From positions 1 through 33,013 of the forward strand of contig CAIYMF010000203.1 of assembly GCA_903927265.1 (NCBI GenBank): a DNA stretch of 33,013 nt, given 5' to 3'. The notes under the pieces are model-generated. The model had not been told where the DNA came from. It saw nothing but the letters and a program-made list of their open reading frames with translations, and searched no databases. This stretch comes from an uncultured bacterium (GTDB lineage Bacteria > Actinomycetota > Actinomycetes > S36-B12 > CAIYMF01). Positions 1 through 33,013 of the stretch are shown piece after piece; within the stretch, counting starts at the first letter, position 1, and every line of letters begins with the position of its first letter. The translations under genes and the position numbers were made by a program.

Positions 1-477
1 CTGTTCACCAAGGCCGAGTCCGAACTGCTCGCCCAAACCACCGCCGCGGCGCTCGCTCCGCTGGGTCACGCCGACCTTGCCAAGCTGGAGAATCTCGTGC
101 GCAAGCACGCTGACAAGTACCGCGACCTCTATCGCCGTCAGGGCAGCGCCACCGTCGCTAAGACGCACTCACGTGCGCGCACGGCTACCGCCAACGCCTC
201 GACAGCCCAGAAGGCCGAATTGTTCAGCGCCGCACTCTCGCGCGTGACCCAGCAGTTGGCCAAGCGCGACCGCGAAGAAGCAGCCGACCTGCGTAACGAA
301 CGCCTCGCGGCTGCCCGTGCGGCCAAGAGCGGTGGTCCCAACAAAGTGGGTTCAACCAGTGCAGGCAAGGCAGCCGGCGCCAGCACCTCGCGCGCCAAAA
401 AGACCGGCCCATCGGGTAAGGCTGCGGCCACTCGTTCGGCGAACGCACGCTCGCAGGCCAAGCGCGACGGAAAGTAG
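1..477 (+). CDS. Lysine/alanine-rich basic protein, 5' end outside window (partial)
   Basis: The frame is open from base 1 to the TAG at 475-477, so this is the last 158 residues of a longer protein. The first part looks alpha-helical (KLENLVRKHADKYRDLYRRQ). The last 60 or so residues are low-complexity, rich in Lys, Arg, Ala, Ser and Gly, like the basic tails of actinobacterial nucleoid-associated proteins. I do not recognise the family. DNA or RNA binding through the basic tail is only an inference from composition. The stop codon lies inside a GC-rich hairpin. Confidence 0.6.
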   Translation: MFTKAESELLAQTTAAALAPLGHADLAKLENLVRKHADKYRDLYRRQGSATVAKTHSRARTATANASTAQKAELFSAALSRVTQQLAKRDREEAADLRNERLAAARAAKSGGPNKVGSTSAGKAAGASTSRAKKTGPSGKAAATRSANARSQAKRDGK

Positions 478-492
478 CGGCGACGCCGCTAC
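474..492 (+). terminator. GC-rich hairpin at the end of the basic protein gene
   Basis: GTAGCGGC (474-481) pairs perfectly with GCCGCTAC (485-492) around a 3-nt loop. The stem starts at the stop codon of the upstream gene and ends 3 nt before the next start codon. There is no U-tract, so termination is plausible but unproven; it could equally influence translation of the downstream gene. Confidence 0.4.
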
Positions 493-495
493 GGC

Positions 496-1620
496 ATGAC
501 TCGCCCCACGCTCGACAACTGGCTCACCCCAGAGCATGTGCACTGGTCGCTGCGCCATGTACGAGAGATGCTGCCCACGGCACGGATTCGTCGTGGGCAG
601 TATTCGCACGAGTTGAATGCGGCACACGACCAGTCACTGCTTCAACTGGAATTCCCCGGCACTCACCAGTCCTTCGTGCTGGGACAGTGGCTCGAATCAA
701 CTGAGGTTGACTCGCTCACCGTGCTGCGCGGCAATGACCTTGTGCTCGAGTGGCGCGCGGCCGATGTCGCCGACGACGATGTACACCTTCTGTTTAGTGT
801 CACCAAGTCCGTCACCTCACTCCTCGTCGGAGTGCTCGTGGGTCGCGGCTTGATCGAGATAGAAGCACCCGTCACGCAGTACGTTCCCGCAGTTGTCGGA
901 AGTGGCTTCGACGGCGCCACTGTTCGCAACCTGCTCGACATGACCACGGCATTCGCGTTTATTGAGGACTACAACCCCGGCGATGATTTGCGTGCCTACC
1001 GCAACGCTGCCGGCTGGTATCCCACGGAACCGGGAGCACCCAACCTTCACGAGTTCATTGCCACGCGCGAGGCAGACGGCCAACACGGTCAACGATTCCG
1101 TTACCAATCACCAGCTACCGATCTGCTGGGGTGGATCTGCGAATCCGTGACGACCCAGCCGTTCGCGACTGCACTCTCAGAGAACGTGTGGGCACCCATG
1201 GGCGCCGAAGCAGACGCCGACATCGCAGTTGACCGTCAGGGATCACCACGTAACGCAGGCGGAATGAGTGTCACGCCACGCGATCTCGCACGCCTCGGAC
1301 TTCTTGTGGCCGACGGCGGACGCGGAATCATTCCCATCGACTATCTCGATGACCTCACTCACAATGGAAGCACTCAGCAATGGGCTGATGGAGACTTTGC
1401 ACCGTGGCTTTCCGGCGGCGCCTATCGCTCCTGCTGGTACCAACCCCGCCTCGATCCAGCCGTTGTGATGGGGGTCGGCATTCACGGCCAGATGCTGTAT
1501 GTCGATCGCGCGCGTCGCATTGTCGTTGCCAAGCAATCGTCATGGTCACTCGCCGACGACACTGATGCGCACAACGATGCGTATCTGGCGTGCCAGTCGA
1601 TCGCCCGCGCACTGAATTGA
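496..1620 (+). CDS. Serine hydrolase, class C beta-lactamase family (6-aminohexanoate-dimer hydrolase-like)
   Basis: A 374-aa protein with the beta-lactamase/penicillin-binding fold. The SxxK motif is S101-V-T-K104 in FSVTKSVTSLLVG, and the second motif Y-x-S/N is Y203-Q-S205 in FRYQSPATDLLGW. The segments VRNLLDMTT and GGMSVTPRDLARLG are typical of the NylB-like branch of class C hydrolases, which act on small amides or esters rather than on beta-lactams. The usual third K/H-T/S-G motif is probably represented by GIHGQM near the C-terminus. No signal peptide is seen, so it is probably cytoplasmic. Substrate unknown. Start chosen as the first ATG after the upstream stop; no clear Shine-Dalgarno. 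Confidence 0.85.
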   Translation: MTRPTLDNWLTPEHVHWSLRHVREMLPTARIRRGQYSHELNAAHDQSLLQLEFPGTHQSFVLGQWLESTEVDSLTVLRGNDLVLEWRAADVADDDVHLLFSVTKSVTSLLVGVLVGRGLIEIEAPVTQYVPAVVGSGFDGATVRNLLDMTTAFAFIEDYNPGDDLRAYRNAAGWYPTEPGAPNLHEFIATREADGQHGQRFRYQSPATDLLGWICESVTTQPFATALSENVWAPMGAEADADIAVDRQGSPRNAGGMSVTPRDLARLGLLVADGGRGIIPIDYLDDLTHNGSTQQWADGDFAPWLSGGAYRSCWYQPRLDPAVVMGVGIHGQMLYVDRARRIVVAKQSSWSLADDTDAHNDAYLACQSIARALN

Positions 1621-1737
1621 TACGTCTGTCCTATGCATTGGTGACATCCGCACGCATTTAACGTCGGTGTTCGTCGTACTTCATCCTCTTGAATTGCCGG
1701 ACGCGCACTTTCGCACCCGCACTCAAGGAGCATCATC

Positions 1738-2025
1738 ATGGACTGGAGTATCGGCAACATCCTGTGGATCATCATCGGCGGCGCAATCGTGGGCATCGTT
1801 GCTCGCATTGTTCTTCCTGGCCGGCAGAACATCCCCTTTTGGTCGGTGATCGTCGCCGGCATCGTCGGAATGCTCATCGGCGACTGGTTGTCGAAGTTGC
1901 TCGGTGTGTACGAGACCGGCGGTTACGACTGGATCCGCCACGGATTGCAGGTCGTCGTCGGCATCGTCGCCGTGGCCCTGACGGCCAAGATCTTCAGCGG
2001 CCGCAACGCACGCAGCACGACGTAG
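1738..2025 (+). CDS. GlsB/YeaQ/YmgE-family small membrane protein
   Basis: A 95-aa protein with three hydrophobic segments and the glycine-rich pattern of the transglycosylase-associated (GlsB/YeaQ/YmgE) family: IIGGAIVGIVARIVLPG near the N-terminus and IVAGIVGMLIGDWL in the middle. Members are small inner-membrane proteins commonly induced by general stress; their molecular role is unknown. AAGGAG sits a suitable distance upstream of the ATG. The gene abuts the convergent response regulator with no spacer (stops at 2023-2025 and 2026-2028). Confidence 0.88.
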   Translation: MDWSIGNILWIIIGGAIVGIVARIVLPGRQNIPFWSVIVAGIVGMLIGDWLSKLLGVYETGGYDWIRHGLQVVVGIVAVALTAKIFSGRNARSTT

Positions 2026-2733
2026 TTAGGGAAGCAGTCCCTCACGCTGCGCCATGCGGTAGAGCTCGGTCTTACTGGGCAATGGCGCACCCGCCTTGTC
2101 GTACTTGGCACGAAGTCGACGGATGTACTCGCGCGCCGTCGATTCGCTCACGCCCATGTGTCGTGCCACAGAACGCATCTTCAGGCCTGAGGCATACAAC
2201 ACCATCGCACGTCGTTCCTGGTCAGACAGTTCGACCAGGGACGACGTGTCGGCGAGCATCGCCGCGGCCGCCTCCGCAGAGGTGTACTTCTCCCCGCGTA
2301 ACGCTGCCTCGACCGCGCTCACAAGTTCGGCGGGCTCAGCACTCTTGGAAACAAACCCGGTCACGCCGGCGGTAAAGGCCGAACGGATTGTGGTGCTGTC
2401 TCCCAGTGCGCTCACGATCAAAATCGGAACGCCCGTGTCAGACAACGTGGCAATGTTGAGCAGTGGCGAACGATTGTCGTTGAGATCGAGATCGAGAATG
2501 ATGCAGTCTGCGCCCGACTGCTCGATTGCGACAACGGCTGCATCGATGTCAGCGCCACTGTAGACGGGCGCCATGTCCCCAAAATGGAGGACAAGGCGAA
2601 GAGTGAGGGCTTCCCGGACCAGTGGATGGTCCTCAAGGATGACGAAACGTGGTTGAGTATCCACGGCACCTCCGGGTTCGCCATCACTGTAGCCCAGATA
2701 CGCAGGTGCGGAAGGCGACATGATTATTGACAC
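2026..2733 (-). CDS. Response regulator, NarL/LuxR type
   Basis: A receiver domain (FVILEDHPLVREAL, acidic pocket ED; phospho-acceptor Asp in CIILDLDL, about D81; Lys in FVSKSAEP) is followed by a LuxR-type helix-turn-helix (ELSDQERRAMVLYASGLKM, then VARHMGVSESTAREYIRRL). It is a DNA-binding response regulator, most likely the partner of the divergent histidine kinase. Three starts are possible: GTG 2733 (GAGGT upstream), ATG 2721, or GTG 2664 (GGAGG 4 nt upstream, which would put the receiver domain right at the N-terminus). With the longer starts the gene overlaps the start of the kinase gene on the other strand. Confidence 0.88.
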   Translation of the reverse strand: MSIIMSPSAPAYLGYSDGEPGGAVDTQPRFVILEDHPLVREALTLRLVLHFGDMAPVYSGADIDAAVVAIEQSGADCIILDLDLNDNRSPLLNIATLSDTGVPILIVSALGDSTTIRSAFTAGVTGFVSKSAEPAELVSAVEAALRGEKYTSAEAAAAMLADTSSLVELSDQERRAMVLYASGLKMRSVARHMGVSESTAREYIRRLRAKYDKAGAPLPSKTELYRMAQREGLLP

Positions 2734-5014
2734 CGCCGGACCTCAAATTCGCGCGCTCTTCACCACGCGCCGCTGGCTTGTTGTCATGCTCACCGGACTC
2801 CTGGTGGTCGTCACCTCGGTGGCCGGAGCCCGCAGGTGGTCGGAACTCAACACTGTTGAACACGTCGGAATGGTGTTAGCAGTGACTCTCGCAATTGCTG
2901 GCGCAACGACCAGTCGTAACCCGCGGCGATTGTGGTTGTGTGACGCGAGCGTTCTCGTGCTTGCACTCACGGCACTCGCAGCACCCGATGGCTCACCCCC
3001 ATGGATTCCGATGCCCAACGTCGCGTCGTACACGGCGTTCATGGCGATTCTGCTGACCTCGCGCCGCACAGGTTTCATCATCGCGTGCGCGGGCGCGGCA
3101 TTCGTTGCTCTGATCTGGTGGCGCCACCCCACCAACATCATCGCCAGCGCACTCGAACTGTGGGGTGGCTGGATTGTTGTTGTTCAAATTCTCGTCACGG
3201 CGCTGGCCGCGTGGTGGGCCTGGAACACCGTCCTTGATGAGGCGCTCGAGGCCGATCATGATTTCGAACAGCGCGAACTCAGTGCAGACCAGTCAATCGC
3301 CGAGCAAGAGCGAGCCCGGCTGTGGCGATCAACGGCGGCCCAACTACACGAGTCGCTTCTCAACTCCATCAGGTATGTACTAGCAACACCCGAGCCAAAC
3401 CGCGAACAACTCGCTGGCTACGTGGGTGGCGCCACTCACCCCCCAGACGCACCCGTCGTACATTCCATCGACCGGCTCCTTGCGGACGTTCTCGACGATC
3501 CAATCGCCGCCGACATCATTCAGGTACCAGCCTCGCGGCCCGACGCCGAACTCGAACCGGAAGTCTTTGACGCATTGCGCGGGGCACTGATCGAGGTTGC
3601 CCACAACTCCGCACGACACGGGGGCGCGACCCAACTTCAAGTGGAGTTCGAGACCGATCCCTCGGGCCTGCTCACGGTGCACGCCGACGACAACGGATCG
3701 GGAATCTCCGGACGTTCGCGACCAGGTATCGGTACTGAGGTGGTGCTCTCGCGGAGCGTGGCCGCGGTGGGTGGAACGGTCCGCATGACGAGTGGCCGCA
3801 CAGGTGGCACCGACGTCACTCTCACGGTTCCCGCAGAAGGAGTCGCGCCACAACGGTGGCTACGCACACGTTCGTACCCACCTTTCGATAAGGGCAGACT
3901 CCTCGTGTCGGCAAGTTTGGCCGGAGCCTGCGTGGTCGGCATCGTCTACTTCCTGATCCTCTGGCCCGTGCGGTCACTCGACCGCACCGGCGGCTCGCAC
4001 TTTTGGCTCACCGTCGTTTTCGGGATCGTCGGCTGTGCCATTCCCGCAATTGTGGTTCTGCGTCGGCGGCAGTTGGCTTTGCTCGCCGGCCTCGGGCTCA
4101 TCATGATTCCCGCATTGGTGCCGTGGTTTCTACGAACAGCGGACTACGGGTGCGCACAGTCAGCCAATGTCGCTTCGGTTATCAATGTCGCCGGCTTCGC
4201 CGTCGTGGCTATCGCCGCGTGGGCAGGATTACTCCCTGGCGCTGCTGGCGTCATCATGTGGGCAACCGGAACTCTCATCGTGTTGACGAACCTGCCCGCC
4301 GCCTGCAATCAAGGAGTTCAGCTCGCGCTATCGAACTCACTGCTCGTGATACCGCTCGCGCTCACGGTGACGTACGTCGGCGTGCGCACCGATCAACGAG
4401 CCGAGACACGTATGAACACCGCCAGAAGGCGCGAAGTCCTCGAACAGAGCCGATCTGCGGCCGAGGCTGATCTCAACTCTGACCTTGAAGTGGCCGTTGA
4501 CGATGCATCGGCACTGCTCGCCGCCATCGCGGCCGGGCAACCCCGCACCCCCGAGGTTCGGGTACGCCTCGAGGCAGCCGATGCGCGCATTCGGGCGGCC
4601 ATTCAAGTTGACTCCGCCAGGGCAGGAACGTTCGCTCGGGTCGCCAAGCGAGTCGTCGACAGTGCCAGTACCGCGGGGACTTCGGTGACTGTTCGCGCGG
4701 TGGGCGGTTCCGACGATACCCGTCCAATCTCAGCGCACCTTGAGCTTCTCGTGACGCAAGCAGTGTCGGCAACACGCACTCGTCAGCCCGTGATTCAGGT
4801 ATTCACTGACGGCACCACCGACTACCTCTCGGCTCTGGTCGATCTCAACGGGTTGACTCTCGCGGGCCTACGCGCCGGCGAGAACCGAAGCTACGGCGAC
4901 GTCACGGTGGATGTGTTGGAAGAGGAAGCCGATCCCGAGGCTGACAGCATTGAATTCTCGCTCCTCCTGAGCCGGAAGATCGCCTCGCACGGAGACGTTC
5001 CGCTCGCACACTGA
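2720..5014 (+). CDS. Membrane sensor histidine kinase with a second, degenerate membrane/kinase-like half
   Basis: A 764-aa protein. Residues about 15-170 form an N-terminal membrane bundle, followed by a helical dimerisation segment with a likely phospho-acceptor His (H210 in AAQLHESLLNSIRYVL) and a HATPase domain with N box (EVAHNSARHGG, N296) and G1 box (HADDNGSGI, D323 to G328). This is the HPK7-like (NarX/DesK) class that pairs with LuxR-type regulators. Unusually, a second membrane bundle follows at about 390-545 and then a helical plus alpha/beta tail to 764 that resembles a kinase core without His, N or G boxes. GGAAGG lies 4 nt before the ATG. The divergent regulator gene is the obvious partner. 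Confidence 0.82.
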   Translation: MIIDTAGPQIRALFTTRRWLVVMLTGLLVVVTSVAGARRWSELNTVEHVGMVLAVTLAIAGATTSRNPRRLWLCDASVLVLALTALAAPDGSPPWIPMPNVASYTAFMAILLTSRRTGFIIACAGAAFVALIWWRHPTNIIASALELWGGWIVVVQILVTALAAWWAWNTVLDEALEADHDFEQRELSADQSIAEQERARLWRSTAAQLHESLLNSIRYVLATPEPNREQLAGYVGGATHPPDAPVVHSIDRLLADVLDDPIAADIIQVPASRPDAELEPEVFDALRGALIEVAHNSARHGGATQLQVEFETDPSGLLTVHADDNGSGISGRSRPGIGTEVVLSRSVAAVGGTVRMTSGRTGGTDVTLTVPAEGVAPQRWLRTRSYPPFDKGRLLVSASLAGACVVGIVYFLILWPVRSLDRTGGSHFWLTVVFGIVGCAIPAIVVLRRRQLALLAGLGLIMIPALVPWFLRTADYGCAQSANVASVINVAGFAVVAIAAWAGLLPGAAGVIMWATGTLIVLTNLPAACNQGVQLALSNSLLVIPLALTVTYVGVRTDQRAETRMNTARRREVLEQSRSAAEADLNSDLEVAVDDASALLAAIAAGQPRTPEVRVRLEAADARIRAAIQVDSARAGTFARVAKRVVDSASTAGTSVTVRAVGGSDDTRPISAHLELLVTQAVSATRTRQPVIQVFTDGTTDYLSALVDLNGLTLAGLRAGENRSYGDVTVDVLEEEADPEADSIEFSLLLSRKIASHGDVPLAH

Positions 5015-5029
5015 ACTGTCACCAGTTCA
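5012..5029 (+). terminator. Hairpin at the kinase stop codon
   Basis: TGAACTG (5012-5018, including the TGA stop) pairs perfectly with CAGTTCA (5023-5029) around a 4-nt loop. There is no U-tract. It is a candidate terminator-like structure for the kinase transcript. Confidence 0.4.
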
Positions 5030-5110
5030 TGTGACACCCACGCGTGAGCCGCGGATTCGGACCGGTTTACGGGTTCGTTTAGCGCACACATGGCGCTACC
5101 TTCAACGCTT

Positions 5111-5494
5111 ATGCCCAAGTTTCTTATCGGCTGGCTACTCGGCCTCGCCGCAAATGCCATCGCTCTGATCATCTGCACACTGCTGTTCAAAGAGAAGTTC
5201 AGTTTCGAATCGTGGACCTCATTTGTCGTATGCGTCGTGGTCTTCGCGATCCTCAGCGCACTCTTCACGTGGTTCTGCTTCAAGTTCCTGATGCGTCACG
5301 CAGGTTCGCTCGTTGCCCTCACCGGCTTGGCGTCAACCTTCTTGGCCCTGCTGGTCACGGCCACGTTCTTCGGTCTTGACATCGATGGCGTCACCACGTG
5401 GGTTCTGTCGACCCTGTTGATCTGGATCATCTCGATGTTCATCTGGGTTATCCCCGGGCCGTGGCGCACAGCCAAGAAAGACATCCACGTCTGA
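5111..5494 (+). CDS. Small four-helix membrane protein, unknown function
   Basis: A protein of 127 aa from ATG 5111 (MPKFLIGWLLGL) with four hydrophobic segments and short charged loops (KEKF, KFLMRH, WRTAKKDIHV at the end). It resembles small actinobacterial holin-like or superfamily-4-TM proteins, but I cannot name a family. An upstream in-frame ATG at 5090 would add seven residues. ATG 5111 is preferred because TACCTT (5097-5102) looks like a -10 element only 8 nt upstream, so transcription would begin near or at this ATG. Confidence 0.6.
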   Translation: MPKFLIGWLLGLAANAIALIICTLLFKEKFSFESWTSFVVCVVVFAILSALFTWFCFKFLMRHAGSLVALTGLASTFLALLVTATFFGLDIDGVTTWVLSTLLIWIISMFIWVIPGPWRTAKKDIHV

Positions 5495-5553
5495 GGCCCT
5501 CGTCCAACATTTCGTCCGTACTCATAGCCAGCAACTCACTATCAGGAGGAATC

Positions 5554-5970
5554 GTGGCCCTCGGCCCCGTCGACATCATCATCATCGGATTTCCCGGTAA
5601 CAAGTTCACCGGAGAAATCGCACCGGCCATTCGCGAACTCGTTGAGAACGAGACCATCCGAATCCTCGACTTGCTCTTCGTGACCACCGACGCCGAAGGA
5701 ACAATCGCTTCGGTGCGCATCACCGATCTCGGCGCAGACCTTGCTCCCGGCATGGTTGAAATTGAGGTTGCCGAACCTGGTGCCCTTGACCAAGACGATG
5801 CCGAGGAACTCGTCGAGGATCTGCCTGCAAACAGTTCAGCATTGCTGGTCGCATTCGAAAACATCTGGGCCGCCCGCTTCGTGGCAGCCATCCACAATGC
5901 CGACGCCGTCGTCATCGACCAGATCCGCATCCCCGCCGACGCCGTTGACGACGTGCTCGGCATCTCATAA
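5554..5970 (+). CDS. DUF6325-family protein (formerly grouped with DUF1269)
   Basis: A 138-aa acidic protein starting at GTG 5554, chosen because AGGAGG lies just upstream. It opens with LGPVDIIIIGFPGNKFTGE and continues with a ferredoxin-like alternation of strands and helices; the ending has the AANIWAARF-like segment (AFENIWAARFVAAI) typical of the family. Function is unknown, but in actinobacteria these genes usually sit next to a SHOCT-domain gene, as here (30 nt downstream). No transmembrane helix is evident. Confidence 0.8.
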   Translation: MALGPVDIIIIGFPGNKFTGEIAPAIRELVENETIRILDLLFVTTDAEGTIASVRITDLGADLAPGMVEIEVAEPGALDQDDAEELVEDLPANSSALLVAFENIWAARFVAAIHNADAVVIDQIRIPADAVDDVLGIS

Positions 5971-6000
5971 CCTCACACCAACGATCTGAAGGGAAACACC

Positions 6001-6270
6001 ATGGGACTACTCCGCGCCGCCGCCACCACGGCCGTCGTTGCCGGAACCGCCACTGCCGTCTCCGGCCGAGTTGCGGGTCGTCAGGCAGCACACAATGCAC
6101 CCCCGCCCGCACCTGCAGCTGCTCCGATGGAAGCCGCGCCGGCGGGTCCGGCCGCGCCTGAGGTGAGCCCCGAGGCTGCCAAGGTTCAGGAGCTCGCCCA
6201 GATGCATGCCCAGGGACTTCTGACTGACGACGAGTTCGCCGCCGCGAAGGCCAAGGCTCTCGGTATCTGA
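6001..6270 (+). CDS. SHOCT-domain small protein
   Basis: An 89-aa protein. The N-terminus is a short hydrophobic, Ala-rich stretch, the centre is Pro/Ala-rich, and the last 30 residues form a SHOCT domain (VQELAQMHAQGLLTDDEF, then AAAKAKALGI). SHOCT is a short C-terminal helical-hairpin domain thought to mediate oligomerisation or protein contacts. The gene lies 30 nt behind the DUF6325 gene with AAGGGAAAC upstream, so the two are probably cotranscribed and act together. Confidence 0.85.
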   Translation: MGLLRAAATTAVVAGTATAVSGRVAGRQAAHNAPPPAPAAAPMEAAPAGPAAPEVSPEAAKVQELAQMHAQGLLTDDEFAAAKAKALGI

Positions 6271-6272
6271 TC

Positions 6273-6295
6273 GGCAACCGCGCGTGCCGGTTGCC
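6273..6295 (+). terminator. Hairpin after the SHOCT gene
   Basis: GGCAACCG (6273-6280) pairs perfectly with CGGTTGCC (6288-6295) around a 7-nt loop, directly after the stop codon of the SHOCT gene. There is no U-tract. It may attenuate transcription into the downstream small gene. Confidence 0.5.
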
Positions 6296-6346
6296 ACGCA
6301 CACCCCCCACAGTGCCAGCGGCGCTGAAACAAGAAATGAGAGAGCA

Positions 6347-6532
6347 ATGGGACTGTTCGACAGCATTAAGGGCATGCTCGCCGGCCACAAGGACACCGTC
6401 GACGGTGCCGTTGACCAAGCCGTTGACGCAGGCGCCGGCATGGTCAAGGAAAAGACCCCCGACCAGCTCGACGGAGTCGTTGATCAGGGGTCGGGGATGA
6501 CCAAGGACGCCATCAAGGACCAACTCGACTGA
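6347..6532 (+). CDS. MT0933/Rv0909-type small antitoxin-like protein
   Basis: A 61-aa protein starting at ATG 6347 (GAGAG upstream). It begins MGLFDSIKGMLAGHKDTVDG and repeats short amphipathic units (DGAVDQAVDAG, then DGVVDQGSGM) with the KTPDQLD motif seen in the MT0933-like family, annotated as putative antitoxins from mycobacteria. No toxin gene is adjacent, so an antitoxin role is doubtful; its position behind DUF6325 and SHOCT suggests a stress-related small protein group. Ends just before a large hairpin. Confidence 0.7.
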   Translation: MGLFDSIKGMLAGHKDTVDGAVDQAVDAGAGMVKEKTPDQLDGVVDQGSGMTKDAIKDQLD

Positions 6533-6542
6533 GATACCACGT

Positions 6543-6582
6543 ACTACGCTGCGGGGCCTGACAATCGACCCCGTAGCGTAGT
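6543..6582 (+). terminator. Fourteen-base-pair hairpin overlapping the next promoter
   Basis: ACTACGCTGCGGGG (6543-6556) pairs with CCCCGTAGCGTAGT (6569-6582), with 13 Watson-Crick pairs and one G-U, around a 12-nt loop. It follows the MT0933-type gene stop by 10 nt. The right arm contains the hexamer TAGCGT that serves as candidate -10 for the LysE gene, so terminator and promoter would share bases. Confidence 0.6.
6574..6579 (+). promoter_or_regulatory. Candidate -10 for leaderless LysE transcript
   Basis: TAGCGT is followed by exactly 6 nt and then GTG 6586. This TANNNT-N6-start spacing recurs at eight genes in the window and places the transcription start at the start codon. Confidence 0.6.
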
Positions 6583-6585
6583 GCT

Positions 6586-7242
6586 GTGGTTGGCACGAAG
6601 TACCTCGTCGCAGTCACGCTGGCGTGCATCGCGATCATTCTCGCTCCCGGCCCCAGCGTGATGTTCGTGCTCGCACGAGCAATCGCTTGGGGACGCTGGA
6701 CGGCCTATCTCACCGCCATCGGCAACGCCCTCGGCATGTTCACCCTGTCGGTGGTCGTCGCTATCGGCCTTGGACCCATCTTCCAGCGCTACCCGCTCGT
6801 GCTGCTTCTCGCGCAGGCTCTCGGTGGTCTCTACCTGATCTACCTCGGAGTACAGGCCCTGCGACACCGCCGCGCGCACGTCGACGCGATGCTCACCGTC
6901 GACGAGGCCAAACCATCACCCGCACGCATCATTCGCGAAGGCTTTATGGTCGGTGTTCTCAACCCCAAGGGCCTGGTGTTCTTCGCAGCCGTGTTCCCCC
7001 AGTTCATCGATCCCGATGGCGGGCCAGTGACCATTCAGTTGCTCATCTTCGGCGCGATCTTCGCCGTGCTGTGCATCCTGCTCGACGGAACGTGGGGCCT
7101 CATCGTGGGCTCGAGCCGCGACTGGTTCGTCAATTCCGACGGCCGACTGCTCACTCTGCGCATCATCGGCGGTCTCGTGATGATCACGCTCGGGGTGCTC
7201 GTACTCATACCGCTCGGCTGGTCGCTACTGTTCCCTTCATGA
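6586..7242 (+). CDS. LysE/RhtB-family amino acid exporter
   Basis: A 218-aa inner-membrane protein with six hydrophobic segments. The N-terminus has the family signature with the conserved APGPSVMFVLARAI segment (about 21-34) and NALGMF in the second helix; the region GFMVGVLNPKGLVFFAAVFPQF is also conserved. LysE/RhtB proteins export amino acids or derivatives by proton exchange; the substrate cannot be read from sequence. The GTG start sits 6 nt after a -10 hexamer and has no Shine-Dalgarno, so the mRNA is probably leaderless. Its stop overlaps the next start by ATGA. Confidence 0.88.
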   Translation: MVGTKYLVAVTLACIAIILAPGPSVMFVLARAIAWGRWTAYLTAIGNALGMFTLSVVVAIGLGPIFQRYPLVLLLAQALGGLYLIYLGVQALRHRRAHVDAMLTVDEAKPSPARIIREGFMVGVLNPKGLVFFAAVFPQFIDPDGGPVTIQLLIFGAIFAVLCILLDGTWGLIVGSSRDWFVNSDGRLLTLRIIGGLVMITLGVLVLIPLGWSLLFPS

Positions 7243-8000
7243 CCACCCTTGAGACTGCCGCCGCCATTGCCGAGCCACTCGGACGGGCGGGTAGTTGGTT
7301 CTACTTCACTCCGTCCACCGCTGAGCACGGTCAACACATCGGCCTTGATGTCGTGGGCTTCTACGCGCTCGGCCGCGGTGGCGTTCTCGGCGATCCGTCA
7401 CCGGCTGAAGTGAACGACATCTTCTACTTCTTCAAGCCCTCATTTGTTGAGGCGATGTACGGCGAGGCTCGCAGCAAGCAAACACCGCAGGTCGCCGTTC
7501 CCGCGCACCTCGAGTCAGCCGACTTCTTCGCCCGCCACACCTTCGGCGGCATTCCAGTCGAAACCCTCACCGCGTTCACCGAGGCCGCCTCCACCGTGAT
7601 GGCGGCGGCACCTGTCGGCGAGTGGCCACTCGTCGATGGTTACCGCGCACATCTCATTCCTTCCGACGCCACTGCCGCCGCCTACCGCCATGTGATCATG
7701 CTGCGCGAACTTCGCGGCGGCGTTCACACCGACGCGATCAAGGCCTCCGGACTCACCGCTGTGCAATCGTGCTTCCTTGATAACGATGGTCGCGCGTTCG
7801 CACTTCACGGATTCGCCGACGAGGACATTCCCGTGGTCGACGAGGCCATGCGTCAACGCCGTCTTGACGCCGAGAACGATACGACCGTTCGCATGGCCGC
7901 CCTCCTTGGTTCACTCACAGATGAGCAACAAGCGGCGCTTGTCGAAGGTGCAGTTGCCATGCGCGCTGCCTTGAAGAACCCGGTAGCAGTCGCTAACTAA
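7239..8000 (+). CDS. SCO6745-family conserved protein
   Basis: A 253-aa soluble protein beginning MTTLETAAAIAEPLGRAGSW, with the conserved pieces GLDVVGFYALGRGGVLG, FYFFKPSFVEAM and a C-terminal HVIMLRELRGGVHTDAIKASGL stretch (written here in family order, about 150-171). This matches the actinobacterial SCO6745 family, which is helical and of unknown function. The ATG overlaps the LysE stop (ATGA at 7239-7242), so it is translationally coupled to the exporter and may process or sense the same compound. The long open frame upstream of this ATG is an antisense-free shadow within lysE and is not part of the protein. Confidence 0.75.
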   Translation: MTTLETAAAIAEPLGRAGSWFYFTPSTAEHGQHIGLDVVGFYALGRGGVLGDPSPAEVNDIFYFFKPSFVEAMYGEARSKQTPQVAVPAHLESADFFARHTFGGIPVETLTAFTEAASTVMAAAPVGEWPLVDGYRAHLIPSDATAAAYRHVIMLRELRGGVHTDAIKASGLTAVQSCFLDNDGRAFALHGFADEDIPVVDEAMRQRRLDAENDTTVRMAALLGSLTDEQQAALVEGAVAMRAALKNPVAVAN

Positions 8001-8013
8001 GTCAACGATTGGC

Positions 8014-8703
8014 TCAGTGCAGGATGTTGACCGCACGAGCCACCACGAGAGCCACGGCCATGAGCGACACCGCAGACTCAAACATCATCGCCACCTTCGC
8101 CCAGCGCGTGAGTGGCATCGTGTCGGTGGGGCTGAATGCCGTCGCGTTCGTGAACGACACGTAGAGATAGTCAAGTACCCGTGGCTCCCACTCGCGGTAC
8201 TGCGCACCTGAAGCGGCCATTTGCATTTGGGGAAACAGGAAATCCGTCGTCGTTTCGTATGCCAGAGCCCGCTTGACCGGTCCACCTCGGTCGAGCTCCC
8301 AAAACAGCAACGCGAACACGAGCACGTTGGTAATCCACACATTGGCGCCGAGTCCAAGCAGTCCCACGGGGTCACCTGCGGCAGTTCCGATGATCATGCT
8401 CGAGATCAGGCGCACCATCGACACCACATTCGCTGCACTGATCACCACGGTGAGGGCCAGACCGAGGTACCGCAGCCACGGCTCCGGGCGATCAAGTCGC
8501 CGCGGGTTGAGGGCGAAAAGGGCCACGAGCAGCGCGAGTTCGACCAGCGGTACGAGCGGAACGAAACCGTCGTTGATGGATGCCGGCAGCATCATTTGCA
8601 GGGCGATGATTGCCAGAACTACCAGGGACACGTGCCAGCGAGGCTCACCTCGAGTGGCGCGCCGCCAGGCGGGATCGCCACTTTCAGGCTCAATGTTCGG
8701 CAT
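8014..8703 (-). CDS. Membrane protein with a degenerate ion-channel-like C-terminal pore unit
   Basis: A protein of 229 aa (ATG 8703 with GAGG 5 nt upstream; GTG 8706 is also possible). Four hydrophobic segments are followed by a C-terminal unit, YLYVSFTNATAFSPTD, MPLTRWAK and a last helix. That unit has the layout of a two-helix potassium channel pore (SFTTxTTVGYGDxxPxTxxGR plus helix) but carries TAFSPTD where the selectivity filter would be. DUF1345-type membrane proteins have a similar ending. Transport function is inference only. It is convergent with the SCO6745 gene. Confidence 0.6.
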   Translation of the reverse strand: MPNIEPESGDPAWRRATRGEPRWHVSLVVLAIIALQMMLPASINDGFVPLVPLVELALLVALFALNPRRLDRPEPWLRYLGLALTVVISAANVVSMVRLISSMIIGTAAGDPVGLLGLGANVWITNVLVFALLFWELDRGGPVKRALAYETTTDFLFPQMQMAASGAQYREWEPRVLDYLYVSFTNATAFSPTDTMPLTRWAKVAMMFESAVSLMAVALVVARAVNILH

Positions 8704-8760
8704 CACGGCCTCAGTATGACCGCCTCAGATGGCAAAATTGGCGTAGGGAAAGGAGTCGCC

Positions 8761-9837
8761 ATGACCGACTACGAGGAAATTCACCGTGAGCTCGACGCCT
8801 TGCGCGCGGAGGTGACGCGACTACGCCACATCGTTGAGGCGAAGGACCCGACCCCGGCCCCGGCCCCGAACGCCATGGAACCATCCTCACCCACGGCTCC
8901 GAACGAGCCGCTCGAAACAACCACGGGACTCAACCGACGCGGCCTGCTACTCCTCGCCGCCGGTGGCGCCGCCGGTCTGGCGACCGCTGGGTCGCTGGCC
9001 GCAACCGCCACTCCGGCCGCAGCCACAAGCGGGTTCATGCAATACGGCGTCATGAATAACACCGACGCCCTCACCTCTATATCGAGCACGGCACCCAATG
9101 GGGGCTTCCTGGTCAATGACAACGCAGCCAACTCTGGGTCCAACTACGCGACCACCACATTCGGCGTCAACATGGGTGGCCTCTTGGCCCAGAGCATCGG
9201 TCGCGAAGCCATGACCGCCACATCGACAGATGGTCCGGCCCTGCGAACGCGCTCGATCAACGGCCCCGCACTGCGGCTGTTCGCAGATCGCACCGACGTG
9301 CCGACGGTTGCGGCCGACGGGAGTTTCATCGCTGGTGATCTACTCACCGACACCTCGGGCAGGCTCTGGTACTGCACCGCCAGTGGCTCGCCAGGTTCTT
9401 GGCGACTGGTCTCCGGCTATGCATCCGCCGGCACCTTCTGCCCGGTGGTTCCCTTCCGTGCCTACGACTCACGCAAGCCACAGCCGATTCCTGGCCCGCT
9501 AGCCGCCGGAAACAACCGCGTGATTGACGTGTCGAAGTCACGCAACCCCGTGACGGGCGCCGTGATTGCCAACGATGCCATTCCGGTCGGCAGTATGGCC
9601 GTGGCAATCAACCTCACCATCACCGACACGGCGGGAAGCGGCGGTTGGCTCGGGGTGACCACCGCGGTGCAGTTGAACGTGACGACGTCGACCATCAACT
9701 GGACGGCGCCGGGCCAAACCAACGCCAATGGCGCCATCGTGTCGTGCCCCGATCGCCTGATCCGAGTGGTGTGCGGACCAGCAGGCGGCGGGCGCAGTAC
9801 CGACTTCATCGTCGACGTCACCGGGTACTGGCGCTAA
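8761..9837 (+). CDS. Tat-type surface protein with N-terminal coiled coil and VDVTGY C-terminal domain
   Basis: A 358-aa protein; ATG 8761 has AAAGGAG 5 nt upstream. Residues 1-28 form a short coiled coil (EELDALRAEVTRLRHIVEA-like), 29-55 are Pro-rich, and a twin-arginine signal follows (LNRRGLLLLAAGGAAGLATA, RR at 59-60, Ala-rich cleavage region near 88). The exported part is Gly/Thr/Asn-rich, and the C-terminus (about 235-358) is the actinobacterial surface domain with FRAYDSR, TINWTAPGQTNANGAIVS and the closing VDVTGYWR. The cytoplasmic 55-residue extension before the Tat signal is typical of large families of such proteins. Role unknown, probably cell-surface. The antisense extension upstream to 8221 is not real. 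Confidence 0.75.
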   Translation: MTDYEEIHRELDALRAEVTRLRHIVEAKDPTPAPAPNAMEPSSPTAPNEPLETTTGLNRRGLLLLAAGGAAGLATAGSLAATATPAAATSGFMQYGVMNNTDALTSISSTAPNGGFLVNDNAANSGSNYATTTFGVNMGGLLAQSIGREAMTATSTDGPALRTRSINGPALRLFADRTDVPTVAADGSFIAGDLLTDTSGRLWYCTASGSPGSWRLVSGYASAGTFCPVVPFRAYDSRKPQPIPGPLAAGNNRVIDVSKSRNPVTGAVIANDAIPVGSMAVAINLTITDTAGSGGWLGVTTAVQLNVTTSTINWTAPGQTNANGAIVSCPDRLIRVVCGPAGGGRSTDFIVDVTGYWR

Positions 9838-9935
9838 AGATCACCCGTAGTCGATACCCCCGCAAGGACCAAGGGCACTGGAGTAAGGGCCTTGATCAGC
9901 GCATGCTGGAAGTGACGTGAAATGGGGTGTTGGTC

Positions 9936-10820
9936 ATGCGTCGCTCAATCATCGTGGGTTACGACGGCTCGGTCTCCTCGCGACGAGCCGTGTCATGGGC
10001 GCTCGCCGAAGCCGCCTTGCGCGGTCTACCTGTCGCGTTAGTGCACGCCTACGAAGCGCCGAGTTCATCGGTAGCGGCCGGCTATGGCGGACCCGTGCCC
10101 ATCTCATTGGTTGAAGACCTACGAGACGAGGCCGAAAATGGGTTGCGTGAGGGGGTCGAAGCGGCCCAAGCACAGGCACCCACTGTCGAGGTCAGTGGTG
10201 TCCTGGTCGACGGGGGCGCGTCACACCAGTTGCTGACCGTTGCCGAAGACGCAGCGCTCATCGTGCTCGGATCACGCGGGCTCGGCGGGTTCCGAGGTCT
10301 GCTCCTGGGTTCCGTGGGCCAGCAGGTTTCTGCCCACGCCACTGTTCCTGTCGTCGTTGTGCGGGGACCGGTCGACCGCACTGTGACCGGCCGAGTCGTG
10401 GTGGCAGTAGACGGCTCACCCCAGTCGCAGGAAGCCATCGAGTTCGCATTTGAGTACGCGGCAAGTCACGAACTGGCGCTGCACGCCGTTCATGCCTGGG
10501 AAGTTCCAGTATTCGACGCCCCCGGCGTGACGGTGCCCCCGACACTCGCCCTGCAGGAAGTTGAAGACGATGAAGTGCGGCTGACAGCCGAATCTCTCAC
10601 CGGCTGGGCTGAGAGATTCCCGGAGGTCACGGTCACCAGACAGGCGGTGCACGGTTCAGCGGAGCGCGTGATCGTCAATGCATCAGAGGAAGCCGACCTC
10701 ATCGTGGTGGGTTCTCGCGGACGAGGAGGCTTCACGGGCCTGCTTCTTGGTTCGGTCAGCCAGGCGGCGCTGCATCACTCTCAGTGCCCGGTAGTAGTGG
10801 TGCGTCCGCGTAACAAGTGA
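9936..10820 (+). CDS. Universal stress protein with two Usp domains
   Basis: A 294-aa protein (ATG 9936, GGGGTG 6 nt upstream) made of two Usp domains. Domain 1 starts SIIVGYDGSVSSRRAVSWAL and carries the ATP-binding G-x2-G-x9-G-S motif in GSRGLGGFRGLLLGSVGQ; domain 2 starts VVVAVDGSPQSQEAIEFA and carries the same motif in GSRGRGGFTGLLLGSVSQ. Both motifs are intact, so this belongs to the ATP-binding class common in actinobacteria, linked to survival under stress or hypoxia. Cytoplasmic. It stands alone between a surface protein gene and orn. Confidence 0.93.
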   Translation: MRRSIIVGYDGSVSSRRAVSWALAEAALRGLPVALVHAYEAPSSSVAAGYGGPVPISLVEDLRDEAENGLREGVEAAQAQAPTVEVSGVLVDGGASHQLLTVAEDAALIVLGSRGLGGFRGLLLGSVGQQVSAHATVPVVVVRGPVDRTVTGRVVVAVDGSPQSQEAIEFAFEYAASHELALHAVHAWEVPVFDAPGVTVPPTLALQEVEDDEVRLTAESLTGWAERFPEVTVTRQAVHGSAERVIVNASEEADLIVVGSRGRGGFTGLLLGSVSQAALHHSQCPVVVVRPRNK

Positions 10821-10850
10821 GCGGCCGATCCATCCGGGTCACCGGCAGCG

Positions 10851-10856
10851 TAAGGT
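10851..10856 (+). promoter_or_regulatory. Candidate -10 for leaderless orn transcript
   Basis: TAAGGT, then exactly 6 nt, then GTG 10863. There is no Shine-Dalgarno before the GTG. Confidence 0.6.
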
Positions 10857-10862
10857 TTCACC

Positions 10863-11504
10863 GTGACCGACGCCCCTGACACGTCCTCGAGCTCGACCCG
10901 CCGCATCGACCGCATTGTGTGGATCGACTGCGAAATGACCGGACTCGAGCTTGACCACGATGCTCTCGTTGAAATTGCGTGCGTGGTGACCGATTCTGAG
11001 CTCAATGAGCTCGATGAAGGAATCGACCTCGTCATTCGCACCGACGAACAAACCCTGGCTGGCATGCCCGACATCGTGCGCCAGATGCACACCTCATCCG
11101 GACTCCTCAACGACATTCCCTCGGGTTTGGAATTGTCGGAGGCCGCTGCCCTCGTGCTCGAGTACGTACAAAAGCACGTGCCTGAACCACGTAAGGCACC
11201 ACTCGCTGGTTCGAGCGTGTACGTCGACCGAGGTTTTATCGCGCGTGACATGCCCGAACTTGATGCGCACTTGCACTACCGACTGATCGATGTCTCAACC
11301 ATCAAGGAATTGTCGCGACGCTGGTACCCACGCGCCTACTTCGCCTCACCCAAAAAGAACGGCGGCCACCGAGCGCTCGCTGACATTCTCGAAAGCATTG
11401 CTGAACTGCGGTACTACCGCGCTGCGGTGATGACCCCACCTCCTGGTCTCGACGCCGATGCCCTCGCTGCCATCGCCGCCGACCACACGGTGGCACCGCG
11501 CTGA
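10863..11504 (+). CDS. orn: Oligoribonuclease
   Basis: A 213-aa DEDDh 3'-5' exonuclease that degrades 2-5-nt RNAs, including pGpG, to mononucleotides. All catalytic residues are present: D22 and E24 (VWIDCEMTGL), D122 (VYVDRGFI), H169 (NGGHRALADI) and D174. The family signature KNGGHRALADILESIAELRY is intact. The length exceeds the usual 180-200 aa because of a short N-terminal extension and a C-terminal tail. GTG start, leaderless pattern. First gene of an apparent orn-galM-hydrolase-channel run with 1-nt gaps and overlaps. Confidence 0.95.
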   Translation: MTDAPDTSSSSTRRIDRIVWIDCEMTGLELDHDALVEIACVVTDSELNELDEGIDLVIRTDEQTLAGMPDIVRQMHTSSGLLNDIPSGLELSEAAALVLEYVQKHVPEPRKAPLAGSSVYVDRGFIARDMPELDAHLHYRLIDVSTIKELSRRWYPRAYFASPKKNGGHRALADILESIAELRYYRAAVMTPPPGLDADALAAIAADHTVAPR

Positions 11505-11505
11505 C

Positions 11506-12564
11506 ATGCCGGTCACAGTCGAGGAAGTCATCGCACCCCGTCCCTACGGTGCGCATCCTCCGCTTCCGGTCAATCAGATCACCGTCACTCGCACACAGTT
11601 ACGGCTGCGACTCCTGAGCCTGGGTGCGGCAATTCAGTCACTTGAGGTACCCGACGAAGCGGGCGAACTTCTCAACGTGCACTTGAGTCTCGGTCAAGTG
11701 AATGACTACGCCGACGTTGCACTTAACCCACACCTCGGTGCCACCATCGGCCGCTACGCCAACCGCATCGGACACTCCCGTTTTACCCTCGACGGCACCG
11801 AGTACGAAGTCGATTGCAATCGCCCGCCCAATACCCTGCACGGCGGCACCTGGGGGTTTGATCGCGTCGTCTGGCAGATTGCCGAAGTGTCATCGTCAGG
11901 TACGAGCGATCGCATCGTGTTCCGGCTGCACTCCCCGAGCGGCGATATGGGTTTCCCCGGAAACCTCATCGCCGAATCAACGTACGTCGTCGAAGACAAT
12001 TCGGTGACGTGCGAGTACTCCGCCGTGACGGACACGGCCACCGTGGTGAGTTTCACCAATCACGGTTATTGGAATCTGTCCGGCGATTCGACGATTGCCG
12101 ATCACGAACTTTCGGTGTCAGCCGGACACGTATTGGCATCGGGCGACGATCAGTTGCCCACGGGCGCACTCAACGATGTGACAGGTACCCCGTTTGATCT
12201 CCGCGCACCTCGACGCATTGGCGATGTACTCACCGACGTACCGAGCGGGCTCGATCACTGCTGGGTGTTCGATGATGCCGACCTCGATTCCACGCAGATA
12301 GCACCACGCATGCGCACCGTCGCCCATCTGTCGGCCGGCGGCCGTTCGATGAGCGTCGCCACCGATTGCCCCGGAATGCAGGTGTACACGGGCAATGCAC
12401 TCAAGCCCCCCTTCTCCGTTCATCAGTCAGTGTCACTCGAAACACAGCGACTTCCTGATGCACCCAACCACCCACACTTCGGCCCGTCCGCACTGCGACC
12501 CGGCGACGAATACCGATCGACCACGAAACTGACCTTCGGCACTCGAACATCGGAATCGCGATGA
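11506..12564 (+). CDS. galM: Aldose 1-epimerase (mutarotase)
   Basis: A 352-aa galactose mutarotase-fold protein that interconverts alpha and beta anomers of aldohexoses. It shows GATIGRYANRI (79-89), the catalytic His pair H112 (NTLHGGTWGFDRVVW) and H186 (TNHGYWNLSG), and the catalytic base E312 (SVSLETQRLPDAPN). The ATG is one base after the orn stop, and its stop overlaps ATG 12561 by ATGA, so translational coupling is likely. No Shine-Dalgarno is visible. No galactose or glucose operon genes are adjacent, so the physiological sugar is not clear. Confidence 0.93.
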   Translation: MPVTVEEVIAPRPYGAHPPLPVNQITVTRTQLRLRLLSLGAAIQSLEVPDEAGELLNVHLSLGQVNDYADVALNPHLGATIGRYANRIGHSRFTLDGTEYEVDCNRPPNTLHGGTWGFDRVVWQIAEVSSSGTSDRIVFRLHSPSGDMGFPGNLIAESTYVVEDNSVTCEYSAVTDTATVVSFTNHGYWNLSGDSTIADHELSVSAGHVLASGDDQLPTGALNDVTGTPFDLRAPRRIGDVLTDVPSGLDHCWVFDDADLDSTQIAPRMRTVAHLSAGGRSMSVATDCPGMQVYTGNALKPPFSVHQSVSLETQRLPDAPNHPHFGPSALRPGDEYRSTTKLTFGTRTSESR

Positions 12565-12574
12565 TGCTGCTGCC

Positions 12575-12583
12575 AGGAGGTGA
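12575..12583 (+). promoter_or_regulatory. Strong ribosome binding site deciding the hydrolase start
   Basis: AGGAGGTGA is the full anti-16S complement and lies 7 nt before ATG 12591. This favours that start over ATG 12561, which overlaps the galM stop. Confidence 0.7.
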
Positions 12584-12590
12584 CGAGCGG

Positions 12591-13241
12591 ATGCTCATCT
12601 TCCTGCCTGGATTTATGACCTCGGCCGATGCGTACGCCGACCTCCTGCTACCGGTCGCCGAGGCCGGCACCAGCGTGTGCGTGCCCCAGCTCTACAAACG
12701 CGGACCGTCAGCGCTTCTTGGCAAAGTCAGCGTGTCATCGGAAGCTGACGCAGCGGCCGAACTCGTGCGCGACGCTGCCCGCCGTAACCCTGGCGTCACC
12801 GTGTATCTCGGTGGCCATTCGCGCGGTGGGCAAGCTGCGTGGCTCGCCGCCAGTCGGCTCGCACCCGACCTGCCCGCAGGGCTCGTTCTGCTCGATCCCG
12901 TCGATGGTGAAGGTCGTAATCCGTCAGCCCCCACTAGCACCGCAAGCGGCGCTCGGGTGGTGTGCCGCACACTCATCATCGGTGCTGGCATCGGTGGCCG
13001 TTGTGCCCCTGAACCCGTGAACCACATCGTGTTCCTCGCTGCTACACCTGGCGCTTCACACGTCGTCGTTGAGCAACTCGGTCACGCCGACATGCTCACC
13101 GGGCGCTCACGCGACTTCGGGCGCCGACTCTGCCCAGGGGCCCACGACCCCGACCCCGGACGCGCTGAATGCAGCGCGTTGATTGACGGTTTCGTTCGCG
13201 GCGATGTCGCCGCCGATCTGGAATCCTTGCCCCATGAGTAG
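12591..13241 (+). CDS. Alpha/beta hydrolase (chlorophyllase-like)
   Basis: A 216-aa protein with MLIFLPGFMTSADAY (oxyanion-hole strand and loop), nucleophile S77 in GGHSRGGQAA, a probable acid D102 in LVLLDPVDG, and His 165 in EQLGHADMLTG. The GHSRGG elbow and the DPVDG step resemble chlorophyllase/dienelactone-type hydrolases. Substrate unknown; no signal peptide. The start is taken from the strong Shine-Dalgarno; the alternative ATG 12561 would add ten residues. Its end overlaps the channel gene by 8 nt. Confidence 0.85.
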   Translation: MLIFLPGFMTSADAYADLLLPVAEAGTSVCVPQLYKRGPSALLGKVSVSSEADAAAELVRDAARRNPGVTVYLGGHSRGGQAAWLAASRLAPDLPAGLVLLDPVDGEGRNPSAPTSTASGARVVCRTLIIGAGIGGRCAPEPVNHIVFLAATPGASHVVVEQLGHADMLTGRSRDFGRRLCPGAHDPDPGRAECSALIDGFVRGDVAADLESLPHE

Positions 13242-13962
13242 TGACACCAGTTCACATACTGAGGCACCTTCCACGGGCATGACTCTGCAACGCTGGGAGA
13301 AGATCGCAACACCGTGGATCGTGCTGTCAGCGCTCATCCCCATCATCGGAATGGCCGCAGGTAAGACCGAAGGCGGCATCGTCGCCATCATCGGAATCGC
13401 GTGTTGGCTAGTCTTCCTCGTTGACCTGATCATGCACATGCGCCTCTCCCCCGGCTACCTACATACGACTTCCGGCAAGGTCGACCTCGCGATCGTCGTC
13501 CTCACGTGCCCCTGGTACCTCTTCGTGGGTGCCAGCGCCGGCGCCTTCGTCACCGTCGCTCGCATGGCTCGTCTGGTGCGCGTGGTGTGGGTCGCGATGC
13601 GCAATTCCAAAGCTCGTCAATTGATGCAGCGCCTCGGCCAAGCCGGAATTTACGCGGGTGGCCTGCTGGTGGCGTGTTCACTGATCGTGAAGTGGGTTGA
13701 GCCGGAGTCCTCGGGCTACGCCACGTATGGCGATGCCTTCTGGTGGGGTTTCGTCACGCTCACCACCGTGGGCTACGGCGATCTCTACCCGGTCACCGCC
13801 GCCGGCCGCGTTGCAGCGATTTGCCTCATGCTGGGCGGTGTTGCCCTACTCGGTGTTCTGGCAGGAACTCTGGCTTCCTTCTTCGGTGTCGGAGCTGGAA
13901 GACATTCTGCGGTTGAGGCTGACGACAATGCCAGCCGCGAGAGTGACGTGACGACGTTGTGA
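13234..13962 (+). CDS. Voltage-gated-type potassium channel
   Basis: A 242-aa six-helix membrane protein. An Arg-rich helix (ARMARLVRVVWVAMRNSKAR, about 109-128) corresponds to S4, and the pore loop FVTLTTVGYGDLYPVTAAGR contains the intact K+ selectivity filter TVGYGD (178-183). The C-terminal cytoplasmic tail is short (about 25 residues) with no RCK/TrkA domain, so gating would be by voltage or membrane state. ATG 13234 is chosen because it overlaps the hydrolase stop and avoids a long non-membrane extension; the longer frame to 13183 lies inside the hydrolase gene. Confidence 0.88.
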   Translation: MSSDTSSHTEAPSTGMTLQRWEKIATPWIVLSALIPIIGMAAGKTEGGIVAIIGIACWLVFLVDLIMHMRLSPGYLHTTSGKVDLAIVVLTCPWYLFVGASAGAFVTVARMARLVRVVWVAMRNSKARQLMQRLGQAGIYAGGLLVACSLIVKWVEPESSGYATYGDAFWWGFVTLTTVGYGDLYPVTAAGRVAAICLMLGGVALLGVLAGTLASFFGVGAGRHSAVEADDNASRESDVTTL

Positions 13963-13976
13963 ACGTCAGCCACCTC

Positions 13977-13982
13977 TAGGAT
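13977..13982 (+). promoter_or_regulatory. Candidate -10 for leaderless MFS transcript
   Basis: TAGGAT, then exactly 6 nt, then GTG 13989. It lies in the 26-nt gap after the channel gene. Confidence 0.6.
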
Positions 13983-13988
13983 GACGAA

Positions 13989-15575
13989 GTGACATCCCAG
14001 ACCTCACAGGCAGCCACTGACGCCCAACCTGTTGCCGAGCTTCCTACCGGAAGGTCGTTGCGACTGATCTTCACCGCGCTCATGATGGTGATGTTTCTGG
14101 CGTCTCTTGACCAAACCATTGTCTCGACGGCCCTGCCTACGATTACCAGCGATCTCGGCGGACTCAGCCAATTGTCGTGGGTGGTGACCGCGTACCTGCT
14201 GGCCAGCACCGCGAGCACCCCCTTGTGGGGCAAGGTTTCCGACCTTCTCGGTCGCAAGGTCGTGCTTCAGGCCAGCGTGGTCGTGTTCTTGGTCGGCTCG
14301 GCGCTCGCGGGAGCCTCGCAGACGATGGGCCAACTCATCGCTACCCGCGCGATTCAGGGCCTCGGCGGTGGTGGACTCATGGTGCTCGTCATGGCCGTGA
14401 TCGCCGACGTTGTTCCGCCGCGTGAACGCGGAAAGTACACCGGCCTATTCGGAGCCGTCTTCGCTGTGTCGATGATTCTCGGTCCACTGCTCGGTGGATT
14501 CTTCGTACAGTCGGTGAGTTGGCGCTGGATCTTCTACATCAACATTCCGATCGGTATCGCTTCACTGGTCGTGCTGGCCGCTGTACTGCACCTACCGCCC
14601 ACCCATCGCGAAGTCATCATCGACTGGCTCGGCGCGGCATTGATGGTGGCCGGTGTCGTCATCGCATTGCTCGTCGTGGAATGGGGCGGTCGCGAGTACG
14701 CCTGGGCATCACCGCAGATCATCGGAATGTCGATCACAGCCGTTGTCTTGATCACACTCTTCGTGCTGCACGAACTGCGCACTCCCGAACCGATCGTGCC
14801 GATGCGCCTGTTCCGCATGCGCGTGTTCACGGTTGCTTCGGGCATGAGCTTCGTCACCGGATTCGCCATGTTCGGTGCCATCGTCTACATGCCGATTTAC
14901 CTGCAGATCGTGAAAGGTGAATCACCCACTGCGTCAGGTCTGATGCTGCTTCCGCTGATGGTCGGCATGCTCTCAATGTCGATCGTCTCGGGTCGTTCTG
15001 TGAGTAAGACAGGCAATTACCGCCTGTTCCCGATTCTTGGAAGTGCGATCGCCACCATCGGACTCGCGCTCTTCACCCAACTGCAGGTCGACACCCCGTA
15101 CTGGAAGACCGCTGTCGCCATGCTGATTCTGGGCGTCGGCATGGGTCTGTTCATGCAGGTACTCACGGTGGCAACTCAAAATGCAGTACCGGTGGGCGAC
15201 ATCGGCGCGGCGACGAGCGGCACTACCTTCTTCCGATCGATGGGTGGTTCTTTCGGAACCGCAGTGCTCGGCGCCGTGCTCTCGGCCGCCCTCGCCTCGG
15301 AGATCGCCACTCGCTTGCCTCAGGCAAGCGGAGCCGTGTCGGGCGGCGGGCTTTCCTCGATTGCCGGCATCGCCGCACTGCCGCCCGCCATTCAGGGGCC
15401 GGTACTCGAATCCTTCGTGGTCGCCATCGACCGGGTATTCATGATTGCCGCACCCATCATGGGTCTGGCCTTCGTGATGGCGTGGTTCATGCCTCAGATT
15501 GAGTTGAGACACCGCCCAACCACCCAAGAAGCCATCGCCGATACCGCACCTACTGGTCCAGAAGCAGTGTTCTAA
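13989..15575 (+). CDS. DHA2-family MFS drug exporter (EmrB/QacA type)
   Basis: A 528-aa major facilitator with 14 predicted helices. It shows the DHA2 signature of helix 1 ([16 protein letters not shown]), motif A after helix 2 ([13 protein letters not shown]) and the antiporter motif C-like [18 protein letters not shown] in helix 5. Such proteins export lipophilic or cationic compounds by proton antiport. The GTG start fits the leaderless pattern. No TetR or MarR regulator gene is adjacent, which is unusual for this class, so regulation cannot be inferred. Confidence 0.92.
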
Positions 15576-15609
15576 CGCCTGACACAGCGCACTGACCCCA
15601 CTTCCGACA

Positions 15610-15615
15610 TAGCAT
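15610..15615 (+). promoter_or_regulatory. Candidate -10 for leaderless nfeD transcript
   Basis: TAGCAT, then exactly 6 nt, then ATG 15622. Confidence 0.6.
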
Positions 15616-15621
15616 CAACCT

Positions 15622-16044
15622 ATGGACGCATGGGTGTGGTGGATTGTCTTTGCGCTCGTGCTGGGCATCGTCGAAACGCAAACCACTGTGTTGGTCGCGG
15701 GCATGATCGGAATCGGGGCGCTCGCGGGTGCGGCAACGGCCGCACTCGGCGCTCCTCCGGCCGCTCAGGTCGGGGCGTTCGCCGTACTGTCGGCTCTGCT
15801 GCTGTTGGTGGCCAGGCCCATCGCGCGGCGCCACCTGCGCACTCCGACGCAATTGCGCACCGGAATCCAAGCGTTGATCGGCCAAGACGCCATCGTGCTT
15901 GAACGAGTCGATCACCGAAGTGGCCGTGTGAAGATCGGTGGAGAAGTGTGGTCAGCGCGTCACATGAACCCCGACGCTGTGGTCAACGTCGGCGACACCG
16001 TGCAAGTACTCAGCATTGATGGAGCCACCGCTTTGGTGGCCTAA
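15622..16044 (+). CDS. NfeD-family membrane protein
   Basis: A 140-aa short NfeD protein (no ClpP-like protease domain). Three to four hydrophobic segments fill residues 5-70 and a C-terminal OB-fold follows (about 80-140), with LIGQDAIVLERVD, GRVKIGGEVWSAR and GDTVQVLSIDGATALVA matching the family. NfeD proteins partner with SPFH/stomatin proteins in membrane microdomains, and the SPFH gene starts 13 nt downstream. Leaderless-type start. Confidence 0.93.
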   Translation: MDAWVWWIVFALVLGIVETQTTVLVAGMIGIGALAGAATAALGAPPAAQVGAFAVLSALLLLVARPIARRHLRTPTQLRTGIQALIGQDAIVLERVDHRSGRVKIGGEVWSARHMNPDAVVNVGDTVQVLSIDGATALVA

Positions 16045-16057
16045 GGACGGAGAAGCC

Positions 16058-16957
16058 ATGAACAGCACGAGTGTCGGTGCCCTGATTGTGACACTGCTGG
16101 TCGCCCTGTTCGTATTAGTGACGCTGGCCCGATCGGTTCGCATCGTGCCGCAGGCTCGCGCGGGCATCGTCGAACGTCTCGGCCGCTACCACCGCACTCT
16201 GCAGCCAGGACTGTCGCTTCTCATGCCGTATGTCGACCGCGTCAATCCATTGCTCGACATGCGAGAGCAAGTGGTGTCATTTCCCCCGCAACCGGTGATC
16301 ACCGAAGACAACCTCGTGGTCAACATCGATTCGGTGATCTACTTCCAGGTCACCGATCCCAAGTCGGCAACATACGAAATCGCTAACTACTTGCAGGCGA
16401 TCGAACAGCTCACCGTCACGACGTTGCGCAACGTCATCGGCTCGATGGATCTTGAGGAGACGCTCACCTCACGCGATCAGATCAATGGCCAACTGCGCGG
16501 AGTACTCGACGAAGCCACCGGCAAGTGGGGAATACGAGTGAACCGAGTTGAACTCAAGGCCATTGACCCTCCAGTGAGTATCAAGGAATCGATGGAGAAG
16601 CAGATGCGCGCCGAACGTGACAAGCGTGCAGCGATTCTCAACGCTGAAGGTTCCAAGCAGGCGGCGATCCTCAATGCAGAGGGCGAGAAGACTGCCGCCG
16701 TGCTGCGTGCGGAAGGTGAGACTGCGGCGGCCGTACTACGGGCCGAGGGTGAGGCCACGGCGATTCATCGCGTCTTCGACGCTGTGCACAACGCCAATCC
16801 CGACGAGAAGGTGCTGGCCTACCAGTACTTGCAGGCTCTTCCGGAAATCGCCAATGGCACTGCGAGCAAGATCTGGATCCTGCCGGCAGAGTTGAGTCAG
16901 ACGATGGCCGTGCTCGGTCGCGCGTTCCGTGCGCCCGAAGGCGACGCTTCAGACTGA
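16058..16957 (+). CDS. SPFH/stomatin-family protein (QmcA-like)
   Basis: A 299-aa protein with one N-terminal membrane helix (about 7-25) and an SPFH/PHB domain (VPQARAGIVERLGRYHRTLQ to the LKAIDPP segment), then a helical region with tandem units of A-A-x-L-x-A-E-G-E/S-K (about 190-232). Members form large membrane-bound rings or microdomains with NfeD proteins and modulate membrane proteases or stress responses. ATG 16058 is chosen for the upstream ACGGAG; the frame continuing up to 16016 lies within nfeD. The end overlaps the convergent SDR gene by 9 nt. Confidence 0.93.
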   Translation: MNSTSVGALIVTLLVALFVLVTLARSVRIVPQARAGIVERLGRYHRTLQPGLSLLMPYVDRVNPLLDMREQVVSFPPQPVITEDNLVVNIDSVIYFQVTDPKSATYEIANYLQAIEQLTVTTLRNVIGSMDLEETLTSRDQINGQLRGVLDEATGKWGIRVNRVELKAIDPPVSIKESMEKQMRAERDKRAAILNAEGSKQAAILNAEGEKTAAVLRAEGETAAAVLRAEGEATAIHRVFDAVHNANPDEKVLAYQYLQALPEIANGTASKIWILPAELSQTMAVLGRAFRAPEGDASD

Positions 16958-17743
16958 CGGGAATCGATCGACTGGAAACGACTCGATTTGCGGACTGCGC
17001 TGCTGCACGAGCACTGCGCCGTCGACCACGATCATGCTGCCGCTGATGTAGGCGGCATCGGCTGAGACAGCGAAAGACACAGCTGATGCGATGTCGTTCG
17101 GAACACCCGCGCGTCCGAGAGGCACTGTCGCGGCCGTGCGCTCCAGCATCTCGGGAGTCTGCTCGTCTTGACCAATGAGGCCGGGCACGATGCCCACCAC
17201 ACGAATTCCGTAGTGCGCGAGGTCAAGTGCCATGGCGCGCGTGAGCGCCTCAATTCCGCCCTTCGATGCGTCGTAAGCCGCCATGCCACGGTGTGCGCGC
17301 GTCGCTCCGCCACTCGACATCGTGATGATCACACCACCGGCGGCAGGCGCCATGTGTTTCGCCGCGCGCGAAGAACACAGGAAGGTGCCTTTGAGATTCA
17401 CGTCAACCACGCTGTCCCAGAACTGCTCGTCAATTTCCAGGAAGTGCATCACTGCGCCGCCGACGATCGCAGCGTTATTGACCAGGATGTCGAACGATCC
17501 GCGCTCGGCGAGCACCGCGTCGAACAGTGCGTCGACCTGATCAACTGAGCTCACGTCGGCGATGTAGGCCGACGCCTGGTCAGAGCCGAGGCTCGCGGCG
17601 ACCTCGTGAACCGCGGGTTCGACATCGACCAAGCAGACAAAAGCCCCATCTGCGGCCAATCGGCGGCCGATGGCAGCTCCGATATTGCGGGCAGCGCCCG
17701 TGACGATGGCGGTTCGGCCGGCGAGGGGAAGGGGTGCAGTCAT
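16949..17743 (-). CDS. Short-chain dehydrogenase/reductase (SDR)
   Basis: A 264-aa classical SDR. The Rossmann cofactor motif is TGAARNIG (15-22), NNAA is at 89-92, the catalytic Ser is at about 143-144 (ITMSSGG), and Y157-x3-K161 is in AAYDASKGG. The end (SGSMIVVDGAVLV) is the usual SDR C-terminus. NAD(P)-dependent oxidation or reduction of an alcohol/ketone; substrate unknown. The start ATG 17743 is preferred over the upstream frame because TACGCT lies exactly 6 nt before it (leaderless pattern) and it places TGxxxGxG at the usual position. Divergent from zwf. Confidence 0.92.
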   Translation of the reverse strand: MTAPLPLAGRTAIVTGAARNIGAAIGRRLAADGAFVCLVDVEPAVHEVAASLGSDQASAYIADVSSVDQVDALFDAVLAERGSFDILVNNAAIVGGAVMHFLEIDEQFWDSVVDVNLKGTFLCSSRAAKHMAPAAGGVIITMSSGGATRAHRGMAAYDASKGGIEALTRAMALDLAHYGIRVVGIVPGLIGQDEQTPEMLERTAATVPLGRAGVPNDIASAVSFAVSADAAYISGSMIVVDGAVLVQQRSPQIESFPVDRFPSV

Positions 17744-17749
17744 GACGCC

Positions 17750-17755
17750 AGCGTA
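17750..17755 (-). promoter_or_regulatory. Candidate -10 deciding the SDR start
   Basis: On the minus strand TACGCT is followed by 6 nt and ATG 17743, the same geometry as seven other genes here. Confidence 0.6.
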
Positions 17756-17810
17756 CGCCGGTCTACCCCCAATGCTTCCCGATCGGCCACAAGCCTGAGA
17801 GGCTGTGCGC

Positions 17811-19280
17811 ATGGTAAAGATGCACCCGGGTGCGGGACCCCACGATCCTCAGGTAGTCGTACTGTTTGGCGCCACTGGTGACCTCTCTCGTCGCAAGTTG
17901 CTGCCCGGGTTGTTCCACATCACCCAGGAAGACAACGACCTCATTCCAGGTTGTCGCATCGTCGGCGTCTCGCTCGACGACATGACCCGCGAGGAGTTCG
18001 TGCAGTTCACCCACGATGCTGTGCACGAGTTCTACTCACGCGAGCTCGACCACTCCGAATGGGACGAGTTCGACGACTGGCTCGACTACATTCCGGTATC
18101 CGCCGGGCCCGAAGCGTTGGCCGCAGCCGTGGCTCGCGCCGAGACTCAGCTCGGCGAAGGAGTACGGCGCCTGCACTACCTGTCTGTTCCACCGAAGTCG
18201 GCTCTCGACGCCATCACCATGCTGCGCGATGCCAACTTGATCGAGCGCTCACGCGTCATCATGGAAAAGCCATTCGGCACCGATCTTGAATCGGCCGTCA
18301 AACTCAACGAGCAGGTTCACAACATCTTCGCTGAGGATCAGGTCTTCCGCATCGATCACTTCTTGGGCAAAGAGCCAGCGCTCAATATCTTGGCGTTCCG
18401 CTTTGGAAACGGGCTGTTCGAACCGATCTGGAACCGCAACTTCATCAGCCACGTGCAGATCGACGTTCCTGAAACGCTTGGCATTGAGCAGCGTGCGGGC
18501 TTCTACGAGAACACCGGCGCCTACCGCGACATGGTGGTCACTCACCTATTCCAAATCATGGCGTTCATCGCCATGGAGGCACCCACCGCGCTTGAGCCCA
18601 ACGCTATTCGCGAGGAGAAGAACAAGGTCTTTCGAAGCATGCAGATGATTGACCCCAGCGATGTCGTACGTGGGCAATACAGCGGCTACCGCTCGGTCGA
18701 TGGAGTCGACCCTGAGAGCGACACCGAGACGTTCGTAGCACTCAAGGTCAACATCGATAACTGGCGCTGGGCGGGTGTTCCGTTCTTCCTTCGTACCGGG
18801 AAGAGGATGCCTGAGGGTCAGCGCATCGTGTCGATTGCATTCCACGAACCACCGCAGAGCATGTTCCCCGCCAATTCGGGTATCGGCACCCAAGGCCCCG
18901 ACCACCTCACGTTCGACCTCGCTGATTCGGCCAAGATGTCGCTGTCGTTCTACGGAAAGCGCCCTGGCCCTGGCATGCAGCTCGATAAGCAGAGCCTGCA
19001 GTTCGCCATGCACGACACCGGACTTGCCGGTGACGTGTTCGAGGCGTACGAGCGTCTCATCCTCGATGCCATGAAGGGTGACCACACTCTCTTCACCACG
19101 GCGCAAGGTATTGAGCGACTGTGGGAGTTGTCGCAGACGCTGCTCGACAGTCCAACCCCCGTGCGCAAGTACGAGCCGGACTCATGGGGGCCGAACGCGA
19201 TTCACCAGTTGATCGCTCCGCACGCGTGGCGGCTGCCATTCGAACGTGAGTGGCGCGACCCGAACGTCACCGGCGAGTAG
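17811..19280 (+). CDS. zwf: Glucose-6-phosphate 1-dehydrogenase
   Basis: A 489-aa enzyme that oxidises glucose 6-phosphate to 6-phosphogluconolactone with NAD(P). The cofactor motif is GATGDLSRRKL (20-30); the substrate and catalytic signature is RIDHFLGKE (180-188); EKPFG is at about 152-156. Length is normal for the family. ATG 17811 is preferred, with GAGAGG 8 nt upstream; a GTG at 17805 is also in frame. It heads a tight group with hexulose-phosphate synthase (8 nt gap), hexuloisomerase and a PfkB kinase, suggesting a cyclic RuMP role (oxidation of the hexose phosphate formed from formaldehyde). No gnd or pgl gene is in the window. Confidence 0.96.
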   Translation: MVKMHPGAGPHDPQVVVLFGATGDLSRRKLLPGLFHITQEDNDLIPGCRIVGVSLDDMTREEFVQFTHDAVHEFYSRELDHSEWDEFDDWLDYIPVSAGPEALAAAVARAETQLGEGVRRLHYLSVPPKSALDAITMLRDANLIERSRVIMEKPFGTDLESAVKLNEQVHNIFAEDQVFRIDHFLGKEPALNILAFRFGNGLFEPIWNRNFISHVQIDVPETLGIEQRAGFYENTGAYRDMVVTHLFQIMAFIAMEAPTALEPNAIREEKNKVFRSMQMIDPSDVVRGQYSGYRSVDGVDPESDTETFVALKVNIDNWRWAGVPFFLRTGKRMPEGQRIVSIAFHEPPQSMFPANSGIGTQGPDHLTFDLADSAKMSLSFYGKRPGPGMQLDKQSLQFAMHDTGLAGDVFEAYERLILDAMKGDHTLFTTAQGIERLWELSQTLLDSPTPVRKYEPDSWGPNAIHQLIAPHAWRLPFEREWRDPNVTGE

Positions 19281-19288
19281 ACGCGTTC

Positions 19289-19948
19289 ATGCTGCTGCAG
19301 TTGGCGCTCGATGCACCTGAACACTTGGCGGTCTTAGCTCAGGTTGCCGATTTGGTTGACATCGTTGAGGTGGGCACACCGCTGCTCAAACGATTCGGGG
19401 TGAGCGCCATCGCCACTGCCCGTGAACTTACTGACCAAGTGCCCGTATTGGCAGATACGAAGACTGTCGATGGTGGAGCCCTTGAGGCTCACCTCGTGTT
19501 CGGCGCGGGCGCCATGTTCATGACGGTTCTTTCGAGCGCATCCAGCGCCACACAGAACGCCGTCGCACGTGTCGCCGCTGAATACGGCGGCATTGTGGTT
19601 CTCGACACCATCACTGAATCAGGCAAGCACTCACTGCTGCCCGATGACTTCGAGTTTCCTGACGGAATCGCGTACGTCGCCGTGCATTCGCCCACCGACG
19701 TACGCGAGTCGGGTCAACATTCGTCTCACCACATTGCCGCCGTCGCCCAGATGCACGAGCGTGGGCTTCGGGTGTCACTCGCTGGCGGCATTGGTCCGGA
19801 CTCAATGAGCGACGTCATCGGCGTCGCTCCGGAAATCGTTGTGGTCGGAAGCGCCATTACCAGTGCGGCCAACCCGAGGGAGGTGACCCAATGGATTCGG
19901 AGCGCGCTGATCAATCCCGGCCGTGGCTGGCCGTGGGACTCGAACTAA
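19289..19948 (+). CDS. hps: 3-hexulose-6-phosphate synthase
   Basis: A 219-aa protein of the orotidine-monophosphate decarboxylase superfamily. It follows the HPS pattern: LQLALDAPEH at the N-terminus, VDIVEVGTPLLKRFG, the D-x-K-x-x-D catalytic motif in VLADTKTVDGG, the GAGAMFMTVLSSAS strand, VAVHSPTD and the phosphate-binding SLAGGIGPDSM and VVVGSAITSA. HPS condenses formaldehyde with ribulose 5-phosphate; a related role is 3-keto-gulonate-6-phosphate decarboxylase, but the adjacent hexuloisomerase argues for HPS. ATG 19289 is chosen because the family starts right before LQLALD; the longer frame lies inside zwf. Its 3' end overlaps the next gene by 58 nt. Confidence 0.88.
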   Translation: MLLQLALDAPEHLAVLAQVADLVDIVEVGTPLLKRFGVSAIATARELTDQVPVLADTKTVDGGALEAHLVFGAGAMFMTVLSSASSATQNAVARVAAEYGGIVVLDTITESGKHSLLPDDFEFPDGIAYVAVHSPTDVRESGQHSSHHIAAVAQMHERGLRVSLAGGIGPDSMSDVIGVAPEIVVVGSAITSAANPREVTQWIRSALINPGRGWPWDSN

Positions 19949-20439
19949 ACGAAGTACTGCAGCAGGTCGATGGCACAGCATTTACCTCCTTTGCCGACGC
20001 TGCCAGAACCCATTCGGGTCGTTGGTTCTTCACGGGACAAGGACGCTCTGGCCTCTCGGCTCAAATGGGCGCGATGAGACTGATGCATTTGGGCCGAGAG
20101 GTACACGTGCTGGGTGACGCAACATCGCCGTCAGTGCGTGCCGGTGACGCGCTCCTCGTTGTCTCAGGTTCAGGAACCACTCCGGTCAGCATCGGCTTTG
20201 CATCGATCGCCCGCGAACAAGGTGCCCTCGTTTTTCTCGTCACGGCCAGCCCCGAAAGTCCCCTTGCCGCACTGTCAGACCATGTCCTCGTTGCGCCGGT
20301 GACTCAGTCGCATCAATTGATGGGGACCCTGTTCGAACAGTCAGCCCTCGCACTGCTTGATGCCGTCGCCTCTTCCATCGCTGAGCAGGAACCGCAGTCG
20401 CGTGATGGCATGGCTCACCGACACACCAACATGCAGTGA
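19891..20439 (+). CDS. phi: 6-phospho-3-hexuloisomerase
   Basis: A 182-aa SIS-domain protein that converts 3-hexulose 6-phosphate to fructose 6-phosphate. Family features are GRWFFTGQGRSGLSAQM, the LGDATSPSVRAGDALLVVSGSGTT region holding the sugar-phosphate loop, and HQLMGTLFEQSALALLDAV near the end with the conserved LMGTLFE. GGGAGG lies 7 nt before ATG 19891, so this start, 58 nt inside hps, is well supported. Together with hps it completes the two fixed steps of the RuMP pathway. Confidence 0.9.
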   Translation: MDSERADQSRPWLAVGLELNEVLQQVDGTAFTSFADAARTHSGRWFFTGQGRSGLSAQMGAMRLMHLGREVHVLGDATSPSVRAGDALLVVSGSGTTPVSIGFASIAREQGALVFLVTASPESPLAALSDHVLVAPVTQSHQLMGTLFEQSALALLDAVASSIAEQEPQSRDGMAHRHTNMQ

Positions 20440-21323
20440 TGTCAGATCCCCTCGTCGTTATTGGTGACGCCATCATCGATGTGCTCGAAAACGACGATGG
20501 AACCTTCGTGCGACTTCCCGGCGGCGCGGCGCTCAATCTCGCAGTAGGCCTAGCAGTTTTGGGTCTTCCCGTCGTTCAACTCACCACAACCGGAATCGAC
20601 CGTGACGGCGGTCTACTTCGGCGCTATTTGAACGAGCGCGGCGTGACCATGTGCCGTGCACCCGGCGCCGACTTCACCGGCGTCGCCACCTCACAACGAA
20701 TCAACGGCGAACCCACGTATTCATTCAGTCCGTCAATGTTGCGTCGGCACTACTCCTTCGGCACGGCGGCGATCACGGCGATGGAGCATGCCCCCGCGGT
20801 GGTTGTCGATACCTATCCCCTTGATCGGCCGGAGCAGGTGGACCGACTGTACGACGCGCTCTCCTGCGCCACCGGGCTGCGCGTCATCGACCCGAATCCT
20901 CGGCCAGCACTCGTCGGCAACGTTCACGATTACCGTGCAGGTTTCGAACGAATCGCCTCACTGGCAGCGCTCGTCAAAGTCAGCGACGAGGATATCGACC
21001 TGCTCTATGGGGTGAGCGCCGATCGCGTGGTGGGGCAGTTACTTGATTCAGGCGCGACGGCGGTGCTCCACACTCGCGGCGCCGCTGGTGCTCGCTTGGT
21101 CCGCTCAGATGATATTCGCATCGACGTTCCGATTGCCCAGACTCCTGGACCGGTGACTGACACGCTTGGGGCTGGCGACGCCACCCTCGCCGTCGTGGTG
21201 GCCGGGTTGCTCACTTGCGGTATCGACGCACCCGCGGAGGCACTTGAAGCCCTGCTGACGCGCGCAATGCAGGTTGCCGCTGCCACCGCCCGCGCACCCG
21301 GCGGCCTCCTGCGTCTTCCCTGA
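20436..21323 (+). CDS. PfkB-family sugar or sugar-phosphate kinase
   Basis: A 295-aa ribokinase-fold kinase (GTG 20436, or ATG 20439, which overlaps the phi stop by one base). It has the N-terminal PfkB signature LPGGAALNLAVGLAVLG and the C-terminal anion-hole and catalytic motif DTLGAGDATLAV with the catalytic Asp. It resembles fructokinases. Because it directly follows phi, phosphorylation of fructose 6-phosphate, the RuMP product, is an attractive alternative, but the sequence alone does not distinguish fructose from fructose 6-phosphate. Confidence 0.85.
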   Translation: MMSDPLVVIGDAIIDVLENDDGTFVRLPGGAALNLAVGLAVLGLPVVQLTTTGIDRDGGLLRRYLNERGVTMCRAPGADFTGVATSQRINGEPTYSFSPSMLRRHYSFGTAAITAMEHAPAVVVDTYPLDRPEQVDRLYDALSCATGLRVIDPNPRPALVGNVHDYRAGFERIASLAALVKVSDEDIDLLYGVSADRVVGQLLDSGATAVLHTRGAAGARLVRSDDIRIDVPIAQTPGPVTDTLGAGDATLAVVVAGLLTCGIDAPAEALEALLTRAMQVAAATARAPGGLLRLP

Positions 21324-21351
21324 AGACAGAGGGGTCGCTCCGGCAGCGCGG

Positions 21352-21357
21352 TAGCAT
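21352..21357 (+). promoter_or_regulatory. Candidate -10 for leaderless amidase transcript
   Basis: TAGCAT, then exactly 6 nt, then ATG 21364. It marks the amidase as a separate transcription unit from the RuMP genes. Confidence 0.6.
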
Positions 21358-21363
21358 CGCGGA

Positions 21364-22770
21364 ATGGACCTCGCTACTGCAAGCGCCGTTGATCTTGCCG
21401 CTGCTGTACGTGCCCGACAGGCATCCCCCGTCGACATTGTTGATGCTTTGCTCGACCGCATCGATGACTGGGAACCCCACCTCAACGCGTTTGTCGAGTT
21501 CGACGCTGATGGTGCGCGTGAGCAAGCTCGGGAAGCCGCCGACGCCGTCGCGCGTGGTGACGCACTCGGACCGCTGCACGGTGTTCCGGTGACGGTGAAG
21601 AACATCATGGACGCCCGAGGCTTCGCCACTCGCCGCGGCGCACGCATCACGCCCGACACTATGGCCACCAGCGACTCCCCCGCGGTCGCGCGACTGCGCG
21701 ACGCCGGCGCCATCATCATGGGAGTCACCACCACTCCCGAGCGCGGTTGGACGGCCGTGGGATCGAGCCCACTCACCGGCCACACGCACACGCCGTGGAT
21801 GCACGGCCGCACGTCGGGCGGTTCGAGCGCGGGAGCTGGTGCACTCGCGGGCTCGGGGTGCGGTCCGCTACACATCGGAACTGACGGCGCCGGCTCGGTA
21901 CGAATTCCGGCGGCGTTCTGCGGCGCAGTGGGATTCAAGCCAACGTACGGCCGCATTCCCTACGTGCCCGTCCCGAACAACGGCGGGCTCTCGCACATAG
22001 GCCCGCTCACACGAACCGTGCCCGACGCCGCACTCATGTACTCGGTGATGTCCGGGCCGACTCCGCTTGACCACACTTCACTCCCCGTCAAGCCGCGTGC
22101 CGACATCGAACCCGGCGGACTACACGGACTGCGCATCGCCTATAGCCGCGACCTCGGGCACGCACGCGTTGACTCCGATGTTGCGACCGTTGTCGACGAG
22201 GCACTGACCGCGTTGATGGAAGCCGGCGCGACCGTCGAAGAAGTCACCCCTGCGTGGGGTCCGACCGGACCCGACATGGAGCGGGCGCTGTGGGCATTGG
22301 CGGTGCTCGGCTATTTACCGACTGACGACGCAATGGCCGATCAGATGGATCCGGGACTCGTCGCATGTGTACGCGATTACGAGGGCTACACCGCACTGCA
22401 GGCGATCGACGCTCAACAGCGCCGCTTTGCTTACGCCGCAGAGGTCAACACGTGGTTCGGAAACGAGGGGTACGACCTCATCGTCACTCCGAGTGCCTCA
22501 GTCACTGCCTTTCAAGTCGGACTCCAGCAGCCGCCGCATTGGCCACAGCACGTCTGGGACTGGCTGGTGTGGGCCGAGTTCTCCTACCCCTTCGACCTGT
22601 CGCATGGTCCGGCCATCAGCGTTCCAGCCGGACTCACCCCTGAAGGCTTGCCGGTGGGCCTGCAGATTGCCGGTCCTCGTCTTGCCGACGATCTCGTACT
22701 GCGAGCGGGTGCCGCATTCCTTGACCAACGACCCTTCACAGTGTTGCCGTCACTGCCACAGACTGGATGA
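21364..22770 (+). CDS. Amidase-signature family hydrolase
   Basis: A 468-aa amidase with the full Ser-cisSer-Lys triad: K79 (GVPVTVKNIMD), S154 (GRTSGGSSAGAGAL) and nucleophile S178 (GTDGAGSVRIPAAFCG). It hydrolyses amides (or acts as amidotransferase-like enzyme), substrate unknown. A glutamyl-tRNA amidotransferase GatA role is unlikely because gatB/gatC are absent and the C-terminal half differs. Its stop is immediately followed by the GTG of the next gene. Confidence 0.92.
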   Translation: MDLATASAVDLAAAVRARQASPVDIVDALLDRIDDWEPHLNAFVEFDADGAREQAREAADAVARGDALGPLHGVPVTVKNIMDARGFATRRGARITPDTMATSDSPAVARLRDAGAIIMGVTTTPERGWTAVGSSPLTGHTHTPWMHGRTSGGSSAGAGALAGSGCGPLHIGTDGAGSVRIPAAFCGAVGFKPTYGRIPYVPVPNNGGLSHIGPLTRTVPDAALMYSVMSGPTPLDHTSLPVKPRADIEPGGLHGLRIAYSRDLGHARVDSDVATVVDEALTALMEAGATVEEVTPAWGPTGPDMERALWALAVLGYLPTDDAMADQMDPGLVACVRDYEGYTALQAIDAQQRRFAYAAEVNTWFGNEGYDLIVTPSASVTAFQVGLQQPPHWPQHVWDWLVWAEFSYPFDLSHGPAISVPAGLTPEGLPVGLQIAGPRLADDLVLRAGAAFLDQRPFTVLPSLPQTG

Positions 22771-23169
22771 GTGACCACAGCACTGCCACCTCGCGGCTGG
22801 TACAGCGACCCAGATAACGCCGCGGGCAAACGCTGGTGGTCAGGCACCGCATGGACCGAGCGGCGCCGCGTGGCGCCACCCGTCGGCACTCTCACGATTT
22901 CGCTATTTGCCTTTACCACGCTCGGGCTCATCACCGCCTACACTATGTGGCCGCAGAATGGCGCTTCATGCGAGGAAAGACCGCCCTCAGTGGCTCCCTT
23001 CTGGGTGAGCCTGAGCCTCTGGACGTTGGGCGTGGGTCTTGCCGTTGCCCTTGTCGTGATCGCCTTTCGACGCTGGAATCCCAGTGCGTTCACCGTGCCA
23101 GTACTAGTTGGGGCCGTGCTTCTGCCCTGGCTTGTCGCGATGCTGCCCTATGAATCCTGCGTCGCCTAA
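22771..23169 (+). CDS. DUF2510 membrane protein
   Basis: A 132-aa protein. The N-terminus is a DUF2510 domain (GWYSDPDNAAGKRWWSGTAW, about 9-28), a short Trp-rich actinobacterial domain of unknown role, followed by three hydrophobic segments (about 40-57, 73-97, 105-122). GTG start with no spacer after the amidase stop, so translation is probably coupled. It is convergent with the Nif11-type gene. Confidence 0.8.
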   Translation: MTTALPPRGWYSDPDNAAGKRWWSGTAWTERRRVAPPVGTLTISLFAFTTLGLITAYTMWPQNGASCEERPPSVAPFWVSLSLWTLGVGLAVALVVIAFRRWNPSAFTVPVLVGAVLLPWLVAMLPYESCVA

Positions 23170-23202
23170 TTCATGCGGTCGTGGGCCAAGCCCGGCACCA
23201 CG

Positions 23203-23463
23203 TCACCCGATGGGCCAGATGTACTGCCACCAATAAGGCTGGTCGTGCGGCTGCCACTGCGCCACCACTGCAAGTTCTGCATCGGAAAGTTGCCAGGTCG
23301 TCGCACGCGCCTTGTACCGAATGAGGTCTCCGACGGTGACGTCGAAGCCCGCCTCGGCGGCCAACTCTGCGGCGGTCGCGGCATCGCTCACGCGGAGCCT
23401 CTGCTGCAGAGCGCGATCGCCACTCACCTTCAGCAGGAATGCGTTCAACTGATCGGCAGACAC
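23203..23463 (-). CDS. Nif11-type small protein with aromatic tail (possible RiPP precursor)
   Basis: An 86-aa protein starting at GTG 23463 (GGGAAGG 9 nt upstream; a TTG at 23472 overlaps the esterase stop). Residues 1-50 follow the Nif11 pattern (MSADQLNAFLLKVSGDRAL, AAELAAEAGFDVTVGDL), and LSDAELAVVA (59-68) matches the leader end of Nif11-like (NHLP) precursors, where a GG usually follows. Here GG is missing, and the last 18 residues are rich in Trp, Tyr, Gln and Pro (QWQPHDQPYWWQYIWPIG). Nif11 domains are leader regions for modified peptides, but free-standing Nif11 proteins also exist. It is directly downstream of the esterase gene. Confidence 0.75.
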   Translation of the reverse strand: MSADQLNAFLLKVSGDRALQQRLRVSDAATAAELAAEAGFDVTVGDLIRYKARATTWQLSDAELAVVAQWQPHDQPYWWQYIWPIG

Positions 23464-23468
23464 GTGCG

Positions 23469-24200
23469 TCAACCTTCCCGTACCTGGGCAAACAACCAGT
23501 CGGCAACCTCAGGCGAGTAGTACGCGATGTCCCAGACGTCGTGTCCGAAACCTTCGAGTTCGGTGTATTTCGCGGGTGAACCCTGCGCGGCGAGTGCCGC
23601 CATCACGACGCGCGTATCGGAAACAGGGAACACCGGATCAACATCTCCGTGGAAGTTCCAGAGCGGCAGATGCCGCAGTCTCGTCGCCAACTGCTGTGCC
23701 GGATCACCATCAGCGTCGGGTACGACCGGGTCTGGGTCTGCAAGGAGACGTCCGTCGTCGAGCCGCGGCCGAACCACGCCTGCCACGATCAATGCGGCAG
23801 CGAACAGATGCGGGTGACGGTACAGCGCATGCCAGGCGGCCTTGGCTCCGGTAGACACCCCCGTCACGTAAATCCGGTTCTGGTCAACGCTGAAGTCTTC
23901 CTGAACCTGCTGTAAGACGAGCAGCGCGAAGTCAACATCATGTGACAGCCACACCGGCTGGTACGAAGGAACTTGTGGAAACACGACCAGACCCGGGTAG
24001 CGAGCGGCGTTGCGGCGAATTGCGCTTCCGAGTTGGTATTCGGTGGGAGCCAAAGCGTCTCGGCCACCCTCCCCTGCCCCGTGTAGAAACAGGATTGTCG
24101 GCCATGCGCGCTGTGCGTCGTAGTCGCTTGGCACATACACCTGGTACAGCCGCGTCTCGCCCGCTTGCTGCAGCGAGCGGGTAAGGAAGCCAGTGTCCAT
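23469..24200 (-). CDS. Esterase-type alpha/beta hydrolase
   Basis: A 243-aa protein resembling the LpqC/feruloyl-esterase and S9-like group. TILFLHGAGEGG forms the oxyanion region, the nucleophile elbow is GVSTGAKAAW (Ser in G-x-S-x-G), the likely acid is in NFHGDVDPVFPVSDTR, and the His is in GFGHDVWD. No signal peptide. ATG 24200 lies exactly 6 nt after TAGGCT (leaderless pattern). The gene directly precedes the Nif11-type gene and is divergent from the methyltransferase, which puts it at the edge of the putative peptide locus, where it could act as a hydrolase or acyl-transfer enzyme. Confidence 0.85.
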   Translation of the reverse strand: MDTGFLTRSLQQAGETRLYQVYVPSDYDAQRAWPTILFLHGAGEGGRDALAPTEYQLGSAIRRNAARYPGLVVFPQVPSYQPVWLSHDVDFALLVLQQVQEDFSVDQNRIYVTGVSTGAKAAWHALYRHPHLFAAALIVAGVVRPRLDDGRLLADPDPVVPDADGDPAQQLATRLRHLPLWNFHGDVDPVFPVSDTRVVMAALAAQGSPAKYTELEGFGHDVWDIAYYSPEVADWLFAQVREG

Positions 24201-24206
24201 GTGCGC

Positions 24207-24216
24207 AGCCTAGAAT
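24207..24216. promoter_or_regulatory. Overlapping divergent -10 elements between esterase and methyltransferase
   Basis: On the minus strand TAGGCT (24212-24207) sits 6 nt before esterase ATG 24200. On the plus strand TAGAAT (24211-24216) points to the methyltransferase with a 5' leader of about 50 nt. The two hexamers share two bases, so the two promoters could compete. Confidence 0.45.
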
Positions 24217-24272
24217 CTTCACGCACCTGACTCGACACCGACCGACGCCCCACAACCGAGAGAGTGATCCTC

Positions 24273-24971
24273 ATGCCTGCCGGCGCTGCTGATCTCGACG
24301 CCCTCGGTAACGACTACCGCGTGGCGTTGATGTCGATGTACGCCAACGAAGGCCAACTCGGTGCCAGCGGCCAACGACACGACATCGACGACTCGACACG
24401 AATTTCAGTCGATGAAGGTTTAGCGCTCTACTCACTGTGCGTTGAGTCAGACGTGACCACAACCCTTGAAGTGGGCCTCGCTTACGGGTTCAGCACGGTG
24501 TACCTGCTGGCAGCGCTTGAACACAATGGTGGTGGCACGCACGTGGCCATCGATCCGTACCAAGCGACCGACTGGAACGGCATCGGCATCACCACTGCGC
24601 GACAACTCGTTGCGCAGAGCACCACACTCCCCGACGAGTCGATGATGCTCATCGAGGAGATGTCACACGCGGCTCTAGTCGATCTTGAACGCATCGGCGC
24701 GAGCTTCGGTCTGAGCTTCATCGATGGCTACCACCGCTTTGACGACGTACTCGTTGACTTCACTCTGGCCGCTCGGATGTGCCCGATTGGCGGCGCGATC
24801 GTGCTGCACGACACGTGGCTCGACAGCATCGCCGCAGTTGCGTCATTCCTGCGCAGCAACCGCATCGACTTCGTCGAAATCGATACCGAATGTGAGAACT
24901 TGTTTGCCATGCGACGAGTGACTGACGATGAACGCGACTGGCGACATTTCGTCGACTTTCCTCTTCGTTAA
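24273..24971 (+). CDS. Class I SAM-dependent methyltransferase (Methyltransf_24-like)
   Basis: A 232-aa protein from ATG 24273 (GTG 24264 also in frame; GAGAG upstream). The Rossmann methyltransferase motifs are LEVGLAYGFSTVYLL (motif I), HVAIDPYQ (acidic end of strand 2), LSFIDGYHRFDDVLVD (motif IV) and GGAIVLHDTW (motif post-IV). These match small O-methyltransferase-type enzymes often found in glycan or natural-product clusters. Acceptor unknown; by position it may modify a sugar or a peptide of the neighbouring locus. It converges with the GT4-like gene, with a 7-nt gap. Confidence 0.85.
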   Translation: MPAGAADLDALGNDYRVALMSMYANEGQLGASGQRHDIDDSTRISVDEGLALYSLCVESDVTTTLEVGLAYGFSTVYLLAALEHNGGGTHVAIDPYQATDWNGIGITTARQLVAQSTTLPDESMMLIEEMSHAALVDLERIGASFGLSFIDGYHRFDDVLVDFTLAARMCPIGGAIVLHDTWLDSIAAVASFLRSNRIDFVEIDTECENLFAMRRVTDDERDWRHFVDFPLR

Positions 24972-24978
24972 CCGTTCT

Positions 24979-26661
24979 TCACGATTCGGGGAGCCACTCA
25001 ACGACTCCTGCTTTGGCCAGCCACATCACGGTCATGCGAACAAACGCGCGTCGGCCCTGCGGGAACGACTGCAGAAGTTCGCTCACGGTCAGCGTTCCCG
25101 CGTTACCGAGCAATGCGACGACCTCCGCCGCTTCGCTCTCGTTTCCGCGCAGCCCTGGGAACATCGCGTCGAGTTCGACTAAGGGGTTGGGTAACAGTAA
25201 GTCGGAGCCTCCGTTGGCGCCCGCAGCAAGTTGTAGCGCCAGATCGTCGGTAAGAACTTGAGTGGGTAACGGTCGAAAGTCAACGAATGGGTCGTTTCGC
25301 AATGGATTCATTCGGTGTGCCGAGACGACCGGCACCGCATGCGCACGACGCTGTGCAAGGTCAGCAAACAGTTCAGCGTACTGCGCGGCGACCACGGGCC
25401 ACGCATACATCTCACGCGCACGCTGGCGGGCCGCCGCTCCCATCGTGGTGCGCAATTCTGGCGAGGCATTGAGGCGACTAAGCGCGGCCGCTGCGCTCGG
25501 TACATTTACGGCCGTGTGTGCCGCAACGGCTCCGCCATATTGCGAGTAGTCAACGAGATCAAGCAACTGAGCCAGCGCCAACGTCTCACCGAGCGCACCT
25601 CCTGGCCCTCCCAGCGTTGGTATCAGGAAGCCATCAACCTCATCGCGGACGATCGACCGGTATCCGTCCCAATCGCTGACGACCAGCGGCAGTCCGGCGG
25701 CCATCGCTTCGGTGAGTGCCTGCCCGAAGGTTTCCAAGATCGTGTCTGACAGCAACAGGAAGATGTCAGCGGCGGCCCAACACTGCGCGACCACCGTTGC
25801 ATCGTTGCCGTCAAGAAATGTGACGCGTACCGAAGGTGCGTACGCGCGTGCGGCCGCTTCGAACAGGGGTCGATCTCGCTCTGGGTCTGGGAACCAACCT
25901 GTGAGCACGAAGTGGGTTGTCACTTCCGACTGGTGGTGAGCCGCTTCGACCGCTTTGAACATTGCTTGCGGGAAAGCTTTGTCGTAGTACGAGAGTCGGC
26001 CTAAGAAATAGACCATCACATCGTCCTCGGCAATACCGAGTGACGCTCGCAATCGCGCTCGCGCGTCAGCGTCGTTGGACTGCACTTCAATCTCAGCGAC
26101 ATTCGTGCCGAATGGAATCACCGGTAACTGCGGTCGAGGAAGAGTGGCGGCCCCTAGCCGCTCCTGAAGGTAGTTCTCCCAGCGATCGAAGGCATCTGCG
26201 ACCGTGTCGCGCAGTGTAGGCGATGAGCAGATCATGGCGTCCCACTCATACAGAGGAGCGAGGGCCGACTGCATCATTTGCTCGCGATGTGTCGCTGACG
26301 CGTACGCGAAAATGGTGCCGACGATGCTGTAGTCGATGTCTCGCCCCGCGTGACGCCGCACCCACGCGGGTTCTGCAAGGTAGGGCTGGCCCGAAAGTTG
26401 AATTCCGGAACGCACTGCGGCCGATGTCGACAGCGCTGACCCTGAACTAATCACGACTGTGTCGTCATCGAGGCGAAGTTCACGCGCTAACTGCTCGGAA
26501 TCCGGTGGCGTGCGACTTTGAAAATGCAACCGCCGATAGCCGCCGTGACGGGCGAGTGCTCGATAGGTGCCGGCATTCGCCACGAACCGTCCGTAGGGGT
26601 TGGTGGGCGGCTCTACTTGTCCTCCTGGCAGGTAGATGACCAAATCCTCGGACGGCGTCAT
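24979..26661 (-). CDS. GT4-like glycosyltransferase with C-terminal winged-helix-like extension
   Basis: A 560-aa GT-B-fold enzyme. After a divergent N-terminal domain, the C-terminal GT domain shows VMVYFLGRLSYYDKAF (about 235-250), CWAAADIFLLLSDT and the donor-binding E-x7-E in LETFGQALTEAMAAGLPLVV, SDWDGYR. The last 110 residues (about 451-560) are not part of a normal GT4 enzyme. They end in an alpha-helix/turn/helix pattern (EVVALLGNAGTLTVSELLQS, then MTVMWLAKAGVVEWL) that resembles a winged helix or a PqqD-like leader-binding domain. Donor and acceptor unknown. GATGCT lies 6 nt before the ATG, a near-match to the leaderless pattern. Divergent from the next glycosyltransferase-like gene. 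Confidence 0.8.
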   Translation of the reverse strand: MTPSEDLVIYLPGGQVEPPTNPYGRFVANAGTYRALARHGGYRRLHFQSRTPPDSEQLARELRLDDDTVVISSGSALSTSAAVRSGIQLSGQPYLAEPAWVRRHAGRDIDYSIVGTIFAYASATHREQMMQSALAPLYEWDAMICSSPTLRDTVADAFDRWENYLQERLGAATLPRPQLPVIPFGTNVAEIEVQSNDADARARLRASLGIAEDDVMVYFLGRLSYYDKAFPQAMFKAVEAAHHQSEVTTHFVLTGWFPDPERDRPLFEAAARAYAPSVRVTFLDGNDATVVAQCWAAADIFLLLSDTILETFGQALTEAMAAGLPLVVSDWDGYRSIVRDEVDGFLIPTLGGPGGALGETLALAQLLDLVDYSQYGGAVAAHTAVNVPSAAAALSRLNASPELRTTMGAAARQRAREMYAWPVVAAQYAELFADLAQRRAHAVPVVSAHRMNPLRNDPFVDFRPLPTQVLTDDLALQLAAGANGGSDLLLPNPLVELDAMFPGLRGNESEAAEVVALLGNAGTLTVSELLQSFPQGRRAFVRMTVMWLAKAGVVEWLPES

Positions 26662-26712
26662 GGCGCTAGCATCGCACGGCCTGCGAGTTATTCGATGCTC
26701 GCGGCAGGGTCA

Positions 26713-26718
26713 TAGAAT
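26713..26718 (+). promoter_or_regulatory. Candidate -10 for the GT25-like gene
   Basis: TAGAAT, identical to the hexamer before the methyltransferase, lies 38 nt before ATG 26757 and would give a leader of about 30 nt containing the Shine-Dalgarno. Confidence 0.4.
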
Positions 26719-26756
26719 TGCGACTCACACCACGACGAGTGCGGGAGGCGGGGTCG

Positions 26757-27467
26757 ATGCTGATCCAACCCGTCGTTCTCACGATGCCTCGACGAGACCC
26801 GCAACACGTCGACACCATCCGTTCAGCATTTACAGGGGCTCGGGGATTCGCCGAGCCACTCGTCTACCGCGATGCACTCGGCGTGGGCGCTGCCGTTGCG
26901 ACTCGCGAGGCGATTGCACTAGCCGGGGCCGGGGGCCTGCACGTGCTCTTCCTCGAAGATGACGTGCTCGTCGACCACGAGGCACCAGCGCGTATCGCAG
27001 CAACCTCGTTCCCATCCAACGTTGCGGCAATCTCGTTCTGCGACATGCGTGAGGTTGCCGAGTTCTCGCCGAGTGGACTGTACGTTCTCAACCCCATGGG
27101 AAGCGACGGACGAGGCTGGTGGGGCAATCAAGCGCTGCTCCTTCACCGCGACATCGTGACGATGTGCGCGAGAGAAGATTGGTTTGGCCCTGAGATCGAA
27201 TCGTCGCTTGGCATTCATGTGCACAAAGAAACTTACGGCGACAACGGACGCAACTGCAGTGACATCCGACTGTCTCTCCTCATCGCACAGCACGGCGGCG
27301 AGCGAAGCGAGTACGCCGTGCACGTACCGAGTCTCTTTCAACATGTGGGGTACGAGTCGGTGTGCTTCCCAGGCCGAGGCCTAGGTGAGCGCGAGACTCG
27401 TAATTGGATTGCCGATCGGCGACGCTTTAACCTCGACGCGATTGTCGGAGCCGAACTGACTAGTTGA
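26757..27467 (+). CDS. GT25/GT-A-like putative glycosyltransferase
   Basis: A 236-aa protein from ATG 26757 (GGGAGG 10 nt or less upstream). The earlier TTG 26718 overlaps the -10 element and is unlikely. The central LHVLFLEDDVLVDHEAP (about 61-77) carries the acidic metal-binding E-D-D triplet of GT25-like and other GT-A enzymes; GWWGNQALLLHRDIV and HVGYESVCFPG follow, as in acceptor-facing loops. Likely nucleotide-sugar dependent glycosyl transfer; acceptor unknown. The 3' end overlaps the convergent neighbour by 8 nt. Confidence 0.65.
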   Translation: MLIQPVVLTMPRRDPQHVDTIRSAFTGARGFAEPLVYRDALGVGAAVATREAIALAGAGGLHVLFLEDDVLVDHEAPARIAATSFPSNVAAISFCDMREVAEFSPSGLYVLNPMGSDGRGWWGNQALLLHRDIVTMCAREDWFGPEIESSLGIHVHKETYGDNGRNCSDIRLSLLIAQHGGERSEYAVHVPSLFQHVGYESVCFPGRGLGERETRNWIADRRRFNLDAIVGAELTS

Positions 27468-28251
27468 CCGATTCGGGATCGTGGCAAATTCCGTTGATCG
27501 ACAATCCCTTGAAGCTACAATCCTCGATGCGCTCGTCAATAACACGATGCACGACGTCGCGCCATTGCTCGTCGGTCATCAGGTGGAATCGCGTCAGGTT
27601 ATTGCGCTCGACGCAGATGCGCAGCAATTGCTCGCACGACCAGCCGGGGATGTGCTCCCAGATTCGGCCGTTGTACTCATGAATGCGGTTCACTATCGTC
27701 CACGAACGATCGAGTAACTGTGTGTCGATGAGGAAGTCAGTGGCCCCGACATCGATGAGGTAGAACGTGGTCTGCGGAAAGAAGAAGTCAGTCGTAAAGG
27801 GGGCGATGTCGAACTCGTTCTGGCGTATCGCGCTGTATGACAGAGCGTTGAGAAAGTAGAACGATGCAGGTTCGATTGGAATGTGCAGCATTTCCTCGTC
27901 GAGGTAGACGTCGTTGGCACTCTTGCAGAGCCAGCCGATGCCATTGCCCTTGCAGTAGTCAAAGAGCATGTTGTCGAGATCGCTCGTACCGATCGAGTGC
28001 CCACGATTGAACGATGAATCCAGAATCACGCATTCAGGAAAGTAGCGCCGCCAGAGTTGAGTGTTGGCCCGCATCAATTCCGCGGTGTCTTTGCCACCAA
28101 AGTTCGTGGCCACCACGACCCGTCGAAAACGATGCAGAATCGGCAGGTTGTGAACGATAGACCGTTCGAGGGCTTCTACGTCACGCCGATCGGCGATGTA
28201 GCCGGCGGTTCCGTACACGCTGCGCGAGACGACATCACCCAAGCGATTCAT
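27460..28251 (-). CDS. Putative GT-A-fold glycosyltransferase downstream of the GG-leader peptides
   Basis: A 263-aa protein (ATG 28251; GTG 28257 also in frame; no clear Shine-Dalgarno). RRVVVATNFGGKD (43-55) is a nucleotide-binding-like first strand, and NRGHSIGTSDLDNMLFDYCK leads to GWLCKSANDVYLDEE, where N-D at 113-114 would take the place of the DxD motif. The rest is rich in aromatic residues (TDFFFPQTTFYLIDV). Several Cys lie near the C-terminus (CEQLLRICVE, DCSF, ICHD). It starts 20 nt after peptide B, in the same direction, so it is the prime candidate for a peptide-modifying enzyme. The family call is moderate. Confidence 0.6.
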   Translation of the reverse strand: MNRLGDVVSRSVYGTAGYIADRRDVEALERSIVHNLPILHRFRRVVVATNFGGKDTAELMRANTQLWRRYFPECVILDSSFNRGHSIGTSDLDNMLFDYCKGNGIGWLCKSANDVYLDEEMLHIPIEPASFYFLNALSYSAIRQNEFDIAPFTTDFFFPQTTFYLIDVGATDFLIDTQLLDRSWTIVNRIHEYNGRIWEHIPGWSCEQLLRICVERNNLTRFHLMTDEQWRDVVHRVIDERIEDCSFKGLSINGICHDPESVN

Positions 28252-28271
28252 GGCCACGCGAAGACGCTGAT

Positions 28272-28400
28272 TTATGCTTCGCCTTTGATTTTGAGAGTAG
28301 AAGAACCGAAACCGCCGATCACGTCATTCAACTCGTCCTCACTCAGTTCATCCGAGGGTTGAGGTGCAGCATCTTCGGATGCGACCGGCTTTTTTGTCAT
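28272..28400 (-). CDS. GG-leader precursor peptide B (42 aa)
   Basis: A tiny gene (ATG 28400 to TAA 28272), with AAAGGA 7 nt upstream. Residues 1-30 form an acidic leader ending DELSEDELNDVIGG, the L-S-x-x-E-L-x-x-V-I-G-G double-glycine motif cut by C39-type peptidases in bacteriocins and other RiPPs. Residues 31-42 are the putative core FGSSTLKIKGEA: no Cys, but two Ser, one Thr and two Lys. It is a clear paralogue of peptide A (same leader length, same GG position). Too short for most gene callers. Coding status rests on the paralogue, the motif and the Shine-Dalgarno. Confidence 0.78.
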   Translation of the reverse strand: MTKKPVASEDAAPQPSDELSEDELNDVIGGFGSSTLKIKGEA

Positions 28401-28459
28401 GACGGATCCTTTACTTGTTTCAGGGCGAACTCTTTAGGAGGTGAAGCCTCGAAGAGCGA

Positions 28460-28591
28460 CTAGCCCGCTTCGCCAACGGTGTGGCGGCCGTGAGCGCCAA
28501 CGCCCCCGATGACGGCGTCTAGTTCGGCATCGCTGAGTTCGGCTGCCTCACTTGGCATCTCCTCATCACGGGGTGCTTCTTTCTCAGTCAT
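28460..28591 (-). CDS. GG-leader precursor peptide A (43 aa)
   Basis: A tiny gene (ATG 28591 to TAG 28460), with GAGAGG 7 nt upstream. The 30-residue leader ends AAELSDAELDAVIGG, a textbook double-glycine leader motif. The core (31-43) is VGAHGRHTVGEAG: no Cys, one Thr, two His, one Arg. It lies 59 nt upstream of peptide B on the same strand. The two leaders are similar at the start (MT-K) and at the GG motif, while the cores share only the Gly-rich start and a terminal GEA, as expected for precursor paralogues. Confidence 0.8.
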   Translation of the reverse strand: MTEKEAPRDEEMPSEAAELSDAELDAVIGGVGAHGRHTVGEAG

Positions 28592-28634
28592 CACGTGACC
28601 TCTCAGACGGAACCTACGGCTGGCAACGACTCTC

Positions 28635-28663
28635 ACTGTAACAACAGGGACAACCAGCGTCAG
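28635..28663 (-). promoter_or_regulatory. Candidate promoter of the precursor peptide operon
   Basis: On the minus strand CTGACG (-35-like, 28663-28658), a 17-nt spacer and TACAGT (-10, 28640-28635) lie in the 80-nt gap between the cupin stop and peptide A. The expected leader of about 36 nt includes the GAGAGG site. Confidence 0.4.
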
Positions 28664-28671
28664 GTGCAGAC

Positions 28672-29178
28672 TCAGGAACCGAAAAGAGATTCGGGAAGTG
28701 CCGGCGGTGGTCCGACAATGTCGATGTCGTGATCCGCAGCCGCTGACATTAAGGCACCCATGTCAAACTCCCACGTAGCAGGCACTTCACCATTGACCGG
28801 AATACCGGCGGCCTGGACAAATCCAGCGAACCCAGCCGGCGCTGTCACGCTGATCAATCGAGCGGTCGGGCTGGTCACACCGAAAGCATGCGGCTGATCA
28901 GGCGGCAAGTACACGGCTCCACCCGATGCGAGCGACACACGCTCATCTCCGGCCCACGCGAGGATGCTGCCCTGCAGCACGTAGAAGATCTCTGCCTCAC
29001 CATGGTGAATGTGCATCGGCGTGACATCGCCTTGCTCACCCCATTGGTCAAGCAACGCAATCGAACCTTGAGTTTGCGAGGCATCGAGCACGAGGTCGAA
29101 CGTCGTCTTTCCTACCCACAGCAGCCGACGGCGATCCTGCGCATGCGATACGCCTACCCCGGATGGAAGAATCGACAT
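28672..29178 (-). CDS. Cupin-domain protein
   Basis: A 168-aa single-domain cupin starting at ATG 29178 (AGAGGA 7 nt upstream; the longer frame to 29214 has no such site). Cupin motif 1 is PMHIHHGEAEIFYVLQG with metal ligands H56, H58 and E63; motif 2 is AVYLPPDQPHAFGV with H98. Such proteins are metal-dependent dioxygenases, isomerases or sensors; no specific reaction can be assigned. It lies upstream of the two precursor peptides on the same strand and may be part of their operon or just a neighbour. Confidence 0.85.
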   Translation of the reverse strand: MSILPSGVGVSHAQDRRRLLWVGKTTFDLVLDASQTQGSIALLDQWGEQGDVTPMHIHHGEAEIFYVLQGSILAWAGDERVSLASGGAVYLPPDQPHAFGVTSPTARLISVTAPAGFAGFVQAAGIPVNGEVPATWEFDMGALMSAAADHDIDIVGPPPALPESLFGS

Positions 29179-29271
29179 GTCGCATTCCTCTGCAGTTGAT
29201 GCGCCGCATCTCATGGGTCGAGCGACTGCGCAGCGACCGTAACAGGAATGAAAACGCTCACGTTGTCTTGC

Positions 29272-29304
29272 TAGTCCACTCGGGTGTAGCCCCCAAGTGG
29301 ACTA
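29272..29304 (-). terminator. Thirteen-base-pair hairpin after the beta-propeller gene
   Basis: Read on the minus strand, TAGTCCACTTGGG (from the TAG stop at 29304) pairs with CCCGAGTGGACTA (ending 29272) around a 7-nt loop, with one G-U wobble that would be a C-A mismatch on the other strand. This favours a role in the minus-strand RNA, separating the secreted protein gene from the cupin. No U-tract. Confidence 0.6.
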
Positions 29305-31038
29305 CGACTGCGGAGGAAGCGGCGGCAACTCGACAGGCTGAGGCAACGTCGCGTAGTCAGTGGAACACATGGTCGCCGATGCGGGCGACACCGACTGCGT
29401 AGTTGAGCGGGAACACGACAGCGGCAAGTAGATGTTCAGCGTGCCATCGATGTTCATGGTGTAGACACGGCCCGCGTAGCCCGGCATGGGGAACCACGCC
29501 AAATCAGAGGGCCCGTTGACCGCCGACTGCGCCACTGTGGCACCGGTAGCCGCATTCGCCCACAAGACGCTCTCACGCCAGCCATTGTCGAACAGATCGT
29601 CGACGGTGAAGCCGGTGGGATCGATGTACTGAGATATCAAGACGCGGTTCTTTGCCGGGCCCATCGTGGCCAAGTAGTCGGAGGTGCGCCAGTCAGGCCG
29701 GCTCCACAGCACCTTCATCGTTCCGGTCGCCTGATCGAGGTGAACACCGAAGACACCCCCCATGATGAGGTCCTGCATATAGATCATGCTGTTCTCGGGG
29801 TCGGTTGAGAAACTCGAGGGCGCTTCACTGCTGCCGCCGGCCGGGAGTGACACCCCCCACGGGCAGATGCGGTGCATATCGCTGGCGTCGGTCTGGCTCA
29901 CCGCCACCGCGCAGACGTACTTCGAGGTCGACGTGATCGCGTTGGAGTTGAAGATGACCCACTTACCGATCAGCACCGGCCCGTCACCGGGCCCCTGGCC
30001 ATCAAGCAGGTAGTTGGGTGCCCATGTCGGGTCCTGTGTCAGCGTGCGTGCTTTCGGATCCCAGATAATGCGCAGCCCTTGAGTAGCACCCGCGAGATAG
30101 ACGTAGGTCTTCTTACCGTGCGGAACCAAGATGGGTCGCGCGGGCACTGCCTGGCCAAGATTGATCTTGGCGATGTTCGTCAAAGTCACAGGATCAACCG
30201 CAACGAAGGTCGTGAACGGCTGTGGTAGGCCGGTGGCTGCGATGCAGTCCGACATCGCCTTGCTGCCCTGAATCGTGCAGCCAGGTGACCGATTCTGTGT
30301 CTTGAGCAAAATCGTGCCGCGAGCATCGGGAGCCACCGCGAACCCGTCGAAGTTCGCATCTTGCGGTTGGCCGTCAAGTACGGGCTGTTGCCCCCACACC
30401 GTGATCGTCCCGGTCGTGGGGTCGAGTTTGTACACTCGCGGGCCGATGGCCACAGCGACAGAACCATCCTTCACCACGGCCATACTTCCCGGAATCACCC
30501 ACTGGCCGTCCAGCATCGGAAGGTGTCTGCGCCAGATCTCCTTACCGGTCGCGGGGTCGAACCGGGAGATATAGGGACCTTCGGTATACGAGGGCATGGG
30601 AGACCAAGGCGCTCCACCGAAGAGGAACGCAGCGTTGGGACCACCAAACGTCACAATCTGAATTTCACCCGGGTACGACTGTGTGCTCGTGAACTGCGCG
30701 ACTTGGTTCTTACCCTTCATGGTGCCAGTGAAGGTGGCGCACGGCTGCACTCCGCTGTGGATCGCATCGGTCACCTCGGGCGCGCCGATTGCCGCCGCGT
30801 AGTTCGTGAAGTTGTTAGCTGGATTCTTCGCATACGAGCGCATGCAGGCGACCTCGTGCGGGATCGCCGAAGGCACGCCCTGGCCCGCCGACGGAAGGGA
30901 GTGCTCTCGTGCCTCATGCGGAGCTTCATGTGCCTGAGAGGCGCCGGCTCCGAGTCCCACTGATATCAACGAGACGACAGCGACCGCGAGGGTGGTACCA
31001 ATGACTCGCGCCGTCACCGTGTGCCGAGCGGTAGTCAT
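29302..31038 (-). CDS. Secreted PQQ-like beta-propeller-type protein
   Basis: A 578-aa protein with a Sec signal peptide from ATG 31038 (basic start, hydrophobic core about 12-33, cleavage after S-Q-A 34-36). A frame to 31098 would bury the signal, so ATG 31038 is preferred, though its Shine-Dalgarno is weak. A His-rich stretch (HEAPHEAREH) follows the cleavage site. The body has repeated strand-turn units such as ISRFDPATGKEIWRRHL, YKLDPTTGTITVWG and VHLDQATGTMKVLW, like blades of PQQ/WD-type propellers, with scattered Cys pairs. No anchor motif is seen, so it is probably released. Role unknown. Confidence 0.75.
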   Translation of the reverse strand: MTTARHTVTARVIGTTLAVAVVSLISVGLGAGASQAHEAPHEAREHSLPSAGQGVPSAIPHEVACMRSYAKNPANNFTNYAAAIGAPEVTDAIHSGVQPCATFTGTMKGKNQVAQFTSTQSYPGEIQIVTFGGPNAAFLFGGAPWSPMPSYTEGPYISRFDPATGKEIWRRHLPMLDGQWVIPGSMAVVKDGSVAVAIGPRVYKLDPTTGTITVWGQQPVLDGQPQDANFDGFAVAPDARGTILLKTQNRSPGCTIQGSKAMSDCIAATGLPQPFTTFVAVDPVTLTNIAKINLGQAVPARPILVPHGKKTYVYLAGATQGLRIIWDPKARTLTQDPTWAPNYLLDGQGPGDGPVLIGKWVIFNSNAITSTSKYVCAVAVSQTDASDMHRICPWGVSLPAGGSSEAPSSFSTDPENSMIYMQDLIMGGVFGVHLDQATGTMKVLWSRPDWRTSDYLATMGPAKNRVLISQYIDPTGFTVDDLFDNGWRESVLWANAATGATVAQSAVNGPSDLAWFPMPGYAGRVYTMNIDGTLNIYLPLSCSRSTTQSVSPASATMCSTDYATLPQPVELPPLPPQS

Positions 31039-31175
31039 TTCCCAACGGAAGCACCTCGCTTGCTCAGCGGCTACCGTGCTAGCACGGTCGTTCACCACGT
31101 CGACCGGCGAACCGTCACATGTTCAGGCGCACGGCAGATGACGCCATAGAGGCCATCACGCAGACAGGGAGCATC

Positions 31176-31619
31176 ATGACGCCACAGGATTTCGAAGGTA
31201 CCTGGTCGCTTGAGTCGTACCGTGTTGACTACGACGATGGCCGTGTTGCGTACCCGTTTGGCGACGATGTCACCGGGGTGATTTCGTACCAGCAGGGTCG
31301 AGTGTCGGTCATTTTCGGGTCGAAGGATCGGGATCGATTTGATTCCGACAACCCACAGTTTTCAACCGACGCCGAGCGAGCCGCCGCCGGGCAGCACTTC
31401 TTCGCCTACTCAGGCACGTACGATGTGGTCGACGACGTGGTGGCGCACCACATCGACATCTGCCTATTTCCCAATTGGGTGGGCGACGACCAATTCCGAA
31501 CTGCCCGGTTCGATGGTGACTTGTTGCGTCTGGAGTTCCGAGCAGGGGAAGAAACGTCGCGCGCGTCGACCTTGCGATTGGCCTGGAAGCGGATGGCCGT
31601 TCATCAGTCACTGAGTTGA
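31176..31619 (+). CDS. Lipocalin-like domain protein
   Basis: A 147-aa protein from ATG 31176 (GGGAG upstream; an earlier frame to 31119 lacks a ribosome site). It reads FEGTWSLESYRVDYDDGRVA, then FGDDVTGVISYQQGRVSVIF and ends with antiparallel strands (RTARFDGDLLRLEF, TLRLAWKRM), matching the Lipocalin_5 pattern of a small beta-barrel. No signal peptide. It probably binds a small hydrophobic ligand or is a catalytic barrel in secondary metabolism; substrate unknown. Confidence 0.75.
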   Translation: MTPQDFEGTWSLESYRVDYDDGRVAYPFGDDVTGVISYQQGRVSVIFGSKDRDRFDSDNPQFSTDAERAAAGQHFFAYSGTYDVVDDVVAHHIDICLFPNWVGDDQFRTARFDGDLLRLEFRAGEETSRASTLRLAWKRMAVHQSLS

Positions 31620-31652
31620 AGCCATCAGCAAGGGAACCCGCGGCCTGGCCGA

Positions 31653-32285
31653 TTACGCAGCAGCCAGCGTCGCCAATCGGAAACCCGTGTCGTCATCGGC
31701 ATAGAACGGGGCACCACCCATTGGCCCGTAGTCGCGGCGAACCGCCTTGTTCAGCGGCGTGATACCCGGCCCCCATGACCCACCTCGCACTATGCGGTTG
31801 GGGCCACTGGTGGGGTCAGGGTAGGCCGCACCCGTCCACTCCCACAGCGATCCACCCTGATCGAAGGTGCCGTAGTGGCTTGTCGATCCGGCATACGAAC
31901 CAACCGGTGTCAAGACGCCGCCGTCGCCGCCCTTGTAGACGTTCTGGAAGTTGGCGGCAGGTGCCTGCGCACCGTCGGACACCAAGGCAATGCGCGGCGG
32001 CTTGTCACTTCGCGTGGGGTAGTTCCAGTATTTGCTGTCACCGGACTTCTCCGGGTCGTAATACGCGGCCTTGTACCACTCGTCCTCGGTCGGAATCCAG
32101 AATCGTGCATCGGCATTGCGCTCGACGGATCCGGCTTCCTGGAAGTCGATCAAGGTGTAGGCACCAGTTTCTGTGCCACCACTCCCCCGTCCGTTGTGCA
32201 TCCAGTTGGCAAGTCGGGCGGCGTCGAACCACGTGACCCAGGCGATGGGACGATCTTCGGGTTGAGGCCAGACAGAAGAATCCGT
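31653..32285 (-). pseudogene. Truncated FGE/SUMF1-domain (formylglycine-generating-enzyme-like) protein
   Basis: About 210 codons of an FGE-sulfatase domain remain. The frame opens just after an in-frame TGA (32288-32286) and reads RPIAWVTWFDAARLANWMHN, then FWIPTEDEWYKAAYYDP, YGTFDQGGSLWEWTGAAYPD, IVRGGSWGPG and DTGFRLATL, typical of secreted SUMF1-domain proteins. The N-terminal part (signal peptide and first third of the domain) is missing. An internal ATG at 32201 exists but would start in the middle of the domain. I treat it as a broken gene; an assembly join or sequencing frameshift is the alternative. Confidence 0.7.
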
Positions 32286-32330
32286 TCAACCGGGAATCCT
32301 GAACAGATGGGCCGTGTCCACCGCTGGCCC

Positions 32331-32606
32331 CTAGTTCGTCGCTGCTGCCAACGCTGCGGCGACCAACGCATCTCCGGTCTCACGCGTTGAACGCGTCATA
32401 CCCTTGCGGCTGACAAGGTCGGCTACAGCACCTTCCTCGACCCAACGTGCGGCATCCGGTTCGCCCACGTGGTTAAGCAACATTGCCAGTGACAGCACGG
32501 CCGCGGTCGGGTCAGCCTTTCCTTGCCCTGCGATGTCTGGGGCCGACCCGTGTACCGGCTCAAACATGCTCGGGTTCTCCCGGCTGGTGGAGTCGCTGCC
32601 GAGCAC
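32331..32606 (-). pseudogene. leuB: C-terminal remnant of 3-isopropylmalate dehydrogenase
   Basis: About 90 residues match only the C-terminal quarter of Leu[21 protein letters not shown], then [19 protein letters not shown] and [16 protein letters not shown]. The family is about 335-360 aa, so the dehydrogenase core and active-site Arg/Tyr/Lys residues are missing. Homology begins near 32580; upstream of it (VLGSDSTSR) there is no family sequence and the toxin promoter follows on the other strand. It is a fragment without enzyme activity. A full leuB copy is expected elsewhere. Confidence 0.8.
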
Positions 32607-32615
32607 GGAGTCACA

Positions 32616-32645
32616 TTGCCTAACCGTAATGTAATGCCTTACGCT
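32616..32645 (+). promoter_or_regulatory. Toxin-antitoxin promoter with repeated TGCCTAAC/TGCCTTAC units
   Basis: TTGCCT (-35-like, 32616-32621), an 18-nt spacer and TACGCT (-10, 32640-32645) are followed by 6 nt and GTG 32652. Similar units TTGCCTAACCG and ATGCCTTACGC overlap the -35 and -10, a suitable site for autorepression by the antitoxin. Confidence 0.5.
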
Positions 32646-32651
32646 TGAGGG

Positions 32652-32948
32652 GTGCTAGACGATCTCGATTGGTCAAAGCGCGGTGAGTACATGCACGCGA
32701 AACACGGGATCAGCGTCGCATTGGCAAACGATGCAGTGGCAGATCTGAACAGAGTCGTGGTCAGTCCTGACTACAACAGTGCTAGCGGTCGAAGTGTCCG
32801 GATCATCGGTTACTCGATGCTTGCCGAAGCGGTTATCACGGTTATTGCGATGTCCAGTGGCGGGATCGACTGCGGGGTCAACGGCTGGCTGGCCAACGAG
32901 AAGGACCAGCGGATCTACAGAGAGGCAGAAGTAGATGGGCAAAATTGA
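32652..32948 (+). CDS. Putative toxin of a type II toxin-antitoxin pair (BrnT-like)
   Basis: A 98-aa protein with [20 protein letters not shown] at the N-terminus, [20 protein letters not shown] in the middle and [19 protein letters not shown] at the end. The pattern (helix with KHGI, beta-strands R-x-I-G-x-S, ending in R-R/Q-I-Y) is that of BrnT-like RelE-fold toxins, and very similar small proteins are widespread in actinobacteria. The order toxin first, antitoxin second, with a 14-nt gene overlap, also fits BrnTA. GTG start with the leaderless pattern. Toxin activity is inferred. Confidence 0.6.
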
Positions 32949-33013
32949 CGACATTCTCGCTGAGGAAGCGACGGCAGTCGAAGCCGCTGAGTTGGGGGCT
33001 GATCAGAAGGCAC
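32935..33013 (+). CDS. Putative antitoxin, 3' end outside window (partial)
   Basis: The gene starts at ATG 32935, inside the toxin gene in another frame, and is open to the end of the window. The 26 visible residues ([20 protein letters not shown], then GADQKA) are acidic and helical. The DNA-binding part, expected later, is not visible. Antitoxin identity rests on position and overlap only. Confidence 0.5.
   Translation, partial: MGKIDDILAEEATAVEAAELGADQKA

Follow-up and report, generated by a model that had tools for sequence, protein, structure and literature searches.

A conserved actinobacterial gene cluster of double-glycine leader peptides and glycosyltransferase-like enzymes that looks like an undescribed RiPP-like class

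Background

The Nif11 and NHLP families with their NHLM exporter (Haft et al. 2010, PMC2887384; TIGR03794/03796/03797/03798) have leaders that end in LS(D/E)xEL..V.GG, and their precursors and exporters are often encoded apart. The locus described here shares this leader ending, includes a TIGR03798 member and belongs to a genome with an NHLM-type trio. However, the leaders of its GG precursors measure 27-43 aa, compared with 70-83 aa in N11P/NHLP, its cores are only 3-18 aa long and lack Cys, and lanthionine and azoline enzymes are missing from its modification genes, which are GT-like. Its Nif11 protein also differs from N11P in having neither the GG nor a hypervariable core.

Glycocins of the SunS/ThuS/ThgS type (PMC12457901) likewise combine a GG-type leader, a glycosyltransferase (GT) gene beside the precursor and export by a C39 PCAT. 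Unlike them, the locus has very short cores without Cys, disulfides or a conserved acceptor Ser/Thr/Cys, several GTs of apparently other families, and an exporter that lies outside the cluster. A parallel for chemistry centred on the C-terminus of a small ribosomal product is offered by pearlins and LysW-type amino-group carrier peptides (PMC9303977), but the island encodes no PEARL (small LanB-like) or other amide ligase, and its leader is, by sequence, C39-cleavable. In LysW, the residue used is a C-terminal Glu. Class II double-glycine bacteriocins have the same leader motif, whereas the cores found here are too short for that class and are accompanied by dedicated modification genes. The author of a preliminary description knew of no class with this gene set, and our search of the open-access literature found no published description of it either.

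Gene content and limits of the island

The window, i.e. the whole stretch of 33,013 nucleotides that was analysed, contains the following features:

23203..28690, strand., whole island; block of which a sister species has only a C-terminal Nif11 scar
23203..23472, strand -, Nif11-leader protein, 89 aa; TIGR03798 46.7 bits (cut-off 32.3), GG replaced by QW, tail PYWWQxxW
23469..24200, strand -, alpha/beta hydrolase (esterase or S9-like), 243 aa; Pfam Esterase 4e-8, Peptidase_S9 3.1e-8, nucleophile GVSTG
24264..24971, strand +, class I SAM methyltransferase (Methyltransf_24), 235 aa; Pfam 1.9e-18
24979..26661, strand -, GT4-family glycosyltransferase, 560 aa; Pfam Glycos_transf_1 (PF00534) 2.5e-19, homologues in other clusters
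26757..27467, strand +, GT25-like enzyme, 236 aa; ATG start within TTG ORF 26718, invariant LFLEDD and GWWGNQALL motifs
27460..28257, strand -, GT-A-like enzyme of an unnamed family, 265 aa; conserved NRGHSIGTSDLDN motif and conserved Asp at a DxD-like site
28272..28400, strand -, predicted precursor P1, 42 aa; leader ...LSEDELNDVIGG, core FGSSTLKIKGEA; same basis as P2
28460..28591, strand -, predicted precursor P2, 43 aa; leader ...LSDAELDAVIGG, core VGAHGRHTVGEAG; ORF with ribosome site, C39 leader positions, homologues in related loci

The limits were derived from the sister species L089, whose flanks are 91-97% identical to the window at the DNA level. A DNA comparison showed that L089 lacks the block from ~23337 to 28690; 280 bp of unrelated sequence lie at the junction, and a 43-aa Nif11 remnant is left. 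This loss, together with the Nif11 scar, fixes the limits of the island and excludes the cupin gene. Both the cupin gene and a PQQ-repeat gene were rejected as members, because the other clusters lack them and the sister still has them next to the deletion. The gene list given earlier was correct for the GT4 enzyme, the Methyltransf_24 protein, the esterase/S9-type hydrolase and the Nif11 leader protein (all recognised by Pfam/NCBIfam models), while the cupin was also recognised as such but lies outside the unit. The two genes that had been called GT-A-like and GT25-like are present; these names derive only from motifs and weak fold evidence. A search for known RNA elements found none, and no promoter or terminator signals exceeded chance.

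Precursor peptides

P1 and P2 have the 30-residue leaders ending in ...VIGG that had been reported, and a Shine-Dalgarno-like sequence lies upstream of both. An alternative start for P2, GTG 28636, is located further upstream; ATG 28591 has the better ribosome site. C39 domains read the leader positions GG at -2/-1, L-12, (E-8), L-7 and V-4 (PMC6363468), and the P2 leader matches L-12, E-8, L-7, V-4 and GG. Including the relatives in other clusters, which contain one to three precursors each, L-12, V-4 and GG are found in 9/9 leaders, position -7 is L or M, and E occurs at -8 in four. By sequence, all nine leaders match the C39 type to which those of P1 and P2 had been assigned, and the predicted precursors are candidates for C39 cleavage and export.

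All nine cores end in Glu-Ala followed by at most one residue (EA or EAx). These two residues at the C-terminal end are the only invariant ones in the core, the shortest of which is EAV, and the ending was not found in any of 25 other GG peptides. Cys is missing from all nine cores, which excludes lanthionine, sactionine and S-linked glycocin chemistry, as had been concluded for P1 and P2. The precursors have a dN/dS of ~0.2-0.3 and are thus under purifying selection.

Enzymes and the Nif11 protein

The GT-A-like gene has a GTG start that lies 14 bp past P1 and so follows the precursor immediately, as described before. In six-member alignments, its homologues are 48-66% identical, with an invariant Asp at the DxD-like position, and those of the GT25-like protein are 62-68% identical, with an invariant LEDD motif. 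Searches of Pfam, NCBIfam and PDB sequences gave no credible match for either protein, even when a profile was used as the query. The GT-A-like protein had no sequence match to the SunS/ThuS family, and profile-profile comparison gave no sign of a relationship between the two island families. AlphaFold models were built from three-sequence alignments; they are poor past residue ~90, so that the fold matches are only suggestive. The low-confidence model of the GT-A-like protein (mean pLDDT 50) matched almost exclusively GT-A glycosyltransferases or nucleotidyltransferases (best Z 9.1), including the glycocin enzymes ThuS (Z 7.1, rmsd 3.6, 133 aligned) and SunS (Z 6.4), and that of the GT25-like protein (mean pLDDT 52) reached a Z of at most 5.7, with no GT family standing out. 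Glycosyl transfer by these two enzymes is putative.

In the GT4 enzyme, the E-x7-E motif of the GT-B C-terminal domain reads ETFGQALTE, and a C-terminal extension ends in RxFVRMTxxWLAKAG. The methyltransferase is present in all clusters and adjoins the precursor in the related genome G511. The hydrolase was found in 6/6 carrier genomes, directly beside the Nif11 gene wherever that side was assembled. Homologues of the Nif11 protein (TIGR03798 scores 46.6 and 50.4) have QW or AW at the GG site and a tail that is conserved instead of hypervariable, being invariant in the four clusters compared. Judged by these residues, the Nif11 protein is not a C39 substrate.

Distribution and export

The same gene set, in shuffled order, occurs in six genomes of one actinobacterial order, and the GT-A-like and GT25-like proteins are found in exactly the same genomes of that order. 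GG precursors adjoin the enzymes in every cluster (in G403, just the start of the precursor is visible at a contig end) and accompany them through at least three rearranged arrangements. GT homologues occurring mostly without GG peptides, which the preliminary description had named as an argument against its proposal, were thus not what we observed. Because homologous precursors adjoin the same enzymes in other genomes, the pairing is not due to chance, and the GG peptides and GT-like genes are one conserved cluster, a real unit.

The GT-A-like protein was absent from 395 other genomes drawn across the phylum. Its relatives were not detected in the viral contigs, plasmids and phages searched, nor were those of the GT25-like protein in the plasmids and phages searched. 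Acidobacterial matches from the first scan (L006, L007) turned out to be fortuitous similarities within SDR dehydrogenases. One query sequence was used to scan the 85,000-species collection, and more diverged relatives may exist elsewhere. We regard the cluster as a new, narrowly distributed RiPP-like family.

That export would depend on genes elsewhere had been predicted rightly. The window genome (G000) contains a C39 exporter with an intact ECGAAS motif, for which NHLM ABC1 is the best model, with a score below its curated cut-off; the candidate NHLM-type trio lies on contig C99, unlinked to the island. C39 exporters are present in 5/6 carriers and in 38/160 other genomes (Fisher p = 0.005, calculated on related and partly incomplete genomes). 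G511 has a linked exporter: on a short contig without assembled GT genes, an EA precursor comes immediately after an NHLM ABC2-like gene, and the methyltransferase is next. The L044 cluster retains a relic of an NHLM ABC2-like gene.

Proposed pathway and alternatives

The explanation that we prefer, and to which we give an even chance, is a RiPP-like cluster in which a core ending in Glu-Ala is modified with a sugar-based, methylated group before C39 cleavage and export. Which enzymes act on these peptides, with which sugar, at which site, in what order and for what biological role, we infer as follows. The C39-type leader of the one to three precursors, whose very short cores have Glu-Ala at the extreme C-terminus as their only conserved feature, would be recognised inside the cell during modification. 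The GT-A-like, GT25-like and GT4 enzymes, the SAM methyltransferase and the hydrolase would build or trim the peptide-bound group, the likeliest place being on or beside the conserved Glu or the C-terminus. After cleavage behind GG, the product would leave through a C39 ABC exporter of the NHLM type, the genes of which usually lie elsewhere. With no cleavable GG and a fixed PYWWQxxW tail, the Nif11 protein may be a dedicated accessory or a second substrate. Several observations count against this explanation, namely the missing sequence match of the GT-A-like and GT25-like proteins to known families, their poor structure models, the unlinked exporter in the window genome and the absence of assembled GT genes in G511. 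To our knowledge, RiPPs also offer no precedent for a glycosylated Glu carboxylate. The conserved EA could also be a recognition tag instead of the modified site.

In a more specific version, which is possible but rather unlikely, the peptides would be carriers on which sugars are assembled as a glycosyl ester or amide of the invariant Glu or the C-terminal carboxylate, tuned by the methyltransferase and hydrolase. If the carriers were real, the peptide-tethered glycan chemistry of this RiPP class would have no known counterpart. For the preferred explanation in general, a Glu-Ala end that is the modification site would mean new peptide-linked chemistry, and one that is only a tag would still leave a clear case, outside the glycocins, of glycosyltransferases that travel together with GG-leader peptides. 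Either way, the island looks like a self-contained, undescribed RiPP-like class of environmental actinobacteria. Pfam has no model for two of its enzyme families, and its precursors, the shortest with just EAV behind the GG, are small enough for a few mutants to pin down the acceptor group.

O-glycosylation of Ser/Thr, with the GTs adding sugar to the core as in a Cys-free O-glycocin, had been put forward as the simplest reading. The cores of P1, P2, L005, L042c and L043 do contain Ser/Thr, and the fold similarity of the GT-A-like model to ThuS and SunS would agree with it. However, the positions of these residues are not conserved, and since 4/9 cores have no Ser/Thr at all, two of them in the L042 cluster (LVYEAG, EAV), and only the C-terminal Glu-Ala is invariant, this proposal is weakened and no longer supported as the simplest reading, and we consider it unlikely. 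The modified ribosomal peptides of this cluster seem to form an undescribed class, probably other than a Ser/Thr-glycosylated one.

It is similarly improbable that the GTs make a cell-surface or storage glycan while the neighbouring GG peptides do something else, e.g. act as a secreted signal. Polysaccharide pathways commonly contain GT4 enzymes and methyltransferases, two families of the island, and the unlinked exporter of the window genome would also fit. On the other hand, the precursors move with the enzymes through the rearrangements, the EA ending is specific to the island precursors, and no flippase, polymerase or sugar-nucleotide gene was found within the island.

Quite improbable is a role of the Nif11 protein as the acceptor, in which its tail would be glycosylated on Tyr/Trp in a glycogenin-like manner; the GTs would then extend it and the methyltransferase would cap it, the GG peptides being secondary. 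The invariance of the tail in all four clusters compared, the QW or AW that would prevent C39 cleavage and the directly adjoining hydrolase gene are in line with this, but it does not account for several variable GG precursors lying next to the enzymes, nor for the EA signature, and Nif11 leaders are usually precursor modules (PMC2887384). Finally, we consider it very unlikely that the peptides are double-glycine bacteriocins or signals that carry methyl groups at most, with the other genes being incidental. Although the short G511 contig has just the exporter, precursor and methyltransferase, 3-6 residues are not enough for the core of a classical class II bacteriocin, and the GTs are strictly co-inherited in six genomes.

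Gene cluster and its limits

As the preliminary description stated, the window holds two tandem genes for peptides of 42 and 43 aa with double-glycine (GG) leaders, beside glycosyltransferase-like, methyltransferase, hydrolase and Nif11 genes. This was borne out by the open reading frames, ribosome-binding sequences, and Pfam and TIGR03798 matches:

28460-28591, minus: precursor P2, 43 aa, ribosome-binding sequence upstream
28272-28400, minus: precursor P1, 42 aa, ribosome-binding sequence upstream
27460-28257: probable GT-A-like gene, next after P1, starting 14 bp beyond it
26757-27467, plus: GT25-like gene
24979-26661, minus: GT4 gene (Pfam, 2.5e-19)
24264-24971, plus: Methyltransf_24 gene (Pfam, 1.9e-18)
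23469-24200, minus: alpha/beta hydrolase gene
23203-23472, minus: Nif11-leader protein gene (TIGR03798, 46.7 bits; cut-off 32.3)

The limits of this island are marked by a natural deletion. The close relative G406 shares the flanking sequence at 91-97% DNA identity, lacks window positions 23337-28690 and has ~280 bp in their place; all that it keeps of the island is a stretch of 43 residues from the C-terminus of the Nif11 protein. The cupin (28672-29214), formerly counted as part of the set, and the PQQ-repeat gene (29302-31098) therefore lie outside the island. Both were rejected as members, being present in G406 at 97% identity and having no homologues in other cluster loci.

When the genomes of ~85,000 species were scanned for the GT-A-like protein, two close relatives appeared, both from actinobacterial MAGs: one from Lake Pavin (L004, 67%) and one from a WHONDRS sample (L005, 62%). 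The gene has the same neighbours there as in the window, and in L005 it is directly preceded by a GG peptide gene. Through its near-identical sister G406, the window's genome falls in the same order as these two. When 165 genomes of that order were searched with a three-sequence GT-A-like profile, the gene was found in 5, not counting the window's genome. The profile matched none of 395 other genomes sampled from the phylum, and the single sequence none of 394 others of the class. GT25-like profile matches came from exactly the same 5 genomes. Three further loci (L042, L043 and L044) each hold GT-A-like, GT25-like, methyltransferase, hydrolase, Nif11 and GG peptide genes, in differing order and orientation. 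L044 is a decayed copy (8195-7935, 10870-11500), with the GT4 down to 87 matching residues and the precursor frameshifted. In the relative G403 the cluster is divided over contigs, with the hydrolase, Nif11 and precursor start at the end of contig C436. The same neighbourhood, which the preliminary description proposed to look for in other actinobacterial genomes, is thus found with GG peptide and enzyme genes together in L005, L042, L043 and L044. We are confident that the island is a genuine conserved cluster.

Precursor peptides

Nine intact related precursors were compared: P1, P2, one from L005, three in tandem from L042, one from L043, one from the relative G511 and an orphan from G403. 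The P1 and P2 leaders are 30 aa each and end in LS(D/E)xEL..VIGG. L-12, V-4 and GG are present in 9/9 precursors, and position -7 is always L or M; these leader positions are read by the C39 domain (PMC6363468). For precursor pairs, dN/dS is ~0.2-0.3 (0.19/0.70, 0.11/0.53, 0.24/0.76).

The cores are 3-18 residues long: FGSSTLKIKGEA, VGAHGRHTVGEAG, LGTSNMGILGEAGLGEAI, LVYEAG, EAV, LSLGEA, RSTSSDPMVGEAV, AELPIAPVGEAV and KLKGEA. All nine terminate in EA or EAx. Among the 34 distinct GG tails in all fetched loci this end occurs in these 9 and in 0 of the 25 others, a contrast somewhat inflated because some of the loci were retrieved with a profile that included it. Glycosylation had been proposed to fall on Ser or Thr of the core. 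A conserved acceptor of this kind is unsupported, because four of the nine cores contain neither residue and because Glu is the sole possible acceptor side chain in EAV and AELPIAPVGEAV.

Other GG peptides were also seen. The orphan precursor (G403:C91, locus L075 ~9740-9883; core KLKGEA) has no cluster enzymes within the 11 kb fetched around it. The window's genome encodes two further tandem GG-leader peptides (G000:C256, locus L024 9009-9164 and 9190-9387, plus), whose cores AVVFGGTTGGKLPGTMSGTTGGTF and IAGGPGVTGTTLDRAAAGADNVAPGWH are Gly/Thr-rich and whose adjoining genes include no obvious modification enzyme. Lanthipeptide-like loci are present in the same order: in G471:C275 several Cys-containing GG peptides follow the C-terminal part of what is probably a LanM-like enzyme.

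Enzymes and proposed modification

The GT4 carries an E-x7-E, as expected. For the GT-A-like and GT25-like proteins, searches of Pfam, NCBIfam and PDB sequences yielded nothing credible, whether with single sequences or, for PDB, with profiles. LFLEDD is invariant in the GT25-like family, an assignment that is motif-based; members of the GT-A-like family share NRGHSIGTSDLDN and an Asp conserved at a DxD-like site. Three-sequence AlphaFold models are weak for both, with pLDDT 50 for the GT-A-like and 52 for the GT25-like protein. The matches of the former are nearly all GT-A glycosyltransferases or nucleotidyltransferases, including LH3 (Z 9.1, rmsd 3.6 over 141) and the glycocin enzymes ThuS (Z 7.1) and SunS (Z 6.4), and its GT-A-like assignment is taken as probable; the latter gave mixed Rossmann-fold matches with Z at most 5.7.

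The GG peptides are likely substrates of the cluster enzymes, and on balance we expect at least one of these enzymes to add a sugar to the peptide. As to site, sugar and step order, we infer that the island enzymes would modify the short precursors inside the cell, and that the modified precursor would then be cleaved after GG and exported. Being the sole constant of the core, the C-terminal Glu-Ala would be the best candidate for the site of modification or attachment; we propose Glu or the C-terminus tentatively. Carrier peptides of pearlin and LysW-type systems bear the growing product on their C-terminal end (PMC9303977); unlike those systems, the island lacks amide-forming enzymes of their kind.

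The Nif11 protein has QW or AW in place of GG, and its tail QPYWWQxxW is invariant in 4/4 aligned members. By sequence it is therefore no C39 substrate, and it also differs from typical Nif11 precursors, whose cores are hypervariable. Wherever the Nif11 and hydrolase genes of a cluster are both assembled, they lie immediately next to each other.

Export

The window contains no exporter, and export was expected to rely on genes elsewhere. Candidates are indeed found at G000:C99, where the one C39 ABC protein of the window's genome lies with a second ABC and an HlyD-like gene. The best models for the ABC pair, NHLM ABC1 (776 bits) and ABC2 (537 bits), score far above all others, though short of the curated cut-offs; for the HlyD-like protein, TIGR03794 is a weak match. 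C39 exporters occur in 5 of the 6 carriers and, among the order's 160 other genomes, in 38 (Fisher p = 0.005, the genomes not being independent). In G511 an NHLM ABC2-like gene is directly followed by the EA-ending precursor and a methyltransferase homologue, and in L044 an 87-aa relic of this ABC gene, 84% identical to the one in G511, lies between the Nif11 and precursor genes. The exporter was therefore a cluster member in part of the lineage. It is known of these systems that precursors can be encoded far from the genes for their modification and export (PMC2887384).

Other genes in the window

At 17805-20439 (plus), consecutive genes encode G6PD, a hexulose-phosphate synthase-like member of the HUMPS/OMP-decarboxylase family and a hexulose isomerase-like SIS protein; together they resemble a ribulose-monophosphate module, here in an actinobacterium. 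Fragments lie at 31653-32606 (minus). One is an FGE-sulfatase domain that is short at its N-terminus; the other is 91 aa from the C-terminal part of an isocitrate/isopropylmalate dehydrogenase, and the sister locus in G406 has a copy of this second fragment at 99% identity.

Follow-up and report, generated by a model that had tools for sequence, protein, structure and literature searches.

The window, meaning the whole stretch of 33,013 nucleotides that was analyzed, encodes two short candidate precursor peptides beside a cluster of sugar-related enzyme genes. The peptides and the cluster genes are arranged as follows.

28460..28591, minus strand: candidate precursor peptide P0001, 43 aa, with leader 1-30 and core VGAHGRHTVGEAG
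28272..28400, minus strand: candidate precursor peptide P0002, 42 aa, with leader 1-30 and core FGSSTLKIKGEA, 14 bases before the 265-aa gene
27460..28257, minus strand: 265-aa glycosyltransferase-like protein with a predicted GT-A fold, unmatched in Pfam and NCBIfam, gene found in 6 of the 166 genomes from the order
26757..27467, plus strand: 236-aa protein with an EDD motif, probably GT-A-like (weak model)
24979..26661, minus strand: GT4-family glycosyltransferase, 560 aa (Pfam)
24264..24971, plus strand: Methyltransf_24 methyltransferase, 235 aa (Pfam)
23469..24200, minus strand: alpha/beta hydrolase, 243 aa (Peptidase_S9 and esterase models of Pfam)
23203..23463, minus strand: Nif11-domain protein without a GG site (Pfam); the open reading frame runs from 23472 and the GTG start at 23463 was set by alignment

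Both candidate precursors possess an acidic leader that ends in a double glycine. The sequence-only reading placed GG at positions 29-30 of each peptide behind a shared leader, with differing cores and a separate Shine-Dalgarno sequence for each gene. Translation of the minus-strand frames bears this out. The leaders are identical at 13 of 30 positions and both end in E-L-S-x-x-E-L-x-x-V-I-G-G, an early Gly and GEA are all that the cores have in common (4 ungapped matches), and purine-rich, Shine-Dalgarno-like stretches lie directly 5' of the starts (TCTGAGAGGTCACGTG-ATG and AGTAAAGGATCCGTC-ATG). Net leader charge is -8 for P0001 and -6 for P0002. Both leaders contain V-4, L-7, E-8 and L-12 together with GG at -2 and -1, and these four residues are named in the C39 protease recognition rule in the excerpted text of PMC6363468. 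The motif [ED]LS..EL..V.GG, written after the peptides had been seen, is found at two places when all six frames of the window are scanned, and in none of 300 first-order Markov versions. Neither peptide matches an NHLP or Nif11 domain in Pfam or NCBIfam. Assignment as type-A lantibiotics was rejected (21.2 and 16.6 bits against a Pfam gathering threshold of 21.7, with no Cys in the core), as were matches to ComC, bacteriocin_sig, UPF0758 and ATP-grasp-target models, all below cut-off; these sub-threshold matches reflect the GG leader.

Relatives of the cluster are found in a few genomes and keep most of its genes in varying order. Besides the window's genome (G000; 3.67 Mb, 98.4% complete), the genomes of the order that carry the 265-aa gene are G042, G077, G082, G110 and G112, and among 394 genomes sampled from the class G000 alone possesses it. 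A genome_contigs search with the 265-aa protein returned six loci, five apparently already found and one, L081, new and from a genome outside the order. Genes for the 236-aa protein, the GT4 protein and the methyltransferase are present at all six loci, and the hydrolase gene at all except L079, where the contig ends. At L083 (G042) the GT4 gene is only a fragment (87 of 560 residues matched), and in two of the five other genomes of the order one cluster gene is cut or unseen. The Nif11-domain gene follows the hydrolase gene in the window and at four other loci, and its product retains LSDAEL without GG. Three gene orders are observed across several genera, with GG peptides in or beside the relatives' clusters. 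Neither the 265-aa nor the 236-aa protein found a match in phage records, among PDB sequences or in PHROGs, and the gene set is not described in the titles and abstract openings of the literature searched, within the terms and collection used.

The sister species G001 carries both flanks of the window cluster on contig C26 at 92-97% identity. Between them, all three glycosyltransferase-like genes, the genes for the hydrolase and the methyltransferase, and the peptides are absent; what is left of the Nif11 gene is a 125-base piece from its 3' portion at 86% identity, within locus L156 (G001:C26:46000-58000). On this comparison, deletion from a cluster-bearing ancestor would be the simplest account of the G001 state. 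A cupin gene at 28672-29214 was excluded from the cluster: it was not found at the relatives' loci, and G001 retains it while lacking the cluster genes. The window also encodes a 182-aa FGE-sulfatase-domain protein at 31653-32201, outside the cluster.

Ten intact cluster peptides were identified, two in G000, three in G082 and one each in G112, G110, G108, G077 and L081. Two of these are linked to the cluster less firmly: the G077 peptide and the remainder of its cluster are on separate contigs, and the G108 peptide is on a 3.6 kb contig where only an ABC2-like gene, the peptide and the methyltransferase are of interest. The G108 genome, at 63% completeness, yielded no 265-aa gene. All ten peptides terminate in Glu-Ala with no more than one residue after it (GEA in nine, LVYEAG in the tenth), whereas none of the eight other GG peptides of G000 and G001 does so (two from C256, one from G001 C8, two from C285 and three from G001 C5). 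Cores range from 3 to 19 residues and contain no Cys (10/10), and half of them also lack Ser and Thr. One G082 copy has a core of EAV alone, and tandem GLGEAG-like repeats are present in the G112 and L081 peptides. Across these sequences the GEA ending appears as a conserved part of the core cluster-wide and no coincidence of two copies, so a piece may be common to the products.

Codon changes between the G110 and G108 peptides differ by region. The leader shows 10 synonymous and 3 nonsynonymous changes in 27 codons and the tail 1 synonymous and 0 nonsynonymous in 5, against 6 nonsynonymous and 0 synonymous in the 7 middle codons compared, with one gap (leader plus tail against middle, Fisher 1.7e-4, for a single pair with a short middle stretch and a three-part division made after seeing it). 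The comparison of synonymous and nonsynonymous changes by part, proposed earlier, thus finds leader and tail kept and the middle replaced. The earlier picture, in which precursors were duplicated and their cores diverged while the leader was held, gains support from this pattern and from the C256 comparison below, but has to be amended for the conserved GEA tail. Frame-breaking changes in close relatives had been named as evidence against it. One exists, the G042 peptide having lost one base near codon 6 relative to G110, but the G042 cluster also retains its GT4 gene only as a fragment.

Further copies of the leader motif are present elsewhere in G000. Profile searches recovered a second GG-peptide pair on contig C256 and a third on C285, the latter with a wider profile. 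The C256 pair (L002:1474-1849) lacks GEA and lies between genes that by eye resemble AMP ligase and flavin reductase genes. The corresponding site in G001 (L012:1501-1623, C8) encodes one peptide instead of two; leaders are identical at 20 of 27 positions and cores at 3 of 24 or 27, in a setting where neighboring proteins are about 93-95% identical. At the C285 site, one pair of peptides compared between the two species keeps LVAR while in another RVRL is replaced by RPILTR. The C285 locus (L133:8884-9408) and its G001 counterpart on C5 (L134:3294-5184) encode GG-leader peptides with cores of 3-6 residues (LVAR and RVRL in G000; RPILTR, LVAR and YRI in G001). Encoded close to these peptides are a GT2 glycosyltransferase and a protein with a PqqD domain that partly matches TylF; a ClpX-like gene lies on one side and two genes for Clp proteases on the other. 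Four GG peptides of different leader types, one NHLP-like by eye, are found at L050 (G118:C86), on a contig with a C39 exporter. A1 matches in nine genomes of the order were set aside where long-frame rows look like chance (G009, G074, G072).

A single C39 match is found in G000, in a 737-aa protein on contig C99. Its best model is NHLM_micro_ABC1, at 776 bits against a cut-off of 853 (NCBIfam). It neighbors an ABC2-like protein, for which the NHLM model is likewise the best (537 bits, cut-off 709), and an HlyD-like protein that matches TIGR03794 partially (36 of 156) and TIGR01843 slightly better; none of the three NHLM subunit models (TIGR03796, TIGR03797 and TIGR03794) is matched above its cut-off. 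The exporter sits on another contig, unlinked to the peptides in the window, and scanning 19.9 kb of surrounding sequence for the motif revealed no precursor. Among the 166 genomes of the order, C39 is present in 43, including five of the six with the 265-aa gene (P 0.005, ignoring kinship), and it is also found in the genome of L081. The lone 265-aa genome without C39 is G042, at 79% completeness. The peptide profile matches 25 genomes at E <= 0.01, 21 of them with C39 (P 3e-11), a P value that likewise ignores kinship and comes from a profile that also catches Nif11- and NHLP-type leaders, whose exporter link is known. The G108 contig encodes in a row an ABC2-like gene (48% identical), a GEA peptide and the cluster methyltransferase; G042 retains an ABC2 remnant beside its peptide (83.5% over 85 aa), which is not seen in G110. 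The sequence-only reading had a shared enzyme holding the leader; since peptides unlinked to the cluster carry the same leader motif, the likeliest candidate for this enzyme is the C39 protease of the exporter.

The 265-aa protein is predicted to adopt a glycosyltransferase fold. Its model, built from 23 sequences, has a pLDDT of 94 and a pTM of 0.92, and 49 of the 50 Foldseek matches listed are GT-A glycosyltransferases, the other being an ADP-glucose pyrophosphorylase. In VIA the model gives a Z of 12.8 with TarP (rmsd 3.2, 174 aligned), and 854 of 999 chains reach a Z of at least 8. The model thus assigns the protein a GT-A fold, and from this fold we predict sugar transfer by a putative glycosyltransferase. 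The 236-aa model is poor (pLDDT 64), with weak best matches to a GT8 protein and the PBCV-1 capsid glycosyltransferase (TM 0.29-0.50), and the protein is probably GT-A-like. Relatives of the 265-aa protein with 30-46% identity are carried by 18 viral contigs (L084-L101, GC 0.27-0.34), on one of which (L091) the gene sits among GT4, GT2 and Methyltransf_24 genes. In the one viral contig whose neighbors were checked, no GG peptide was found near the 265-aa relative. The family therefore does not need a GG peptide, given a viral relative beside other glycosyltransferases where none was found.

We propose that the two open reading frames encode precursors of a small ribosomal natural product. The acidic leader would deliver each peptide in trans to the C39 protease of the NHLM-like ABC exporter on C99, which would cut after GG and export the remainder. 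Before export, the 265-aa, 236-aa and GT4 glycosyltransferases, the methyltransferase and the hydrolase would modify the core, the likeliest decoration being a methylated sugar. The invariant Glu-Ala tail could be a recognition element or the attachment point, and the Nif11-domain protein may be a peptide-handling partner. We infer cleavage, export, glycosylation, attachment site and Nif11 role, glycosylation from the neighboring genes alone. That the peptides are exported precursors we consider highly probable, and that their cores are modified reasonably probable; the combined reading, in which an NHLM-like system cleaves and exports a small modified peptide that is probably glycosylated, we favor slightly. 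In this arrangement we read the leader as held by the exporter, the tail as held by the cluster and the middle as free. Ser, Thr and Cys are the usual glycosylation sites. With half of the cores lacking all three and only Glu-Ala invariant, the sugar site may be unusual, the tail may serve recognition, or the enzymes may act elsewhere; for the same reason a standard glycocin appears unlikely. A new class of glycosylated RiPP can be suggested tentatively, with tiny Cys-free cores, a Glu-Ala tail that carries or directs the sugar instead of Ser, Thr or Cys, three glycosyltransferases, a methyltransferase and a Nif11-domain helper, and NHLM-like export shared with other GG peptides of the cell.

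Alternatively, the peptides could be exported unmodified, as class II bacteriocin-like or signaling peptides, while the adjacent sugar enzymes make an unrelated glycan. The short, Cys-free cores are compatible with this, as are the other GG peptides of G000, which lie beside AMP-ligase-like and flavin-reductase-like genes with no obvious modifier, and the viral members of the 265-aa family that act without GG peptides. It is rendered rather unlikely by the persistence of the peptides in the cluster across its different gene orders and genera and by the confinement of the Glu-Ala ending to cluster peptides in the comparison with the eight other GG peptides of G000 and G001. The tail could also itself be the product or scaffold end; Glu or the C-terminus would then be the site where a small molecule or sugar is assembled, and the middle would be a mere spacer. 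The EAV-only core and the GLGEAG-like repeats would fit such a scheme, but no known C-terminus-extending enzyme was recognized among the cluster genes, and the purely nonsynonymous middle of the G110/G108 pair, short as it is, has changed more than an idle spacer needs, which makes this account quite improbable.

Functionless chance frames might be suspected from the short length of the peptides and the frameshifted G042 relative. Conservation in seven genomes, which indicates that both are real genes, already refutes this idea, because homologs exist in other genomes; the codon pattern of leader and tail and the lack of the motif in the Markov versions also oppose it, leaving it extremely improbable.

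To our knowledge, the peptide products of uncultured actinobacteria are little known. The cluster described here is rare and conserved in such organisms and points to a modified peptide product of a kind not yet described. If the glycosylated-precursor reading is true, a sugar-modified branch would be added to the double-glycine peptides, from precursors whose small size allows them to be overlooked. Genome mining gains simple handles in the 265-aa protein and the tail motif, and with the leader held by the exporter and the tail by the cluster, what each end does becomes testable.

The system resembles NHLP/Nif11-type precursors as presented in the excerpted text of Haft 2010 (PMC2887384). The leader end fits the published logo (acidic residues at 1, 4 and 6, Leu at 2 and 7, Ser/Thr at 3, Val/Leu at 10 and GG at 12-13), a hypervariable core follows GG, the genome encodes an NHLM-like exporter and the cluster a Nif11 protein. 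In contrast to the systems in that excerpt, the window peptides contain neither a nitrile-hydratase nor a Nif11 domain, none of the cluster genes was recognized as encoding a TOMM or LanM enzyme, the cores possess a conserved Glu-Ala tail and the cluster enzymes are sugar-related. The logic of leader, C39 transporter and glycosyltransferase is shared with glycocins, as outlined for thermoglycocin in the excerpted text of PMC12457901. Compared with that outline, the cluster cores have no Cys and hence no disulfides, so that the Cys-rich nested-disulfide signature is absent, and they comprise 3-19 residues alongside three glycosyltransferase-like proteins. Class II bacteriocins and ComC-type signals have a similar short GG leader, reflected in the weak bacteriocin_sig, Bacteriocin_IIc and ComC matches below cut-off, but the peptides described here differ from both in combining a very short core with a conserved enzyme cluster.
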